A DNA stretch of 64,000 nucleotides from Chitinivibrionia bacterium (GTDB lineage Bacteria; Fibrobacterota; Chitinivibrionia; Chitinivibrionales; Chitinivibrionaceae): the NCBI GenBank assembly GCA_009779925.1, contig WRAZ01000008.1, positions 1-64,000 of the forward strand, written 5' to 3'. Made by a program: the position numbers and the translations under genes. Below the pieces are notes generated by a model. The model was not told the DNA's origin. It did no database searches and worked only from the letters and a program-made list of their open reading frames with translations. This document shows positions 1-64,000 of the stretch, in pieces. Within the stretch, counting starts at the first letter, position 1. Each line of letters begins with the position of its first letter.

Positions 1-1161
1 ATGATAGACAAAAAAACAACCAAAGCCGAAACGGTCGTGCTGGCGGGGCTTCACATAGCAAAAACGCCGAAAATTATTTTTGAAGAGGACTTGGCGGAAA
101 TGCTTATGCTCTGCGAAACGGCGGGGGCAAACGTAGTGGAAACTTTCGTTCAAAAAACGCAAAAACCTGTCGCAGCAACGTATTTCGGAAGCGGAAAATT
201 AGAAGAAATCAAATGCTTTATGGACGAAAACGACTGCGATACTCTCGTGATAGACGCGGAACTTCGACCGAGCCAAATCCAAAACATAGAAAAAATTGTC
301 GGCAAAAAAATAATCGACCGAAGCCAACTTATTTTGGACATTTTCTCGCTTCACGCAAAGACCGCCGAGGCAAAAATTCAAGTGGAACTCGCTCAACTCG
401 AAACCCTGTATCCGCGCCTTACCAAAATGTGGGCGCACTTGTCGCGAATGCACGCAGGAGTAGGAACGCGCGGTCCGGGTGAAACTCAGCTTGAAAGCGA
501 CAGACGAATAGTGCAGAAAAAAATATCCGTGCTGAAAGAACGCTTGGCAAAAATAGAAAAAGTGCGCGAAACGCAAAGCAAATCCCGCAAAGAAACCTTT
601 TTATGCTCGTTGGTCGGCTACACAAACGTCGGAAAAAGCACGCTTCTTAACGCTATTTGCGGCAGCGATGTTTTGGTCGAAAACAAACTTTTCGCAACCT
701 TGGATACCAGCACCCGAAAAACGCGGATAGACGGCGCGGGCGACATAATAATGAGCGACACCGTTGGATTTTTGCGCAAACTTCCGCACCATTTGGTCGC
801 CTCTTTCCGAAGCACGCTCGAGACCTTGGTTGAAGCGGATTTGCTTTTGGTGGTAATGGACGCCTCTACGCAATGGTATCGTCAGCAGTTGGAAGTTGTG
901 CGCGAAGTAATCGCCGATTTGGGCGCAAAAGACAAGCCCGTAATGCTGATTTTCAACAAAGAGGATTTGGTCGATAACCCCTTAGACAAAATAGAAATTG
1001 AAAACGAATATCCCAATGCGGTTTTTGCTTGCGCCCGAAATAAAGCAAGCGTGGACGAGTTAAAAATCCGTATCGGCGAAGCGATAGAAGCGGTGAGACG
1101 GACGGTTTTGAGCGAAGAAACTATAAAGAAAGCGCAGAAACCAAGAATTGAAGTTGGGTAA
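1..1161 (+). CDS. hflX: GTPase HflX, ribosome-associated
   Basis: This 386-residue protein is a complete HflX, a GTPase that binds the 50S subunit and splits or rescues stalled ribosomes. The N-terminal HflX domain (about 1-190) carries the family's GTRGPGETQLE segment at 155-165. The G domain follows, with the P-loop GYTNVGKST at 206-214, the G3 motif DTVGF at 253-257 and the G4 motif NKED at 319-322. Length and N-terminus match known HflX proteins, so the ATG at base 1 is likely the true start, although its ribosome binding site lies outside the window. The stop codon abuts the stop codon of the convergent lipoprotein gene with no base between them, so no separate terminator is visible here. 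Confidence 0.95.
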   Translation: MIDKKTTKAETVVLAGLHIAKTPKIIFEEDLAEMLMLCETAGANVVETFVQKTQKPVAATYFGSGKLEEIKCFMDENDCDTLVIDAELRPSQIQNIEKIVGKKIIDRSQLILDIFSLHAKTAEAKIQVELAQLETLYPRLTKMWAHLSRMHAGVGTRGPGETQLESDRRIVQKKISVLKERLAKIEKVRETQSKSRKETFLCSLVGYTNVGKSTLLNAICGSDVLVENKLFATLDTSTRKTRIDGAGDIIMSDTVGFLRKLPHHLVASFRSTLETLVEADLLLVVMDASTQWYRQQLEVVREVIADLGAKDKPVMLIFNKEDLVDNPLDKIEIENEYPNAVFACARNKASVDELKIRIGEAIEAVRRTVLSEETIKKAQKPRIEVG

Positions 1162-2682
1162 TTAAATCTCAATTTCTCCGATGTTTTCTTCTGTTTCCTC
1201 AATATCGACATTTTCTGCAACAACAGGCGGTGCGCCAAACTCGTACTCTGTTTCCCATCTCTCTCTTGCGACAAAAACATCGGGGAATGCAATTCTCTTT
1301 TCGCCTGCCATAAACGGGAAAAGCGTTCCCGTGTCGTGTTCGCCGTTTTGGTTGCGGTCGCCAATAAGCCAAATTCGGTATTCTCCTGCGGGAATATTTA
1401 CTAAGAAATTTTCAGTTGTGCGAAAGACGTTCGTTCCGCTTTTCAATTCCCAAAGCGGATTTTCGGGCAGTTCGCCCATAAAGTCCCACGATAAGCGCGG
1501 ACTAATTGCAGATGGTGGTGGGGGTAGCGCGGTTTCTGTAGGGGCGAAAAATCTTTCGCCCTGCCCCCCGTGTTCGTTCGTATCATCTGCGTCCGATGCG
1601 TCATTTTGGGCAAAAGATGTTTTGCCCCTACAATCGTCCGACATCTTACATAGCAAACTGTCAAGTTTTGCCAATCTCAGAGTATCGTCAAGCGTTGTGC
1701 CGTTAAATCTGATGGTATCGCGATATATGGTATCTCCGTCGTTTACAAAAATTCTCAGAGATTGAGTCGAAAGTGTGTATAGGCGATTTTGTAAGCTGTC
1801 CGACAAAAAAATTGCCATCGAAAAATCACTGCTTTCGAGCTGTTTTACTTCTTTTATTTCGAGATTTTCACCGTCGCTTTCGTTAAAAACCTTAATTTCG
1901 GAGTAGTTTTTTTCTTTGGAATTTACAAGTACAACCGTCGGCGAAATTGCAGTCGCGCTCAAAATTCGGTTTTGCGCGGTATCGCTCGTTGCGGGAAATA
2001 ATTCTTGAAATGTTTGTGTAGAAACAATCTTTTCCACTCCTATAAAAACGGGCTGTCTCGGAACTATTCTGTTCAGTCCTTGCCTGTCCATAAAGCCGAT
2101 TACGCGGTAGTTGCTTTCCAAAATATTGTCGAAACGAAAATTTCCGAGCGAATCGGCTTGCGTTATGTAATCGGGGGTTGAAAGCAAAACGCTGTCGCCC
2201 TGCGCCACCCGCTCCTCAAAAAACAGTCCGACTTTCGGAAAAACGCCGTCCGTTGCTTCAAAAAATATTCTGCCTGCAATGAAAGACGTATCGATAAAAT
2301 CGCCCGTTGAAAAAATAATGTTTTGGGTTGCAAGCAAATTATTTCCCGAAAAATCGCTGATGTCGCCTAAAAACGATAGGTGATAAGTTGTATTCGGCAA
2401 AAGCGGCGTTTTGGGTTTAATTTCAGCGTTTCTTCCACGCACTCTTACCGAAAATGGGGTGTTCGGCGAAATTATTACCCCGCTTTCAACGCTTCTCGGC
2501 ATTACCCACTCCGAAAATTGCACGGCAATTCTTACGTTTTGAGGAACGTTTAAAGATTGGTTTTGCGGGAAAACTTCGGCTATAGTCGGCGGGGTTTTGT
2601 CGCCCTCGCCGCCTGTGGGAAACACGCGATTTGCGCAAGAAATCAAGAAAAAAGAGAGCGCGAAAACAAAAAGAATTTTCAT
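1162..2682 (-). CDS. Lipoprotein with bacterial Ig-like domain
   Basis: A 506-residue predicted outer-membrane or periplasmic lipoprotein of unknown role. The signal peptide ends in a lipobox (LISC, Cys16). Residues about 30-127 resemble the SbsA-type Ig-like domain: a TPPTI opening, a PQNVRIAVQFSE strand and an FSTG close. A carboxypeptidase-regulatory-like beta segment appears to follow at about 134-195. Similar Ig-like lipoproteins are common in Bacteroidota and related phyla. The start overlaps the helicase stop as TAATG, so the two genes are probably translationally coupled. Residues about 351-382 are encoded by a double-hairpin repeat (1538-1631), which reads as a low-complexity Asp/Glu/Gly-rich insert and is probably not part of the original fold. 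Function is unassigned. Confidence 0.85.
   Translation of the reverse strand: MKILFVFALSFFLISCANRVFPTGGEGDKTPPTIAEVFPQNQSLNVPQNVRIAVQFSEWVMPRSVESGVIISPNTPFSVRVRGRNAEIKPKTPLLPNTTYHLSFLGDISDFSGNNLLATQNIIFSTGDFIDTSFIAGRIFFEATDGVFPKVGLFFEERVAQGDSVLLSTPDYITQADSLGNFRFDNILESNYRVIGFMDRQGLNRIVPRQPVFIGVEKIVSTQTFQELFPATSDTAQNRILSATAISPTVVLVNSKEKNYSEIKVFNESDGENLEIKEVKQLESSDFSMAIFLSDSLQNRLYTLSTQSLRIFVNDGDTIYRDTIRFNGTTLDDTLRLAKLDSLLCKMSDDCRGKTSFAQNDASDADDTNEHGGQGERFFAPTETALPPPPSAISPRLSWDFMGELPENPLWELKSGTNVFRTTENFLVNIPAGEYRIWLIGDRNQNGEHDTGTLFPFMAGEKRIAFPDVFVARERWETEYEFGAPPVVAENVDIEETEENIGEIEI
1538..1631. repeat. Double-hairpin palindromic element inside a lipoprotein gene
   Basis: The element is 94 bp and opens with GTAGGGGC and closes with GCCCCTAC. 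It contains two hairpins: GGGCGAAA/TTTCGCCC (1542-1561, loop AATC) and GGGCAAAA/TTTTGCCC (1608-1627, loop GATG), separated by 46 bp. The same bounding sequence and two-hairpin design recur at 53006-53069. Single-hairpin relatives are at 22124 and 31790. It lies in frame within the lipoprotein gene without creating a stop codon. It resembles paired REP/BIME-type elements. Confidence 0.7.
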
Positions 2683-3944
2683 TAACGCCTCTTTGTTTTG
2701 GGGTCGTTTTTGTCGCTTGCGTTTTGTTGGCGTTTCGCGTTTTGCTGTTGAGCTAATTTACGCGCTTCTTCCGCCGTCATTGTCTCTATTTTGTCGCTGT
2801 GAAAAGGGTGATAATAAAATATTTCGCTTTTACATTCGGTTTCATTCATAATTTCATACCATTTTTGACGATCTTTTGCCTCGCAGAAAGAAAAAACTTT
2901 GCCCGCTTTCCCCATTCTGCCGCATCTGCCCGCTCTGTGAACAAAAAGCGTTGCGCTTGACGGCACATTCAGCGAAATAACCGCGTCAAGACCGCTGAAA
3001 TCCAGTCCTCTGGCGGCAATATCGGTTGCGACAAGAATTTTCACATTTCCTTTGTCGAATTTTTCCGTAATGTAATTTCGCTGAGTCAGCGTTTTATCGG
3101 AATGCAAACAAGCGCACTCAAAGCCCTTTTGCGTAATTTCTTTTGAAATCGCCTCCGCATTTGCTTTTGAGTCGGTGAAAACTATAACTTTTTGGTTTTT
3201 CAGTTCTCCAAGCATAAACAAAAGCGCTTTTCGCTTCTTGTCTTTTTCGGCAAAAACCGAATTTATGATAATGTTTTCGGGAATTTTTGCGTTTACCCTG
3301 TTTATTGTCTCTTTTACGTCTATTGTTATAGGTGCGCGCGAGGCTTTTCCCGCGATTCTTGCGCTGACTTTATTTATTGTCGCCGAGAAAAACATTATTT
3401 GGCAATTCGGGGATAATTTTTCCGCCACTTTCGATACGTCGCTCACAAATCCCATATCGGTCATTCTGTCGGTTTCGTCGATTACGCAGATTTCGGCGGC
3501 GCTTATTACAAGTTCGCCTCTCTGAACGAGTTCGGCGGCTCTGCCGGGAGTGGCGATTACTATGTCCGTTCCCGAACGCAATTCTTGCAACTGCGCGGAA
3601 ATTCCCGATTTTCCTACGATTGTCGTTATTTTTAAGCCGAGCAAATCCGAAAGTTTCAGCGCAAAATCTCTCGTTTGAAACGCCAATTCGGTTGTCGGCG
3701 AAAGAATTAACGCGCGAATTTTCCCGCTTGCCGTTTTTCGCGGTCGTTTTACGATGAAATCTATAATAGGTATCAGAAACGCCGCGGTTTTTCCTGTTCC
3801 CGTCGGAGCGCAGGCAATAATGTCTCGCCCTTCAATCGCCAACGGAATTGCTTTTGTCTGCACAGCTGTCGGACTTGCATAGCCCGTGGAAAATACAGCC
3901 GAAAGAACTGATTTTTCTATGCCGAAATCTTCAAACTTACTCAT
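2682..3944 (-). CDS. DEAD-box-type ATP-dependent RNA helicase
   Basis: A 420-residue RNA helicase with both RecA-like domains. In order there are an N-terminal F-x-x-FGI/Q-motif region (residues 4-30), Walker A APTGTGKT (46-53), motif Ia SPTTELAFQ (82-90), motif Ib TPGR (132-135), motif II DETD (156-159), motif III SAT (187-189), and the C-terminal motifs ARGLDFSGL and HRAGRCGRMG. Two positions differ from the usual consensus: motif II reads DETD instead of DEAD, and motif Ia has Thr in place of the usual Arg of PTRELA. The C-terminus is short, basic and Gln/Lys-rich, as in RhlE-like proteins. It is probably involved in ribosome assembly or mRNA turnover. The stop overlaps the downstream lipoprotein start as TAATG. 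Confidence 0.92.
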   Translation of the reverse strand: MSKFEDFGIEKSVLSAVFSTGYASPTAVQTKAIPLAIEGRDIIACAPTGTGKTAAFLIPIIDFIVKRPRKTASGKIRALILSPTTELAFQTRDFALKLSDLLGLKITTIVGKSGISAQLQELRSGTDIVIATPGRAAELVQRGELVISAAEICVIDETDRMTDMGFVSDVSKVAEKLSPNCQIMFFSATINKVSARIAGKASRAPITIDVKETINRVNAKIPENIIINSVFAEKDKKRKALLFMLGELKNQKVIVFTDSKANAEAISKEITQKGFECACLHSDKTLTQRNYITEKFDKGNVKILVATDIAARGLDFSGLDAVISLNVPSSATLFVHRAGRCGRMGKAGKVFSFCEAKDRQKWYEIMNETECKSEIFYYHPFHSDKIETMTAEEARKLAQQQNAKRQQNASDKNDPKTKRR

Positions 3945-3965
3945 TTTTGCGTATTTTGCGAACTT

Positions 3966-6080
3966 TTATTTAGGGTCTTCTGTGCCGAGCAACACATCAA
4001 CGTTCAACAAAAGCGAAACTATTCCGTCGCCCATAATTGCCGAGCCGCTTATATTTTCCGCAAATTCTTTTGGAAGCGTCAAATCCTTTTTCACGATTTG
4101 ATGTATTCCCACAACCGCTGACACTACAAATGCGCGATAAATTCCCTTGTTATACACGACGACGACAATGTCTTTTTCGTCCATATAGAATTCCGCACCG
4201 ACAGGCTCAACCGCCTCCGCAAGTCGCTGAACGGGAATTACGCCCTCTTTAAATTGAAGCACGTAGCCCTTTTCGTAAACGCTTTGAATTCTCGCCTCGC
4301 TTGCGCTTATGCTTGCCTCAATGCTTTCAAGCGGTATAATAAATCTGTCCGCTTCGGTTTTTACTACAAAACCCTGCATAATTTGCGTTGTCATAACCGA
4401 CGGAATTGTTATAGTAAAGATTGTTCCTCTTCCCTGTTCGGTCTCGGTAATAATCTGCCCGCTTGCTTTTTCAAGGTTTTTGCGCACAACGTCCATTCCC
4501 ACGCCTCTACCCGAAATATCGGTTACTTCCGCGGCGGTAGAAACACCCGACGCAAACATAACGGCGACTATTTTTTCCTGATCAAACGCCTCATCTGCGC
4601 GCATAATTCCTACTTCAATCGCTTTGTTGCGCAAACGCTCAAGATTAAGTCCCGCGCCGTCGTCTTGGATTTTTACTGTAACAAGACCTGCTTTTTCTTC
4701 GGCTGTAAGAGTAATAGTCCCCTCTTCATCTTTACCTGAAGCAAGTCTGTCGTGTGGTCTCTCAATACCGTGGTCGGCGGCGTTTCTGGTCATGTGAACA
4801 AGCGGACTTTCGAGTGTTTCGAGAATAGTTTTGTCTATACGCAAATCGCCGCCGATAATATCAACTTTGATGTGTTTTCCTGTTTTTTGCGCCACTTCGT
4901 TAACGATTTTCGGCATTCTCTTGAATATTTGGTCGATCGGAACTTTCCGAATTTCCATAATACTTTTCTGCAAGTTGCGCGACAGCAGGCTGAAGGTTTC
5001 CGTTATCTTTTTAAGCTCTATTACAAGTTCTTCCTTGCGTATATCTTTATTTTGCTTCGCCATTGTTCCGACGTTTACGTACATATCTTCGACTATAACC
5101 AATTCGCCGACAAATGCCAAGAAATTATCCACGGCTTCTTCGGAGATACGCATAGTTTTTGTCGCCGCTACGACAGGCGCCGCACCACCACCACCCTGCT
5201 GAGCAGGATGTTCTTCGGCTTTGGCAGCTTCTTCCGTTTCAGGCTCGTCTTCTTCTTGCAAAAGCATTTCGAGGCTTGCCATCTGCTCCAAAATTGTCGC
5301 TTTAATAAGGCTGTCCAAACCGATTGTAAGCTCACAAATTGCAACATTGTCAAGCATTTCTTCTATATTTTTCTGAGATTCGTTCGTATCTTTTATGTAT
5401 TGGCGCAATGTCTCTATCAAAACCCTTATTCGTCCGAAAATACTGTCTCCGACAGGATAAGTTTTTGAGTCCTGCATAATGCCTTTAAGTTCTTTATATT
5501 CCGCAGGCATATTGACATCTTGGTCGCCGTCGTCTTTTTTGTTTGCCGCCGCCAATTTTTCGAGACGTTCCTTATATTTTTGGATAATATCCGTAATGAC
5601 CGTCGGGTCGGACTGAACAAAAGTCAAATCCTCTATAATTTCTTCCAAAGTTTTTGAACTGTCGCCGCCGCCTTCGCTATTTTCCAAGAAATCAACTATA
5701 GCGTCTTTTGCTTTATCCACAGATGCGGGAATTTTGGCGCTTGTGCCGTTTGAACGAATTATTTCAAACGCTTTCGATACACCGTTTGAGCCATCTATAA
5801 GAAGAGCGATAATATCTTCGGTAATCGGCAAGGTTTTTTGACGCATTCCTTCCATCACCTGTTCTATGGCGTGGCTCAACTCCTTAATTTCGAGCAAATT
5901 GAAGTAAGCCGCATTTCCTTTTATGGAATGGAATACCCTAAAAAGCGATTGCACTGTAGTTTCGTCATACCCGTTGCTTCGCAAACTCATCAGATTTTGA
6001 ACAACATTACACAAATCGTCCATTGCTTCGTCTATGAAACCAATCATCATCTCTAAATCAGCGTTATTGTCTTGCCCCAT
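3966..6080 (-). CDS. cheA: Chemotaxis sensor histidine kinase CheA
   Basis: This 704-residue CheA phosphorylates CheY and CheB in response to chemoreceptor arrays. The N-terminal Hpt (P1) domain has the phosphoacceptor His51 in the FHSIKGNAAYF segment. Dimerisation helices run at about 330-400, followed by the HATPase core with N-box residues HMTRNAADHG near 428. The G1-like stretch is DDGAGL and the G2-like stretch is GRGVGMDVV. The C-terminal 140 or so residues form the CheW-like P5 domain that binds receptors. No receptor-binding CheW, CheR, CheB or CheY gene is adjacent, so the rest of the pathway must lie elsewhere. The two chemoreceptors in this window (46406-48313 and 57290-59242) are plausible partners. 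A GGAGG site lies 6 bases before the ATG. Confidence 0.95.
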   Translation of the reverse strand: MGQDNNADLEMMIGFIDEAMDDLCNVVQNLMSLRSNGYDETTVQSLFRVFHSIKGNAAYFNLLEIKELSHAIEQVMEGMRQKTLPITEDIIALLIDGSNGVSKAFEIIRSNGTSAKIPASVDKAKDAIVDFLENSEGGGDSSKTLEEIIEDLTFVQSDPTVITDIIQKYKERLEKLAAANKKDDGDQDVNMPAEYKELKGIMQDSKTYPVGDSIFGRIRVLIETLRQYIKDTNESQKNIEEMLDNVAICELTIGLDSLIKATILEQMASLEMLLQEEDEPETEEAAKAEEHPAQQGGGGAAPVVAATKTMRISEEAVDNFLAFVGELVIVEDMYVNVGTMAKQNKDIRKEELVIELKKITETFSLLSRNLQKSIMEIRKVPIDQIFKRMPKIVNEVAQKTGKHIKVDIIGGDLRIDKTILETLESPLVHMTRNAADHGIERPHDRLASGKDEEGTITLTAEEKAGLVTVKIQDDGAGLNLERLRNKAIEVGIMRADEAFDQEKIVAVMFASGVSTAAEVTDISGRGVGMDVVRKNLEKASGQIITETEQGRGTIFTITIPSVMTTQIMQGFVVKTEADRFIIPLESIEASISASEARIQSVYEKGYVLQFKEGVIPVQRLAEAVEPVGAEFYMDEKDIVVVVYNKGIYRAFVVSAVVGIHQIVKKDLTLPKEFAENISGSAIMGDGIVSLLLNVDVLLGTEDPK

Positions 6081-6190
6081 TCAATCCTCCAAATAGAATA
6101 TTCGCTAACAAAATAATTTATTCCAGAACCAGATTTCAATAAAATCTTGATTTTTCTGTTAATTTTGATATTTTCTGTAGATATTTTTCC

Positions 6191-7462
6191 TCAAAATCCC
6201 GACCAATTCGGCTGTTCCGCTGTTCCGCAGGCGGTTATATTTATAACTCGCCCGTCGCTTATGCGAATTGCCGCAATGTCTCTGCTGTTGCCGCGATTTT
6301 GCGAAAAAATTATGTGCGAGCCGTCGGGAGACCAACTCGGAGACTCGTGCGATCCGTCAACTCCCAATGTCAAAAGCACCTCTTCCTGTCTGCCGTCCAC
6401 CGCGCTCACAGCTATGATGTTTCTGCCGCCGCGACGAGCCGTGTATGCAATATAAAGACCATCGGGAGACCAAGTCGGAGAGTCGTGGTGCGAGCCGCCG
6501 AATGTCAACCGCCGCATATTTGAGCCCGTCCTGTCCATAATATAAATCTGCGGATTTCCCGACCTGTCCGATACAAACGCTATGTTGTGTCCGTTAGGCG
6601 CCCAACGCGGCGATGTGCTTATCGAGGGCGGATTTACCGTAAGTTGTTGCGGATTTAAGCCGTCTCTTCCAACCGTATAAACTTCCATATTACCGCCTTT
6701 GGAAGAAGCGTAAGCAATTCGTCCCGTGATTTCCGACCAATTCGGCGAACTTTCGACCCTGCGGGAAGCAACGACCGCTCTTCGAGTGCCGTCGCGCAAA
6801 TTAAGCGAGAAAATGTCGGGCTTGCCTCTTTCAAAAGATATATATAAAATATTCTGCCTGCCCATAAAAGACGGCAAAATGTTTATTCCGCTGTTTGTGA
6901 GCCGTCTGCGATTATGCCCGTCAAAGTCGCTGATAACGATATTTTTTACGCCCTCAGCAGTATTTTCCACAAACAGGATTTGCGTTTCGTAAGGACCTTT
7001 TGAGCCTAAAAGCGTTTGATGAACAAGCGAACTGAATTTGTGCGCAATCGCCCGAGTATCATTTTTGTGAAACGCGTATCTCTGCCCCACAATTGCGCCG
7101 TGGCTTGTCGCTTCGCGCAGGTATATTTCGATGATCATAGTGTCGCCTTCTATGCTGTATTGCCCCGATATATAGACGGGAACTCCGTTTTCCGCAAGAG
7201 TGGCGCTGTCGGCTGTATTTAATCTCCTGACAGAAAAATCGCCCGTAAAATTCAAGTTTTCCGCAATCACCCGCCACGGATGAGCAGTTCGAGCGACCTC
7301 GCTTCCCTCCATCGGCTGAAACATAACTATACCTATCGGAATAACGCCGCTCGCGTCCGCCGTAATTTCGAGAGCAACCGTACTTTGCGGGTGCATTTGA
7401 GCAAGCACCCCAAAACACAAAGGTAGCGCTAAAAATATTATTGTAAGAATTACTTTCTTCAT
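6191..7462 (-). CDS. tolB: TolB-like periplasmic beta-propeller protein
   Basis: A 423-residue exported protein resembling TolB, the periplasmic propeller of the Tol-Pal envelope system. The signal peptide is MKKVILTIIFLALPLCFGVLA. An N-terminal TolB domain follows, with the typical 'PIGIVMFQP' and 'WRVIAENLNFTGDFSV' elements. At least five propeller repeats of the form SPxWSPDGxxIAFxSxRxGxxxIYxxxxDG follow. The start is placed at the ATG preceded by GGAGGAGAAATT. A longer reading 21 codons upstream has no ribosome binding site and would bury the signal peptide. No tolQRA or pal gene is adjacent. A promoter-like GGCAAATAGTATTTT lies 24 bases upstream of the start. Confidence 0.88.
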   Translation of the reverse strand: MKKVILTIIFLALPLCFGVLAQMHPQSTVALEITADASGVIPIGIVMFQPMEGSEVARTAHPWRVIAENLNFTGDFSVRRLNTADSATLAENGVPVYISGQYSIEGDTMIIEIYLREATSHGAIVGQRYAFHKNDTRAIAHKFSSLVHQTLLGSKGPYETQILFVENTAEGVKNIVISDFDGHNRRRLTNSGINILPSFMGRQNILYISFERGKPDIFSLNLRDGTRRAVVASRRVESSPNWSEITGRIAYASSKGGNMEVYTVGRDGLNPQQLTVNPPSISTSPRWAPNGHNIAFVSDRSGNPQIYIMDRTGSNMRRLTFGGSHHDSPTWSPDGLYIAYTARRGGRNIIAVSAVDGRQEEVLLTLGVDGSHESPSWSPDGSHIIFSQNRGNSRDIAAIRISDGRVINITACGTAEQPNWSGF

Positions 7463-7485
7463 AATTTCTCCTCCATTTTGGCAGG

Positions 7486-7500
7486 AAAATACTATTTGCC
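7486..7500 (-). promoter_or_regulatory. Recurrent promoter-like motif upstream of tolB
   Basis: On the minus strand this reads GGCAAATAGTATTTT, ending 23 bases before the tolB start. A TTGCCC hexamer lies 17 bp before TAGTAT, but it falls within the preceding terminator stem, so its role as a -35 element is uncertain. The same 15-bp pattern is found upstream of eight other genes in the window. Confidence 0.55.
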
Positions 7501-7503
7501 AAC

Positions 7504-7536
7504 AAAAAAAAGGGCAAACTCGCAAGTTTGCCCTTA
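7504..7536 (-). terminator. Rho-independent terminator of the MORN-type gene
   Basis: On the minus strand AGGGCAAACT/AGTTTGCCCT forms a stem with a short loop, followed directly by a run of eight T. It lies about 30 bases after the stop codon of the minus-strand gene ending at 7566. Confidence 0.85.
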
Positions 7537-7565
7537 AAACAACTAAAAAAGTCTATCTATTCATT

Positions 7566-8642
7566 CTAAACACATTCCCTGCTTACTTGTCTTCCGTTTT
7601 CAAAAACTTGCACTTCTACAAGCCGTCCAATATTATACCACTCAAATCGCCCGTGCTTTTCGTCTTTTTGGTAGTATTCAACCTTTTTAAGTTGCCCATT
7701 GCCGTCATATTCTTCAAATCTGCCGTCTTTTTTGCCGTCTTTATAATTTTCTACTTTTTCAAGCCCGCTTTCATTGTAATACTTCCATTCTCCGTGTTTT
7801 TGCCCATCTTTGTTATTCCCATCCGATAAGAGTTGCCCGTTTTCGTGATACATCTCAAACTTCCCGTGGTGTTTTCCGTCTTTACAGTATAATACCCAGC
7901 AAAGTTGATTTTTTTTGTAGTAATACTCTTGTTTTTCAACTTGTCTTTCAAGTTGGTTGTTTTTGTAATAATACTCGTAATAACAAATACAACTATCTTT
8001 GTAAGGGTCTTCGTAATAACCATACATTGTTTCTTTTTTCAACACTCCGTTTTCGTAATAAAATCTTCCCCAATATCCCTCTCTACGACCGTTTCTATAA
8101 TTTCCTGTAATTTTACAAACAATCCTCCAGTCCAACGAGTGTTTTTTTTCGGGAAATCCCACTTCCCATTCCCCTTCTTGTTTGCCATTTATGTAATTTC
8201 CGCGCGCTGTAAATCTATCTCCTTTGTCGTTTGGGGTATAGCGTTCTTCCCATACACCGTCCTTAATATCGTTTAAATAAGTTCCTTTGCTGTAAACATT
8301 ATACCAAACCATATCATCTTTTACTGCATCGCTCCAATAATCATTCCGAAAACCGACACCTTTCGTCTCTTCCCATACGCCGTGTTTTACGCCGTGTTCA
8401 TAATGCCCGTGTCCGTGCAGTATTCCATTTACAGTGCAATGCAAATACTCCCCGTGCATTTTATCGTTTTTGTAGTTTATTTTTTTTAGTGTATCACGCC
8501 CATTTTTAGTTTTCCCAAATATTTCCTCTTTAATGAGTTCGCCGTTTTTGTAATATTCCTCTTTTTCAGTATTTCCGTTTTTATCACGGATTATATACTT
8601 CCCGTTTTTCTGACCTGTCATCAACTCGCTAAAAAATCCCAT
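7566..8642 (-). CDS. MORN/YwqK-type repeat protein
   Basis: A 358-residue protein built almost entirely from about a dozen repeats of roughly 20-24 residues, of the form 'NGxLxxxxYYKDGKKHGxWExY'. This is the MORN-variant/YwqK type of beta-hairpin repeat. No signal peptide or membrane segment is visible, so it is probably cytoplasmic. Such proteins are often labelled 'toxin-antitoxin YwqK family antitoxin', but the sequence does not show that function. The gene and its upstream 47-codon partner are visibly richer in A/T than neighbouring housekeeping genes, which fits an accessory cassette. The ATG is preceded by GGAGGGG 12 bases after the partner's stop, so the two are probably co-transcribed. 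A strong terminator follows. Confidence 0.8.
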   Translation of the reverse strand: MGFFSELMTGQKNGKYIIRDKNGNTEKEEYYKNGELIKEEIFGKTKNGRDTLKKINYKNDKMHGEYLHCTVNGILHGHGHYEHGVKHGVWEETKGVGFRNDYWSDAVKDDMVWYNVYSKGTYLNDIKDGVWEERYTPNDKGDRFTARGNYINGKQEGEWEVGFPEKKHSLDWRIVCKITGNYRNGRREGYWGRFYYENGVLKKETMYGYYEDPYKDSCICYYEYYYKNNQLERQVEKQEYYYKKNQLCWVLYCKDGKHHGKFEMYHENGQLLSDGNNKDGQKHGEWKYYNESGLEKVENYKDGKKDGRFEEYDGNGQLKKVEYYQKDEKHGRFEWYNIGRLVEVQVFENGRQVSRECV

Positions 8643-8654
8643 AAGCCCCTCCGT

Positions 8655-8798
8655 TCAATTAACTTTTACATATTTATACACTGGACAATCTTCGTGATTA
8701 TTTGATTTACACAAATTTTCTCCGACATCAGACGGCAGTTTTTTGCCGCTCGCTTTACAATAATAACCATACACATACTCGTGAAATGGACAATTCAT
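8655..8798 (-). CDS. Tiny Cys-rich protein, 47 residues
   Basis: A 47-codon reading frame with a clear GGAGG site 6 bases before its ATG and a stop 12 bases before the MORN-type gene. The product starts MNCPFHEYVYGYYC and ends near CPVYKYVKVN. It has four cysteines (3, 14, 30, 38) and two histidines (6, 35), laid out as CPFH, C, C and CPVY. That spacing suggests a small zinc- or iron-sulfur-binding knuckle rather than random sequence. No known family was recognised. The metal-binding proposal is inference from residue pattern only. The operon position suggests it works with the MORN-type protein. Confidence 0.6.
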   Translation of the reverse strand: MNCPFHEYVYGYYCKASGKKLPSDVGENLCKSNNHEDCPVYKYVKVN

Positions 8799-9142
8799 AA
8801 ACAACCTCCTAGAAGTTTATTGTTAAAAAAAATTCTAGCAGAAACAATCAACGGCTGTTCTGCCAAAACATAATTTTGCAACAAACTACGAATAGACCTT
8901 TTCATTGATAATAAACAACCAACTAACGGGTGGCAGACAGAACAGCCAATAAGGCAGTTCGCCAACCATAAAGTAGGTTGAATAAGAAATTTATGAAAAG
9001 CGGAGACAAAATCTCCACTATTCATAGTTTGTTGCGGTGAAAATATAATTTATTTCTGCGGTAGTATGGGGATTTTTTTTGTGTATTGTGTTTTTTTACT
9101 ATATGGCAATTAGTATTTTATCAGCAAATAAGGAGGATAATA
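8799..9142. other. Structured intergenic region with interleaved inverted repeats
   Basis: No convincing gene lies here. Two inverted repeats interleave. GGCTGTTCTG (8854-8863) pairs with CAGAACAGCC (8938-8947). GCAACAAACTACGAATAG (8877-8894) pairs with CTATTCATAGTTTGTTGC (9018-9035), 17 of 18 positions. The second pair could be the ends of a small inverted-repeat element of about 160 bp. No target-site duplication was evident. The right end of the region holds the promoter motif and ribosome binding site of the next gene. Confidence 0.5.
9105..9119 (+). promoter_or_regulatory. Recurrent promoter-like motif upstream of the YhcG-type gene
   Basis: The sequence GGCAATTAGTATTTT lies 23 bases before the proposed TTG start of the nuclease gene. 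It matches the motif upstream of tolB, argB and others on the opposite strand. Confidence 0.5.
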
Positions 9143-10201
9143 TTGACAAACAATAATAACACCCCAATAAAATCGACAGAAAACAGCGAAATAAGCGTCG
9201 ATATTTATAATAACATACGAAACACACTCGTAAAAGCGCGAACAAAAGCATATACCGCAATAAATTTTGCAATGGTTGAGGCGTATTGGAATATAGGACA
9301 GCAAATAGAAGAAGCCGTCGGCGAACGCGCTGAGTATGGTAAAGAGCTGTTGAAATACTTATCAGTGCAATTAATTTCAGAGTTTGGAAAAGGATTTGAT
9401 GAGAGAAGTTTGCGACGAATGCGCCAGTTTTTTCAAACTTTTTCAATTCGGGACACACTGTGGCCCGAATTGAATTGGTCGCATTATCGACTACTGATAA
9501 AGATTGAAGATAAATCGCGCAGAGAATTTTACGCGCAAGAATGTGCAAAAGAATTTTGGAGCGTTCGCCAATTAGAACGGCAGATTAACTCGTTTTTTTA
9601 CGAGCGACTGCTCGCAACGCAAAAAAGCGGCAAGGAAAGCGTTAGGCGCGAAATCCAAACGCTTGAGCCAAAAACTACCCCTGATTATATCCTAAAAGAC
9701 CCTTACATTTTGGAATTTCTCGACCTTAAAGAAAACCGCGATTATCACGAAAGCGAATTGGAGCAAAAACTTATCGACAAACTTCAGGATTTTATGCTTG
9801 AACTCGGAAAAGGTTTTTCTTTCGTGGCTCGACAAAAACGAATAACTACTGAAGGCGGCGAGCATTATTACATCGACCTTGTTTTTTATAATTATATATT
9901 AAAATGCTTTGTTGTCGTTGACCTTAAAACAAACAAACTGACTTATCAGGATGTCGGGCAAATCGATTTTTATGTGCGTTTATTTGACGATAAGGTCAAA
10001 CAGGCAAATGACAACCCGACAATCGGAATTATTCTCTGCGCAAGCAAGGACGAAAGCATTGTTAAATATTCCGTGCTCGCCGACAATGAAAATCTTTTTG
10101 CCTCGCAATATATGCTGTATTTGCCGACGGAAGAGGAATTGAAACTCGAATTAAAGCGAGAACGAGAACTGATAGAATTACAGCAAACAACGGAATTTTA
10201 G
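9143..10201 (+). CDS. YhcG/DUF1016-family PD-(D/E)XK nuclease-like protein
   Basis: A 352-residue member of the YhcG (DUF1016) family. The N-terminal half holds the helical DUF1016 region with 'AYWNIGQQIEE' and 'LRRMRQFFQ'. The C-terminal half is a PD-(D/E)XK nuclease fold with D245 in YIDLVFY and D260-x-K262 in VVDLKTN, then a GQIDFYV helix. In this family the usual catalytic Glu before Lys is often Glu; here it is Asp. The family is linked to DNA processing and is often found near restriction or defence genes, but its precise substrate is unknown. The start is the TTG at 9143, because AGGAGG lies 6 bases before it. The reading frame extends upstream without a ribosome binding site. hydF follows 8 bases later, with its ribosome binding site overlapping this stop codon. 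Confidence 0.88.
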   Translation: MTNNNNTPIKSTENSEISVDIYNNIRNTLVKARTKAYTAINFAMVEAYWNIGQQIEEAVGERAEYGKELLKYLSVQLISEFGKGFDERSLRRMRQFFQTFSIRDTLWPELNWSHYRLLIKIEDKSRREFYAQECAKEFWSVRQLERQINSFFYERLLATQKSGKESVRREIQTLEPKTTPDYILKDPYILEFLDLKENRDYHESELEQKLIDKLQDFMLELGKGFSFVARQKRITTEGGEHYYIDLVFYNYILKCFVVVDLKTNKLTYQDVGQIDFYVRLFDDKVKQANDNPTIGIILCASKDESIVKYSVLADNENLFASQYMLYLPTEEELKLELKRERELIELQQTTEF

Positions 10202-10209
10202 GAGAAACT

Positions 10210-11415
10210 ATGCAAAAAACGCCAAAATCGCTTCGCCTCAACATTGGGCTTTTCGGCAAAACAAACGTCGGGAAATCGTCTTTCTTGAATATGATAACTG
10301 GGCAGGCAACGTCTATAGTAAGCGAAATTCACGGAACTACCACCGACATCGTCGAAAAACCGATGGAACTTTTGCCTATCGGTCCCGTTTTATTTTTGGA
10401 CACCGCAGGGCTCGACGACAAATCCGATTTAGGCGAAAAACGCATTTCCCGCACCCAAAACGCAATCAAGCGCGCCGACATCGCAATAATAATAACCACC
10501 GCCGAATACGACAAAACCGACATCGAAATAGCCAAAAACATAGCCGCCGAAAACATTCCGCTGATAATTGTTTTCAATAAATCGGATATTGCAGAGCCGA
10601 GCGACAAAGCAAAAAGCGAATTTGAGAAATTGGGCAAAATCATCGTTGTTTCAAGCACCGACAAAAGCAAAAAAGAGCAAAACATTGTCGCGTTCAAAGA
10701 AAAACTACTCGAAATCGTTCCCGACGAATTTATTATCCCTCCTCCTCTTTTAAGCGATGTTGTAAACGCGGAAAAACACGTTGTGCTTATTGTTCCCATA
10801 GACATTCAAGCCCCAAAAGGTCGCCTGATACTCCCGCAAGTTCAAGCAATTCGCGATATTTTGGACGTAAATGCCGTAGTTTCAATAACGCAAGAAAACA
10901 CCTACAAACAACTTTTACAAAACCTAAAAACTCCCCCCGATTTGGTAGTTTGCGATAGTCAAGTGGTGGATTTTACGGCAAAAAACACTCCCGAAGGCAT
11001 AAATTTAACCACTTTTTCCATAGTTTTCGCAAGAAACAAAGGCGATTTATCGACATTTATTGAGGGCGCAAAGGCAATAGCAAAATTAACGTCCGAAGAT
11101 AAAATTTTAATATCCGAAGCCTGCACGCATCACCCGCTCGACCAAGATATAGGCAGAGTGAAAATCCCGAAAATCTTGGAGAAAAAATTGGGATTTGCGC
11201 CGAAAATCGATTTTTGCGCAGGAAAGGACTTTCCACTAGACCTGCAAAACTACTCGCTCGTAATTCATTGCGGCGGCTGTATGCTCACCCGTCGAGAAAT
11301 GCTTGTGCGAATGGAGCAATGCAAACAAAAAGGCGTTGCAATAACAAATTTCGGAGTGGCGATTTCGTTTTTGCAGGGAGTTGGAGAGAGAGCGGTGAAG
11401 GTGTTTGAGAGTTAA
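10210..11415 (+). CDS. hydF: [FeFe]-hydrogenase H-cluster maturation GTPase HydF
   Basis: A 401-residue HydF, the scaffold GTPase on which the di-iron subcluster of [FeFe] hydrogenase is assembled with HydE and HydG. The N-terminal GTPase domain has the P-loop GKTNVGKS (16-23), a DTAG G3 motif and NKSD G4 motif. The C-terminal iron-sulfur site is intact: C305-T-H307 and H353-C354-G-G-C357, matching the CxH...HCxxC signature that separates HydF from Era/TrmE-like GTPases. No hydE, hydG or hydrogenase gene lies within the window, so they must be elsewhere in the genome. The gene starts 8 bases after the YhcG-type gene, with TAGGAG as ribosome binding site, so the two may share a transcript. Confidence 0.95.
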   Translation: MQKTPKSLRLNIGLFGKTNVGKSSFLNMITGQATSIVSEIHGTTTDIVEKPMELLPIGPVLFLDTAGLDDKSDLGEKRISRTQNAIKRADIAIIITTAEYDKTDIEIAKNIAAENIPLIIVFNKSDIAEPSDKAKSEFEKLGKIIVVSSTDKSKKEQNIVAFKEKLLEIVPDEFIIPPPLLSDVVNAEKHVVLIVPIDIQAPKGRLILPQVQAIRDILDVNAVVSITQENTYKQLLQNLKTPPDLVVCDSQVVDFTAKNTPEGINLTTFSIVFARNKGDLSTFIEGAKAIAKLTSEDKILISEACTHHPLDQDIGRVKIPKILEKKLGFAPKIDFCAGKDFPLDLQNYSLVIHCGGCMLTRREMLVRMEQCKQKGVAITNFGVAISFLQGVGERAVKVFES

Positions 11416-11421
11416 AGCGCT

Positions 11422-11703
11422 TTATTCTACGCCTAATGTTTCGCGATGTGTTCCTATTGCTACCGCCAATAAAATAAGTTCTTCTTTCTGCACTCTGTAA
11501 ACTAAAAGCCAATCAGGCTCTATATGGCATTCACGAAAACCTGCTTTATTACCTGTCAATTTGTGGTCAAGGTATTTTCTCGGCAACGGTTTTCCTGCCG
11601 CTAAAGTATTTAAGACAAAATTAAGTTCGTTTATGTTTTTACCACGCTTGATTGCACGAGCCATACCCTGTTTCATTTTTTTTGTGTATCTGATCCTTAA
11701 CAT
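11422..11703 (-). CDS. YafQ/RelE-family mRNA interferase toxin
   Basis: A 93-residue type II toxin of the YafQ branch of the RelE superfamily, which cleaves mRNA on the ribosome. The family hallmarks are clear: 'KPLPRKYLDHKLTGNKAGFRECHIEPDWLLVYR' spans about residues 37-70 (given here as landmarks) and 'GTHRETLG' lies near the C-terminus, with candidate catalytic histidines in ECHIEP and GTH. The start codon overlaps the antitoxin stop as TAATG, so translation is coupled. It converges on hydF with only six bases between stops. Confidence 0.92.
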   Translation of the reverse strand: MLRIRYTKKMKQGMARAIKRGKNINELNFVLNTLAAGKPLPRKYLDHKLTGNKAGFRECHIEPDWLLVYRVQKEELILLAVAIGTHRETLGVE

Positions 11704-12026
11704 TAACGATGATCCTTTAACATATCCGACGTAGCCTCTTCCGCCGTATCAAACGGTCCGTAAAGATTTGTGCCGTTTAGCGCGTCTCTCATCGCTTCTT
11801 CTAAAGTTTGCTCGTCTTCATCACAATCGTATATTCCAACGCATTCTGTTCCCGACAAACCGTCATTTTTATAATTGGGAACCGCCATAAACGGAAAAAG
11901 AGTATTAGTTTTGACTGCGGAATAAATATACATTTTTACTGCTGTATCTATGTCAAGCCCATAACTGCCGAACAAGTTATCCGCCGCAAATTTTACGTCG
12001 TTGTCAATATCTACCGTCATTGTCAT
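11703..12026 (-). CDS. RelB/DinJ-family antitoxin
   Basis: A 107-residue antitoxin partner of the YafQ-type toxin. The N-terminal 50 residues form the ribbon-helix-helix RelB/DinJ domain, with a first strand MTMTVDID and the helix pair ending 'DTAVKMYIYSAVKTNTLFPF', which is characteristic. An acidic C-terminal half would wrap the toxin. The start is set at the ATG preceded by AAGGAGG 8 bases upstream; an upstream in-frame ATG has no such site. As in related pairs, the complex likely represses its own promoter, which probably includes the motif at 12063-12077. Confidence 0.88.
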   Translation of the reverse strand: MTMTVDIDNDVKFAADNLFGSYGLDIDTAVKMYIYSAVKTNTLFPFMAVPNYKNDGLSGTECVGIYDCDEDEQTLEEAMRDALNGTNLYGPFDTAEEATSDMLKDHR

Positions 12027-12062
12027 AAAAAACCTCCTTGTAAAAGTCCTTATTTTAACCAA

Positions 12063-12077
12063 AAGATACTATTTGCC
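12063..12077 (-). promoter_or_regulatory. Recurrent promoter-like motif upstream of relB-yafQ
   Basis: On the minus strand it reads GGCAAATAGTATCTT, 36 bases before the antitoxin start. It has one mismatch to the window consensus GGCANNTAGTATTTT. Confidence 0.5.
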
Positions 12078-12090
12078 ACAAGTTGCCGAC

Positions 12091-12125
12091 AAAAAAACGG
12101 CGACTTTCTCAAATCGCCGTTTTTT
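12091..12125. terminator. Bidirectional-looking terminator after the DJ-1 gene
   Basis: AAAAAAACGGCGA and TCGCCGTTTTTT form a stem with a 10-base loop, with T runs in both orientations. On the minus strand it follows the DJ-1 family gene by about 50 bases and precedes the antitoxin promoter. Confidence 0.8.
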
Positions 12126-12178
12126 AATCAATCCATAAAGCGCAAGTTTTATCTTCTCACGTTAATTCTTTTCCGATA

Positions 12179-12721
12179 TTAGTAATAAATCTTATCCAAA
12201 ACAGCCGCGGCTTCCTCTTCGTCTAAAAGGGTTGCTATTATTACGTATGCAAAATCAACAGATGTTCCCGCGGCTTTGCTTGTTATTATGTTTTCGTCTT
12301 GAACAACCGCATCATCCAAATATTCTGCGCCTGAAATTTCTTTTTCGACCGACGGGAAGCAGGTGAATTTGCGTTTTTTCAGAATTCCCGCTTTTGCCAA
12401 AATTTTTGGGGCGGCGCAAATTGCGCAACAAAGTTTTTCGGCGGCAAAATAATCTTTCACGGCTTGAACTACGTCGCCGCTTTCAAGCAGGTTCGTCGTT
12501 CCGGGCATTCCTCCGGGTAAAATTATCGCGTCGAAATTCTTGTGTTTGTTGAGGTCGAATACCTCGTCGCAGACAATTTCTACGTTGCGCGACGATTTAA
12601 TTTGCTTTTTACCAAGCCCCGCAACCAAAACCTCTATCCCCGCGCGACGAAGCAGGTCGATAGGCGCGATTGCCTCAATTTCTTCAAACCCGTCCGCTAA
12701 AATTATAACTGCGCTTGCCAT
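12179..12721 (-). CDS. DJ-1/PfpI-family protein
   Basis: A 180-residue DJ-1/ThiJ/PfpI superfamily protein of the YajL/DJ-1 branch. The conserved Glu sits in ADGFEEIEA near the N-terminus. The nucleophile-elbow Cys is in CCAICAAPKIL at about residues 95-105. Relatives act as redox-sensing chaperones or have been proposed as deglycases; the actual activity here is not determined by sequence. The start is the ATG with AAAGGAAT just upstream; a reading 12 codons longer lacks a ribosome binding site. It is a single gene with its own promoter motif upstream and a terminator downstream. Confidence 0.9.
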   Translation of the reverse strand: MASAVIILADGFEEIEAIAPIDLLRRAGIEVLVAGLGKKQIKSSRNVEIVCDEVFDLNKHKNFDAIILPGGMPGTTNLLESGDVVQAVKDYFAAEKLCCAICAAPKILAKAGILKKRKFTCFPSVEKEISGAEYLDDAVVQDENIITSKAAGTSVDFAYVIIATLLDEEEAAAVLDKIYY

Positions 12722-12755
12722 ATTATTCCTTTCATTTTTTTCGTTTTTTTTCCAC

Positions 12756-12770
12756 AAAATACTATCCGCC
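12756..12770 (-). promoter_or_regulatory. Recurrent promoter-like motif upstream of the DJ-1 gene
   Basis: On the minus strand it reads GGCGGATAGTATTTT, 34 bases before the start codon of the DJ-1 family gene. Confidence 0.5.
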
Positions 12771-12898
12771 GTTATGCGTCCACAGAAAAAAAGTCGGCTA
12801 AATACGGTAAAAAGTCATTTTTCTTTTAATTATATATACTATATGCGTTTGCAAAATATTATTTTTCTATGATTTTTTACATTATTTTGGAGGTATCT

Positions 12899-14563
12899 AT
12901 GCCGAAAACGGCTAAAAAAACTGATATCATTGATGCTAAACCAAAGACAGGCGTCGGTATTTGGATAAGTTTAAAACTCTTATTCACATCCTTTGTCATT
13001 ATGTTAGGACTTTCGGTGGCGGTAAGCGCAGTTTTCATATTTTTGTTTCGACCCGTTTCGCAAAAAACAGTCGAAATGTATCTTGCGGAAAAAAGTGCGC
13101 AAATATCATATCAAATAAAACTTGTTTTTGAAAAAGCGCTCGACGACACGCGTCTTAATGCAAGAAATTTATCGATTATCCACAGAGACATAAGTCGCGG
13201 GCGCGTAATCGAAATGATGGTGGACTGGCTAAGAAACAAGCAGGAGTACAAGGCGGTTTTTGTGAATTTTGCACCGGGAATGTTCGACAATCAGGACGCT
13301 CATTTTGCACGCGACACAAGATTCGTAAACGGAATATTCGCAACCCATATTTCGCAGGCAAGCGACGGCATAAGAGTAGCGGCGGACACAAGAGATTTTA
13401 TGACATCGGACAAATTCAGAATACCTTTTGAGACGCAGAGGTCGTATATTTCCGCCCCCACACAAGTGCAAATTGCACAAGGCAGAGGCGACTACTATCT
13501 GCTTATGCGCATTTCATCGCCCATTATTTTCAACGGTTTTTCGATAGGGGCAGTCGGCGTTGACTACGCAATGGACGACATATTGTCGCTTATATCAGGG
13601 CTTTCGGTTTTGGATAATCCGAGGGGCTTCGTCTCTTTGGCTTTGAGCGACGGCTTCATTATTGCATCGCGCGACCCGTCTCTTATATACAGAAATATAT
13701 CGGAATTTGTGCCTATGTTCGACAGACCTCGTTTTGAAGAAAACCTTTCCCGCTCCGAAGCAAATTTCGCTATGGCAACCAATTTTCCAAGCGAAGACAA
13801 ATTATTCGGCAGACATATGCTCTCCGCATTTCATAAATTTTCGATAAATGACACCGAAAAATCTTTTATAGTAATGGCTTCTATTCCCGAAGACGACGTA
13901 TTTGCCGCAATAAACGAAGCAACAAAATATGCGGCGGCGGCGGCAGGATTTTTAATGTTTCTGGGACTTTTTATCCTTTTTGTGCTTATCAGATTAACGG
14001 TAATCGCGCCTATTATTTCTCAGATGAAAACCATAGAAAAACTGAGCATAACCGACGCACTTACAGGGCTTGCCAATCGCAGACACTTTGAAAACACGTT
14101 TAGTCGCGAATGGAAACTTGCCATCCGAAATAAGAAACCGATTGCGTTTCTTATGCTTGACGCGGACAAATTTAAGACCTATAACGACACTTACGGACAC
14201 CCCCAAGGCGACAAACTTCTGATTGCCCTCTCGACAGTCCTGAAAAGAGCGCTTCACAGACCGTCCGACCTCCCGGGGCGACTTGGCGGCGAAGAATTCG
14301 GTGTATTGCTCCCCAATACCGATTTGGCGGGAGCGGTGCATTTGGGCGAGTTAATTCGCGCAGAGGTCGAAAAACTTCGCGTAAAAGTTCCCGAAACAGG
14401 CAAAATTACGACTACTACGGTAAGTATAGGCGCGGCTTCAATGCTCCCCGTAATGGGCGACTCTTTCGAAAAAATCATGAAAATCGCCGACGAACACCTA
14501 TACACCGCAAAAGAAACGGGAAGAAACAGGGTTTACAGCGATTTGAGCAAAGAGAACGCCTGA
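12899..14563 (+). CDS. Membrane diguanylate cyclase with Cache-type sensor
   Basis: A 554-residue inner-membrane protein that makes cyclic di-GMP. A first membrane segment lies at about residues 19-45. A roughly 300-residue periplasmic sensor region of double-Cache type follows ('GAVGVDYAMDDILSLI' is typical of its second half). A second membrane segment spans about 344-368. The C-terminal GGDEF domain has the active-site loop GGEEF at 463-467, the form usually seen in active enzymes. The start is the ATG preceded by GGAGG 6 bases upstream. The signal it senses is unknown. The exported DUF4434 protein begins 17 bases after its stop, so the two may be co-transcribed. Confidence 0.93.
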   Translation: MPKTAKKTDIIDAKPKTGVGIWISLKLLFTSFVIMLGLSVAVSAVFIFLFRPVSQKTVEMYLAEKSAQISYQIKLVFEKALDDTRLNARNLSIIHRDISRGRVIEMMVDWLRNKQEYKAVFVNFAPGMFDNQDAHFARDTRFVNGIFATHISQASDGIRVAADTRDFMTSDKFRIPFETQRSYISAPTQVQIAQGRGDYYLLMRISSPIIFNGFSIGAVGVDYAMDDILSLISGLSVLDNPRGFVSLALSDGFIIASRDPSLIYRNISEFVPMFDRPRFEENLSRSEANFAMATNFPSEDKLFGRHMLSAFHKFSINDTEKSFIVMASIPEDDVFAAINEATKYAAAAAGFLMFLGLFILFVLIRLTVIAPIISQMKTIEKLSITDALTGLANRRHFENTFSREWKLAIRNKKPIAFLMLDADKFKTYNDTYGHPQGDKLLIALSTVLKRALHRPSDLPGRLGGEEFGVLLPNTDLAGAVHLGELIRAEVEKLRVKVPETGKITTTTVSIGAASMLPVMGDSFEKIMKIADEHLYTAKETGRNRVYSDLSKENA

Positions 14564-14580
14564 TAAACGGGAGGATTATT

Positions 14581-16044
14581 ATGAAATTCAAGTTTTTGAC
14601 GACGTTTCTTGTTTTTTTCAGCATAAGCTTTGCTCAGTGGATGCCGAGTCCTGTCCCACCACACATTAACGGCTTTTTCGTTCAGCCGATGCTTGGATAC
14701 GGGATACCTGATTATCGAGGAAACTTTAGAACGCAAGAACATTACGACGACTGGATAAAATCTATGGCAGATGTCGGCGCAACTATGCTTTTTATTCAGT
14801 GGGTCGGACATTACGAAGAAAATATGGGCTGGTTTGCCGATGCTTACGGCGGTTCTTCCCACGGCGATTTTTTCTATTATAATCATAATTTAACTCCCAT
14901 AAACGGCATTCCCGTTAATTCGTGGATGCCCGCAATAGAGGCGTGGACAGGTTCAAACATAACTCCAATTCAACGAATGCTTGACGCAGGACAAAAAAAC
15001 GGCGTTGATATTTGGCTCGGCTTATATTTAAGCGAAAAAGGGCAATTTAATTGGTGGAATGCGGTCAGCGACAACAACATAACAGCCGCAGACAGTGCGA
15101 CTTTCCGCTATCACGTAGAGCGAAACGTTGCCTTGGTACAGGATTTAATTGCACAATACGGAGACCACCCTGCACTCGGCGGATTTTATTATCCCATAGA
15201 AATTGCAAATTTGGGCTTTGAAAAAGAAGAAAACTGGGACTTGCTCGCTTGGATTTTAGACAGCGTTGCAACCGAAGTTCACAGATTATCGGACAAAAGA
15301 TTAGCGATTTCGCCGTTTTTTAATGTCAGACTGACAAACGCGCAAGAATGGGGCAGAATGTGGGATTATGTCTTGGCGCGCTCCGCAATCGACATAATTA
15401 TACTTCAGGACGGAGTAGGAGTTGAGCCACAGACGGCAAATCAGATTTCACCTTTTTTTGAAGCGGTAGCAAAAGCAAGCAGAAATAACGACAAAGAGTT
15501 TTGGGGCAATGTGGAATTGTTTACAAATACAAGCGGCGACAGAGGAGTTATGCAAGCAAAGCCCGCAACCATAAACGAAGTTTTATCGCGATTAAACGAG
15601 ATAGAGGAAACATTACGCCATACACAAACCGCCACTACCACATTTGTATGCTTCAGTTTTCTTTCGATGGACCCGTTTGTGGAGAGAACGCCGTTTGACG
15701 ACCAATATCCGCTAAGCGCGCGCAGGCAACTTTATAACGATTACAAAGAATTTTACGAAAAATATGTTAAATGGGACCATAATTCAATAAATCCAAATAG
15801 AGCGCGACAAAGTTCTAGAAGAAATTACAGAATTTCAGTTTCGGGAGCAAATATCTCGGTAAGCGGGTTGCAAAGACCAACGCCTTACCAAATAATAACG
15901 CCGAACGGAAAAGTTGTTTCGCACGGAATTGCGGAAAACGGCGCAGTAATAAATTCTCAGCTCACATCTGCGGGAGTTTACATTTTTATGTTAATGTCGA
16001 GAGACGGTACACCTATAAGACAAAAGATTTTGAACAGACGATAA
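14581..16044 (+). CDS. Exported DUF4434 glycosidase-like protein with sorting tail
   Basis: A 487-residue secreted protein. A signal peptide (MKFKFLTTFLVFFSISFAQ) is followed by a TIM-barrel-like region of DUF4434 type, visible in 'GFFVQPMLGYG', 'MADVGATMLFIQWVGHYE', 'IWLGLYLSE' and 'DHPALGGFYYPIE'. DUF4434 proteins are suspected glycoside hydrolases; the catalytic residues were not confirmed here. The last 70 or so residues form a beta-rich tail (about 415-487, with 'TPYQIITPNGKVVSHG' and 'AGVYIFMLMSRDGTPIRQKIL') resembling the Por_Secre_tail sorting domains on the deacetylases in this window. It is therefore probably exported to the surface or medium, perhaps for polysaccharide use. The start has GGAGG about 9 bases upstream. 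Confidence 0.8.
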   Translation: MKFKFLTTFLVFFSISFAQWMPSPVPPHINGFFVQPMLGYGIPDYRGNFRTQEHYDDWIKSMADVGATMLFIQWVGHYEENMGWFADAYGGSSHGDFFYYNHNLTPINGIPVNSWMPAIEAWTGSNITPIQRMLDAGQKNGVDIWLGLYLSEKGQFNWWNAVSDNNITAADSATFRYHVERNVALVQDLIAQYGDHPALGGFYYPIEIANLGFEKEENWDLLAWILDSVATEVHRLSDKRLAISPFFNVRLTNAQEWGRMWDYVLARSAIDIIILQDGVGVEPQTANQISPFFEAVAKASRNNDKEFWGNVELFTNTSGDRGVMQAKPATINEVLSRLNEIEETLRHTQTATTTFVCFSFLSMDPFVERTPFDDQYPLSARRQLYNDYKEFYEKYVKWDHNSINPNRARQSSRRNYRISVSGANISVSGLQRPTPYQIITPNGKVVSHGIAENGAVINSQLTSAGVYIFMLMSRDGTPIRQKILNRR

Positions 16045-16071
16045 AGAGATGATTTTAAGAAGGAGTAATTT

Positions 16072-16713
16072 ATGGAAACCGTAATAATCCAACCAAAAAG
16101 GCAAAGATTTGAAATAGTATTTATGCTTTTGTCGGTCGTTGTAATTTTGGCGACGGCAAAAATTTTATTTGCTGTAAATAACTCTATGAGAAACGAAAGA
16201 GCGCAACTCAGACCTCATCAGATGGACGCTTTTTTGGAACTTTCGGGACACGACCAAGGGATTTTTTCCGACCTTTTCAGCGCCGCGCTCGAAATTGAAG
16301 CGCTTCATCGCGAAAGCGGCGAAGTCTGGCCCTCGATAACGGAACTGCAAGACCCTGATTTGGCGCTTGCTCCGTTTACCGAAGACGCTCTTTGGCGAGC
16401 CCGCGGACAGCACAGATGGTCGATTTTCAGGCAAGACCACGGCAATGTTCACCGCGCAATTTATGTAGGCAGGTCGAGCAATGAAAATACAGCGGGCAAC
16501 TTTTTGATTTTGACGGAGCATTTTCACACTATGGACGGCGCCGAATTTATAGGAATGAACCGCGCTCGCCCATATACAATCTGGTTTAACGCGGAATGGT
16601 CGCTTCCCAACGCAAGCAATATATCCGAAGGAACGCTGATTGCGGCGGGTTGGCGAGAAGCCGTTCCATTTACAGGAAACGACGAACTAAGAAGACTTGG
16701 AAGGCGGCAGTAA
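16072..16713 (+). CDS. Membrane-anchored protein linked to metal ABC transporter
   Basis: A 213-residue protein with one N-terminal membrane anchor (about residues 14-34) and the rest on the periplasmic side. The soluble part has 'RWSIFRQDHGNVHRAIYVG' and 'TIWFNAEW'. From memory it resembles DUF6162, a family found beside zinc/manganese ABC transporter genes in proteobacteria; this match should be treated as provisional. It is followed directly by the transporter ATPase: the ATG of that gene comes immediately after this stop codon. The position where a ZnuA-type binding protein gene would be expected is occupied by this gene instead. AAGGAG lies about 8 bases before the ATG. Confidence 0.7.
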   Translation: METVIIQPKRQRFEIVFMLLSVVVILATAKILFAVNNSMRNERAQLRPHQMDAFLELSGHDQGIFSDLFSAALEIEALHRESGEVWPSITELQDPDLALAPFTEDALWRARGQHRWSIFRQDHGNVHRAIYVGRSSNENTAGNFLILTEHFHTMDGAEFIGMNRARPYTIWFNAEWSLPNASNISEGTLIAAGWREAVPFTGNDELRRLGRRQ

Positions 16714-17436
16714 ATGACAGTCGATACAAAAAAAGGCGTAAATATCACCGTAGAAAACTTATACGTAGCATTCGGAAAAAACGAGGTTCTGAAAAACATA
16801 AATTTTAGAGCGAACGCAGGCGAAATCCATTGCATTATAGGACCAAACGGCGGCGGAAAAACCACTTTTATCCGTTCGCTTCTGGGGCACACGCATCACA
16901 GCGGCAAAATCACATTCGAGTGGCTCGACAAAAAAGGCGTTATCGGATATGTCCCGCAAATTATAAACATAGACAAAACGCTTCCGATAAACGTGCTGGA
17001 CTTTATTGCGCTTTGCATTCAAAAACGCCCCGCATTTCTTGGAATAGACAAAAAATTCAAAAAACAAGTCGATGAAATTTTGGAAAATCTCGATATGAAA
17101 AGCAAGGCAAAATACCTTTTTTCGGAGCTTTCGGGCGGCGAAAGACAGCGGGTTTTGTTTGCGCAAGCGTTAATTCCGACCCCGCAGTTGCTAATTCTTG
17201 ACGAGCCAATGAACAGCATCGACAAAAGCGGTGCAGAAGCGTTTTCGCGGATTATCGGCGACCTCAAAAATAGCGGCGCAACAATAATTTGGATACACCA
17301 CGACCTTTCTCAAGTGCAAAAAACAGCCGACAAGGTGACCTGCATAAACAGAAGCGTAGTCTTTTCGGGCGACCCCAAAAGCGTTATGGACGAAAAAAAT
17401 CTGCTGAAAATCTTTTCATCGCGGCAAGGAGAGTAA
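16714..17436 (+). CDS. Zinc/manganese-type ABC transporter ATP-binding protein
   Basis: A 240-residue ABC ATPase of the metal (ZnuC/MntB-like) group. Walker A is GPNGGGKTT at 43-51, the signature motif is LSGGERQR, and Walker B is LLILDEPMNSID with D163-E164. It powers uptake through the adjacent membrane protein. It starts directly at the preceding stop and is followed after 3 bases by the permease gene, so the three genes form one operon. Substrate (zinc, manganese or iron) cannot be decided from sequence alone. Confidence 0.92.
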   Translation: MTVDTKKGVNITVENLYVAFGKNEVLKNINFRANAGEIHCIIGPNGGGKTTFIRSLLGHTHHSGKITFEWLDKKGVIGYVPQIINIDKTLPINVLDFIALCIQKRPAFLGIDKKFKKQVDEILENLDMKSKAKYLFSELSGGERQRVLFAQALIPTPQLLILDEPMNSIDKSGAEAFSRIIGDLKNSGATIIWIHHDLSQVQKTADKVTCINRSVVFSGDPKSVMDEKNLLKIFSSRQGE

Positions 17437-17439
17437 TTT

Positions 17440-18327
17440 ATGGATTTTTTATTTGATTTTATTCGACATTCGGCACAAAATTTGGTGCAAATCGGTCTTT
17501 TGCCCGATTCTTTTAAGTTTGCGTTCGTCATAAATTCCGTTATTTGCGCGCTTATAATAGGTCCCGTTTTAGGTGCAATCGGAACGGCGGTCGTCGCCAA
17601 AAGAATGGCGTTTTTCTCAAACGCAATCGGACACTCGGCGCTTACGGGAATTGCCATCGGAATACTGCTCGGCGAGCCCGTGAATAATCCGTACATCTCG
17701 CTTTTTTCGTTCTCGATTTTATTCGCGATTTTCCTGAATTTCTCCAAAAACAAGAGCGGAATGTCGCACGATACTCTAATCGGCGTGTTTCTGGCGGCAA
17801 GCTTGGCAATCGGTGCGTCGCTAATGATGTTCGCAACAAGAGACATAAATATCCATATTTTGGACGCTTATCTGTTCGGCTCAATTTTGACCGCTTCAAA
17901 CTACGACATAAACCTGCTTTTGGTAATTGCGATTATGGCGATAGCCGCAGGAGTTGTCGGCTTTAACCGAACGATAATGTCTGGACTAAACCCCGTTTTA
18001 GCGCAAGTCAGAGGCGTTCCCGTTGTAATTTACGACTATGTTTTTGTTGTTCTGATAGCGCTTATTACAGTAGCAAGCGTTAAAATAGTCGGCGCAATTC
18101 TGGTAGAAGCGCTTTTGATAATCCCAGCCGCGGCGGCGCGAAACATAAGCCGTTCGCTGAAATCCTTTGTTGCGTGGAGCGTTGTGTTTGCAACGATAAG
18201 CGCGCTTACGGGAATAATAGTGCCGATGGAGTTCAAAATCCCAATCCCAAGCGGCGGCGCGATAATTATTTGTGCGACGATAATATTTATTTTAACGCTG
18301 TTGGTGAAGATTGTTAGGAGGAATTGA
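17440..18327 (+). CDS. ABC-3 family metal transporter permease
   Basis: A 295-residue permease of the ABC-3 family (ZnuB/MntB/TroC-like) with about eight hydrophobic membrane segments. The family's 'RMAFFSNAIGHSALTGIAIG' stretch lies near residues 50-69 and 'VKIVGAILVEALLIIPAAAAR' near 210-230. It pairs with the ATPase encoded just upstream. No substrate-binding protein gene occurs on either side, and the next gene is an unrelated restriction system about 180 bases away. AAGGAGAG precedes the ATG. Confidence 0.92.
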   Translation: MDFLFDFIRHSAQNLVQIGLLPDSFKFAFVINSVICALIIGPVLGAIGTAVVAKRMAFFSNAIGHSALTGIAIGILLGEPVNNPYISLFSFSILFAIFLNFSKNKSGMSHDTLIGVFLAASLAIGASLMMFATRDINIHILDAYLFGSILTASNYDINLLLVIAIMAIAAGVVGFNRTIMSGLNPVLAQVRGVPVVIYDYVFVVLIALITVASVKIVGAILVEALLIIPAAAARNISRSLKSFVAWSVVFATISALTGIIVPMEFKIPIPSGGAIIICATIIFILTLLVKIVRRN

Positions 18328-18507
18328 TTTTTTCAGATAATAACTGTTAATTTTAACAAAATTAAGGCGCCTAAATTTACGTTTTGATAAAAGTATTTTT
18401 CTACAAAATTTTCAAATTCCTTTTTTTTCCGCATTTGATATGTAGCTTTTTATTATTTTGTACTAAATTTGTGCCTAAAAAAGTAAAGTCTTGTAAGGGT
18501 TATTTTA

Positions 18508-21500
18508 ATGAGTGAAGAATTGTTGCAAAGAGATTTGATAAAAAATCCCGAGAAAATCGGGAAATGGGATTTCTATAATATTGGCGCAACGACAGTTAAA
18601 GCCCTCAAAGAACACGGCATTGTTCGGAATGTAAATTATGGTAGCGAGGAAAACAAAAAAGTAGACGCATTGATTGTGCAGAACAAAAATGTAATTGCTG
18701 TTATTGAATATAAAAAACCGTCAGAGTTTAAGACAACTGAACAAAAGAACAAGGCGATTAAACAAGAATTAGAAGTTGCTCGTAAATTGAGGGCAAAAAT
18801 ATTCATTGCTACCGATACACAAGAAACGGTTTGGATAAACGTTGCCACAGGAAATAGAATAAAAGAAGAAAGCAAAAAAGAATTAAAGGTAAATTTTGAC
18901 AAAAAAGACGAAAAATTACCAAATTTGCTTGAAAAAATAGTATTTTCAATCAATGAAACAAATGACCAAATAAAACCTAAAGAGTTAGTTAATCCTACTG
19001 ATTTAGCAAAACAAATTTGGCAAGACATTTGGTCTGTTAGTGGCGCAACACCTGAAAATTGCCTATATACCTTTGTAGAGTTATTCATTTTTAAATATTT
19101 GAGCGATTTAGGAATATTAGGCGAGGGTATAAACTTTGGTCATTTAATAGATAGGTATTCTTATAACCTCGAAAATCCTGAAGAAAAAGCACTTGAATAT
19201 TATGCAAATACCGTGAGACCTGAAATAAAGAAATTATTTCCGCCTAGCGATAAAGACAAAACTACCATAATAAATGGAACGATATTTGTCAGCAAAGACC
19301 AAAAGTCGGTGGCGGGATATAGTGCTGTTTTCAAAAAAGTGCTGTTGAGATTTCGAGATTATGGAAAACTTGAAAATATAGATTATGATTTTAAAAGTAA
19401 ATTATTTGAAAGTTTTTTGAAGCAAAGTATTAGCAAAAAAAATTGGGGACAATTCTTTACTCCTCTTAAAGTTATTCGCGCTATTGGAGAAATGGCAAAA
19501 GATGATATTAAAGAAGGGATTACTATTTGCGACCCTGCTTGTGGAGTAGGAAAATTTCTGTTAGAGCCGCTGATAAGTAGATTGAATTACTTCTACAACG
19601 TAAATTCAAAAGGAATAACGCCCAAAATAACAATTCAAGGCTTCGATAAAGGTTTTGATAAAGACGAACAAAAAACAATTATTTTGGCAAAAGCCAATAT
19701 GTTGATTTATTTTTCCGATTTGATCAAGGAAAATGCAGGTTTGACAAAAGAGTTTTCAAAACTTTTCAATGAAAGTTTTACACTTAAGACAAATTCTATC
19801 TTAGGCACTCTTTCTGAGCCAGCAGAAGAAAAATATGACTTGATTTTTACTAATCCCCCTTACGTAACAAGTGGCAGTAGCAATCTAAAAGAGGAAATCA
19901 AAAAAGACGGCGAACTTTTAAATTATTACAAAATCAATGCAATGGGTGTTGAGGGTTTGTTTATGGAGTGGATTGTCAGGGCATTAAAACCTAATGGAAA
20001 AGCATTCGTTGTTGTTCCTGACGGAATTTTTAACCGTCATAATGACAAAAACTTACGCCGATTTATAATTGACGAATGTTTTATTGACGGTATTATTTCT
20101 TTACCGTTAAACACGTTTTTTACAACAAATAAAAAGACATACATTTTGTGCCTTACAAAGAAAACGGATAAAAAAGAAATTCAAAACGCGCCCGTATTTA
20201 CTTATTTGGTAAGCGAAATAGGCGAAAGCAGAGATGTTTATCGTTTTAACATAGAGCAAGACGATTTAAGCGAAGCAATTACATTGTATTCGTTTTTCAA
20301 AGGAAACAAAGCGAGTTTTGATAAAATAAACACAGACAAAAGATGTAAGATTTTTCCTTTCTCCAAATTTGATGAAACAATAGAGCAAAGCTGGATAGTC
20401 GATAAATGGTGGTCGGAAGAAGAGAAAATAGAGTTAGGTATTAGTGAGAAAAAAGAAAAAGTTGGATTGTTTGAATTTTCTGCAATGGTTGAAGATATTG
20501 CATTGTCAATAAAAGGTTTCCAAGAAGAGATACGCGAACTATCCGAAAAAAAAAAATCTAATATAAAAAAGAAACCATACAAAATTATAGATTTGTTTGA
20601 CATTGATAGAGGCAGATCAAGATATACAAAAAAATATGGAAATGCAAACAAAGGAGATTATCCCGTTTATTCTGCATCGAATAATGCGCCTCTTACGTTA
20701 ATTAACACATTTGACTTTAACGGAAAATATTTAACTTGGGCAACAAACGGTTTTGCTGGTTATATAATGTTAATTGATGGAAAGTTTTCAATAAATGCTG
20801 ATAGAGGACTATTGCGACCAAAACAAGAAAACATAAACATTCAATATATTAAATCTGCTCTCGAGCCTAAATTAAGGGAACTTGCGAAAGGGCGAAAAGG
20901 CGAAAAAGGAGAGGACGAATTTACTAAAGTTTATCCGTCAATGGTTGAAAATGTTGAAATTGATATGTTCGTTGATGAAGACGGAAATTTTGACGTTGAA
21001 AAACAAAATGAAGTTGCCGAAAAACACGAATATATTGCTGAGTTAAGAGAGAGAATAGAGAACTACAAAAAGCAGATAGGAGAATTGAATGTTGAGATTG
21101 GAATGGAATTTGTTTGTTCTGAAATTAACCTTGCAATGCTTATGAATTTGCAAGACGGCTTTGCGTTCCCATCATCAATATATACAACAAATAAAAATGC
21201 GATAAAATTAATAAGAATACAAGATGTAAATGAAAAATCAGAGCCTAAAGAAGTCAGGATTCCACAAGATTATGCTTTAATTAATAAAGAAAGATATTTA
21301 GTAAGAAAAGGAGATTTTTTATTATCTTTATCTGGTGCTGCAGGTTTTAATTTAAAAAAATGGTATGGAGAAGAAGGATATTTGAATCAAAGAATTACCA
21401 AAATAGAGTTAAAAGATGAATACAAATATAAACTTATTGAAGATTATGAAGAAATTTTGTTTTCAATTATTTATAAAGAACTAAACTCAAAAGGTTTTGG

Positions 21501-21690
21501 AGCAAACAATAATTTATCAAAAAAAGATTTATTGAATATCAACTTTAAAATTCCCATAAACCCAAAAGGAGAATTTGATTTGTCTGCTCAAAAAGACATT
21601 GCCGAAAAATATCGTAAAATAGAACAAATCAAAAAAAGTATTTCGGAAGAGTTGGATAAGATTGCAAATATTGAAATAGATTTTGAGTGA
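18508..21690 (+). CDS. Single-chain restriction-methylation-specificity protein (type I-like/IIG)
   Basis: A 1060-residue fusion. The N-terminal 150 or so residues look like a PD-(D/E)XK endonuclease of HsdR N-terminal type, with D53 and E67-Y-K69. The middle (about 170-640) is an N6-adenine methylase like HsdM, with SAM motif DPACGVGKF beginning at D342 and catalytic TNPPY at 448-452, plus the 'KNWGQFFTPLKVIRAI' lead-in. The C-terminal third (about 690-1060) resembles two HsdS target-recognition domains separated by coiled-coil spacers. No SF2 helicase domain is present, so cutting is likely near the site as in type IIG/IIB enzymes. The gene is much richer in A/T than its neighbours, suggesting transfer. 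AAGGG precedes the ATG. Confidence 0.88.
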   Translation: MSEELLQRDLIKNPEKIGKWDFYNIGATTVKALKEHGIVRNVNYGSEENKKVDALIVQNKNVIAVIEYKKPSEFKTTEQKNKAIKQELEVARKLRAKIFIATDTQETVWINVATGNRIKEESKKELKVNFDKKDEKLPNLLEKIVFSINETNDQIKPKELVNPTDLAKQIWQDIWSVSGATPENCLYTFVELFIFKYLSDLGILGEGINFGHLIDRYSYNLENPEEKALEYYANTVRPEIKKLFPPSDKDKTTIINGTIFVSKDQKSVAGYSAVFKKVLLRFRDYGKLENIDYDFKSKLFESFLKQSISKKNWGQFFTPLKVIRAIGEMAKDDIKEGITICDPACGVGKFLLEPLISRLNYFYNVNSKGITPKITIQGFDKGFDKDEQKTIILAKANMLIYFSDLIKENAGLTKEFSKLFNESFTLKTNSILGTLSEPAEEKYDLIFTNPPYVTSGSSNLKEEIKKDGELLNYYKINAMGVEGLFMEWIVRALKPNGKAFVVVPDGIFNRHNDKNLRRFIIDECFIDGIISLPLNTFFTTNKKTYILCLTKKTDKKEIQNAPVFTYLVSEIGESRDVYRFNIEQDDLSEAITLYSFFKGNKASFDKINTDKRCKIFPFSKFDETIEQSWIVDKWWSEEEKIELGISEKKEKVGLFEFSAMVEDIALSIKGFQEEIRELSEKKKSNIKKKPYKIIDLFDIDRGRSRYTKKYGNANKGDYPVYSASNNAPLTLINTFDFNGKYLTWATNGFAGYIMLIDGKFSINADRGLLRPKQENINIQYIKSALEPKLRELAKGRKGEKGEDEFTKVYPSMVENVEIDMFVDEDGNFDVEKQNEVAEKHEYIAELRERIENYKKQIGELNVEIGMEFVCSEINLAMLMNLQDGFAFPSSIYTTNKNAIKLIRIQDVNEKSEPKEVRIPQDYALINKERYLVRKGDFLLSLSGAAGFNLKKWYGEEGYLNQRITKIELKDEYKYKLIEDYEEILFSIIYKELNSKGFGANNNLSKKDLLNINFKIPINPKGEFDLSAQKDIAEKYRKIEQIKKSISEELDKIANIEIDFE

Positions 21691-21707
21691 GACGAGAGGA
21701 AAGCAAT

Positions 21708-21908
21708 GTGAACAAAATAATTGAAGAAAAAATTAAACGCGCTGTAGAAACAAATAAGTTGAGCCTTAAAATTTTAGGTGAAAGATTTTGGTATAGATAT
21801 TTTATTCGTGTAACAGAACTGATTTGGGCAAGAAATTTTTATGATGGTTATCAAATAGAAGTGTATAGTGACAAATATGGTGAACATTTATCGACGATTA
21901 CTATTTAA
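21708..21908 (+). CDS. Small hypothetical protein after the restriction gene
   Basis: A 66-codon frame starting at a GTG 17 bases after the restriction gene stop, with GAGGAAAG about 4 bases before it. The product is mixed helical at its N-terminus (KIIEEKIKRAVETNKLSLKIL) and aromatic-rich later (ERFWYRYFIRVTELIWARNFYDGY). It shares the A/T-rich composition of the upstream gene and is probably part of the same transferred block. No family was recognised, so a role in the restriction system (for example control or immunity) is speculation. Confidence 0.5.
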   Translation: MNKIIEEKIKRAVETNKLSLKILGERFWYRYFIRVTELIWARNFYDGYQIEVYSDKYGEHLSTITI

Positions 21909-21952
21909 TAGACAAAATTATATGCAACGAGAAAAATGAGGTTTTTTTTAAT

Positions 21953-22897
21953 ATGCTCAACGAATTACAACCTTGGCTAAATTCCGTTTCACCCGTCATC
22001 GAAAAAAACATAGCCGCAAACGGAAATACGGAAAAATGGCTATCAGCATTGCAAACACTCGCGCAAAACCAAGAATGCAAATGTTTTGTTGAAGATGGGA
22101 AGGTAGTGATTTCTGTCGGTGATGTAAGGGCAGGTTTGAAACCTGCCCCTACGGATGCAACGATAATCGCCGCCCTGCGCCAATTTATGCCTTGGCGAAA
22201 AGGACCTTGGAAAATCCTCGACATCGACATCGACACCGAATGGCGAAGCGACTTCAAATGGGAGCGCCTCGAAAAGCATTTTTATTTCTCCGACAAAAAA
22301 ATCCTTGACATCGGCTGTGGAAACGGGTATTATGCGTATCGTGCGGCTCTTGGCGGCGCAAAATTTGTTTTGGGAGTTGACCCGTCGCTTTATTCTTATT
22401 TTCAGGCGCAGATTGCAGCAATTCTTTGTCCGCAAATCCCTGTGAAAATTCTACCGCTCGCGCAAAAGGATTTGCCGCAGAAATTGCCGATTTTTGACAT
22501 CATTTTTTCTATGGGCGTGCTTTATCATCACAAAAATCCCCAAGAGCATTTATTGCATATTTACGATTTGCTTGCAGATAACGGCGAAATTATTCTTGAA
22601 ACGTTAATTATCGACGACGAAAAATTCCCCGACGGGCTTTTTCCAAAGGGAAGATACGCAAAAATGCGCAATGTTTACGAAATTCCGTCAATAAAAAGAG
22701 TGGAAGAGTTGCTGAATTCGCTGAATTTCAGAGAAATAAAACTGCTCGACAAATGTATAACAACAACCGAAGAGCAACGAAAAACCGATTTTATGGATTT
22801 TGAGTCGCTTGAAGATTTTCTTGACCCGAACGATAATTCCAAAACAATCGAGGGCTACCCTGCCCCGATGAGGGCGGTTTTTCGGGCGGTGAGATAA
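21953..22897 (+). CDS. cmoB: tRNA uridine-34 carboxymethyltransferase CmoB
   Basis: A 314-residue CmoB, which transfers a carboxymethyl group from carboxy-SAM to 5-hydroxyuridine at the wobble position of certain tRNAs. Diagnostic stretches are 'MPWRKGPW', 'DTEWRSDFKWERL', the SAM loop DIGCGNGYY (about 119-127), 'MGVLYHHKNP', 'RYAKMRNVYEIPS', 'TTTEEQRKTDFM' and the C-terminal 'ESLEDFLDPNDNSKTIEGYPAP'. Residues about 58-67 (VRAGLKPAPT) are encoded by a 29-bp palindromic repeat inserted in the variable N-terminal linker, leaving the frame and the catalytic domain intact. No cmoA, needed to make carboxy-SAM, is adjacent. A weak GAGG site precedes the ATG by about 10 bases. Confidence 0.93.
   Translation: MLNELQPWLNSVSPVIEKNIAANGNTEKWLSALQTLAQNQECKCFVEDGKVVISVGDVRAGLKPAPTDATIIAALRQFMPWRKGPWKILDIDIDTEWRSDFKWERLEKHFYFSDKKILDIGCGNGYYAYRAALGGAKFVLGVDPSLYSYFQAQIAAILCPQIPVKILPLAQKDLPQKLPIFDIIFSMGVLYHHKNPQEHLLHIYDLLADNGEIILETLIIDDEKFPDGLFPKGRYAKMRNVYEIPSIKRVEELLNSLNFREIKLLDKCITTTEEQRKTDFMDFESLEDFLDPNDNSKTIEGYPAPMRAVFRAVR
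22124..22152. repeat. Palindromic repeat inside cmoB
   Basis: A 29-bp near-perfect palindrome bounded by GTAAGGGC and GCCCCTAC, with core CAGGTTT/AAACCTG. It is translated as VRAGLKPAPT within CmoB. An almost identical copy with an inverted loop lies at 31790-31818 between genes. Confidence 0.8.
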
Positions 22898-22902
22898 TTT
22901 TT

Positions 22903-22929
22903 GTCGGGGCGTATTGCATACGCCCCGAC
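22903..22929. repeat. GTCGGGGCGTAT palindrome between convergent genes
   Basis: A perfect 12-bp stem with a 3-base loop, GTCGGGGCGTAT/ATACGCCCCGAC, between the convergent stops of cmoB and argB. Its core GGGGCGTATTGCATACG recurs at 53006-53069. It may serve as a shared transcription terminator, although T runs are short (TTTTT on one side only), or be a member of the dispersed palindrome family. Confidence 0.75.
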
Positions 22930-22931
22930 GA

Positions 22932-23717
22932 TTATTTTCTATAAATCGTCGTCCCCGTTGCTTTATCGCTCATTTCTTCCAAAAGCGTTTTTTCACCGTT
23001 CCAACCGCAGATGTGGACTTTTTTTACGCCTTTTATAATAGATTCTCGCGCGCCGTTTATCTTGGGTATCATTCCGCCTGTTATTTCGCCGCTTGCTATA
23101 TGACCGTCGATTTCGCCGATTTCTATTTTTTTCGCGACTTTTCCGCCGATTTTTACGCCCGAAACGTCGCTTACGAACATTAAATAATCTACGTTTAAGA
23201 ATGCGGCGATTTCGCTTGCGGCGCCGTCTGCGTTAATATTGTATATATTGCCCGCGTTATCGCGCGAGACGGGAGAAATTACCGCTACAAAACCGTTATC
23301 GCTCAGTAAATCCAAAAGTTTCGTGTTTACACTTTCTATTTCGCCGACGAAGCCTAAATCGTTGCCGCTTGAAGAAAGCAATTTTTTTGCGGTAGCCGTG
23401 TTTGCGTCAACGCCCGAAATTCCTACGGCGGCTACGCCCTGTTTCAACAATTCGTTTACTATCCTTTTGTTTACGTCGCCCGACAATACTCTTTGGACGG
23501 CAAACATTGTTTCCTCGTCCGTTTTGCGCTGTCCGTCCACAAACACGAATTCCTTGTTTAGTCGTCCTAATTCTTCGTTTATGTCTTTGCCGCCGCCGTG
23601 AACGACGCTTACGCCAAAACCATTTTTTTGCAAGTCGTAAATACTTTTTGCCATTTCGCTTAAAAATCCCGAACTGTTTACCGTCGAGCCGCCAATCTTA
23701 ATCATAACCTTTTGCAT
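22932..23717 (-). CDS. argB: Acetylglutamate kinase
   Basis: A 261-residue amino-acid kinase that phosphorylates N-acetylglutamate in arginine synthesis. Key stretches are the N-terminal MIKIGGS, VVHGGGKDI (phosphate/substrate loop), 'FVDGQRKTDEETM' (arginine-pathway-specific substrate contact region), 'NINADGAASEIA' and 'GGMIPKI'. The start is the ATG with GAGGG 6 bases upstream; an upstream in-frame ATG lacks a site. No other arg genes are adjacent. The promoter motif GGCATTTAGTATTTT lies about 50 bases before the start. Confidence 0.92.
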   Translation of the reverse strand: MQKVMIKIGGSTVNSSGFLSEMAKSIYDLQKNGFGVSVVHGGGKDINEELGRLNKEFVFVDGQRKTDEETMFAVQRVLSGDVNKRIVNELLKQGVAAVGISGVDANTATAKKLLSSSGNDLGFVGEIESVNTKLLDLLSDNGFVAVISPVSRDNAGNIYNINADGAASEIAAFLNVDYLMFVSDVSGVKIGGKVAKKIEIGEIDGHIASGEITGGMIPKINGARESIIKGVKKVHICGWNGEKTLLEEMSDKATGTTIYRK

Positions 23718-23768
23718 TATCGCCCTCTTCATTTTCGTTTTTGAAAAGAATACTCTGTTTCCAAAAAC

Positions 23769-23783
23769 AAAATACTAAATGCC
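23769..23783 (-). promoter_or_regulatory. Recurrent promoter-like motif upstream of argB
   Basis: On the minus strand it reads GGCATTTAGTATTTT, 51 bases before the argB start. TTGCAC lies 15 bp before TAGTAT and could be a -35 element. Confidence 0.55.
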
Positions 23784-23829
23784 CGAATATGCGTGCAAAG
23801 TTTTCAAAAAGATGTTGATAAAAACCTAA

Positions 23830-23845
23830 CCACTATATGTAGTGG
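23830..23845. promoter_or_regulatory. NrdR-box-like palindrome 1
   Basis: CCACTATATGTAGTGG, about 345 bases before nrdD, is palindromic and fits the NrdR operator pattern ACACWATATATWGTGT in its central positions. NrdR is the ATP-cone repressor of ribonucleotide reductase genes. Confidence 0.5.
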
Positions 23846-23982
23846 TCATCTGTTTAGTAGCTTTTATACTAAACTAACAACAATTCGCAAAAAAAAGAAA
23901 GTTATTAACAAGTTTTCAACATTTTTGTTGATAAATCAGCTGTTTCCGCAAAGTGCCGCATACTGTATTGCCGCAAAAACAA

Positions 23983-23998
23983 GCACAATATATTGTGC
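23983..23998. promoter_or_regulatory. NrdR-box-like palindrome 2
   Basis: GCACAATATATTGTGC is a perfect 16-bp palindrome and the best match in the window to the NrdR operator. It lies about 190 bases before nrdD. Confidence 0.6.
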
Positions 23999-24129
23999 CC
24001 CTTACAGTAAATCTTTAAGTAATACGCTCAAAACCTGCTTGGCAAGCGGACTTGAAAACAAAATTAAAAAAATGCATATTTTTTCCGCTTTTCATTGTAG
24101 GATTATCGTATTTTGTTTGTCCGATATAT

Positions 24130-24145
24130 AACAATATGTTGTGTT
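24130..24145. promoter_or_regulatory. NrdR-box-like palindrome 3
   Basis: AACAATATGTTGTGTT, 45 bases before the nrdD start, has the same AT-centred palindromic form with weaker arms. Confidence 0.45.
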
Positions 24146-24190
24146 GAAAACATTCAAAGAATTAATAAATAAAGGGAGGATACCGTATAT

Positions 24191-26365
24191 ATGGTTAAGA
24201 CGGTAAAAAAAAGAGACGGCGGATTGGTTGTTTACGACAGAGAGAAGATTGCAGGTGCAATCTGGGGCGCAATTAAGGCAACAGGGGGAGTTGACCCGGA
24301 ACTTGCGGAAAAATTAGCGATAAGAGTAGAGGAAGAAATCGCTAAAAAATTCAATGTTAACGACATCCCGTCGGTAGAGGGCATTCAGGATCTTGTAGAA
24401 AACGTTCTTATGAACAGCGGATATAACACTGCCGCGAGAGCGTACATATCATACAGAAACCTGCACATGAAACAAAGAAACGCTAAAAAGTTAACTATAG
24501 GAATTAAAGAAACTTTCGATGGTTATCTTAAAGGAAAGAACTGGCGCGCCAAAGAAAACGCCAATATCAACTATTCTATAGGCGGACTTATTTTGCACGC
24601 TTCAAGCGAAGTCACCAAAAACTACTGGCTTGACGAAATTTATTCGGAAGAAATCGCAAGAGCGTACAGAAGCGGTGAAATGCATATCCACGATTTACAA
24701 ATGTTTTCGGGATATTGCGCGGGCTGGTCGCTTCGCGATCTTATCTCGGAAGGGCTTGGCGGCGTAGAAAATAAAATAGCCTCATCTCCTGCAAAACACC
24801 TTTTCACGCTTGTTCAGCAAATGGTGAATTTCTTGGGCTGTTTGCAAAACGAATGGGCGGGCGCGCAGGCGTTTTCGTCTGTCGATACTTTCTTGGCGCC
24901 GTTTGTCTGGGTCGATAACTTGTCCTACAAAGAAGTAAAACAGGCTATTCAGTCATTCGTATTCGGAGTTAACATTCCGTCTCGTTGGGGCTCGCAAGCG
25001 CCTTTCACAAACGTTACTTTCGACTGGGTTGTTCCAAGCGACCTCAAAGACCAAGCGGCTATTGTCGGCGGCAAACCGATAGAAACAATTGTTGACGGCG
25101 AAACCATAACAAAAACGTACGGCGACTTCCAAAAAGAAATGGATATGATAAACAAAGCGTTCTTGGAAATTTTCCTTGAAGGCGACGCAAACGGACGCGG
25201 ATTTATGTATCCCATCCCGACCTATAACCTTACAAAAGAATTCGGCTGGGAAAGCGATAACGCAAAGCTTCTTTGGGAAATGACAGGGAAATACGGCACG
25301 CCATACTTCCAGAACTTCATAAACTCAAATCTTAATCCGTCCGATGTACGCTCTATGTGCTGTCGTTTGCGCTTGGATTTGCGTGAGCTTCGTCAGCGCG
25401 GCGGCGGACTTTTCGGCTCTGCGGATAAAACGGGTTCAATCGGTGTTGTCACTATAAATATGCCGAGAATCGGATACCTTACAAGAGGAGACAAAAAAGC
25501 GTTTTTCGCCTCTTTAGACAGAATTATGGATATTGCGCGCGACTCTTTGGAGAAAAAACGCGAAACCGTAATCCGTCTTCTCGACGAAGGGCTTTTCCCC
25601 TACACCAGAAGATATTTGGGGACTACAAAACTCAAAAATCACTTTGCAACAATCGGAGTTATAGGAATGAATGAAGCTTGCCTTAACTTTATGGGCAAGG
25701 ATATGCTTGACACCGAGGCGCGCGAATTCTGCAAAGAAGCGCTTGAATATATGCGCGAACGTTTGACGGAATATCAAGTAAAAACTGGGCATTTCTACAA
25801 CTTGGAAGCAACGCCGGGCGAAGGAACATCGCACAGACTTGCGGGAATTGACAAAGAACTGTATCCCGAAATGACAATACCGGGCGGAAAGAACCCGTAT
25901 TACACCAATTCCACACAGTTGCCCGTAGAAGCGACCGACGATATTTTTGAAGCGCTTGATATGCAGGACGGATTGCAGACCCTTTATACAGGCGGAACGG
26001 TTATGCACGGCTTTACAGGTGAGGCGATTGAAGACCCCGCAACGGTCAGCGCGCTCGTAAGAAAGATAGCGAACGGCTACAAACTTCCGTATTTTACCAT
26101 ATCGCCGACTTATTCGATTTGCGAAAATCACGGATATTTTTCGGGTGAACACGCAACTTGCAAATACTGCGGAAAAGAAACGGAAATCTATTCTCGGATA
26201 GTGGGTTATTATCGCCCCATCAAGAATTGGAACGAAGGTAAGAAAGAGGAATTCGGTAAAAGAAAAACTTATGACCGAAACAGCGGTTTTCCGAGTTTTG
26301 TAAAGTCAGAGCCCGAAACTTGCAAAAAAGAAGAATTAGTGCAAGCGGCGATGGTTTTTGCGTGA
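24191..26365 (+). CDS. nrdD: Anaerobic ribonucleoside-triphosphate reductase
   Basis: A 724-residue class III ribonucleotide reductase, the oxygen-sensitive glycyl-radical enzyme that makes deoxynucleotides. An N-terminal ATP-cone (about 1-95, 'VKKRDGGLVVYDREKIAGAI') would give allosteric control. The active-site region has 'SMCCRLRLDL'. The C-terminus has a Cys/His metal knuckle (C644, H647, C657, C660) followed by the glycyl-radical loop RIVGYYRP, with the radical Gly at 672, and ends in the usual 'GKRKTYD' region plus a short extension. GGGAGG lies 12 bases upstream, a longer spacing than usual. The GTGA overlap with nrdG makes the pair translationally coupled. Three NrdR-like operators precede it. 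Confidence 0.96.
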   Translation: MVKTVKKRDGGLVVYDREKIAGAIWGAIKATGGVDPELAEKLAIRVEEEIAKKFNVNDIPSVEGIQDLVENVLMNSGYNTAARAYISYRNLHMKQRNAKKLTIGIKETFDGYLKGKNWRAKENANINYSIGGLILHASSEVTKNYWLDEIYSEEIARAYRSGEMHIHDLQMFSGYCAGWSLRDLISEGLGGVENKIASSPAKHLFTLVQQMVNFLGCLQNEWAGAQAFSSVDTFLAPFVWVDNLSYKEVKQAIQSFVFGVNIPSRWGSQAPFTNVTFDWVVPSDLKDQAAIVGGKPIETIVDGETITKTYGDFQKEMDMINKAFLEIFLEGDANGRGFMYPIPTYNLTKEFGWESDNAKLLWEMTGKYGTPYFQNFINSNLNPSDVRSMCCRLRLDLRELRQRGGGLFGSADKTGSIGVVTINMPRIGYLTRGDKKAFFASLDRIMDIARDSLEKKRETVIRLLDEGLFPYTRRYLGTTKLKNHFATIGVIGMNEACLNFMGKDMLDTEAREFCKEALEYMRERLTEYQVKTGHFYNLEATPGEGTSHRLAGIDKELYPEMTIPGGKNPYYTNSTQLPVEATDDIFEALDMQDGLQTLYTGGTVMHGFTGEAIEDPATVSALVRKIANGYKLPYFTISPTYSICENHGYFSGEHATCKYCGKETEIYSRIVGYYRPIKNWNEGKKEEFGKRKTYDRNSGFPSFVKSEPETCKKEELVQAAMVFA

Positions 26366-27093
26366 GTAATATCTTCGACGGAATCTGCGGATTAAACAAA
26401 TTTTCAGGAAATGATTTTCCGGGGACGGTTTCGACCGTCCTTTTTTATTCTTTGTGCAATTTGCGTTGTCCTTATTGCCAAAATCCCGATATTGTTTTTG
26501 GAAAAACGCCGCAAATCGACCCTGAATTATTGGCTGATTTTTTGAAACGGCGCAAAAATGTTCTCGACGGAGTGGTAATAACGGGCGGAGAGCCGACAAT
26601 TCACAAAAAATTGCCCGAACTTGTCGAATACATAAAAAAGTTCGGCTACAAAGTAAAATTAGACACAAACGGGCTTAACCCTGTCGCTCTGAGAAATTGC
26701 GACATTGATTATTTGGCGTTGGACATAAAAACCACGCCGAAAAAATACCGACAATTTCTCGGCGCGAGCGGAAACGAAACACAAATCAGAGAAAATCTGT
26801 TGAAAACCGCTTCACTTATCAGAAAAACAAAAGGCGAACTGCGAATAACCGTCGCTCCGAAAATCATAGAAAAAGACGACTTTGAAGAAATTGCCGAAAT
26901 TTGTGAGGGTATGGACATTTTTTTGCAGAAATTTCGCACAAAATTTGAAGTGCTCGATATAGATTTTTTCAAAAATCAAAACCACGACGACAGTTTTCTG
27001 AAAGAATTTAAGGCGTATTTAGAAAAAACGGCAAAAAGCGTCAAAATAAGAGATTACGGAGAAAATTCAAGAACAAGCGAGAAGATATTATAA
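26362..27093 (+). CDS. nrdG: Anaerobic ribonucleotide reductase activating radical-SAM protein
   Basis: A 243-residue radical-SAM enzyme that installs the glycyl radical in NrdD. The iron-sulfur ligand motif is CNLRCPYC (C-x3-C-x2-C) near residues 32-39, followed by 'GVVITGGEPT' and 'VKLDTNG'. It is longer than the E. coli-type NrdG and resembles the NrdG2/PflA-like subgroup. The start is the GTG overlapping the nrdD stop (GTGA), which fits the operon; the frame also runs upstream inside nrdD without a start signal. Its stop overlaps the convergent yraN stop by a few bases. Confidence 0.9.
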   Translation: MSNIFDGICGLNKFSGNDFPGTVSTVLFYSLCNLRCPYCQNPDIVFGKTPQIDPELLADFLKRRKNVLDGVVITGGEPTIHKKLPELVEYIKKFGYKVKLDTNGLNPVALRNCDIDYLALDIKTTPKKYRQFLGASGNETQIRENLLKTASLIRKTKGELRITVAPKIIEKDDFEEIAEICEGMDIFLQKFRTKFEVLDIDFFKNQNHDDSFLKEFKAYLEKTAKSVKIRDYGENSRTSEKIL

Positions 27094-27447
27094 TGTGCAA
27101 TTTTTGTAATGCCGAATACCGCTTGGGTCAATAGCTATAGCGTCTATTCTAACGGGTTTTCCGTGCAAATTGTTTTTGCGGATATACATCTGCGCCAATT
27201 TTATTAACTGCCTGATTTTTAATTGATTTATGCGAAATTCGGGCGCTCCGAAAGCGCTTGAACTGCTGCGATTATATTTCACTTCGACAAAAACGGTTGT
27301 GCCGTCTTTATCTAAGGCGATAATATCTATTTCGCCGAATTTGCCGAAATGAACGTTTCGCTCAGTTATTTTATAACCGTTTTGTAAAAGGAAATCGACG
27401 GCTTTGTTTTCGCCGTCGTTTCCGATTTTTCGTGAGTTCGTTGTCAG
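27088..27447 (-). CDS. yraN: YraN/UPF0102-family endonuclease-like protein, CTG start
   Basis: A 119-residue YraN-family protein with PD-(D/E)XK-like features: 'KIGNDGENKAVDFL' near the N-terminus, 'FGEIDIIALDKDG', 'VFVEVKYNRS' and the C-terminal 'KIRQLIKLAQMYIRKNNL'. All are in one uninterrupted frame. Upstream of the conserved start region there is no ATG, GTG or TTG before an in-frame TAA. The only well-placed initiator is CTG at 27447, which sits 7 bases after AGGAG. An ATG-only search would recover just the last 64 codons. It follows fliC by 10 bases, with the ribosome binding site overlapping the fliC stop, so it is probably co-transcribed with flagellar genes. Function in the family is unresolved, probably nucleic-acid processing. 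Confidence 0.82.
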   Translation of the reverse strand: MTTNSRKIGNDGENKAVDFLLQNGYKITERNVHFGKFGEIDIIALDKDGTTVFVEVKYNRSSSSAFGAPEFRINQLKIRQLIKLAQMYIRKNNLHGKPVRIDAIAIDPSGIRHYKNCTL

Positions 27448-27457
27448 TTATTTACTC

Positions 27458-28423
27458 CTAATTAAGCAACTGTAAGATAGTGTTCGGAAGCGAATTTGCC
27501 TGTGCGAGCATTGACGTAGACGCTTGATTAAGAATTTGCAGACGTGTAAATTGTACCGTTTCTTTTGCAAAATCCACGTGGCGAATTTGGCTTTCTGCCG
27601 ACTCTACATTTCTCAAAACGTTTTCCTGTGATGCAAGCGCGTGTTCGAGCCTGTTTGAGTAAGAACCTATGTTTGAGCGAAGTCTGCTGACGCTGTCCAA
27701 CGCGGTGTCAAGAATTGAGATTGCCGCCTGTGCTTCTGCAGAGCTGAGAAAACTTATTACCTCAAAAAATTCCACCGCATCCGGATCGGGAGGAATAGCG
27801 GCAGGGTCAAAGTTAGGATTAGGAAACAGCTCGTCTCTTGCGTTGGGGTCTCTCAGACCGAGCGCCTCGCTGTTTGCCGCAGTAAAGCGTACGTTCAAAA
27901 CGTCGCTGGTGTCGTGTTCTGTTGTGTGATTTGCACCTATGTGAATTATGCCGCCGTCGGGGTGTTCCCACGGATTAAAGTCGTAAGTTCCCTGAACTCC
28001 CGGGGTTCCGTTAAGCATAGACCTACCGTTAAATCTGGTCGAAGCGGCAATTCTGTCTATTTCATTAACAAGTTGATTTACTTCCAATTGAATAAATTCC
28101 CTTTGGTCGTCGTGCATTGTCGCAGTCGATGCCTGAACCGCCAATTCACGTAATCTGTGGAGCATATTCTGTATTTCTACAATTCCGCCTTCCGCTATAT
28201 TCAAAAGCGATAAACCGTCGTTAATATTGCGGTTTCCTTGCGCAAGTCCGTTTGCCTGCATTCTCAACTGCTCCGAAACCGAAAGCCCTGCGGCGTTGTC
28301 CGAAGACCTGTTGATTGAATTACCCGTAGATAATCTTTCAAGCGATATTGTCAACGAACGTTGCGTTCTTTTAATCGCTCCCGCTGAAAGCATCGCTTGT
28401 GTATTCGTGTTTATTTTTGGCAT
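27458..28423 (-). CDS. fliC: Flagellin
   Basis: A 321-residue flagellin, the filament subunit. The N-terminal D0/D1 region (about 1-140) has the conserved 'SLERLSTGNSINRSSDNAAGLSVSEQLRMQ' segment and 'REFIQLEVNQLVNEIDRIAASTRFNG'. The C-terminal D1/D0 region (about 235-321) ends 'QFTRLQILNQASTSMLAQANSLPNTILQLLN'. Only about 90 residues form the central variable domain, so this is a short flagellin. GGAGGG precedes the ATG. It follows flgL by 39 bases and probably shares its sigma-54 transcript. Confidence 0.96.
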   Translation of the reverse strand: MPKINTNTQAMLSAGAIKRTQRSLTISLERLSTGNSINRSSDNAAGLSVSEQLRMQANGLAQGNRNINDGLSLLNIAEGGIVEIQNMLHRLRELAVQASTATMHDDQREFIQLEVNQLVNEIDRIAASTRFNGRSMLNGTPGVQGTYDFNPWEHPDGGIIHIGANHTTEHDTSDVLNVRFTAANSEALGLRDPNARDELFPNPNFDPAAIPPDPDAVEFFEVISFLSSAEAQAAISILDTALDSVSRLRSNIGSYSNRLEHALASQENVLRNVESAESQIRHVDFAKETVQFTRLQILNQASTSMLAQANSLPNTILQLLN

Positions 28424-28462
28424 TTTGCCCTCCTTGGTTTTCGTTTTTATCCCTAAGTTATC

Positions 28463-29887
28463 TTATCTCAGAAAGTCCATCAAACTCATCTGCATAAGTC
28501 TTGCCGTAGATTGCAAAGCGGCGTTAAACACCGTCTGCTTTACAGAGAACTGCATTATCGTGGTCGCATAGTCCGCGTCTTCGACGTTTGAACGCAGTCT
28601 GTCCACTTCTACCTGCTGAATTTCGTTTCTCTCCAAAGTTGTGCTTAATCTGTTCATTATTGCGCCGCTTGTCGATTGCGCCGAAAGAATATTGTGCATA
28701 GTTTGGTCTAACCAAGCAATCGCGCCGTTTATCTCACTGCTGTTGCCGTGTATAATGCCCTGTCCCAACCGAATAAGCGATGTAAAAATGTCAATATCGT
28801 TATTCACTCGCAAATCGTGCGTAGAAATATTTATGGGAACGGTGACCCCTTCTTCAATTTGGCGGAAAATTTTTCTGTCGGTGGAAATATTATTCCCATA
28901 AAAATCTTTGCTCTCGTCCAAACGCGTCATACGAACTTGAAGCCCGCCGCCGTTATCGCCCGGATTTCCGGGATAACCGGGAACGTTGCCGTGTGTGAAA
29001 TTACCCGCCAACAAAGGATTGCTGAAAGACGGTGTAAGTCCCGACAGACCAGTCGCAACAAGATTTCCGTCCTCGTCGATTTCATCTCCGTTTGCGTCAA
29101 TAAGCGTGTCGACAGGAGGAGTGAAGCCCATATCTCGGTGAATAAGAAGCCCGTTTACATTTCGCAGAGGAAGCATTTCTATGGTGCCGTTCATATAATC
29201 AATTCTGAAGTCGATGCCTTCTCTCATATTTTGTCCGCCTGCTACGATTTCTACAGAGCCGGGAATTATTTTTCCGGCGGCGACAAAAGGAGGCGTGCTA
29301 CTGCCGTTAGGATCCAAAATCTGAACAGGAGGAAACGCTCCTATTCCATTCGGACCGCCCGTCGGATCCCAAATCGGGGAACTTGTATCAAAAGTAAACA
29401 TTCTGTTTCCTCGGACATTCGCTTCGTTTCTGTCGGAAACTACTGATATTACAGGAGGTAAATTGGTATGAGTGCCGCTGAAAATATAATTGCCTTTGTA
29501 GCGCTGATTCATAATATTAACCATTTGATTTGTCAGCTCTCTTATCTCGTCGGCAATGTATGCGCGTTGAGCAGGCGACAAAGCGTCGGTATCAGCCTGA
29601 AGACCCAACTCACGAGCGCGATGAATGCGAGAAATCATACTTGTCATATTGGTGTCGGTCAATTCCATCCACGCAAGACCGTCGTGAATACTTGCCTCGC
29701 TTTGCTCCAGCTTGTCCAATTGAGTTCTGAGCCTGAGCGCGTTCGACACTTGCGCGGGTCCGTCGCTGGGACGGTTAAGCAACTTTCCTGTCGCTTGCTG
29801 TTGCTGCAATCTCGACAACTCGGCAAATTTGGTGTGGATAACATTTTGTGTTTGTCGACTAACCGACAACATTGTTATTCTTTGCAT
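28463..29887 (-). CDS. flgL: Flagellar hook-associated protein 3 (FlgL)
   Basis: A 474-residue hook-filament junction protein. The flagellin-like N-terminus includes 'KLLNRPSDGPAQVSNALRLRTQLDKLEQ', and the C-terminus has 'VEDADYATTIMQFSVKQTVFNAALQSTARLMQMSLMDFLR'. It is longer than many FlgL proteins because of a beta-rich central insertion (about 150-340) that repeats the 'GxDFRIDYMNGTIEMLP' strand pattern also seen in the FlgK here. AAGGAGG precedes the ATG. A sigma-54-type promoter lies 43-58 bases upstream. Confidence 0.93.
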   Translation of the reverse strand: MQRITMLSVSRQTQNVIHTKFAELSRLQQQQATGKLLNRPSDGPAQVSNALRLRTQLDKLEQSEASIHDGLAWMELTDTNMTSMISRIHRARELGLQADTDALSPAQRAYIADEIRELTNQMVNIMNQRYKGNYIFSGTHTNLPPVISVVSDRNEANVRGNRMFTFDTSSPIWDPTGGPNGIGAFPPVQILDPNGSSTPPFVAAGKIIPGSVEIVAGGQNMREGIDFRIDYMNGTIEMLPLRNVNGLLIHRDMGFTPPVDTLIDANGDEIDEDGNLVATGLSGLTPSFSNPLLAGNFTHGNVPGYPGNPGDNGGGLQVRMTRLDESKDFYGNNISTDRKIFRQIEEGVTVPINISTHDLRVNNDIDIFTSLIRLGQGIIHGNSSEINGAIAWLDQTMHNILSAQSTSGAIMNRLSTTLERNEIQQVEVDRLRSNVEDADYATTIMQFSVKQTVFNAALQSTARLMQMSLMDFLR

Positions 29888-29929
29888 TTTTTTCCTCCTT
29901 GAAAAAACTGTTCCATTCCCTTGTTTATA

Positions 29930-29945
29930 TTCAAAACTCGTGCCA
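29930..29945 (-). promoter_or_regulatory. Sigma-54-type promoter for flgL-fliC
   Basis: On the minus strand TGGCAC, five bases (GAGTT), then TTGAA. The -24 element is perfect and the spacing is right; the -12 element has GA instead of GC. It lies about 43 bases before flgL. Confidence 0.7.
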
Positions 29946-29956
29946 ACCGTTCTTTT

Positions 29957-31702
29957 TTACAAATTCAGCAAAATGTCCAGCATAGACTGCACAGATGAGA
30001 AAATTCTTGCCGCCGCCTGATACGAATATTGCAATCTCATTATGTTTGCCGCTTCTTCGTCGAGCGAAACTCCTGCGATACTGTCCTGATGTTCGTCGTA
30101 TCCGTCAATCAAAAATTGGCGTGTGTTTACGTTTGCGGTCGCTTCTCTTCTGTCTAAACCCAACTGCGCAACCGACGCGGCGTAAAACTCACTGAATGTC
30201 GATGTGGGATTGCCGAATATGTTGGTATTTCCCATAAGCGGCGCACGGCGAAGTTCGTATATGGCAAGAGCGTTCATATTACCTCCCTCGCCCTCAAAAC
30301 CTCCCGTAACAAATCTAAAACTTATTTCCAAGTCAACGCCTTCGTACTGGTTGACGCCGTTTTGGTCGGCAAGAAGCTGAATAGTCCCCAAAACATAATC
30401 TACGCGAAAATCCCGACCCTCTACAAGTTGAATTTGACCGCTGCCGGGCGGTGTCAACGGCATGCTTACAACAACCGTTCCTGCTACAAGATTTCTTGCG
30501 CGGTCTGTGTCGTGGTCGGTTGTACTATTCCAACCATCTGAGCCGTCGATAGTAGACAGTAAAAACGGTGTTCCTATCGGCGACATTCCGCCTGCCGGAA
30601 TTTCATTTCGTCTTAAATCGCTCATAATTCCGCCGCCGCCTGCCGCCGCAATATTTCCCGGGTCGGTTGTAATGCCCGTGGAAACACTTATGGTTCGCGC
30701 GGTAATCCCCTGAGGATCAAAAAAGTTAAAGCCAGATTGTCCGCGAAGGTTAAAACCCTCTCTGTGTTGCTCATTTACCGCGGCAACCAAACCTGCCGCC
30801 AACTGGTCGAGCTGTCGCTCCATATTCGGTATAAAAACGTCGCGTGCGGCAAACAATCCTGCGAGTTCTCCGCCCGAAGGCGTTATTACCCCGCGACCGT
30901 TAACCATTCGCAAACCAAATTGTGCAAAGCCCTGAGAATCGGTTATAACGTTGGGCGGTGAAAAAATTTCCACTGTATTTACACTGACCGCAGAAACCAA
31001 AATATGTCCGTTCATACTTATTGATACCTGCCCCGTAGAGTCCGTGATATAGTCGTAATCCGTAAGTTCCGCAAGGCGTCTCATAAGAAAATCGCGCCTG
31101 TCCCGCGAATCGTTTGCGTTTCCGCCGTTTGCCTCTGCTATGGAAATCTCGGTATTGAGATTAAAAATATCTCTTGCAATAATGTTTATTTCTCCGACAA
31201 CGCTGACAATATCGGCATTTCTCGATGTTTTTAAGTTGTGCAACTCCGAGGCGACGTTTCTGAATACGTCCACAAGCACATCCGCGTTTGCAATCAAATT
31301 TCTTCTTGCCGAAATATCCGCAGGGTTTTGCGCCAAAGTATCCCAAGAGTTGAAAAATCTGTTCATAAATTCCTGAATACCCGTATCGCTCGGCTCGCGT
31401 ACGATATTTTCCATACTTTCGAGCGCGCTGTCGATAGCTCTGTGCTTTCCGAGTTCAAATGATTGACGGCGGATTTGCGTGTCTATAAATTCGTTTCTTA
31501 TACGAGTTATACCCGATACGGTTACGCCAAATCCTTGTTGCCCGAACGGCGCGCTTCTGCGATACATCGCGTGTTGTTCCACTCTTTGTCTCGAAAAGCC
31601 CGGTCTGTCGGCATTGGCAATGTTATGCCCTGCGACGTTTATACCAAGTTGGCTTGCGTGAAGCGCCGAATTGGCGAGGTTCATAGTTGCAAATAAACTC
31701 AT
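29957..31702 (-). CDS. flgK: Flagellar hook-associated protein 1 (FlgK)
   Basis: A 581-residue FlgK, the first hook-filament junction protein. The N-terminus has the rod/hook family motif 'ALHASQLGINVAGHNIANADRPGFSRQRV' and the C-terminus has 'GVSLDEEAANIMRLQYSYQAAARIFSSVQSMLDILLNL'. The middle contains the 'DQLAAGLVAAVNEQHREGFNLRGQSG' helix. An insertion near 395-460 contains 'GRDFRVDYVLGTIQLLADQNG', matching a repeat in FlgL. GGAGG precedes the ATG, and a sigma-54 promoter lies about 50-65 bases upstream. Confidence 0.95.
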   Translation of the reverse strand: MSLFATMNLANSALHASQLGINVAGHNIANADRPGFSRQRVEQHAMYRRSAPFGQQGFGVTVSGITRIRNEFIDTQIRRQSFELGKHRAIDSALESMENIVREPSDTGIQEFMNRFFNSWDTLAQNPADISARRNLIANADVLVDVFRNVASELHNLKTSRNADIVSVVGEINIIARDIFNLNTEISIAEANGGNANDSRDRRDFLMRRLAELTDYDYITDSTGQVSISMNGHILVSAVSVNTVEIFSPPNVITDSQGFAQFGLRMVNGRGVITPSGGELAGLFAARDVFIPNMERQLDQLAAGLVAAVNEQHREGFNLRGQSGFNFFDPQGITARTISVSTGITTDPGNIAAAGGGGIMSDLRRNEIPAGGMSPIGTPFLLSTIDGSDGWNSTTDHDTDRARNLVAGTVVVSMPLTPPGSGQIQLVEGRDFRVDYVLGTIQLLADQNGVNQYEGVDLEISFRFVTGGFEGEGGNMNALAIYELRRAPLMGNTNIFGNPTSTFSEFYAASVAQLGLDRREATANVNTRQFLIDGYDEHQDSIAGVSLDEEAANIMRLQYSYQAAARIFSSVQSMLDILLNL

Positions 31703-31750
31703 TATAACACCTCCGTGTGTTTTTGGGTTTAGTTTAATTTTTTGTTTATA

Positions 31751-31766
31751 TGCAAAATATGTGCCA
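31751..31766 (-). promoter_or_regulatory. Sigma-54-type promoter for flgK
   Basis: On the minus strand TGGCAC, five bases (ATATT), then TTGCA: a full match to the sigma-54 consensus TGGCAC-N5-TTGCW. It lies 49 bases before flgK. Confidence 0.85.
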
Positions 31767-31789
31767 AGTATTTTGTTTTGTAAAAAAAA

Positions 31790-31818
31790 GCAAGGGCAGG
31801 TTTCAAACCTGCCCCTAC
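31790..31818. repeat. Intergenic palindromic repeat near flgK promoter
   Basis: A near-perfect palindrome AGGGCAGGTTT/AAACCTGCCCT with the GCCCCTAC boundary on one side. It is nearly identical to the copy inside cmoB. It sits between the flgK promoter and the 3' end of the decarboxylase gene, and in the minus orientation is followed by an eight-T run, so it may also terminate transcription. Confidence 0.8.
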
Positions 31819-31849
31819 AAATTACAATATTAGGAAATTTTTTCCGCCA

Positions 31850-32818
31850 TCAACGAACTTCAGCAAACGCGTCGGGCTCTTTTTTCAGCAGGTCGTCGAA
31901 ATATGCCGCTGTGTATTTCAGTCCTTCTTCGAGTTCTATTTTTGGCGTCCAGTCCAATTCTCTTTTTGCCAGAGAGATGTCGGGTTTGCGCTGTTTGGGG
32001 TCGTCGCTCGGCAGGTCGCAATATATTAGTTTTGATTTTGAATTTGTCGTTTCTATCACCTTTTTTGCGAGTTCGAGGATGGTAAATTCGTTGGGATTTC
32101 CGATATTTACGGGAGCGGCATAATTACTTTCCATAAGTCGATACATACCTTCAAGCAAGTCGTCGCAATAGCAGAAAGAACGCGTTTGGTCGCCTTTTCC
32201 GTATATTGTTATATCTTGATTACGAAGCGCCTGAACTATAAAATTGCTCACAACCCGTCCATCGTTGGGGTGCATCCGAGGTCCGTATGTGTTAAAAATT
32301 CTGATAATGCGAATATCGACTTTGTTTTGACGGTGATAATCGTAAAAGAGCGTTTCGGCAATGCGTTTTCCTTCGTCGTAGCAACTGCGAATACCTATCG
32401 GGTTCACGTTGCCCCAATAAGTTTCCTGTTGCGGATGAAATTCGGGCAGAGGGTCGCCGTAAATTTCGGAGGTGCTTGCCTGTAAAACGCGCGCTTTCAC
32501 TCTTTTTGCAAGTCCGAGCATATTTATTGCGCCCATCACGCTTGTTTTCGTGGTTTTTACGGGGTTGTACTGATAGTGAATAGGACTTGCCGGACACGCC
32601 AAGTTGTATATCATATCAACTTCGAGCATAATCGGATTTGTAACATCGTGGCGAATAAATTCAAAGTTGTCATAATTTTTCAGATGAATTATGTTTCGCT
32701 TGTTTCCCGTGAAAAAGTTGTCCAAGGCAATAACGCTATGCCCCATTTTAAGTAATTTTTCGCTCAAATGCGAACCCAAAAATCCCGCTCCACCTGTAAT
32801 CAATATTCTTTTTGACAT
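31850..32818 (-). CDS. UDP-glucuronate decarboxylase (UXS-type NAD-dependent epimerase)
   Basis: A 322-residue short-chain dehydrogenase of the UXS group, which converts UDP-glucuronate to UDP-xylose for surface polysaccharides. The NAD loop [11 protein letters not shown] lies at 8-18. The UXS-typical '[25 protein letters not shown]', '[11 protein letters not shown]', '[19 protein letters not shown]' (catalytic Tyr and Lys in YxxxK) and '[21 protein letters not shown]' are all present. No UDP-glucose dehydrogenase gene is adjacent. It lies 15 bases downstream of a tiny membrane-protein gene and may be co-transcribed with it. Confidence 0.92.
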
Positions 32819-32833
32819 TTTATACCTTTCGTT

Positions 32834-32959
32834 TTATGCTGTTGCTACCGCTAAGCCGTTGCCAATTTTGCCATATTTAAGGTCTTCAAGTTTTATCCAC
32901 ACAAGACACGCTACTCCAAATGCAGCTGCTCCGCCGCCTATAATAAGAAACCCTTCCAT
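32834..32959 (-). CDS. Tiny single-pass membrane protein, cassette A second gene
   Basis: A 41-codon frame whose ATG overlaps the stop of the preceding tiny gene (TAATG). The product has one hydrophobic segment (GFLIIGGGAAAFGVACLVWI, residues 3-22), then a charged stretch KLEDLKYGKIG, and ends NGLAVATA. Its end resembles that of the second gene of cassette B (NGGLATA) although the rest differs. No family recognised. Overlap coupling, a shared tail and a repeated two-gene plan argue that it is real. Confidence 0.6.
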   Translation of the reverse strand: MEGFLIIGGGAAAFGVACLVWIKLEDLKYGKIGNGLAVATA

Positions 32960-33150
32960 TATTCGCCACCTTTCAAAATAAAACCTAACAAAAAGAAAAA
33001 CAACACAAGAGCTAAACCTACTCCCGCTAAATACAAATCTTGCCCTGCTCCCAAAACATTAAACATAACACCGCCAACAAAAGCACCGCCACTAAGGACA
33101 TTAAACCAAGCAGCTAAATGTTCGCGCCGTCCTTTACTCCAAAACTTCAT
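32959..33150 (-). CDS. Small two-pass membrane protein, cassette A first gene
   Basis: A 63-residue protein with a basic N-terminus (MKFWSKGRREH), two hydrophobic segments (about 18-34 and 42-58) and a short charged tail (LKGGE). The start is the ATG preceded by AAGGAG 7 bases upstream; a frame six codons longer has no site. It resembles the first gene of cassette B in size, topology and position directly after a copied terminator-promoter block. Function unknown; small two-pass proteins of this kind occur as uncharacterised families in Bacteroidota and relatives. Confidence 0.65.
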   Translation of the reverse strand: MKFWSKGRREHLAAWFNVLSGGAFVGGVMFNVLGAGQDLYLAGVGLALVLFFFLLGFILKGGE

Positions 33151-33172
33151 AGCAAATCTCCTTTTCAAATAA

Positions 33173-33187
33173 AAAATACGTTATGCC
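33173..33187 (-). promoter_or_regulatory. Promoter-like motif before cassette A
   Basis: On the minus strand it reads GGCATAACGTATTTT, 22 bases before the cassette A start, a variant (AACGTATTTT) of the window motif. Confidence 0.45.
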
Positions 33188-33275
33188 AAAACAAAAAAGG
33201 GGAGGCAAAAATTCGCCTCCCGCTTTTTTATTGAAACACACTCAAACAATTATCTGACAATTATTTGTCTAACCA
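33183..33275. repeat. 93-bp direct repeat, copy A (deacetylase 3' end, terminator, promoter edge)
   Basis: Matches 33898-33990 at 91 of 93 positions in the same orientation, 715 bp apart. On the minus strand it carries the last codons of the deacetylase gene (VRQIIVR-stop), its terminator and the start of the promoter motif. Confidence 0.9.
33192..33221 (-). terminator. Rho-independent terminator, copy A
   Basis: On the minus strand GGGAGGC/GCCTCCC stem followed by a run of six T. Identical to the terminator of the adjacent deacetylase gene. Confidence 0.8.
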
Positions 33276-33276
33276 T
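33250..33276 (-). pseudogene. Remnant of a deacetylase gene 3' end
   Basis: Only the last seven codons (VRQIIVR and TAA) of a sorting-tail protein remain, joined at the point TGGTTAGACAA to unrelated sequence. The neighbouring intact gene ends VRQVIVR. This shows that a larger unit was once duplicated here and mostly deleted. Confidence 0.7.
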
Positions 33277-33328
33277 TATGCTATTACCTTAACTTATAAA
33301 AATGGAAAATTTTGCAAAAGATAACTGA

Positions 33329-33493
33329 CTATCGCAGTGCGTCAATGTCTTCTTTTTCAACATAATATCCGAGTTGGAGTTCAATGCTTCCTGCAGAATG
33401 AGCCATAGTCAAGTTCTTATTTATTTGAGGATGATATGCCTTAATATCTCGAAAACCCAAGAAATCTTTAAAGGAATTAACTACAAAGTTCAT
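33329..33493 (-). CDS. Small hypothetical protein, 54 residues
   Basis: A 54-codon frame with GGGGAG 7 bases before its ATG, located between cassette B and the repeat copy A. The product starts MNFVVNSFKDFLGFRDIK and ends in an acidic stretch, KEDIDALR; it has no membrane segment. No family recognised. It is probably read from the same transcript as cassette B, which ends 51 bases upstream. The strong ribosome binding site is the main support. Confidence 0.45.
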   Translation of the reverse strand: MNFVVNSFKDFLGFRDIKAYHPQINKNLTMAHSAGSIELQLGYYVEKEDIDALR

Positions 33494-33544
33494 AATAATC
33501 TCCCCGTATTTTTAATCTAACACGAAACTCATTTGCCTCTGCTT

Positions 33545-33661
33545 TTATGCTGTTGCTAATCCGCCGTTTAAAATTATGTCTCTGCGCTCTATTGCTACAA
33601 AAAAAGCACCAATAACAACAACACAAAGAAACACGACCAAAACCGTAGTACCGAAACTCAT
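33545..33661 (-). CDS. Tiny single-pass membrane protein, cassette B second gene
   Basis: A 38-codon frame whose start overlaps the preceding stop as ATGA and is preceded by GGAGG within the upstream gene. The product has one hydrophobic segment (residues 6-23), then IERRDI and a tail NGGLATA. Size, coupling and tail match the second gene of cassette A. Function unknown. Confidence 0.6.
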   Translation of the reverse strand: MSFGTTVLVVFLCVVVIGAFFVAIERRDIILNGGLATA

Positions 33662-33864
33662 TTTTTACCTCCTTTTGAAGATAGTTTGTCAAATACAAAT
33701 CCACTAATCAAAGAAACCGACGCGACTATTATCGCTACTATAAAATCACCATCGGTTATTTGCGCATTTCCTGCGCTGACAAACAAGCGACCAACAATAA
33801 CTGTTGCAAATACAAATCGCGACAAATCAAAAAGCAAGCCTGCCAATCTTTCACTAAAACCCAT
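33658..33864 (-). CDS. Small two-pass membrane protein, cassette B first gene
   Basis: A 68-residue protein with an amphipathic N-terminus (MGFSERLAGLLFDLSRFVF), two hydrophobic segments (about 16-30 and 42-58) and a basic tail KLSSKGGKK. The start is the ATG with GGAGGG 5 bases upstream; the frame continues 15 codons farther without a site. It sits right after the deacetylase terminator and a GGCATTTAGTATTTT motif. Topology matches the first gene of cassette A. It recalls small uncharacterised two-pass proteins of Bacteroidota, but no function is assigned. Confidence 0.65.
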   Translation of the reverse strand: MGFSERLAGLLFDLSRFVFATVIVGRLFVSAGNAQITDGDFIVAIIVASVSLISGFVFDKLSSKGGKK

Positions 33865-33887
33865 CAAAACCCTCCACTTCCAAACAT

Positions 33888-33902
33888 AAAATACTAAATG
33901 CC
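33888..33902 (-). promoter_or_regulatory. Recurrent promoter-like motif before cassette B
   Basis: On the minus strand GGCATTTAGTATTTT, 23 bases before the cassette B start; identical to the argB copy. Confidence 0.55.
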
Positions 33903-33990
33903 AAAACAAAAAAGGGGAGGCAAAAATTCGCCTCCCGCTTTTTTATTAAAACACACTCAAACAATTATCTGACAATTACTTGTCTAACCA
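33898..33990. repeat. 93-bp direct repeat, copy B
   Basis: The second copy of the block at 33183-33275, here attached to the intact deacetylase gene. It spans the last codons, the terminator and the edge of the promoter motif. Confidence 0.9.
33907..33936 (-). terminator. Rho-independent terminator of deacetylase 1
   Basis: On the minus strand GGGAGGC/GCCTCCC with a seven- to eight-base loop, then CTTTTTT-like T run, about 30 bases after the stop at 33965. Confidence 0.85.
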
Positions 33991-36676
33991 ATTGCTGATT
34001 GTTGTTTACGCCTTGAATTCTTACAACGTGGACGCCTCTTGCAAGGTTGTTAAGGTTAAGCGTATTCATACCTGCAGAAAGAGTTTCTCCTCTGAAAGAT
34101 TGAATTTGGCGACCGTTTACAGTGTAGATACCGATGTTGTATGTACCTGCTTGAGCGATGTTCAAACGAAGGCTGTTTGTTGTAAGTCCTGCGATTGAAA
34201 GCGCACGAGCGCCTGCTCTGCCTACTCTGTTGGTAATACCTGCAGGCGGTGGCAAGTCATCTGCGTCCCACTGAAACGGAGTTCCTCTGTGGATTACGAT
34301 GTTTGCAAAGTGAAACCCTAATTCAAAATCAGTAAGTCTCTCAGCAAAAGTCGGGGTCTGACCATGAAGAGGTGTAACGTTTGCCGGTGCGAGCGGAGCG
34401 ATTTCAATTCCGACAATATCCGCAGGGTTAATCGACGAATAGTTTCTTGTGCCCTCAAAATACTGCTCAAAGTCAAACGAAGTAAGCGGAATCATACCTG
34501 AAGCGCGCAAGTTGTCTGCGTCATTCGTACCGGTTCTAGGCGTTTCAAAGTTGGTATTCTCAATTCCGTTCCAACCAATCTGTGGAAATCTGTGCGCCAG
34601 AATAACTTCACGAACAGGTAATGCATTACCGTCTGCGTCTTGTCTTATCAAACGAACTGCGGTCGCTGTGCGTGAACGATAACTAAGTGAAATGTGCGTC
34701 ATATCATTGTATGTACCGCGCGCAAACGAATGTACAAATTTCGGTTGCTGACCTGCTCTGTTCGGACCTGCGGTCAGGAATTGCTGACCTGTTCCCAATT
34801 CTGTGCCTTCGTTATTTGCGTCTCTCCACAAAGTGAAACTGCTGTTTGCAATAGGTGTTTGTCTTGTTGCCGCTGCTTGACCCGCCGTATTCATTGCATT
34901 TACCGCCGCAATCAACTCTTGCCCTGTTACAAACTGCACTGCTTGTCTGCCTCTCGGACCTGCGTTAAGTGGGTCAACTTGATTGCCGGGATTGTTCAGC
35001 CCCAATGCCCAGTTTACCCATTGTTCCGTTGCTGATATACGGTCTCTCCAAGTGTTTCTTGTAAGTACCAAGCCGTAGTCGTTTCGGTTAAAGTCGTTAA
35101 GCAATGTTCCGTTGTCGTAAATCGGCGTATAGTAGTCGGTGTGAGTTCCCCAGTTGAAAGGCGCTCTGTTTCCGCCCGGTCCCATACGCAGGTTTATTGT
35201 GTTTTGCAAAGTTGCAACAAATTGTGCGGGGGTCATAGCGTGGTGAACAAACAAGTTAAAGTCAAACGCCGTAATTTTTCCGTCCCAAGTCGAAGCGTCT
35301 CTGTCAGGCAATTCGCTTTTACCGCCGGCTCTGAGTGCTCTGTTAATCATATTCCAGTTATCGGTAACTCCCTGTCTGTGAGTTTCGGGAACAATAACTA
35401 CGTTAAGCGGAATTTCCCAAAGACCTGTGGGCATTGTGTCAAGGAAAACGCGTGCGCCTCTGTCTGCTTGTGTCCAAGAATTACGGTTTCCGTTGTCGAG
35501 AGTGTGGGGCCACAAGAAGTTCTGACCTGTTACGTGCATTTCGTGTCCGTCTTCTAATGTAGAAGAGTAGAGATAGCCTTGTGCTTTAAGCGCAAAGAAC
35601 ATATTTGAGTTGCTTTCCAAACGAGGCGCTCTCCAACCGCGAATAGCCGCCGCGCCCAAATTTGCGCCGCCTTCTCTTGAATCACCGCCATTACCTCTTT
35701 TAATCCAGTCATCGGAAAGGTTAATAGCGCCTCTCCAAGCGTTAAAGCTCAACTGACGACCTGCAAATGCTCTCCAACCACGATTAAGGGAAACGCCCGT
35801 CATACCCCATTCTGTGGTTCTGTTGATAACTTGTCCCCAATCCGTGGTGTCAAGTTCCTCTTGGTTTGTAAATCCTTCACCACCCCAACGTCCGAAACCG
35901 AGGGCAGCATCCTTGTGGTTTCCGCCAGGGATCCAAGAATTTGCTTCCATATGGTCAAGCGAGTGGTTAGCAATTTCGTGATGTCTTTGCATCGCAGCTC
36001 TTGTAACAGCGTAAATGGTGTTGTTTTGAGTAACCGTACCTCCGCCATCTCGCGACCCGTGTTCACGTCCCCAAGCAACAGCGGCAGTTTCGTATCCGCG
36101 CTGTTGTGCGTCGGACGCATTAGGGTTTACGACAGGGTCGCCAAGTTCTTCACCAGTGAACCAGCCCAAAGCGGAGCGAGTACTTTGCCACGGCTGTACG
36201 CCTGTTGCCGCCCACGAACGTTCGCTCCACACATTAACATAAAAACCCGCAAGCATAAAATAAGTCATTCTGACTTCTTCTGGAAACGCTCTGAGCGACC
36301 AACTCATACCCATCATAATTTGATTGCCCGTAGGATTGCTTTCAACAATGTTAAAAGCATTAGGTCTGCAAGCACTCCATACAGTGGGAGTCGGCACACA
36401 AGTAGGACCAAACACACCCGGTGCACCGGGTTCGGGGCTACGCCAACCTACAAAATGCTGTTGCGCAAATGTTGCGCCGGGCTCCGTCTCATATCCTGTT
36501 CCTGTCATCCCTGAGTACGCGTTGTCGTCCCAAGTAATTGCAATAAATTGCGGCACCTGATTAGCAGGTCTTCCAGCAGGGTTCCACGGTGAGGGGAACG
36601 TGAATTGAGCCTGTCCCATCACTGTTGCGGCTAATGCTAAAGTAGCTCCTACCGCCAAAATTGATTTACGTCTCAT
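33965..36676 (-). CDS. Exported NodB-type polysaccharide deacetylase 1 with sorting tail
   Basis: A 903-residue secreted protein. The signal peptide is MRRKSILAVGATLALAATVMG. The NodB-like catalytic region shows the metal/catalytic Asp pair in TWDDN (D50-D51), the metal-binding H238-S-L-D-H242, an Arg motif RAPRLE near 350 and GTHTDYYTPIYD near 545. NodB enzymes remove acetyl groups from chitin, peptidoglycan or xylan; the substrate here is unknown. The last 65 or so residues form a beta-rich tail (AGTYNIGIYTVNGRQIQSF ... VRQVIVR) like type IX sorting domains. The start has AAGAGG 8 bases upstream; a 31-codon longer frame would bury the signal peptide. It is paralogous to the genes at 37007 and 54220. 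Confidence 0.85.
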   Translation of the reverse strand: MRRKSILAVGATLALAATVMGQAQFTFPSPWNPAGRPANQVPQFIAITWDDNAYSGMTGTGYETEPGATFAQQHFVGWRSPEPGAPGVFGPTCVPTPTVWSACRPNAFNIVESNPTGNQIMMGMSWSLRAFPEEVRMTYFMLAGFYVNVWSERSWAATGVQPWQSTRSALGWFTGEELGDPVVNPNASDAQQRGYETAAVAWGREHGSRDGGGTVTQNNTIYAVTRAAMQRHHEIANHSLDHMEANSWIPGGNHKDAALGFGRWGGEGFTNQEELDTTDWGQVINRTTEWGMTGVSLNRGWRAFAGRQLSFNAWRGAINLSDDWIKRGNGGDSREGGANLGAAAIRGWRAPRLESNSNMFFALKAQGYLYSSTLEDGHEMHVTGQNFLWPHTLDNGNRNSWTQADRGARVFLDTMPTGLWEIPLNVVIVPETHRQGVTDNWNMINRALRAGGKSELPDRDASTWDGKITAFDFNLFVHHAMTPAQFVATLQNTINLRMGPGGNRAPFNWGTHTDYYTPIYDNGTLLNDFNRNDYGLVLTRNTWRDRISATEQWVNWALGLNNPGNQVDPLNAGPRGRQAVQFVTGQELIAAVNAMNTAGQAAATRQTPIANSSFTLWRDANNEGTELGTGQQFLTAGPNRAGQQPKFVHSFARGTYNDMTHISLSYRSRTATAVRLIRQDADGNALPVREVILAHRFPQIGWNGIENTNFETPRTGTNDADNLRASGMIPLTSFDFEQYFEGTRNYSSINPADIVGIEIAPLAPANVTPLHGQTPTFAERLTDFELGFHFANIVIHRGTPFQWDADDLPPPAGITNRVGRAGARALSIAGLTTNSLRLNIAQAGTYNIGIYTVNGRQIQSFRGETLSAGMNTLNLNNLARGVHVVRIQGVNNNQQLVRQVIVR

Positions 36677-37006
36677 AAAAATACCTCTTAAAAAAAGTTT
36701 AATCTTTCGTTTTTTTAAAAGCGGATTGAAATAACCACCGTTTTTTTGCACCGCTTTTATGTACCACATTATATAGTATAATACAAGAATGTTTGTCTCG
36801 CTTGTTTTTTTGTGCGCTTTTCAAATTTTTTTCACGACTGCCTGTTTTTTCTTGGTTTTCGACGTCTGTCGGGTAAGGGAATTTTATGAATTTCAGATAC
36901 ATTTTTTGGGGGAGTGTTTTGAAGTGCAGAACTGCGGCAAAAAAACGGTCGTTTTTTTTAACCACTTTGTAAAATGAAAAATTTAACTTTTTTTTAGAGG
37001 TATTTT
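36677..37006. promoter_or_regulatory. Divergent promoter region between two deacetylase genes
   Basis: About 330 bases without a supported gene. The two ends mirror each other: each deacetylase is preceded by a similar leader with GCGG..CAAAAAAACGGT, a T-rich tract, and an AAGAGG/TAGAGG ribosome binding site, so the 5' leaders were duplicated along with the genes. TATATAATG on the minus strand near 36770 could be a -10 element. A 62-codon frame in the middle has no ribosome binding site. Confidence 0.55.
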
Positions 37007-39610
37007 ATGAGAAGTAAAACTATTTTAGCGGTGGGGGCTACTTTAGCGTTAGCCGCAACGGCGATGGGGCAGGTAAACTATGCGTTCCCATCACCTTGGA
37101 ACCCTGCGGGGAGAAGCGCGAGCGAAATGACACAGCTCATTATGTTCAGCTGGGACGACAACGCGTATTCGGGGGCTCGCGGAACAGAATACGAATGGCG
37201 CGCATCTCCGACATCTCCGATTACAGCCAATTTTGTTGGTGGAGAAATGCCGTCTTGGATAGCGGGAACAGCCAACGCCGGAAGATTGGAAGGTTTTACA
37301 GGCGGGACGTTCCAAAATACTATGGGGCTTGCGTGGGCTTACAGAGCTCTTGCGAGAGGTGAGGCTATAACTGCGGGCGGAGCGCAGGGGTCAGGTATTC
37401 CTATGGTATTTAATATGATTACGGGACTTTTTGTTGACAGAGAATCGGGAACTTGGAATAATGCTCAGTCTGTGTTAGGGGCGTTTAGACCATCTGCTCA
37501 AGAAAGCAGCGCTCACCAACGGATCGCTGTTACTTGGGGAAGAGAGTTTAACTCTAACTCAGGCGGAGCATTCAACACTAACCAAATTTCTGCGGCTGTT
37601 AGAAGACTTGTAGCTGCGGGTAGTGAAATCGGCAACCACACTATTGACCACATGGAATCTAATTCTCCGCTTGTAGGACCAAGCGCTCAATTCCAAGGTA
37701 TGTCGGAAAACAACAGGACTATTTCCGCCGGCGGACGGACTTGGCAGCTTGGATTTGCCAACTGGGATAACGAAGGTTTCAGCACGGCAAACGACAACGT
37801 AATGAATTGGGGTGTCAGCATACGCGAATCTACGGAGTTTGGACAGGCTGTCGGGCATACGGCTCAAAGCCGCGGCTGGCTTATTTTTGCAGGTCGTCAA
37901 ATATCTCAGGATGCGTGGTATCAATATATTCGTTTCTCGGAATTATTTTTATTGTACGGTGGTGTGGGCTGGAGTTCCCCGCAAGTGCCGAGAGCGCAGC
38001 TTCAGGGTTTCCGCGCTCCCCGCTTGGAAGTAAACTCCAATTTGTTTTACGCGCTTAAAAGAGCAGGATATACTTACGATATGGGCTTAGAAGAAGGTTA
38101 TGAGTGGCACAGAACAGGTCATAACTTTCTTTGGCCCTATACTTTCGACAACGGGGTTCAAAACTCTTGGACTCAATTCAGCAGCGGAAACAGAGTGTTC
38201 GTTGATTCAACGCCCGACGGGCTTTGGCAGCTTCACGTATCTCCTGTTATAGTTCCTGCAAATATCCGTTCGGATGTTTGGAGCAATCACGCGGCAATTA
38301 TGGCAGGCTCAGGCACGCCCACAACAGCTTCGGACAGAGACCACTGGCTTCAGCACGGTAAAGTAACAGGTTTTGACTTTAACACTTGGATACTTTACGG
38401 TATGACCGGAGCAAACTGGCAGGCAACTATGCGCCACACACTCGATTTGCGTATGTCGGGAAACAGAGCGCCTATGCAATTCGGTTTACACACGGATTAC
38501 TATACTCCGATTTACGACTTTGCTACTTTGTTAAACGACTTCAACAGACCGGGCTGGGGACAACCTGTTGTACAAGGCTGGAATACTTGGACAGTTCGTC
38601 AGAGAGAAACGGAAGATTTTGTTAACCACGCATTGGGTCGGCAAGCGCATTTTGTAACAGGCATACAACTTATCGACAGTATGAGAACTTGGGTTGCATT
38701 AGGAGAAGCAAGAGCACAGCATATACTTCCCGCGTCCGCATTACCAAACGAGTGGACTTGGGTTTCAAATCAGCCAAACGATGCTAACAACACAACAAGC
38801 AGAGCACTTAACAATCTGAGCGGCGATATTCGTATTCAATCGACATTTGCTCCCGACCAACCTCGTTTCGTTATTAACTTTCCCGCGGGAACGTTGAACA
38901 GCGCAACGCACATACAACTCGATTACAAACAAACAAGCGCTTCAATGATTCGTTTGATTACAGAGGACGGCAGAGCTCGCGAAGTAATGCTTGCACACCG
39001 CTTCCCAATTCAAAGCAATCACGAAAATCCCGGCATCGACAACGGTAATTTCGGCAGAGCGGAGTTGCGTAATTCGGGAATGATACCGATTTCAGCCTTT
39101 GACTATCCGCCGGAAGTTGATCATCCGATGGATTACGCATCGGTGAACGTATCGCAAGTTATTGCTATTGAAATTCAACCGCTCGCACCTTACGCAAGAC
39201 CCATAGCATTCGGACAGCCGGGTTGGTCTAACGTAGTAAGAACCGACCCGTGGGAAGCAAGATTTGAGTTCAGAAACTTCAGAATTCATACCGGACAACC
39301 TTTTGATTTCGGCGGAGTTGACCCGATTGACCCTGTCAGCATAGGCAGAGCAAACAGAAACGTTGCACGCGCGCTTTCCATCGCAGGAATTACCGGCAAC
39401 GCACTTAACCTGAACATTGCTCAAGCAGGTACATACAATGTGGGTATTTACACGGTAAGCGGTCGCCAAATTCAGTCTTTCAGAGGACAAAATCTTTCTG
39501 CAGGTATGAATACGCTTAACCTTAACAACCTTGCAAGAGGCGTACACGTTGTAAGAATTCAGGGTGTAAATAACAATCAGCAGTTGGTTAGACAAGTAAT
39601 TGTCAGATAA
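37007..39610 (+). CDS. Exported NodB-type polysaccharide deacetylase 2 with sorting tail
   Basis: An 867-residue paralogue of the divergent gene at 33965. The signal peptide is MRSKTILAVGATLALAATAMG. The NodB-like residues are SWDDN (D50-D51), H211-T-I-D-H215, RAPRLE from R336, and GLHTDYYTPIYD near 500. The last 65 or so residues are nearly identical, in DNA as well as protein, to the tail of paralogue 1, whereas the middle has diverged. Likely exported to the cell surface through the same route and acting on an acetylated polysaccharide. TAGAGG lies 7 bases before the ATG. A terminator follows 35 bases after the stop. Confidence 0.85.
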   Translation: MRSKTILAVGATLALAATAMGQVNYAFPSPWNPAGRSASEMTQLIMFSWDDNAYSGARGTEYEWRASPTSPITANFVGGEMPSWIAGTANAGRLEGFTGGTFQNTMGLAWAYRALARGEAITAGGAQGSGIPMVFNMITGLFVDRESGTWNNAQSVLGAFRPSAQESSAHQRIAVTWGREFNSNSGGAFNTNQISAAVRRLVAAGSEIGNHTIDHMESNSPLVGPSAQFQGMSENNRTISAGGRTWQLGFANWDNEGFSTANDNVMNWGVSIRESTEFGQAVGHTAQSRGWLIFAGRQISQDAWYQYIRFSELFLLYGGVGWSSPQVPRAQLQGFRAPRLEVNSNLFYALKRAGYTYDMGLEEGYEWHRTGHNFLWPYTFDNGVQNSWTQFSSGNRVFVDSTPDGLWQLHVSPVIVPANIRSDVWSNHAAIMAGSGTPTTASDRDHWLQHGKVTGFDFNTWILYGMTGANWQATMRHTLDLRMSGNRAPMQFGLHTDYYTPIYDFATLLNDFNRPGWGQPVVQGWNTWTVRQRETEDFVNHALGRQAHFVTGIQLIDSMRTWVALGEARAQHILPASALPNEWTWVSNQPNDANNTTSRALNNLSGDIRIQSTFAPDQPRFVINFPAGTLNSATHIQLDYKQTSASMIRLITEDGRAREVMLAHRFPIQSNHENPGIDNGNFGRAELRNSGMIPISAFDYPPEVDHPMDYASVNVSQVIAIEIQPLAPYARPIAFGQPGWSNVVRTDPWEARFEFRNFRIHTGQPFDFGGVDPIDPVSIGRANRNVARALSIAGITGNALNLNIAQAGTYNVGIYTVSGRQIQSFRGQNLSAGMNTLNLNNLARGVHVVRIQGVNNNQQLVRQVIVR

Positions 39611-39642
39611 CGGCAGATTGATATAAGGATTTTTTTTAACAG

Positions 39643-39670
39643 AGGGGCGAATTTTTTTCGCCCCTTTTTT
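39643..39670 (+). terminator. Rho-independent terminator of deacetylase 2
   Basis: AGGGGCGA/TCGCCCCT stem with a T-rich loop followed by TTTTTT, about 33 bases after the stop at 39610. Confidence 0.88.
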
Positions 39671-39719
39671 GCGGCGAATATTATTTTTTCTATAGAAAAA
39701 CACAAGAAAGGATGGATAT

Positions 39720-40505
39720 ATGTGTAAAAAAAGAATTATTGCCTGCTTGGACGTTAAAGACGGGAAGCTTGTTAAAGGTGTGAAATTTGTCGATACAAAG
39801 GAAATCGGCGACCCTGTAGAAAGAGCGAAAGAATATATGAAACAAGGGCTCGACGAGTTGGTGTTTTATGATATTACCGCGACAAGCGACAACAAAGACA
39901 TTATGATTGACCTTATAAAACGCGTGGCTGAACAGACAACAATCCCGTTCTCGGTCGGCGGCGGAATAAAAAGCGTAGAAGACTGCAAAAAGGTAATTGC
40001 GGCGGGCGCGCAAAAAGTTAACATTAACAGCGCGGCGGTAAAAAATCCTCAGCTTGTAAGCGATTGCGTAAAAGAATTCGGTTCCGAGCGCGTTGTGCTT
40101 GCAATGGACGTAAAACAAGTCGAAAAAAGCGATAAAATCCCGACGGGCTACGAAGTCGTAATAGACGGCGGCAGAACTTTTACGGGAATTGACGCCATTG
40201 AGTGGGCAAAGCGCGGCGAAAAATTGGGCGCAGGCGAGCTTGTGGTAAATTCGATTGACGCCGACGGAACAAAAGACGGCTACGACATAAGCTTAACAAA
40301 ACAGATAGTCGAAGCGGTATCAATCCCCGTGGTTGCTTCGGGCGGCGCGGGAAAACCCGAACACTTGGCTGAAGTTCTTACAGTAGCAAACGCGGCGACG
40401 GCTCTTGTGGCGACTATGGTACACTTTGGCGAATATACGGTTTCGGGGCTTAAAAAATATTTGGCTGAGCAGGGAATAAAACTCCAAAATCCGAGCGAAA
40501 ATTAA
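39720..40505 (+). CDS. hisF: Imidazole glycerol phosphate synthase subunit HisF
   Basis: A 261-residue TIM-barrel cyclase subunit of histidine synthesis. The N-terminal 'RIIACLDVKDGKLVKGVKF' contains the catalytic Asp (D11 region), and 'GELVVNSIDADGTKDGYD' contains the second catalytic Asp. 'PFSVGGGIKSVEDC' and 'VVASGGAGKPEHL' are the two phosphate-binding loops. No hisH or other his gene is adjacent. GGAT/AAAGGATGG precedes the ATG. panC starts 4 bases after the stop and is probably co-transcribed. Confidence 0.96.
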   Translation: MCKKRIIACLDVKDGKLVKGVKFVDTKEIGDPVERAKEYMKQGLDELVFYDITATSDNKDIMIDLIKRVAEQTTIPFSVGGGIKSVEDCKKVIAAGAQKVNINSAAVKNPQLVSDCVKEFGSERVVLAMDVKQVEKSDKIPTGYEVVIDGGRTFTGIDAIEWAKRGEKLGAGELVVNSIDADGTKDGYDISLTKQIVEAVSIPVVASGGAGKPEHLAEVLTVANAATALVATMVHFGEYTVSGLKKYLAEQGIKLQNPSEN

Positions 40506-40509
40506 GATT

Positions 40510-41376
40510 TTGGAAATAATAAAAACATCGTCGGAAATGCAAAATTTTGCAAAAAAATGCAAGAGCGAGCAAAAAACGCTCGTTCTTGTTCCGACGATGG
40601 GCGCCCTGCACGAAGGACATCTTAAACTTATCGACAGAGCGAAATCTCGCGGCAATGACGGCAAAACTGTCGTTATTGTCAGCATTTTTGTAAATCCCAC
40701 GCAATTCGCTCCTAATGAAGATTTTAACAAATACCCGCGCAAATTTGAAAACGACTGCAAAAAGTGCGAAGAGCGCGGCGCGGACTTAGTTTTTGCGCCG
40801 AACGCGGAAAATATGTATCCCGACGGCTTCGATACAAAAATAAACTGCGGAAAAATAACAACCGTTCTCGAGGGAGAAATTCGCCCGACGCATTTTGACG
40901 GCGTTTGCACGGTTGTCCTTAAATTGTTCAACATAACGCTTGCCGACATTGCGATTTTCGGACAAAAAGACGCTCAGCAGGTTATGGTGCTAAAACAAAT
41001 GGCGCGCGATTTAAATTTGACGACGGAAATCGACGTCCATCCGATAGTCCGCGAAAAAGACGGCTTGGCTATGAGTTCGCGAAACGCGTATCTGACGCCC
41101 GACGAAAGAGCGGAGGTAGCCGAAATCTACTCGGGACTAAAAAAAGCGAGAGATTTAATTGCAAAAGAAAGACATTCTTACAAAATAAAAGAGTTTTTAC
41201 TTGATTATTACTCGCGCAAATCGTATTTTGTTGCGGAATATATTGAAATCACTAATTTTTCGGCGGAAAAAATCGCCAAAATAACGGACGAGCCCGCTTT
41301 GATTTCGGTTGCAATGCGAACAACTCAAAGCAAAACTCGACTTATTGATAACATTATAACAGAGACGGTAAAATAA
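40510..41376 (+). CDS. panC: Pantothenate synthetase
   Basis: A 288-residue enzyme joining pantoate and beta-alanine to form pantothenate (vitamin B5). 'VPTMGALHEGHLKLIDRA' carries the HxGH nucleotide-binding motif; 'VSIFVNPTQFAPNEDFNKYPR', 'FGQKDAQQ' and 'GLAMSSRNAYL' (KMSKS-like loop) follow. The start is a TTG four bases after hisF; no strong ribosome binding site is visible, so it probably depends on coupling to hisF. A downstream Met is unlikely because it would remove the conserved first helix. No panB or panD is adjacent. Confidence 0.93.
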   Translation: MEIIKTSSEMQNFAKKCKSEQKTLVLVPTMGALHEGHLKLIDRAKSRGNDGKTVVIVSIFVNPTQFAPNEDFNKYPRKFENDCKKCEERGADLVFAPNAENMYPDGFDTKINCGKITTVLEGEIRPTHFDGVCTVVLKLFNITLADIAIFGQKDAQQVMVLKQMARDLNLTTEIDVHPIVREKDGLAMSSRNAYLTPDERAEVAEIYSGLKKARDLIAKERHSYKIKEFLLDYYSRKSYFVAEYIEITNFSAEKIAKITDEPALISVAMRTTQSKTRLIDNIITETVK

Positions 41377-41417
41377 AGGGCGGTTATTTTCATATTTTTT
41401 TGAGGTTGGATTTAACA

Positions 41418-43079
41418 ATGGGCGTTAATAAAAACACAGTCGCGGAAAAGCAAGAGCACATTACGCACAAGCGACTTACATCTATAAAGCGAAAGTTTTT
41501 TATCTTCTCGCTTCTTTTACTCACTTTCATTATTGTAGTAGGAACGATTTTCTTCTCGATTGCGATGAAGCAAATAATAAAGCAATCCATAGACGAAGAG
41601 CTGGAGCAAACCGTAGCCTTGGGGCGAATTAAACTTGAAGCGCGGATAAACAGCGAAATCGCAATAATCCGAAATATGGCGAAATCTCCCATTATAGCGG
41701 ATTATTTTTCCGAGCCGACAGACCAAACTTTTGAGCGGCTGGCAAGAAGAGAGCTGGAGGCTTATCGCTACACGCTGAGGTCGGAATCGTTGTTTTGGAT
41801 AAACACCACCGACAAAAAATATTACCGAAACGACACTCTTGTTTACGAGGTGAACATAGAAACATCGACCAATCCGTTAACTTATTGGTATAAAAAAACT
41901 CTTCACGAAACCACCGAATACAATCTCAACATAAATTTTGACGAACAGTCGCAAATTCCCAAACTTTGGGTAAACGCGCCTGTTTTCGACAGAACGGGCG
42001 CCCCCGTCGGAGTTATAGGCACGGGCATTGACTTGTCGGATTTTGTTTACGTAATATTCAGCGAGCAAAAAAGCCGCGCGCAAACGTTCTTTTTTAACGT
42101 TCAGGGAGAAATCACAGGTGCAAAAGACGTGAATTTAGTCGCGGAAAAGAGGCACATAAACGAAGTGTTCGAGATATGCGGCGACAAAATTTTATCGACC
42201 GCCTTAGACCTGAATTACAACGAAATAAGATTTTTCGAGTGCAGTCGAAGCGAGTTTGCGGTTGCCGCCATTTCGGAATTCGGCTGGTTTATCGTCTCGA
42301 CCATCCCTCTTGTAGGCGGAAATTACGGATATTTAATGACATTTCTTTTCGTTATTATGTCGATAGTTATGGTTTTTATGTTTTTGATGTTCAACATTAT
42401 CGTGGCAAAATTGCTTACGCCTCTGCAAAATATGGTTAAAGCGCTAAATCAAATATCGTCGGACTGGTCGTCGCCCTATATTCTGGCAAAAAGAAACGAC
42501 GAGGTCGGAATTATAGCCCGCAGTATCTGCGATTTCTTAGACCAAAACCGCACCTTAACCAACGACGTTTACAACGACGCGCTAACGGGAATTTACAATC
42601 GCCGCTTCTTGGAAACAAATATGGAACGCGTAATAAAATCGCTTTCCCGCGGCGACAACGAGCTGAGTTTATTGTTTATCGACATCGATTTCTTCAAAAA
42701 ATACAACGACACCTACGGACACCAAAAAGGCGACGAATGCCTGAAATCCGTTGCAAAAGCGCTAACCGAAACTTTGTCGCGGACAGACGACTTTGTAGCG
42801 AGATACGGCGGCGAAGAATTCGTGGTAGTTCTTCCTCACACCGACGAAGACGGCGCAAAAACAGTCGCCCAAACAATGATAGAACAAGTAAGAAACCTGA
42901 ACATAACGCACGAAAAAAACGAGCCCGTCGGTTTTGTATCAATTTCTATCGGAATAACGACAGGAAAAGTATCGCACACGCACAACGGCGACAATTACAT
43001 AAAACTTGCCGACGAAGCGCTATACAAATCCAAAGAAAACGGACGAAATCAATACACATTTGAAGCGTTGAAAGCCTAA
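41418..43079 (+). CDS. Membrane diguanylate cyclase with Cache-type sensor
   Basis: A 553-residue cyclic-di-GMP synthase. A membrane segment near residues 33-55, a Cache-like periplasmic sensor ('GAPVGVIGTGIDLSDFV' near 205), and a second membrane segment near 310-335 precede a HAMP-like linker. The GGDEF domain follows, with 'DALTGIYNRRFLE' and the active loop GGEEF at 464-468. The ATG at 41418 has GAGG 11 bases upstream; an in-frame TTG six codons earlier is a weaker option. Similar in plan to the cyclase at 12899 but not a close copy. Confidence 0.92.
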   Translation: MGVNKNTVAEKQEHITHKRLTSIKRKFFIFSLLLLTFIIVVGTIFFSIAMKQIIKQSIDEELEQTVALGRIKLEARINSEIAIIRNMAKSPIIADYFSEPTDQTFERLARRELEAYRYTLRSESLFWINTTDKKYYRNDTLVYEVNIETSTNPLTYWYKKTLHETTEYNLNINFDEQSQIPKLWVNAPVFDRTGAPVGVIGTGIDLSDFVYVIFSEQKSRAQTFFFNVQGEITGAKDVNLVAEKRHINEVFEICGDKILSTALDLNYNEIRFFECSRSEFAVAAISEFGWFIVSTIPLVGGNYGYLMTFLFVIMSIVMVFMFLMFNIIVAKLLTPLQNMVKALNQISSDWSSPYILAKRNDEVGIIARSICDFLDQNRTLTNDVYNDALTGIYNRRFLETNMERVIKSLSRGDNELSLLFIDIDFFKKYNDTYGHQKGDECLKSVAKALTETLSRTDDFVARYGGEEFVVVLPHTDEDGAKTVAQTMIEQVRNLNITHEKNEPVGFVSISIGITTGKVSHTHNGDNYIKLADEALYKSKENGRNQYTFEALKA

Positions 43080-43130
43080 GAAAACAGCATTCCCGACAAA
43101 AATGAGAAAAATCCCCGCCGCAAGCCGTCG

Positions 43131-43148
43131 CCCAAATAGTATTTTTGG
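43131..43148 (+). promoter_or_regulatory. Recurrent promoter-like motif upstream of aroC
   Basis: CCCAAATAGTATTTTTGG, about 45 bases before aroC; differs from the consensus in the first base of GGCA. Confidence 0.45.
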
Positions 43149-43191
43149 AGCAAATTTAGGCGAAAAAACGGAAATTTAAGGAACAAAACCA

Positions 43192-44211
43192 ATGGATAAC
43201 ACATTCGGGCTCATTTACAGAACAACGACTTTCGGCGAAAGCCACAGTCGCGGCGTAGGCGCAATAATCGACGGTTGTCCCGCAAATATCGAAATAAGCG
43301 AAGAGGTAATTCAGAAGCAATTAGACCGCAGAAAGCCGGGAACAAGCAAATTAACGACCCAACGAAACGAAAGCGATACGGCGGTAATTCTTTCGGGCGT
43401 AGAAAACGGAAAAACTTTAGGAACGCCGATTGCGGTATTTGTAGAAAATAAAGATTTTCGTTCGAATGACTACAGTGGATTTACCGATGTTCCCCGCCCG
43501 TCGCACGCCGATTTCACCTACAAAGAAAAATTCGGAATAGTCGCGTCTTCAGGCGGTGGACGAGCAAGCGCGAGAGAAACTATCGGACGAGTAATTTCGG
43601 GCGCGATTGCTATGGAAGTTCTCAAAATTTTCGACATAGAAATTGCCGCAGGAATCTCTCAAATCGGTAATATATGCGACATTGAAGGTAATTTGGAGGC
43701 AATAGAAAAAGAAGTCGAAAAAGCAAAGGCAGAAAAAAATTCTGTCGGCGGAGCTATTACTTGCGTATGCAAAAACGTTCCGACGGGGCTGGGAAACCCC
43801 GTGTTCGACAAAATCGACGCTTTACTTGCTCAAGCAATGATGTCGATTCCCGCCGCAAAGGGTTTTGAAATCGGTAGCGGATTTTCAGCGGCAAAAATGA
43901 AAGGCAACGAACACAACGACCTTTTCGTTATGAAAAACGGTAAATTAGGCACGATAACTAATAACAGCGGCGGAATTCAAGGCGGAATAACAAATGGTGA
44001 AAACATTATCTTTAAAGTTGCTTTTAAGCCGACGCCAACTATAGGAACAAAACAACTGACAGTCGATTATTACGGAAATCCTAATCCACTCGAAGGCAAA
44101 GGCAGGCACGACCCTTGCGTTGCAATCCGCGCCGTCCCCGTGGTAGAAGCAATGGCGGCAATGGTAATTTTGGACTGTTTGTTGAGGCAGAATTCAACAA
44201 AAACGAGATAA
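43192..44211 (+). CDS. aroC: Chorismate synthase
   Basis: A 339-residue FMN-dependent enzyme catalysing the last common step of aromatic amino-acid synthesis. Signatures are 'TTFGESHSRGVGAIIDGCPA', 'RRKPGTSKLTTQRNESD', 'RPSHADFTYKEKFG', 'GGGRASARET' and 'GKGRHDPCVAIRAVPVVEAM'. Length is slightly short but full. It heads a run of co-directional genes: an FmdB-type gene 13 bases later, then obgE and rsmE. A weak AAGGA-type site precedes the ATG. Confidence 0.96.
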   Translation: MDNTFGLIYRTTTFGESHSRGVGAIIDGCPANIEISEEVIQKQLDRRKPGTSKLTTQRNESDTAVILSGVENGKTLGTPIAVFVENKDFRSNDYSGFTDVPRPSHADFTYKEKFGIVASSGGGRASARETIGRVISGAIAMEVLKIFDIEIAAGISQIGNICDIEGNLEAIEKEVEKAKAEKNSVGGAITCVCKNVPTGLGNPVFDKIDALLAQAMMSIPAAKGFEIGSGFSAAKMKGNEHNDLFVMKNGKLGTITNNSGGIQGGITNGENIIFKVAFKPTPTIGTKQLTVDYYGNPNPLEGKGRHDPCVAIRAVPVVEAMAAMVILDCLLRQNSTKTR

Positions 44212-44224
44212 AAGAAAGGATTTT

Positions 44225-44500
44225 ATGCCAACCTATACATATAAATGCGAAAAATGCGAAAAAACATTCGACAAATTTGAGAGTATGTCGGCGGAACCGC
44301 TTAAAGTTTGCATTGACGAAAACTGCAAGGGAGACGTTAAGCGCCTCATCGGAATGGGTGCGGGAGCAATTCTTAAAGGAACGGGCTATTATCAAACCGA
44401 TTTCAAAAACAAACCCGCCGCAAAAAAAGCGGAATGTCAAGGCTGTCCGTCGGCGGGCGCTTGCGCTTCGACAAGCTCTGCGAACGAGAAGGCGAGTTAA
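44225..44500 (+). CDS. FmdB-family zinc-ribbon protein
   Basis: A 91-residue protein with an N-terminal zinc ribbon of FmdB type: 'MPTYTYKCEKCEKTFD' gives the first CxxC (8, 11), and the second pair is supplied by C33 and C38 in CIDENCKG. The rest is flexible, with four extra cysteines near the end (CQGCPSAGACAST). FmdB-like proteins are labelled regulatory, but their role is uncertain. Located between aroC and obgE with 13- and 4-base gaps, so it belongs to that operon. AAAGGA precedes the ATG. Confidence 0.88.
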   Translation: MPTYTYKCEKCEKTFDKFESMSAEPLKVCIDENCKGDVKRLIGMGAGAILKGTGYYQTDFKNKPAAKKAECQGCPSAGACASTSSANEKAS

Positions 44501-44504
44501 TTAA

Positions 44505-45512
44505 ATGTTTATAGACAGCGCAAAAATAGAAGTTATTTCGGGCGACGGCGGAAACGGATGTTTTTCTTACGACCGCGACAAATTTAAGCCGAAAGGAAAA
44601 CCGGGCGGCGGAAACGGCGGGCGCGGCGGAAACGTTTATGTCGTCGCAAGCAAAAAAGTTCATACATTACAGGATATTTCGTATAAATCCTACTACAAAG
44701 CAGAGCGCGGCGGACACGGCGGCTCGCATAATTTATACGGCAGAAGCGGCGAAGACGCAAAAATTTACGTTCCGCTGGGAACAATAATAAGAGATTTTGA
44801 AACCGACGAGCTCATTTACGATTTCACGGAAGACGGCGAAGAGGTAATGGTCGCAAAAGGCGGGCGCGGCGGGCGCGGAAACCGAGCAATGGTGAGCAAA
44901 CTTACCCCCAACCCCGAATACGCCGAATACGGAAAAGAGGGCGAAAAAAGAACGCTGAAACTAACGCTGAAAGTTATGGCGGACGTCGGACTTGTGGGAC
45001 TTCCCAACGCGGGAAAATCCACGCTTTTGTCGGTTGTATCGCGGGCAACTCCCGAAATCGCCGATTATCCGTTCACAACCCTTAAACCGCACTTGGGAAT
45101 AGTAAAAACAGGCGATTTCACTTCGTTTGTTATGGCGGATATTCCGGGAATTATTGAGGGTGCAAGTGCCGGAAAAGGGCTCGGCATACAATTTTTACAG
45201 CACATCGAACGAACTCGCGTTTTAGCGGTTTTGGTGGATTGCAACGACGAAAATCCGAGCGAAACAGCAAAAAAACTTAAAAAAGAACTAAAAAAACACA
45301 GTAAAGAACTCGCCGAAAAACCGTGTATATGCGTTTTAACCAAAACCGATACGCGAGAAGCAAGCGAATACAAAATTCCGCGCGGGTGGCTTTCCATTTC
45401 GGCGGCGACAAACGACGGCGTTTCAAAACTTATTATTAAGTTAAACGAAATGATTACTCAGGCGCGCGAAGAAGACGGAACTATAGATAAAAAAGTTATT
45501 TCGGTCGGATAA
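44505..45512 (+). CDS. obgE: GTPase Obg
   Basis: A 335-residue Obg/CgtA GTPase involved in 50S ribosome assembly and stress response. The glycine-rich N-terminal Obg fold (1-157) includes 'SGDGGNGCFSYDRDKFKPKGKPGGGNGGRGGNVY'-type glycine arms. The G domain has the P-loop GLPNAGKST, DIPGIIEGAS and TKTD. The C-terminal OCT domain is absent, as in many Gram-negative homologues. It starts 4 bases after the FmdB-type gene and is followed by rsmE with a one-base gap. Confidence 0.95.
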   Translation: MFIDSAKIEVISGDGGNGCFSYDRDKFKPKGKPGGGNGGRGGNVYVVASKKVHTLQDISYKSYYKAERGGHGGSHNLYGRSGEDAKIYVPLGTIIRDFETDELIYDFTEDGEEVMVAKGGRGGRGNRAMVSKLTPNPEYAEYGKEGEKRTLKLTLKVMADVGLVGLPNAGKSTLLSVVSRATPEIADYPFTTLKPHLGIVKTGDFTSFVMADIPGIIEGASAGKGLGIQFLQHIERTRVLAVLVDCNDENPSETAKKLKKELKKHSKELAEKPCICVLTKTDTREASEYKIPRGWLSISAATNDGVSKLIIKLNEMITQAREEDGTIDKKVISVG

Positions 45513-45513
45513 A

Positions 45514-46278
45514 ATGAGCAAAAAAGACGCGCATTTTCTGTTTTTCAGCGAAAATATTAACGAAAACTCCATTCTTTTGGACAGCGACGAGGTTGCGCAT
45601 ATTTCCAACGTTCTCAGGTTCAGCGAGGGCGACGAAATCCGTATAACCGACGGCAAAGGCAATATTTTCGAGAGCAAAATCGTAAAAATGAAGAGAGACA
45701 GCGCGCTTTGTGAAATAATTTCCACACACCGCCACAAACCGCCCTTGTGCGCAATTACGGTAGCGATTGGTATGCCCGAAAAAGAAAAGCTGGAAGACGT
45801 TTGCGAAATGCTTGCGCCGCTCGGAGTGGCGAAAATTGTTCCGCTTATAACAAACAAATGTCAAAAAAACTACGCGGACGAGCGTTGGGAAAAAGTTGCG
45901 CAAAGATGCCGCAGAAAAATTATTTCTTCGATAAAGCAATCGCTAAATCCGCATATTACCGTTTTGGAGAAGCCGGTTGAATTGGGGAAATTTTGCGAAA
46001 TTGGCGATGGTAGCGAAAATTCGGGGGATTTTGAGACAAGGCGTGCCTTGTCTCTACTGGGGGATTTTGGGGGGCAGAGAATTGACGAAATTATAAAAAA
46101 GGGCGATATTCCGCAGTCGATTTGCATTTTTGTAGGACCTCCGTCGGGATTTTCACAAGACGAAATAGATTCTATCGTAAAGACAAGGCATGCCTTGTCT
46201 CTGTGCCTTGGTGAATATCGCCTCCGAACCGAACTTGCGGCTGTCTGCGCCGCCGCGGCTGTCGGACAAGCCCTGTGA
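45514..46278 (+). CDS. rsmE: 16S rRNA m3U1498 methyltransferase RsmE, with repeat-derived segments
   Basis: A 254-residue SPOUT methyltransferase that methylates uridine 1498 of 16S rRNA. The PUA-like N-terminus has 'HISNVLRFSEGDEIRITDGKG', and the SPOUT domain has 'KLEDVCEMLAPLGVAKIVPLITNKCQ' and the SAM-binding knot 'IFVGPPSGFSQDEI ... YRLRTELAAVCA'. Two palindromic repeats are translated within it: ETRRALSL at about residues 174-181 and KTRHALSLC at about 223-231. The second takes the place of the usual 'AGFxPVSLG' stretch between GGFS and LRTE without changing the spacing much. The EGG of the usual GPEGGFS is changed to PPSGFS. Function is probably kept, but this is a test case for repeat insertion in a knot. 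Confidence 0.88.
   Translation: MSKKDAHFLFFSENINENSILLDSDEVAHISNVLRFSEGDEIRITDGKGNIFESKIVKMKRDSALCEIISTHRHKPPLCAITVAIGMPEKEKLEDVCEMLAPLGVAKIVPLITNKCQKNYADERWEKVAQRCRRKIISSIKQSLNPHITVLEKPVELGKFCEIGDGSENSGDFETRRALSLLGDFGGQRIDEIIKKGDIPQSICIFVGPPSGFSQDEIDSIVKTRHALSLCLGEYRLRTELAAVCAAAAVGQAL
46033..46057. repeat. GAGACAAGGC palindrome inside rsmE, copy 1
   Basis: GAGACAAGGC, 2 bases, GCCTTGTCTC, followed by TAC. In frame within rsmE. A second copy is 148 bp downstream. Confidence 0.85.
46180..46203. repeat. AGACAAGGCATGCCTTGTCT palindrome inside rsmE, copy 2
   Basis: A perfect 20-bp palindrome in the SPOUT-domain region of rsmE. Its arms match copy 1 at 46033. Confidence 0.85.
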
Positions 46279-46405
46279 TATATTTCACAGCCAAAACCAT
46301 AAATTTATAAATTCATACTTTTTTTTCCGTTATTGCCTAAAAACTATAAGTATATTGTATAGGGTTTATTTGCTTATTTAATAAATTTTAGAAAGAGGTT
46401 GTTCT

Positions 46406-48313
46406 ATGGTTTTAAAGTTTTGGATGTATCGGGCTTTTATCGTTTCTACGATAATAACATTAATTTTTGCGGTAATTGTCATAACTACTAGTACTGTTGG
46501 TGCAAAATATTCGTATTTACAGGCAAATGTTTATGTCCCCCTTGTAGATATTACGTATAACGTTAACGAAGCCGCGTTAAAAGCGGGTTATCATTTTCGC
46601 GCTTTCACCTATACGTTTGACAAAAACGATTTTGACAGAGGTATCAACAAACTTGCTGACTTAGACCGCTCGCTTTCGGAGCTCAGAACGCACGTGCAAG
46701 CATATCCCGACGATATCGGCGACCAATTAAGAAAGGTCGATGACTTAATCGTTATAGCGACGCAGTATCGCCGCTTGGCAACGGAACTTAATTCCAACGT
46801 TTTAAGAGCGTTGCCTAAAGGAGTAAACCTTAAAAGACTGTCGGAACAAGTGCATACCGACCACCACGAATACTGGAGCGGCGACACGCTGGCGGCGGTT
46901 ATAAACAGAGAACTTGCGGCTTTAGACTATGGAAGATTAAGACGACGTATCGACCGTTTAATCTCAACGAACAGCGCGTATAACGCCTTAGGAAGAACAA
47001 ACGCGGCGACTTTTGCGATTTCACGAGCGGCAACTACCCAACAAAGAGAAGACATCGTTGCTCTTGCCAAAGAAAATATGGACATAATAAACTCTTCTAT
47101 GGTAGAGATAAACAGAACAACCCAAATTCCGTATTTTTTGAATTTATCCCGCAAAATACTTGACACCATTGCGCAATATAATACGGAAATGTCTGATATG
47201 ATGGGAATTTTCAGAAACGTTGGCGGCATCGGCATACAAAAAACCGAACTTTTTGAAAGACTTTCCTCCGAGACCGAAGATTTATCGGAAAAAGCGATAG
47301 GCAGATTGAGAACGATTTCGAAAGAAGCGTATTCAAGACAAGGCAACACTACGCTTATGGCAATTATAACAATACTTACGGCATTGGTGTTCGGTTATTT
47401 CTACACGCAACTTTTCACAAAGAAAATTACGGTAAATCTTCGTAAAGTTACCGATGATTTGGATGAAGCGGCGAATAATCTGGCAGATGTTTCCAATAAC
47501 GCTTCCGCATCGGTATCTCACATGTCGGACGCAACAGCCAGAAACGCAACAAACTTGGAAGAAATATCATCTTCGCTCACCGAAATAACATCGATGACCT
47601 CGCAAACCGCAACTAATGCAAAAAGCGCCGAAGGATTGGTAAAAGACAGTGTAGAAAAGGCAAAAGTCGGACAAGACGCTATGAACCGTCTGAACGAAGC
47701 GGTAATTGAAATTCAAAATTCGAGCAACGATACGGCAAAAATCCTTAAAGATATTGACGAAATCGCTTTCCAGACCAACCTTTTGGCTCTTAACGCGGCA
47801 GTTGAGGCGGCAAGAGCGGGCGAAGCAGGCAAAGGCTTTGCCGTTGTTGCGGAAGAAGTCCGTAGTTTGGCTCAAAGAAGCGCCGAAAGTGCAAAGAAAA
47901 CGGCAGATTTAATTCAAGGCTCGCAACAAAGCAGTGCGCAAGGCGTAAGTTTGGCACAAGAAACAGCGGCGGCAATCGAAAAAATAACGATAACGGCAAG
48001 CAAAATTTCCGTAGTCGTGGGCGAAATCACAAATGCCGCAAAAGAACAGGCGCAAGGCGTTTCTTCTATAGCCAAAGCCGTAAACGATATGAACGTCGAT
48101 ACACAATCGTCGGCGACGGACGCGCGTAATATATCCGATAACACACAAGTGTTGGCGCAAGAAGCAATGGCGCTGAGAAATATGGTAATAAGCTTACTGA
48201 ATGTAACGGAAGGCAAAGCTCCCGGCACAAAAGTAGGCGGCGTTAGCGTAAGAAGCAAACCTTCTGTTTCTGTTCCGCAACAAACTCAACTTATCGCGTT
48301 TGACGACGATTGA
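46406..48313 (+). CDS. Methyl-accepting chemotaxis protein 1
   Basis: A 635-residue chemoreceptor. A membrane segment (about 8-30), a mostly helical periplasmic domain of about 280 residues (four-helix-bundle type), a second membrane segment (about 315-335), and a signalling coiled coil follow. The hairpin tip is intact: '[39 protein letters not shown]', shown by landmarks near residues 451-489. No separate HAMP domain is obvious. It ends in QLIAFDDD, an acidic tail shared in style with the receptor at 57290, and lacks a C-terminal CheR-tethering pentapeptide. Its ligand is unknown. AAAGAGG precedes the ATG; a terminator follows. Confidence 0.93.
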
Positions 48314-48339
48314 TATTTAAAAGAAATTTAACAGGAAAA

Positions 48340-48374
48340 TGGGTGAACTGCAAGGTTTGCCCGTTTTTGTTAAG
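48340..48374 (+). terminator. Terminator after chemoreceptor 1
   Basis: GGGTGAAC/GTTTGCCC pair (with two G-U pairs in RNA) around a six-base loop, then GTTTTTGTT, about 35 bases after the chemoreceptor stop. Confidence 0.65.
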
Positions 48375-48385
48375 GAGCTGAAAAA

Positions 48386-48979
48386 ATGATTAGCGAAGCA
48401 AAACTGCTTAACTACATAAGTACTCTGAGCGAAAATGTGCAAGTCGATAACGTTAAAATACTGAGCACGCAACGCAAAGGCAACGGCGAATTGCTTTTTG
48501 CAACGCTCGAAATAAAATCGGACGACGTTTTGCCTTTTGTTTTTGTAAAAGGCGACGGAGTGAGCATAGTTCCGATAATAACGGCGCAAAACGCAAAATA
48601 CTTTTTGTGCGTAGAACAAAGACGAATTGCCGACGGAAAAATTCACTGCGAATTTCCCGCAGGTATGATGGACACGGACTGCGACCCGCTTGCCGTAGTA
48701 ATAAAGGAACTTGAAGAAGAAACAGGCATAAAAATCAAGCGGGAAGACGTTGAAACGCTAAATGACGGCAAACCGTTATTCACATCCCCCGGCGCCTGCG
48801 ATGAGAAAATATACTTTTTTAAAACCGAGATTTCTTTGACGGCAAACGAATTTTCGGCGTTGCAAAATAAAATCATCGACAACGGCGATGAAAAAATAAT
48901 CGTTAAACTATACACCGAAGAAGAATTGCAAGCAAAAACGGTAAGTTGCATCACTTTTGCCGCACTGAATATGTTGTAA
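48386..48979 (+). CDS. Nudix hydrolase with altered Nudix box
   Basis: A 197-residue Nudix-fold protein resembling ADP-ribose pyrophosphatases. The Nudix box region is 'GMMDTDCDPLAVVIKELEEETGI' (residues about 92-114, cited as landmarks). Compared with the consensus Gx5Ex7REUxEExGU, the first Glu is Cys and the Arg is Lys, while the metal-binding EExxE core (ELEEETG) is kept. It probably still hydrolyses a nucleoside diphosphate derivative. AAGGAG precedes the ATG. The next gene begins about 100 bases later with its own promoter motif. Confidence 0.82.
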   Translation: MISEAKLLNYISTLSENVQVDNVKILSTQRKGNGELLFATLEIKSDDVLPFVFVKGDGVSIVPIITAQNAKYFLCVEQRRIADGKIHCEFPAGMMDTDCDPLAVVIKELEEETGIKIKREDVETLNDGKPLFTSPGACDEKIYFFKTEISLTANEFSALQNKIIDNGDEKIIVKLYTEEELQAKTVSCITFAALNML

Positions 48980-49037
48980 AAAAGCGATCTGGCGCGCATT
49001 TTAACAGAAAACGCAAGTGTTTTTACTTTCAGGCGGC

Positions 49038-49052
49038 GGCAAAAAGTATTTT
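49038..49052 (+). promoter_or_regulatory. Recurrent promoter-like motif upstream of the glycosyltransferase gene
   Basis: GGCAAAAAGTATTTT, 25 bases before the GTG start at 49078. Confidence 0.45.
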
Positions 49053-49077
49053 TCCCGAAAAAAAGGAAGGTTTTTTA

Positions 49078-50019
49078 GTGAAAATATCGATTATTATTCC
49101 GCTTTTTAATGAAGAAGAAAGTTTGAAAGAGTTGTTTTCTGCTATTCAAAACGCTATGCCCAAGGCATTTTCTTACGAAGTAATCTTTGTTGATGACGGA
49201 AGCAACGATAATTCGGCGCAAATAATAAAAGATATAATTTCAGAAGTCGGCGACAAAACAGCAAAGCTTATAAGTTTCGGAAGAAATTACGGAAAATCGG
49301 CGGCGTTAAGCGTTGGATTTTCTGCGGCGCAGGGCGATTATATAATAACGATGGACGCAGATTTGCAGGACGACCCCGCGGCAATCGGCGACCTTGTAGC
49401 CAAAATAGAAGAGGGACCATACGACGTAGTTTCGGGTTGGAAAAAAGTGCGGCACGACCCTGTATTGACCAAAAATATCCCATCGAAAATATTCAACTTT
49501 GTAGTATCGCAGATGTCGGGACTTAAACTTCACGATTTCAACTGCGGCTTTAAAATTTACAGAAAAGAAGCGGCAAAGTCGCTCGAAGTTTACGGCGAAA
49601 GACACAGATTTTTACCGATTTTAGCGCATTGGAACAGCTACAAGGTAAGCGAATGCCCTGTTCCGCATCACCCGCGAATTTACGGAAAATCCAAATTCGG
49701 AATAAACCGTTTTTTTAACGGAGCATTTGACTTTGCAACGCTTTTGTTTTTGCGCAAATATATGAGAAACCCTCTGCATTTCTTCGGAATGATAGGACTT
49801 TTGCTTATCGCTTTGGGCGGAGGAATTCTGGGATATTTCGGCTTTGTTTGGGCGACGACTTTTGAACTGCACATTCGCCCGCTTTTTTTGCTGGGGGTTA
49901 TGTCGGCTATTTTGGGCGTTCAGTTTTTCTCCATAGGGCTTATCGGCGAAATGATAACCAATCAAAACAAAGAGCGCAAGTACACAATAAAAAAAACAAT
50001 AGGAATTGACGTGTTATGA
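49078..50019 (+). CDS. Family 2 glycosyltransferase with C-terminal membrane segments
   Basis: A 313-residue inverting GT2 enzyme like polyprenol-phosphate sugar transferases (DPM1/ArnC/GtrB group). 'KISIIIPLFNEEESL' opens the nucleotide-binding fold, DDGSNDNS is the first metal/UDP region, and 'ITMDADLQDDP' holds the DxD-like motif. 'GKSKFGINRFFNGAFDF' is typical of the group. Two membrane segments lie near 235-255 and 270-295. It likely loads a sugar onto a lipid carrier at the inner membrane. The start is GTG with AAGGAAGG upstream; a longer frame covers intergenic sequence. The stop overlaps the next start as ATGA. Confidence 0.9.
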   Translation: MKISIIIPLFNEEESLKELFSAIQNAMPKAFSYEVIFVDDGSNDNSAQIIKDIISEVGDKTAKLISFGRNYGKSAALSVGFSAAQGDYIITMDADLQDDPAAIGDLVAKIEEGPYDVVSGWKKVRHDPVLTKNIPSKIFNFVVSQMSGLKLHDFNCGFKIYRKEAAKSLEVYGERHRFLPILAHWNSYKVSECPVPHHPRIYGKSKFGINRFFNGAFDFATLLFLRKYMRNPLHFFGMIGLLLIALGGGILGYFGFVWATTFELHIRPLFLLGVMSAILGVQFFSIGLIGEMITNQNKERKYTIKKTIGIDVL

Positions 50020-51452
50020 AGTATAAAAGTAAATACAGAAGCAAAAAAGTAAAAAAAATTAACATACCGCTCAGCAAAATTTTGAAAAAAGGCGCACCGA
50101 TTTTGATAATTGCCTTTGTTGTCGGCTATTATATCAGCACTTGCGGAAAAAAAACGGAGCAAACGCCGCAAGAAAGCGAAAAAACAGCGGAAACAGCAAA
50201 AGAAAGACCTGCCGCCGCTCAAAGAAACGCCCGATTTACAGCAAATGACCTCAAAAAGCTTATGGAGCAGTTCCCGCCGAATTTAACGCAAGACCGCGAT
50301 ACCGTCCGTTGGCAAAGAACTGAGGTTATCCGATATTTCAGCATAGACACAACCCTGCAAAGAAGAGCGCAAAACCAATTAAACAGAGCAAGAGGCAGGT
50401 ATGCGGCGGTCGTTGCAATTAACCCCGAAACAGGGCAGATTATTTCAATGGTATCTCACAGAGACCCCGAACTTCCCGAAATTGCACCGAATATGGCGCT
50501 TTCAAGCAGATTTTTGGCGGCGTCCATAATAAAAACCGTCACGGCTCAAGCGGCATTCGAGAATATGGATATTACCACCGCTTCCACATTTCGTTTTCCC
50601 GGAAGAGGCACAACGCTTTATCGCGCACAGTTTACCCCTCTTGAATTCGGCGAAAGAGCGAACGAGACAACTTTTGCGCAAGCATACGCACGGTCAACAA
50701 ATCCTGTTTTCGGATGGATGGCGCTTCATCATATCGGGCGTTCCACTTTGCACAACACGGCGGAAAGATTTGGATGGAACTCCCCTATTCCCTTTGAAAT
50801 GCCCGTCGATATAAGTTATTTTCCCGAAACTACTCCCGACAACATAAACAATGCCGACTCTTTGGCGTTTTTGGGTAGCGGCTTTCACAGAGGAACAACC
50901 CTAAGCCCAATTTTGGGCGCGCTTATGATGGCTTCCATTCTAAACCAAGGCGTTATGATGGCGCCGACCCTTGTGGACAGTGTAGTAGATATGCAAGGAC
51001 GCAGACTTTACAAAGCAAACACGCGCAAATGGCGACAAACAACCGCAAACGACATCGCCGACAGTTTGTTGGTTCTCAAACGGGCAACTACAAGCAGTGG
51101 TTCGGCGCGCAGAACTTTCAGGGAAGAACGCAGAACGTTTTTGTCGGGAACGGCAGGGCAAAATGTTGTTTCAGGCGGAAAAACAGGCACTTTAACTAAC
51201 GACTTGGGACGAAACGAGTGGTTTGTCGGTTTTGCAAAAGACACAACCAGAAATATTACCATAGCAACAAGCGTTGTTTTGGTTCAGCCCACCACGTGGC
51301 ACTTACGTCCATCACAAATTTCCGCAAATATTATGTACGAACACGTCCGAAGAAGACAGCGAGTTCTTGCCCAAGAAGTAAGAACGCAAGCAGAAGCGCA
51401 AAGAGAAGAAGCAGTACAAAGAGCGGTTGATGACGACGGCTACGAAGAATAA
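50016..51452 (+). CDS. Penicillin-binding transpeptidase-like protein
   Basis: A 478-residue membrane-anchored protein with a transpeptidase domain and no transglycosylase or PBP dimerisation domain. After a basic N-terminus and one membrane anchor (about 27-45) and a low-complexity linker, the active-site motifs appear in order: S170-I-I-K173, S227-T-N229 and K389-T-G391. The usual 'PGST(F/M)K' context of the first motif is changed to AASIIK. It probably cross-links peptidoglycan; the small domain plan is unusual for class B PBPs. Translationally coupled to the glycosyltransferase by ATGA. It ends in a Glu/Arg-rich helix. Confidence 0.82.
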   Translation: MKYKSKYRSKKVKKINIPLSKILKKGAPILIIAFVVGYYISTCGKKTEQTPQESEKTAETAKERPAAAQRNARFTANDLKKLMEQFPPNLTQDRDTVRWQRTEVIRYFSIDTTLQRRAQNQLNRARGRYAAVVAINPETGQIISMVSHRDPELPEIAPNMALSSRFLAASIIKTVTAQAAFENMDITTASTFRFPGRGTTLYRAQFTPLEFGERANETTFAQAYARSTNPVFGWMALHHIGRSTLHNTAERFGWNSPIPFEMPVDISYFPETTPDNINNADSLAFLGSGFHRGTTLSPILGALMMASILNQGVMMAPTLVDSVVDMQGRRLYKANTRKWRQTTANDIADSLLVLKRATTSSGSARRTFREERRTFLSGTAGQNVVSGGKTGTLTNDLGRNEWFVGFAKDTTRNITIATSVVLVQPTTWHLRPSQISANIMYEHVRRRQRVLAQEVRTQAEAQREEAVQRAVDDDGYEE

Positions 51453-51475
51453 AGAAAACAGGAGACAAAATAAAA

Positions 51476-52381
51476 ATGAGCGATAAAACTTACACAGCGT
51501 TTTTGGCGATTATCGGTCGCCCGAACAGCGGAAAATCTACCCTTATGAACGCAGTTTTGGGGCAAAGTCTTGCGATAGTATCAAATATGCCGCAAACCAC
51601 GCAAAAAACAATGCGCGGAATTTACACAGACGGCGATACGCAGATAGTCATAATGGACACCCCCGGAATTCACAAAGGCAAACACCTGCTCAACAAAATG
51701 CTTTACGAACAAAGCATAAGCGTTCTCAAAGACGACGGAATAGACATTATTTGCTATATGGTAGATATGATGCGGGATTTCGGCGATGAAGAAGACGAAA
51801 TTGCGCACAAAATAGAAAAATCGCCGACAAAGGCAAAAATCGTGGTAATCTTCAACAAAGTCGATAAAGTTCCTATAGAAAAAGGTATGGCAAAAGTCGA
51901 TGAATTTAATGAGCGATACCAGTTTTTGGCAGACGCTCCAAAACTGCATTTGTCGGCATTGGCGGAAAATTCGTCGGAAAAATTTATAGAATTTGTGCGA
52001 CCGTTTATCCCCGAAGGTCCGCATTTTTATTCGCCAGAAGACATAACCGACAGCGATATGCGCTTTATTGCCGCCGAATGTATCAGAAAACAGATAATAA
52101 ACTACACAAAAGAAGAAGTCCCCCACTCGGTTTTTGTGTCGATAATTTCGTATAAGGAAGGCGACGAACTTCACGAAATAGCCGCCGACATTCACGTTGA
52201 AACCGTAGGACAAAAGGCGATAATTATAGGCGATAAAGGACAGATGATTTCAAAAATTCGCCAAAACGCGCAAAAAAGAATGCGGGGAATTTCGGGTGTA
52301 AAAACCAATTTTACGCTTTTTGTAAAAATTACACCGAATTGGCGCGAAAAAGAAAACTTTTTGACAGGCGCAGGATTTTAA
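51476..52381 (+). CDS. era: GTPase Era
   Basis: A 301-residue Era, a GTPase that binds the 3' end of 16S rRNA during 30S assembly. The P-loop is GRPNSGKST (14-22), with DTPGIHKGKHLLNK, NKVD and SALAENSS as the G3-G5 regions. The C-terminal KH domain has 'HVETVGQKAIIIGDKGQMISKI' and ends 'PNWREKENFLTGAGF'. A GGAG site precedes the ATG. Confidence 0.96.
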   Translation: MSDKTYTAFLAIIGRPNSGKSTLMNAVLGQSLAIVSNMPQTTQKTMRGIYTDGDTQIVIMDTPGIHKGKHLLNKMLYEQSISVLKDDGIDIICYMVDMMRDFGDEEDEIAHKIEKSPTKAKIVVIFNKVDKVPIEKGMAKVDEFNERYQFLADAPKLHLSALAENSSEKFIEFVRPFIPEGPHFYSPEDITDSDMRFIAAECIRKQIINYTKEEVPHSVFVSIISYKEGDELHEIAADIHVETVGQKAIIIGDKGQMISKIRQNAQKRMRGISGVKTNFTLFVKITPNWREKENFLTGAGF

Positions 52382-52400
52382 GGCGACAATCGGACGACGA

Positions 52401-53003
52401 ATGCCTAAAATCGCTCTATTTTTTGTTTGGACAACCATTGCCTTTGCGCAATTTAACGAAAACGAACTCAGAACAGCCGCCTCAATTCACCAAAACATTG
52501 ACGAGAGAAGGTCAGCTCATTTTACAACAACTCGACAAAGAGGTACACAACCGAGGTATTTTGTCTGCAACTGCGAAAACTTTAACATAACATTCGACAA
52601 GGGGCTTGCCGTTTTACAAAATTACACTGATTACGAAAACCGTTTTCAATACATTTTACGCTCGCAAAACACCGAAGAAAATTTTTGGTTTTTCGTGCTT
52701 GGAATAAATTTTGTGAGGACGTGGCTTTGGGGAGAAGTGAAAGAAGAAATCGGCGAAGATGAAGCAAAAATCTCTTTTATTCAAAGTGAAAGCGACATAA
52801 ATTTTTCGGATTCGGTAAAAGCTATGATGGTCATAAACTTTGAAGAATTGATTTTGCAGTGGAATTTGATAAGATTAAGCGATACTTCTTCGCGCTTTTG
52901 CCTGACTGCCGCCGCTGTGCCAAACAGCCCCGTGCCCCAGTGGCTCATAAGAGCGGCTCTGCGAAGAATAATCCCCCGAACTTTGCGGGCAATAGCGCAA
53001 TAA
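52401..53003 (+). CDS. Exported START-like domain protein
   Basis: A 200-residue protein with a signal peptide (MPKIALFFVWTTIAFAQ) and a fold resembling START/polyketide-cyclase lipid-binding proteins. The N-terminal 'KGLAVLQNYTDYENRF' and C-terminal 'AAAVPNSPVPQWLIRAALRRIIPRTLRAI' match the usual beginning and last helix of such domains. It may bind or carry a lipid in the periplasm; this is a weak family-based inference. It starts 19 bases after era. No clear ribosome binding site is visible (GGACGACGA). A double-hairpin repeat begins 3 bases after its stop. Confidence 0.65.
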   Translation: MPKIALFFVWTTIAFAQFNENELRTAASIHQNIDERRSAHFTTTRQRGTQPRYFVCNCENFNITFDKGLAVLQNYTDYENRFQYILRSQNTEENFWFFVLGINFVRTWLWGEVKEEIGEDEAKISFIQSESDINFSDSVKAMMVINFEELILQWNLIRLSDTSSRFCLTAAAVPNSPVPQWLIRAALRRIIPRTLRAIAQ

Positions 53004-53005
53004 AT

Positions 53006-53069
53006 GTAGGGGCGTATTGCATACACCAGATTTCTGTCGGATATTTGGGCGTATGCAATACGCCCCTAC
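53006..53069. repeat. Double-hairpin palindromic element between convergent genes
   Basis: 64 bp bounded by GTAGGGGC and GCCCCTAC, with an imperfect left hairpin (GGGCGTA/TACACC) and a perfect right hairpin (GGGCGTA/TACGCCC, 53047-53065), separated by about 17 bp. Same design as 1538-1631 and same core as 22903-22929. Its right edge (CTAC) provides the TAG stop codon of the HAD gene on the minus strand. Confidence 0.8.
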
Positions 53070-53722
53070 TCCAAATTCAGTATTTCTACAACTTTTTTGT
53101 ATAATTCATCGGGAGTATCTGCTAAATGGTGCGGGTTTATCAATTCTAAAACCTCGCGCGAATCCCAACCCCACGAGACCGAAACAACTTCAACACCCGC
53201 CTTTTTGCAAGCGACTACGTCTCTGCTTTCGTCGCCGATATAGACAATGTTTTCACGAGCTATTTCGTGTTCGGCTAAAAACTTTTTGATTGTTTTGTGC
53301 TTCACAAAAAGCGAACGCCCTTTGTCGCAATAAACCTCCGAAAAAAGTTCAAAATTGTTTTTAGACAGATATTTTCGTATATTTTCTTCTTTGTTGCTCG
53401 AAATTATTGCAAGTTTGCAACCTTTTTCTATAAATTTTTCGCAGACCGCTTTCAGTCCCGAATATACGGCAAAATTACCCATGTGTTTTAAGAAGCCTTT
53501 ACGCGCCGCGCTTATTACAAACGGTAATTTGTAAAAAGGAATTTTGAGGTAAGCGATTTTTTCCGCCGCCGTCATATCGCGCAGAGCAAGCAATTCTTCA
53601 TTGGCGATTACTTTAAGTTTATACTTTTTAGCAACATTTTCGTTCCAAAGTTTTACCAAAGCGTCGGTTGTTTCGGAAATAGTTCCGTCAAAGTCAAAAA
53701 TTACCCACTTCTCGTTTTCCAC
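53066..53722 (-). CDS. HAD-family phosphatase, phosphoglycolate-phosphatase-like
   Basis: A 218-residue HAD hydrolase. Motif I is FDFDGTIS at the N-terminus (catalytic Asp pair), motif II is ISSNKE, motif III is the K in 'KHKTIKKFLAEH', and motif IV is 'YIGDESRDVVACKKAG'. Relatives hydrolyse phosphoglycolate or similar small phosphates; the substrate is not settled. The start is a GTG overlapping the upstream stop as TAGTG. Its TAG stop lies inside a palindromic repeat, so the original C-terminus may have been a little different. Confidence 0.88.
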   Translation of the reverse strand: MENEKWVIFDFDGTISETTDALVKLWNENVAKKYKLKVIANEELLALRDMTAAEKIAYLKIPFYKLPFVISAARKGFLKHMGNFAVYSGLKAVCEKFIEKGCKLAIISSNKEENIRKYLSKNNFELFSEVYCDKGRSLFVKHKTIKKFLAEHEIARENIVYIGDESRDVVACKKAGVEVVSVSWGWDSREVLELINPHHLADTPDELYKKVVEILNLE

Positions 53723-54099
53723 TAATCAATATTCTCCCGTTTTAATCTTTCTTTAAAAATGTATTTTGCCGCAACGACTTCCCATTTTTTAGCAAATTTC
53801 TCACTATTTTCGTATATTTTCGCCTCAGAAAGCGAGCCAATCTGCATTATTTTGTCGCAAACGGCAGCAATTTTTTCTTTTGGGGCAAGTTTTTCAAATT
53901 TACCGAAATCGCTTCTTTCGTTTTTACGCAGGTTTTGGTATGCAAGTTTTACCGCTTCTTCGGGTTTTACTCCAAATTTTAATGCGGTTTCTTCAACGCC
54001 GAAGTCAAAGATTTCGTTGTATATCGCCGAAGCTAATTTTTTCGCTCTGTCGCGTTTTTCGACAAGCAGTTTGGCAGGCGATAAATTTGCTTCCGACAT
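53722..54099 (-). CDS. Hypothetical helical protein upstream of the HAD gene
   Basis: A 125-residue, Lys- and Glu-rich, mostly helical protein with no signal peptide or membrane segment. It contains 'DFGVEETALKFGVKPEEAVKLAYQNLR', which reads like a helix-turn-helix-type element, but DNA binding is only a guess. No family recognised. It is translationally coupled to the HAD phosphatase by a TAGTG overlap. Its ATG is preceded by GGAGG about 12 bases upstream. An AACGTATTTTAC sequence upstream is a weak match to the promoter motif of this window. Confidence 0.6.
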   Translation of the reverse strand: MSEANLSPAKLLVEKRDRAKKLASAIYNEIFDFGVEETALKFGVKPEEAVKLAYQNLRKNERSDFGKFEKLAPKEKIAAVCDKIMQIGSLSEAKIYENSEKFAKKWEVVAAKYIFKERLKRENID

Positions 54100-54171
54100 A
54101 ATATATTATTTTCCTCCGAGCTCAAACAAGTAAAATACGTTTTTCACACTAACAAAAGCAAGGGCAAATAA

Positions 54172-54199
54172 AACAGGGACGAAAAATTCCGTCCCTGTT
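54172..54199 (-). terminator. Rho-independent terminator of deacetylase 3
   Basis: On the minus strand ACAGGGACG/CGTCCCTGT with a seven-base loop, followed by TTTTA, about 25 bases after the stop at 54220. Confidence 0.8.
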
Positions 54200-54219
54200 T
54201 TTATTAAACTCAAAATCTA

Positions 54220-57120
54220 TTACCTCAACATTGAACGCAATGTAGTGTTAAAGTTTTGATTGTGAATACGAATCATATACATTCCCGTCGCCATTCTGCC
54301 AAGCGGAAGGCTGTTTACACCCGCTGTAAGATTAACGTCTCTGAACGATTGCACCACACGACCGTTCGCCGTAATAATATCAACATTGTAAACGCCCGCT
54401 CTTGCAATACTCAAATTGAGATTGTTTGCCGTCATTCCCATAATTGCGGTGCGAGGCATACTATTGCGAACAGGTGTCGATGCAAGTCCCGAAGGATTAC
54501 CGCCGCCGCGACCATCATTAACCTCTGCTTCACCGAGCGACAAAGTCGTTGCACCGTGGTGGAAAGTAAAATCACGAACAGCAATGTAGTTGCGCTGAGC
54601 TCTGACGCGTTGTATCAACTGTGCGTAATTACTATGGTTGCTTCTCCAAGAAAATTGACCTGCAAGAGGTTTTTGGACGCGGATTTCAATCGCAGTAACA
54701 GTCCGCAAAAATTCTTCTGTCGGCGGGTTCAAGCCCATCCAAGCGGTTCGGGTCGCCAAATTATCAGTCAAACCGACATACTGCTGTCTTTGGAAAGCGT
54801 GCAACGGGATTTGTCCGCTGGCAATCCATCTGTTCCGATTGATGTTGTTGTTATCATTCCAATTATTGAAGCCGTTCAAATTGCTCAATGTGACCTCAAA
54901 CGGGTATTGGTTATCAATATCCTGTCCGGTCAACAGGCGAATGGTTATCGGCGCGGTAATGGAATAATTGAGCGAAATGTGCGTTGTTCCCACAGGTATT
55001 GTCGCAGGCGCCGTAAATCCTGTTACGATAGCGTCAAGGTTGTTTGCGGCTTGGTTGACACTGATTTCAAGACCGTTATCGAGCGTTCCCGCTTGAACAA
55101 GCGAGGCACTTCCTGCTGCTCCGTGATTAAAGAACTGCCAACTGTTTGCGGGAACTGTAGTCGCCTGCGAACCTACTCTTACCTGCGCCGCAAGTCCTGC
55201 AACATACTCGATTGTCTGACGACCCGACAAGAAATACGCACCCTGCGCAAGACCGTGATTAACAAAGTCTTCATAAACCGCAATTCTGTCTCTCCAAGTA
55301 TTCCAACCGTTAGTAACGTTTAAGCCGTAAGACGACGCATTTAAACCGTTAAGCAGAGTTGCGTAGTCATAGATAGGCGTAAAGTAGTCGGTGTGCGAAC
55401 CGATTTGAAACGGCGCACGTCCGCCGCTCATACGCATAGCCAAACTATGATTTAAAGTTGCCGTTGCAATTTGTCTGGTCGCTCCCCACAAGATAAACAA
55501 GTTAAAATCGAAGCCAGTAATACGTCCCTGTTGCAAGAATTGATTTCTGTCGGCTTCAGTCGGAGTTGTTCCGTCCACAGCGCCTGTGGTTATCGCGACG
55601 TAGTTGTTCCAGATTGCTTGACGATGGTTTTCGGGAACTATGAAAACCGAAACAGGATACTGCCACAACCCCGTAGGCAAAGAGTCCCAATTGCTTCGGT
55701 TGGAGCCGACCGCGCGTTGCCAAGCAACGTTGGGCGAGCCATTACAAATTGTATAGGGCCAAAGGAAATTCGAGCCGTCAACATTGTATTCATAGCCTTC
55801 TTCGAGACCTGTGTCAAACAAATAACCCAACTGTCTGAGAGCGTGTTGCAAATTTGAGTTTACTTCGAGGCGAGGCGCTCTGAAACCGACAACGTCTTGA
55901 GAACGTAGATCGTTCGGGAAAGCAAGCAATAATTCCTCTTCACCGAGTTCAATAAGTCCTTTCCAACCGTTAACGGAAAGCGCACGTCCTGCTTGATTTT
56001 CCCAACCCATATACTGCCAAGAATTACCTTCTCTTTGTCCGAAATGTGCAACTTGGTCGATAATCATCTCTTGTCCGTCGGGCATTGTTATACCTGTCAT
56101 TCTTCCACCTGCAGCCATACCTTCGCCGCCCCAACGTTCGAAGCCGTCAACAAACGCTTGCCCCATATTAGGTCTTCTGTATGGATTTCCCGCACTGAGA
56201 GGCAACGGCGAATTAGTCTCCATGTGGTCAATGGTGTGGTTGCCGATTTCGTGTCCTAAATTAATCGCTCTTCTGAATATAGCATCGATTTCTCCGCCTG
56301 CAAAATGCAACGCCATATTTCTGTTCAACATAGCTTCTCTTGTGTTAAATATTGCGTGCTCTCTTCCCCAAGCGACCGCAACTCTGCTGTGGCGCGCATC
56401 TTGCCCTGTTCCCACCGGATAAAACGCATCGTTAGGAACGAAATACCCGAACCTCGACTCTCTTGATTGCCAATTTACGGGAGATGTCGGAGTAAATAAA
56501 CCCGATATAACGTTAAATGTCATAGTAATCGGAGAACCGTCAGGGTTATTTCTTGTTCTTACAGGACCAGGTATAGGACCGACTAAACGCCAACCAGTCC
56601 ACGATTGTTCTTGTGTCCAAGGATGAGTTGCAGGCGAAGACCCCGCGCCCATCCAACCCATTGCTTCCCAAATCTGCCCTTCAAATATAACGCGCATAGG
56701 AGTATTCCAGTTATCTCTCAGCGGAGTCCATTGTGGAATAGGATTTCTGTCAACAGTAACTCCCGATAAAGCATAAGCCGCCCACGACATTCCCATATCG
56801 CCTTCATAAATACTTAATTCATTCGGACCGCCAGGAGCCCAATCTCCCTCAACACGAACACCACCAACCCAGTTAATCGTCTGAAAATTAGTAGTACTCG
56901 GTCCTTCGTAGTTCGTTCCCGTGATTCCAGAATACGCATTGTCATCCCAAATGAACGACACTATTTGTCTTACGTTCGACGCATTACCCGTCGGCGGCAA
57001 CGGCGACGGAAACACCGTCGGTCTTGCAAACGCCGTTGATGCGATAAAGAAAAGCGCGAGCGCTGCCAAGCGCGAGCGCTGCCAAGCGCGCCGAATGTTT
57101 TGTTTTTTAAGCATAGACAT
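54220..57120 (-). CDS. Exported NodB-type polysaccharide deacetylase 3 with sorting tail
   Basis: A 966-residue secreted paralogue of the pair at 33965 and 37007. A long N-terminal signal region (hydrophobic core about 18-30) is followed by the NodB-like residues IWDDN (D59-D60), H295-T-I-D-H299, RAPRLE near 418 and GSHTDYFTPIYD near 575. The C-terminal 70 or so residues are a sorting-type tail (VYNVDIITANGRVVQSF ... MYMIRIHNQNFNTTLRSMLR), more distant from the tails of the other two. Its signal-peptide coding region contains a 16-bp tandem repeat. The ATG at 57120 has GGGGG 5 bases upstream. A terminator follows the stop. Confidence 0.85.
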   Translation of the reverse strand: MSMLKKQNIRRAWQRSRLAALALFFIASTAFARPTVFPSPLPPTGNASNVRQIVSFIWDDNAYSGITGTNYEGPSTTNFQTINWVGGVRVEGDWAPGGPNELSIYEGDMGMSWAAYALSGVTVDRNPIPQWTPLRDNWNTPMRVIFEGQIWEAMGWMGAGSSPATHPWTQEQSWTGWRLVGPIPGPVRTRNNPDGSPITMTFNVISGLFTPTSPVNWQSRESRFGYFVPNDAFYPVGTGQDARHSRVAVAWGREHAIFNTREAMLNRNMALHFAGGEIDAIFRRAINLGHEIGNHTIDHMETNSPLPLSAGNPYRRPNMGQAFVDGFERWGGEGMAAGGRMTGITMPDGQEMIIDQVAHFGQREGNSWQYMGWENQAGRALSVNGWKGLIELGEEELLLAFPNDLRSQDVVGFRAPRLEVNSNLQHALRQLGYLFDTGLEEGYEYNVDGSNFLWPYTICNGSPNVAWQRAVGSNRSNWDSLPTGLWQYPVSVFIVPENHRQAIWNNYVAITTGAVDGTTPTEADRNQFLQQGRITGFDFNLFILWGATRQIATATLNHSLAMRMSGGRAPFQIGSHTDYFTPIYDYATLLNGLNASSYGLNVTNGWNTWRDRIAVYEDFVNHGLAQGAYFLSGRQTIEYVAGLAAQVRVGSQATTVPANSWQFFNHGAAGSASLVQAGTLDNGLEISVNQAANNLDAIVTGFTAPATIPVGTTHISLNYSITAPITIRLLTGQDIDNQYPFEVTLSNLNGFNNWNDNNNINRNRWIASGQIPLHAFQRQQYVGLTDNLATRTAWMGLNPPTEEFLRTVTAIEIRVQKPLAGQFSWRSNHSNYAQLIQRVRAQRNYIAVRDFTFHHGATTLSLGEAEVNDGRGGGNPSGLASTPVRNSMPRTAIMGMTANNLNLSIARAGVYNVDIITANGRVVQSFRDVNLTAGVNSLPLGRMATGMYMIRIHNQNFNTTLRSMLR
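57054..57090. repeat. 16-bp tandem repeat in a signal-peptide coding region
   Basis: GCGCGAGCGCTGCCAA occurs twice in tandem plus a partial third copy, within the signal-peptide part of deacetylase 3. Because 16 is not a multiple of 3, a gain or loss of one unit would shift the reading frame. Confidence 0.8.
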
Positions 57121-57234
57121 AAAAACCCCCTAATCCTTAATTTAATACTTACTTCCTAAGTATAAATTTAATACAAAAAATGATTTTCTGCCCGTTTTTT
57201 TTATTTGCGATTAAAGATTACCGATAAACGAACA

Positions 57235-57277
57235 AAAAAAAGAGAAACCGCCAAAAGGCGGTTTCTCTTTTTTTTGA
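57235..57277. terminator. Strong terminator after chemoreceptor 2
   Basis: AAAGAGAAACCGCC/GGCGGTTTCTCTTT, 14-bp stem with an AAAA loop and T runs in both directions. On the minus strand it follows the chemoreceptor stop at 57290 by about 15 bases. Confidence 0.92.
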
Positions 57278-57289
57278 CGTTCAAATTTA

Positions 57290-59242
57290 TCAGTATCCGC
57301 CGAAATTATCGTCGGTAAACGGAATCATTGTTTCCGCTTTTGTGGCAGTCTTTTTCGCCGCCGCAGGCGCGTTGTATCCGATTTTTCCTACGGGTTTTGC
57401 AACGGCAACGCGTTTGTTTACGCCAAGTCTTTGATTTTGCATTCTTCTGTTTTTAGCGTCTTCGCCTTCTACAATGCCTATAAGGTCGCCAACCAAATCG
57501 TTCATTGACAGCGCTTGACCGTTCAATTCTTCTGAAGCCGCCGCCAATTCTTCGGACGCGCTTGCATTGGATTGCGTAACCTGATCCAAACTGCTTACCG
57601 CTTTATTAACTTGCTGAACGCCTTTTGCTTGTTCCTCCGCCGCTGTTTTAATTTCGGCTATTATGCTGGCAATATTTTGCGAGGATTCGGAAATTTCACT
57701 GATAACGACGTTAGCGTCTTCAGCCAACGAAACGCCTTTTTTGGAATTATGCTGTGATGTTTCTATGAGAGCCGCAGTCTTTTTTGCGCTTTCGGCGCTT
57801 CTTTGAGCAAGATTTCGCACTTCTTCCGCAACAACTGCAAAACCCTTACCAGCTTCACCTGCGCGAGCCGCTTCTACCGCCGCGTTAAGCGCAAGAAGAT
57901 TGGTCTGGAACGCAATATCGTCTATGTCTTTAAGAATTTTCGCTGTTTCGTTGCTTGAATTTTCAATATCTACAACCGCGTCTTTGAGGCGTTTCATTGC
58001 TTCTCCGCCTTCCTGCGATTTTTGCAGGCTTGATTGTACCATGTGGTCTGCGCTCGCCGCATTTTGAGCGGTATTTTGAGTCATAGAAGACACTTGGTTA
58101 AGCGAAGCCGAAATTTCTTCCAGATTTGCCGCCTGCTCGCTCGCGCCCGAAGCCATCCCCTGCGAAGAGCCCGAAATTTCGTCCGCCGCAGTCGTAACCT
58201 GATTACTTCCTTCCGAAAGTCCTTCGATTGCGTGCGTTATAGGCATAACTATGCTTCTTGTTATAAGGATACACAATATTATACCCAGAATTACAGCGAC
58301 AATAAGAAGGATAATAGTTGCTACCGTGCTCAAATGCAAAGCCGTAGCCGCGTCCGAGGTCTCTGTTTGAATACGCTCGAGCGTTAATTCTACAAGAGTG
58401 CCTATAGCGCATTCGAGCGTGTTTACTTCGTTGGTAATTCTCGCTCTGACGTCGCAACGTTGTCCCTGAGTGTTGATAAATTCCTGCACAAGATTAATGA
58501 ATTGGTCAAATTTGGGACGAGCGGCAGAGTATCTTGCTCTGTAATTTTGCGCAAGCGTCGGCGAGTTAATCAACGTGTCAAAATATCTGTTAAGCGTTCT
58601 GAACCTCGCTATCATTGCCGCTCCGCCGACAGTATCCGTCGATTGCGCAAAAATGTTTACGTCCACACGCGCCTGAAGCGAGCCCGCCAAAAGAGACACC
58701 GCGGCATTGCGGTCTGCTTGCGTCGAAGACGGCGTTCCGTTTTCTTGGTCGTTAACTATGGCGGCTCTTATAGCTATAACCTCGTTAACGCCTTGAGCCG
58801 CCAATTCGGCAAATCGACGTTGCACATCCGATTGCCTTGCTCCGAGCGCAAACAAATGCCCGATGGAATCGCGAAGCGGCGCCACGCGCGCTCTGTTTTG
58901 CGACATAAAAGTTTCGAGATTAGGTAAATTTGCCGTTATCAACAATTTATCCGCTTCTTTGAACAATGAATCCATTTGCGTAAGACGAGACATAACCAAT
59001 TCGGCAACGGCAGGGTCTGAACCAAGCGCAAACCTTTCGAGATTAAGCACAATTCTTGCGCCCATCTCCGCCATCGGAGCTGAAATTCCGATACTCGGTG
59101 CGGTTTGTCTCGCAACTACGCCGGACGTATTTCCCGCGCTAATCATATTCACAGACGCTACAATACCGATAATACCGGCAATCACCAACAACACGGTTGC
59201 AAGCGCTGTAATCTTAGCGCTCAGTTTTAGTTTATTAAACAT
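57290..59242 (-). CDS. Methyl-accepting chemotaxis protein 2
   Basis: A 650-residue chemoreceptor. A first membrane segment (about 9-30), a helical periplasmic sensor of about 270 residues, a second membrane segment (about 308-330, very Ile/Leu/Val-rich) and a HAMP-like stretch precede the signalling domain. The tip '[27 protein letters not shown]' is present and a second methylation helix region follows. It ends with an acidic tail ([10 protein letters not shown]) after an Ala/Lys-rich linker, similar in style to receptor 1. Expected to signal through CheA. The ATG is preceded by an AAGGGGG site. Confidence 0.93.
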
Positions 59243-59540
59243 AAAATACCCCCTTAAAAAAAATTAAAAAATGAAAAGTTGCTATCAATTCTATTTATTC
59301 GCCACGCAAAAAAAATGCGAGACAAGCAAATACCCAGAATTGCTAACAACCAATTTTTTTAAGATTTTTTAAGATTTTTCTTTAAGATTTTTTTATGTTT
59401 TACGAACGTCCGAATTTCCGCCAAAATACAGCTTTCGGTAAAACACAAGAATAATATAATAAACTTCTACGGCTTTTGTCAAGTTTTTTTTGCATTTTTT
59501 TTAAAAGGCGGAAAAATTCCCGCCCTTATCACTCTGTTTA
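59243..59540 (-). promoter_or_regulatory. Leader and promoter region of chemoreceptor 2
   Basis: About 300 bases without a gene. On the minus strand TTGACA (59477-59482) and TATATT (59453-59458), 18 bp apart, form a housekeeping-type promoter pointing at the chemoreceptor, giving a leader of about 200 bases. The leader holds three direct repeats of TTTAAGATTTTT around 59352-59392. A weak hairpin GGCGG/CCGCC near 59508-59526 may terminate rfbB. Confidence 0.55.
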
Positions 59541-60623
59541 TTACCTATCGCCGTAATTTTTTTCCATCCAGTTTTTGTATTCGCCGCTTTTTATGTTTTT
59601 TACCCACTCGCGGTTGTTAAAATACCACTCCACCGTTTTTTTGAGCCCGTCGTCAAAAGTGTAATCTTGCTTCCAGCCCAATTCGGCTTTGATTTTTGAG
59701 CAGTCGATTGCGTATCTTCGGTCGTGCCCGGGGCGGTCTTTCACAAAATTTATCAGTTTTTTGTAATAATCCTTATCTTTACCTGAAATTTCGGCGACAG
59801 TTTCGCACAAAACATTCACAAGTTTCAGATTTTCCCACTCGTTTTCGCCGCCGATGTTGTAGCATTCGCCCGTTCTTCCGCTTTGCATAATCGCCCAAAC
59901 CGCGCTGTTATGGTCTTCCACAAAAAGCCAATCGCGGACGTTTTTTCCGTCGCCGTAAACAGGCAACGGTTTTTCTTCGAGCATATTTTCAATCATCACG
60001 GGAATAAGTTTTTCGGGAAATTGGTAATATCCGTAATTATTCGAGCAGTTCGACAGCGTAATCGGCATATCGTAGGTGTGAAAATACGCGTTTACAAGGT
60101 GGTCGCTACTCGCTTTGGAAGCCGAATACGGGCTTCTCGGCGAATAAGGCGTGGTCTCGGTGAAATATCCGCTTTCGCCTAAACTTCCGAAAACCTCGTC
60201 GGTGCTTACGTGGTGGAACAGGCAACGGTTGCCCCCCGTTTTTCCGTCAAAATTATCGTTCCAATAATTCCTTGCCGTTTCCAACAAATTAAATGTTCCC
60301 AGAATGTTTGTGTTTATGAAATCCGACGGTCCAAGGATTGACCTGTCCACGTGGCTTTCGGCGGCAAAATGCGCGACCGTGTCTATGTTGTATTTCGTAA
60401 ATGCGGCTTTTACCGCTTCGATGTCGCAGATGTCGCCTTGGACGAATGCGTATCGCGGGTCGTTGGACAAATCCGCCAAACTTTCCAAATTTCCTGCATA
60501 AGTCAATTTGTCGAAATTGACGATTTTCCCGTTAAAATCCGTTTTCGTCAGCAGAAATCGGATAAAATTAGAGCCGATAAATCCTGCTCCGCCCGTAACC
60601 AAAATGTTTTTTAATGCTCTCAA
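59541..60623 (-). CDS. rfbB: dTDP-glucose 4,6-dehydratase
   Basis: A 360-residue NAD-dependent short-chain dehydrogenase in dTDP-rhamnose synthesis. The cofactor loop is [11 protein letters not shown] near the N-terminus; '[10 protein letters not shown]', '[11 protein letters not shown]', the catalytic '[10 protein letters not shown]' (YxxxK) and '[18 protein letters not shown]' are diagnostic of RfbB. The start is a TTG preceded by AAGGAG 5 bases upstream. rfbA, rfbC and rfbD are not adjacent. It lies 15 bases downstream of the DUF4139 gene and is probably co-transcribed. Confidence 0.93.
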
Positions 60624-60638
60624 AATGTCTCCTTTTTT

Positions 60639-62078
60639 TTATCTATCTACAGTTGCGGTGAACGCGAATGTCGTCGTTTGTCCGGCTCTTACGGCTACCT
60701 CGAACCGAGCGGTGTTTGCGTCAACTTGCGTGTGGCGCTGATTGCTTCTTATAGTCCAGTTTCCGTGAATAATTTCTTCAAAAAGCACGGTAATATTCTC
60801 TCTTTTATGGTTGGAAATCGATACTTCTTTCGTGAATTCCGAGCGGCGGTCGTTAACTTGGCGTTGCGCGGTTGTGCGCACAAAGCAGGTTATGTCGAAC
60901 GCAGTGCCGCTTCTGAGGGTTATATGTTCGTTTATGGGAGTATGGCTTACGTTGTCTTCGCCGTCAAAAACGTTTTTATCGCCGTCTTTTCTGTAAATTC
61001 GCACAACGCCTCGCGGAAACGGCAAATTAAGATTGTTTCTTTGACCTGTCTGAAAAGTAATTTCGCTTACAACGTCGTGCCTAACGCCCATTTCACCGTC
61101 TTGCGCCGCCCCGCCGCCCCGCCGACTTACAGGTTGCGGAAAAGATTGCCCCGACCTGACCCTGTATCGTCTTTGAACGTTAATTTGCGGCGCCGAAAAC
61201 ATCTCGATTTGCTTCGTCTGATTTTCGCGTATCGACACAGGGCGCGCTATCGAATACAAATGAAATTCGTCAAAACTTCTCTGCTCTACTCCGCCCCCAA
61301 AATCCTCCGCCATCATCGGAGCGGACATTACCATTCTCGCTTGGCGCATCATCTGGTTTTGAGGAGCAACCATATTAACATCGCCCGCAATAAGGCGCAA
61401 ATTCGCGTTTTCGAATGCCGCGCCCGACTGGTTTGTCAGCGTTATCCACGCGGTTATCGAGGCGTTTTTTTCGTTGTCGGCAAGAAGCATAACATAATCG
61501 GCGTTCCACGAAAATCCTTCGGTCAAATACGAAACGTCCGCCTTTACATTAGCCGCTCTTTGCGCCTGCACAAGCCATTTAAGCGTGGGGCGAGCAAAAA
61601 GGTTTTCGGGAAGTTCGGGAAGAAGAATTTGTCCTTCAAATCCAAGCACAATTTTACCGTCCACTTCAAATATCGGCTGAAAATTGTTTGCTATCAGCCT
61701 CGCGGGAACTCTTGCAATATTGCCGTTGCCCGTCAAAACGCCGTTCTGGTCGATAAGCGTAATTTCTCTTCCGACAAATTTGTTCAAAAGCGCCTCTCGC
61801 GAAATAAGGTCGAACTCGTAATTTTGCTCCAAAACCCTAAATCCGCCGCCCGAAACAATAAGCGATTGCGGAATAATGCTCTGAGCAACCCCCTCAAAAC
61901 GAACGTTTGAAACTCCCGCGGGAAGCGAAATCTGCCTTATCTCCTGCACAAGCGCGCGGTTGTTGTTGTAAATCGTAAGGTTAAGCGCCTCTCTGTTTTC
62001 GGGAAGCGACACCACCGTTTGCGTAGCCAAAACCGCCACAACCGACAAAAGCAGACCTGTAAATATTTTGCTTTTCAT
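60639..62078 (-). CDS. Exported DUF4139-domain protein
   Basis: A 479-residue protein with a signal peptide (MKSKIFTGLLLSVVAVLATQ) and a DUF4139-type body. 'NLTIYNNNRALVQEIRQISLPAGVSNVRFEGVA' opens the protein, 'TLKWLVQAQRAANVKADVSYLTEGFSWNADYVML' lies in the middle, and the C-terminal half is beta-rich. Relatives include mucoidy-inhibitor-like proteins of unknown mechanism, in several cases encoded in envelope-related contexts. Probably periplasmic or outer-membrane associated; function not known. A GGAG site precedes the ATG and the promoter motif lies about 40 bases upstream. Confidence 0.85.
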   Translation of the reverse strand: MKSKIFTGLLLSVVAVLATQTVVSLPENREALNLTIYNNNRALVQEIRQISLPAGVSNVRFEGVAQSIIPQSLIVSGGGFRVLEQNYEFDLISREALLNKFVGREITLIDQNGVLTGNGNIARVPARLIANNFQPIFEVDGKIVLGFEGQILLPELPENLFARPTLKWLVQAQRAANVKADVSYLTEGFSWNADYVMLLADNEKNASITAWITLTNQSGAAFENANLRLIAGDVNMVAPQNQMMRQARMVMSAPMMAEDFGGGVEQRSFDEFHLYSIARPVSIRENQTKQIEMFSAPQINVQRRYRVRSGQSFPQPVSRRGGGAAQDGEMGVRHDVVSEITFQTGQRNNLNLPFPRGVVRIYRKDGDKNVFDGEDNVSHTPINEHITLRSGTAFDITCFVRTTAQRQVNDRRSEFTKEVSISNHKRENITVLFEEIIHGNWTIRSNQRHTQVDANTARFEVAVRAGQTTTFAFTATVDR

Positions 62079-62116
62079 AAGTTCTCCTTATTATTGTTGA
62101 GAATTTTTTCAGCGCT

Positions 62117-62131
62117 AAAATACTATTTGCC
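62117..62131 (-). promoter_or_regulatory. Recurrent promoter-like motif upstream of the DUF4139 gene
   Basis: On the minus strand GGCAAATAGTATTTT, 38 bases before the start. TTGCGC lies exactly 17 bp before TAGTAT, so this copy has a credible -35/-10 pair. Confidence 0.6.
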
Positions 62132-62190
62132 GTTTTTAATTGGCGCAATTATGTATTTTATGTAATCAAAAACAGAAAAAAGGAGAATTT

Positions 62191-62409
62191 ATGCGAACGA
62201 TGAATGGGGTTTATGACGGCAAATCTGTTAAATTAAACAGAAAATGCGAATTAAATCAAAGATGCAATGTCGTAGTTATATTTTCTGAAAATTATAAACC
62301 TGTAAAACGAAAAATTAGCCCGCTCGATAATTTGTTGGGCAAAATAAACAATAATAATATTCACGAAGAAGCTGATTTTGGAGTACGAGAAGGCAACGAA
62401 GTATGGTAA
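62191..62409 (+). CDS. Antitoxin of a MazF-type pair (DUF104-like)
   Basis: A 72-residue small protein upstream of and overlapping a MazF toxin gene. The N-terminal 'MRTMNGVYDGKSVKLNRK' with a following beta strand resembles DUF104/AF2212-like proteins, often antitoxins. The C-terminal part is flexible and ends acidic, fit for toxin wrapping. The ATG at 62191 has AAAGGAG 6 bases upstream; a longer frame of 17 codons lacks a site. The last seven bases overlap the toxin start (ATGGTAA). Confidence 0.8.
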   Translation: MRTMNGVYDGKSVKLNRKCELNQRCNVVVIFSENYKPVKRKISPLDNLLGKINNNNIHEEADFGVREGNEVW

Positions 62410-62744
62410 TTAACAATTATATTCCCGACCGTAAAGACATCGTTTGGTTAGAATTTTCTCCGCAATCGGGACACGAGCAAAGAGGAAAGCGCCCCGCCAT
62501 AGTTTTATCGCCGCTACAATACAATCTTAAAACAGGGCTTGCAATTTTTTGTCCGATAACGAGCAAAATAAAAGGATATCCATTTGAAGTAAAAATTGAA
62601 AACCAAAGAATACAGGGAGTTGTTTTGTCCGACCAAGTTAAAAGTTTTGACTGGAAAAGTCGCGGAGTCCAATTTATTTCCAAAGCAACCGATTATGAGA
62701 TTGAAAGCGTTGTTTCAAAATTAAGTATTTTGATAGGCTATTAA
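62403..62744 (+). CDS. MazF/PemK-family endoribonuclease toxin
   Basis: A 113-residue toxin of the MazF family. 'DIVWLEFSPQSGHEQRGKRPAIVLSP' near the N-terminus and 'CPITSKIKGYPFEV', 'GVVLSDQVKSFDWKSRG' are the conserved beta-barrel and RNA-binding stretches, including the catalytic Arg/Thr region (RGKRP, ITS). It cleaves mRNA when free of antitoxin. The start overlaps the antitoxin stop by seven bases. It is followed after 14 bases by the RNase HIII gene. Confidence 0.92.
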   Translation: MVINNYIPDRKDIVWLEFSPQSGHEQRGKRPAIVLSPLQYNLKTGLAIFCPITSKIKGYPFEVKIENQRIQGVVLSDQVKSFDWKSRGVQFISKATDYEIESVVSKLSILIGY

Positions 62745-62758
62745 CAAGGACGTCAATC

Positions 62759-63682
62759 TTGCCAAAATATACTGAAATTCTACCAATAGAAAAAAAATTG
62801 TGCGAACGGGAATTTGCTCTCGCGCAAAAAGGAATTTTGCTCGAAAAAATCAAAGACGTTCCTTATGGCGTTCAGATTTCCGCGGTCGGACAAAAAACCG
62901 CCGTTGAAGGAAAACTCACCGTTTATTATTCCGATAAAAAGGGGCTTTCTGTTGTTGAAAACACCGACAATCCTATAACAAAAGTAGCCGCGGCAATCAT
63001 AGACGGGCGCGAAATTTCCAAAAAAACTAACCAAAGCAAAAAATTTGTCCCGCATTTTGGCTCGGACGAGGCGGGCAAAGGCGACTTTTTCGGTCCTTTA
63101 ATTACCGCGGGATTTTGCTTGGACAGCGTTGATACGCGCAATGACTTAATAGATATGGGCGTTTGCGACAGTAAAAAACTGAACGATGTTCAAATTTCCG
63201 CATTGGCGAAAAAACTGCACGCAAAATACAAAAACAACATATCCATAATGCGCCCGTCAGTCGAAAAATACAATAGTTTATATGCCTCTTTCAAAAACTT
63301 AAACATTCTTTTGGGCTGGTCGCACGCAATGGTTATGGAAGAATTAAGGGACAGATTTCCGCAAATAAACCTTGCTATTTTCGACAAATTCGCAGAGCAA
63401 GGCGTAGTAGTGCGCTTCCTTAAAAAGCACAAAGACCTAAACGTCGAAGCGCTTGTTCACGGAGAAGACCACGACATTGCCATTGCCGCCGCTTCAATTA
63501 TTGCACGGGACTGTTTTGTCCGAAAAATGAGCGATTTGTCGCAGAAATTCGATATGAAAATTCCTTTGGGAGCAGGAAACATTGTGATTAAAGTCGGCAA
63601 GGAATTTATCAAAAAACACGGAAAAGAAAATTTAGTAAACGTCTGTAAAACGCATTTCAAAACCATACAAGAATTGGGGTAA
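62759..63682 (+). CDS. rnhC: Ribonuclease HIII
   Basis: A 307-residue RNase HIII, which removes RNA from RNA-DNA hybrids. The N-terminal 90 or so residues form the TBP-like substrate-binding domain (DUF3378 type). The catalytic domain begins 'HFGSDEAGKGDFFGPL' with the G-S-D-E motif (D103, E104), continues with 'DSKKLND' and 'HGEDHDIAIAAASIIARD', and ends 'FKTIQEL'. HIII is distinguished from HII by the N-terminal domain and GSDE. The start is a TTG with AAGGA about 9 bases upstream. Confidence 0.92.
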   Translation: MPKYTEILPIEKKLCEREFALAQKGILLEKIKDVPYGVQISAVGQKTAVEGKLTVYYSDKKGLSVVENTDNPITKVAAAIIDGREISKKTNQSKKFVPHFGSDEAGKGDFFGPLITAGFCLDSVDTRNDLIDMGVCDSKKLNDVQISALAKKLHAKYKNNISIMRPSVEKYNSLYASFKNLNILLGWSHAMVMEELRDRFPQINLAIFDKFAEQGVVVRFLKKHKDLNVEALVHGEDHDIAIAAASIIARDCFVRKMSDLSQKFDMKIPLGAGNIVIKVGKEFIKKHGKENLVNVCKTHFKTIQELG

Positions 63683-63687
63683 AAAAA

Positions 63688-64000
63688 ATGATAAAAACAG
63701 CAATCGGACAAGACTCGCACAGATTTGAAACCGAGGACTTAACAAAACCGCTGATTTTAGGCGGCGTAATAATCCCGAATGAGGTCGGACTTGCAGGAAA
63801 CAGCGACGCCGACGTTATTTTGCACGCACTCACAAACGCAATTTCGGGAATAACCACCGTAAATATTTTAGGCGCAAAAGCCGACGAACTGTGTCTTGGC
63901 AAAGGCATAAAAGACAGCAACGTATATCTTCAAAAAGCGCTTGAATACTTGGACGGATACAAAATAATGCACGTATCCTTTTCGGTCGAAGCCAAAAAAC
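63688..64000 (+). CDS. IspF-like 2-C-methyl-D-erythritol 2,4-cyclodiphosphate synthase, partial
   Basis: The first 104 codons of an IspF-like protein; it runs off the window. Metal ligands D9 and H11 are in 'IGQDSHRFE', and 'GLAGNSDADVILHALTNAISG' keeps the third metal-binding His in LHA. The usual 'GDIGxHFPDTDP' stretch is missing, replaced by 'ILGAKADELCLGKGIKDSNVYLQKALEYL', and the usual HSD and TDA are NSD and TNA. It then resumes with 'HVSFSVEAKK', where IspF usually has a VNxxxxxEPK-like strand. This is a divergent IspF branch that I recall from spirochaetes and relatives. MEP-pathway function is probable. It begins 5 bases after rnhC. Confidence 0.8.
   Translation, partial: MIKTAIGQDSHRFETEDLTKPLILGGVIIPNEVGLAGNSDADVILHALTNAISGITTVNILGAKADELCLGKGIKDSNVYLQKALEYLDGYKIMHVSFSVEAKK

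Follow-up and report, generated by a model that had tools for sequence, protein, structure and literature searches.

Two pairs of tiny membrane-protein genes behind near-identical flanks in a Chitinivibrionia genome: evidence for a genus-specific family of probably exchangeable intergenic cassettes

The window analysed here comprises 64,000 nucleotides of a contig from a Chitinivibrionia bacterium (genome G000). On its minus strand, two pairs of very small, overlapping membrane-protein genes (pairs A and B) lie between a gene for a UDP-glucuronate decarboxylase-like epimerase (UXS) and a gene for an exported protein with a sorting tail (Table 1). The epimerase orthologue in the sole congener compared, G001 (WRFX01, the MAG Chitinivibrionia bacterium Mp193P3bin36), is 91% identical, has no pair in front of it and occurs in a different gene context. 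The sorting-tail protein gives a sub-threshold Por_Secre_tail match at its exact C-terminus (20.5 bits, cut-off 27, in Pfam; 17.3, cut-off 23, in NCBIfam). The initial annotation called this protein a deacetylase. That label is weak: profile searches find no deacetylase match in the product of 33965-36676, and only its paralogue at 37007-39610 has a match to Polysacc_deac_1, itself sub-threshold (20.8, cut-off 23.1). The two paralogues are divergently transcribed and have C-terminal tails that are about 90% identical, with different terminators. Behind pair B lies a third small gene, orf54, whose weak relative in G000 (contig C31, region L157, 1872-2018) is also located downstream of a sorting-tail gene; the two possibly form a separate small-gene family. 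No Rfam family was found at the locus.

Table 1. Features of the locus (coordinates in the window).
Feature	Coordinates	Strand	Description	Basis or relatives
UXS	31850..32818	-	NAD-dependent epimerase (UDP-glucuronate decarboxylase-like)	15 bp downstream of pair A
Pair A gene 2	32834..32959	-	41 aa, one membrane span, C-terminus ...NGLAVATA	family comparison
Pair A gene 1	32959..33150	-	63 aa with two membrane spans; terminal KGGE coincides with the gene 2 Shine-Dalgarno	paralogues on C19 and C16 at 60-62% identity; dN/dS 0.12 vs C19a
Pair A promoter motif	33173..33191	-	TTTTGGCATAACGTATTTT, genome-wide promoter type	motif search
Block A	33183..33275	-	93 bp (sorting-tail remnant of 8 codons, terminator, edge of the promoter), probable flank copy	between orf54 and pair A; 91/93 to block B
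Terminator, copy A	33193..33221	-	hairpin and T run	sequence
orf54	33329..33493	-	54 aa, small cytosolic protein encoded downstream of pair B	weak relative on C31, tblastn E 0.003-0.02
Pair B gene 2	33545..33661	-	38 aa, one membrane span, C-terminus ...NGGLATA	family comparison
Pair B gene 1	33658..33864	-	68 aa, two membrane spans	58% identical relative on G001 C55; weak DUF6722, 16.2 bits, cut-off 27
Pair B promoter motif	33888..33906	-	TTTTGGCATTTAGTATTTT, edge falls inside block B	motif search
Block B	33898..33990	-	same 93 bp, at the exported gene's genuine 3' end; precedes pair B	sequence comparison
Terminator, copy B	33908..33936	-	hairpin and T run	sequence
Exported protein with sorting tail	33965..36676	-	3' end supplies block B	profile searches

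Each pair is preceded by one copy of a 93-bp block. The two copies agree at 91 positions, exactly as first described, and match with E 7.6e-43 in a blastn search of the whole G000 genome, far above chance. Beyond 33183, similarity of block A continues at about 70% as far as 33163, so that the extended segments (33163-33275 and 33878-33990) are identical at 105 of 113 positions. On the minus strand, each block contains the end of the sorting-tail frame (...VRQ[I/V]IVR and stop), a terminator hairpin (GGGAGGC-GCCTCCC) with its T run, and the motif TTTTGGCAnnnnGTATTTT; behind it lie a ribosome-binding site and the two small genes, which overlap. The match, and the coupled tiny membrane pairs behind it on the minus strand, are real beyond doubt. 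The remnant of the exported gene in copy A, given as seven codons, actually has 8, from the ATG to the last Arg before TAA.

The promoter-like motif noted in each block is indeed present, but it is not specific to the blocks: TTTTGGCAnnnnGTATTTT occurs 202 times in G000 at <=2 mismatches, compared with 56 matches for the reversed control. In the window (33173-33191) and genome-wide it often stands directly 3' of a terminator T run, and it follows no standard sigma-70 or sigma-54 pattern; a sigma-54 promoter was dropped as a candidate because the -12 GC is absent. A role as a special recombination site was likewise rejected, the motif being an ordinary, frequent promoter of G000. Recurrence of the block or of its arrangement elsewhere in G000, a check proposed in the initial annotation, was not observed. 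A genome-wide blastn search of G000 finds no third full copy, and none of the 12 other sorting-tail genes of this genome (paralogue 37007-39610 included) has the same terminator and a tiny pair, their terminators and neighbours being unrelated. One of these 12, on C31, has a convergent tiny pair nearby.

Pairs A and B almost certainly belong to a genus-specific family of two-gene units that are true coding genes. Protein and profile searches recover about 26 units in G000 (2.5 Mb), dispersed over the genome and all different, and about 13 in G001; both assemblies are drafts, and G001 is a metagenome bin. The same pair close to thrS appears on both G001 C41 and C54, which probably are redundant contigs or variants from different strains. 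Relatives of the pairs were found in the congener only when the species genome collection was searched, and there are no convincing members in 166 other Fibrobacterota genomes. At a permissive threshold, 18 of the 166 gave matches: a single one reaches E<=0.001 (6e-4, with an internal stop codon), and the others are weaker than E = 0.004 and mostly lie within long unrelated frames. Some gene 1 copies of G001 pass the cut-off of DUF6722 (PF20482, 27 bits), namely C76 (40.9), C55 (33.8) and C108 (34.9); in the window, gene 1 of pair A has no match and that of pair B stays below the cut-off. DUF6722 resembles family gene 1 in size and two-span layout. Its description, however, includes neither a coupled gene 2 nor copy number nor exchange, all of them features of the tiny pairs, and a literature search found no paper on its function.

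The architecture of the units is uniform. Gene 2 lies downstream of gene 1 in 36 of the 38 loci of the two genomes, and start, stop, overlap and frame recur across these 36 units of two species. By hydropathy, gene 1 has two predicted spans (33/38) and gene 2 a single one (36/36); in 35/36 the positive charges lie behind this span, which by the positive-inside rule puts the gene 2 C-terminus inside the cell. In 26/36 units the two genes share 4 or 1 bp. A Shine-Dalgarno sequence precedes gene 2 in 32/36 by a strict pattern and, with AGGCGG in the other 4, in 36/36 by eye; translated in the gene 1 frame, this site (AAAGGnGGn) gives the recurrent C-terminal KGG(K/E). The promoter core is found within 75 nt of the pair in 30/38 loci, compared with 7% of random 75-mers. 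Most changes fall in third codon positions and dN/dS is about 0.12-0.27 where computable; therefore the tiny pairs are real genes under purifying selection. A lack of conserved start, stop and reading frame in relatives had been named in the initial annotation as a refuting result; the recurrence of all three upholds the presence of a tiny overlapping membrane pair, on the minus strand, behind each block.

The C-terminus of gene 2 is a further common feature. It often reads LATA, and the rest of the gene 2 sequences are very different. The last residue is Ala in 19/35 compared with 20/364 in the background, and an L-x-[TAP]-[AV]-like (LxTA-like) end occurs in 12/35 compared with 1/364, both being counts from homologues and thus not independent. 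Since varying codons encode this end, it is conserved as protein. The tails resemble the ssrA (tmRNA) tag of G000 itself, AEDYSYAVAA, which ends in YAVAA. Possibly, then, gene 2 is recognised by a protease and short-lived owing to an ssrA-like C-terminus.

How the blocks and the pairs came to stand together was first explained by duplication of one unit, in which the sorting tail, terminator, promoter and tiny pair were copied together and the pairs diverged afterwards. Blocks that are 98% identical with a pair behind each, gene 2 products ending in LATA or VATA, and 18 of 20 bases in common at the gene 2 3' ends are all in keeping with such an event. The pairs themselves are not. Their products share 29% (gene 1) and 37% (gene 2) identity, the family median for gene 1 being 26%, and third codon positions are saturated in within-family comparisons, whereas the blocks, non-coding sequence included, differ by 2%. 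In the tree, pair A groups with C19a, C16, C43 and C1a (bootstrap/aLRT 100/98) and pair B with G001 C55a, C4r, C39 and C9 (98/95). The nearest relative of pair B thus belongs to another species, so that A and B diverged before the species did. Tree and divergence lead us to reject the unit duplication, barring hypermutation of the pairs, and we give it hardly any weight.

A different relation between pairs and flanks emerges when the family is considered as a whole. The 400 bp before and after each of 36 pairs were compared, with 184 other genes as background; the latter came from the window and from the surroundings of pairs and are not a random sample of the genome. Locus-specific direct repeats of 48-130 bp enclose 6/36 pairs (window B, C39, C1a, C19b, G001 C91 and G001 C98) and 2/184 other genes (Fisher p = 3e-4), and usually contain the terminator or promoter of the locus. 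The two background genes with such repeats encode Rpn/PD-(D/E)XK nucleases; the repeat around one of them has pair C42 inside it as well, raising the count to 7/36. At 29/36 pairs no flank repeat is detectable by this comparison. A HEPN/MNT toxin-antitoxin module between perfect 23-bp direct repeats (G000 C40:16508-17232) resembles a smaller version of the pair flank repeats.

Different pairs also occur between near-identical flanks, in five cases. Pairs C30a and C30b share 226 bp upstream at 99% and 60 bp downstream at 98%, and their gene 1 products are 33% identical. For G001 C55b, C108 and C183, the upstream flanks are 87-96% identical and gene 1 21-42%; the downstream flanks, located within a common third gene, are 85% (C183/C55b), 91% (C108/C55b) and 68% (C108/C183) identical. 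On C19, two pairs of different clades have a common gene 2 start and 3' hairpin module. The third gene behind the three G001 pairs (C55, C108, C183) encodes about 117-128 aa with the motif DFxxFLxxxRxxPxMSxxALK, and its product has a sub-threshold FF-like domain match (24.9 bits, cut-off 27).

Because flank repeats exist and different pairs occupy the same flanks, block A is best read as a copied slot flank. We consider it probable that the blocks arose by duplication of a slot flank and not of a whole unit, and the "shrunken deacetylase" of copy A is then best read as the edge of that flank. The idea of exchange against a fixed module, raised in the initial annotation, thus survives in altered form: the exchanged part appears to be the tiny pair, against an upstream terminator-promoter flank, and not the exported gene. 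No empty allele of the window slot is available, UXS being in another context in G001, and we therefore infer insertion at this slot from the repeat.

The distribution of the pairs along the chromosome points in the same direction. Orthologues of eight genes next to G000 pairs were identified within the 1.5 Mb of G001 that the comparison covered, and a pair stands at the same place in 0/8. In a slot next to a Ham1 homologue (C10), G000 has a pair and G001 a YoeB toxin match preceded by a small gene. Regions with pairs also contain MNT/HEPN, YefM/YoeB-like, DUF4160 and Rpn genes, a co-occurrence for which enrichment is not claimed, and Rpn genes adjoin several pairs.

Taken together, mobile, exchangeable two-gene accessory cassettes at intergenic slots are the best full explanation of these data, one we hold with moderate confidence; that the cassettes are mobile at all is well supported by the comparisons of flanks and neighbours. 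Each cassette would consist of a constitutive-type promoter followed by a two-span gene 1 and a translationally coupled one-span gene 2, and would occupy an intergenic slot, typically behind an intrinsic terminator. Entry of a cassette, or the joining of two slot alleles, may duplicate 50-130 bp of the local terminator/promoter flank, leaving the cassette between direct repeats. At the window, blocks B and A would be the two flank copies around pair B and orf54, and pair A a cassette that stood already, or arrived separately, behind the same flank. Cassettes may further be exchanged between slots through common flanks. The unit encodes no mobility enzyme; copying might proceed by template switching or homologous recombination, a mechanism that we infer, as we do the direction of insertion.

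Several other readings have to be weighed against exchangeable cassettes. The most serious one, though still unlikely, is an old tandem array with gene conversion, in which the neighbouring pairs are old and only a terminator-promoter segment was recently copied between them, anchored in the common promoter motif. The window block does end at this motif, which is common genome-wide, and a duplicated Rpn nuclease region (G000 C30:12393-15078), 76-87% identical, adjoins the 226-bp stretch at 99%, as expected of a conversion tract. On the other hand, the single pairs C39, C1, G001 C91 and G001 C98 are also bracketed and have no second pair to convert. An assembly artefact that joined two strain alleles in a metagenome bin is very improbable. 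Although the assemblies are drafts and a repeat of 93 bp exceeds many assembly k-mers, the copies are distinguished by two sites and by their flanks, a misjoin at the repeat should leave one pair and not both, and the pattern recurs at several loci of two independent assemblies.

The remaining readings concern what the pairs are. They might simply serve the genes beside them as leader peptides or small accessory subunits, duplicated repeatedly and without a role in conflict, as is suggested by the several pairs that stand on the same strand directly before housekeeping-type genes (UXS, GGR reductase, thrS, glycosyltransferase). Orthologous neighbours in G001 lack a pair, however, and many pairs come with a promoter and terminator of their own and are convergent to their neighbours, which makes this reading rather improbable. 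Less credible again is the scattering of phage-derived lysis (holin/antiholin) or moron genes by prophage remnants. The start of G000 C19 (1-4000) is a prophage remnant with a phage-type integrase, small phage-like frames and two tiny pairs; its contig-start frame resembles the start of an M15-type endolysin by eye and runs off the contig. Very weak PHROG matches (holin, E 0.39; "moron" membrane protein, E 0.0039) also lean towards phage. Against this, the endolysin fragment has no Pfam match, the remaining pairs have ordinary chromosomal genes on either side, and no relatives were found in phage, plasmid and viral-contig collections.

Among the closest known systems are type II toxin-antitoxin modules (Phd/YefM-YoeB, MNT/HEPN), which also comprise two small overlapping genes under one promoter, are intergenic and are patchy between species. 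The tiny pairs share the general toxin-antitoxin layout, being small overlapping two-gene operons that are patchy and apparently mobile. Unlike type II modules, however, both products are membrane proteins, there is no homology, and a toxin role is putative. A type I system was rejected, since the promoter core is antisense in 1/38 pairs and sense in 19/38, a count that covers this promoter type only. PADLOC defence models match neither gene 1, gene 2 and orf54 nor the third gene (g3). Transposons and insertion sequences were dismissed as well: the unit encodes only the pair (and orf54), and the repeats are 48-130 bp long, direct and locus-specific. An integron cassette does not fit because comparing the flanks of 38 pairs with one another, all against all, reveals no 3' site common to all loci, nor does a phage lysis cassette, with no holin above noise and no endolysin at the window locus. 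The pairs recall phage morons in that a short unit with its own promoter and terminator stands between unrelated genes, and two copies lie in a prophage remnant; they differ in that almost all copies are chromosomal and have long locus-specific flank repeats.

The Rpn/YhgA-like nucleases (PF04754, PF12784) offer another parallel, as two Rpn genes of G000 have the same kind of long flank repeats; the pairs, in contrast, encode no nuclease. In enterobacteria, two divergent versions of rpnC entered the panC-panD intergenic slot independently, and the same study proposed that cleavage by Rpn promotes joining through primer-template switching (PMC5350276). Rpn genes are of the intragenic toxin-antitoxin, anti-phage kind, and part of their sequence is highly variable (PMC10327210). 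By analogy, primer-template switching could also leave flank duplications, and a role of Rpn nucleases in moving the pairs may be conjectured.

The apparent mobility of the pairs, their high variability under purifying selection, their own promoter, the neighbouring genes and the gene 2 tail together suggest a tentative guess at function: a membrane toxin-antitoxin-like or phage-exclusion pair with a conflict-type role, which we think possible but not probable. More doubtful still is the full proposal that these are undescribed mobile membrane conflict modules, each with a two-span effector and a one-span partner bearing a C-terminal degron, whose multiplication and slot swapping within one termite-gut genus, by a copying process, leave 50-130-bp flank duplications with no transposase of their own.

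Genes of this size are often missed by annotation, and about 26 diverse, selected copies in 2.5 Mb represent a heavy investment. The occurrence of different cassettes in the same flanks is a natural experiment on how modules enter intergenic slots and are replaced there when no dedicated recombinase is involved. Should the pairs prove to act on phage or as toxin-antitoxin systems, they would constitute a sizeable new membrane family of this type and provide a first testable role for DUF6722.
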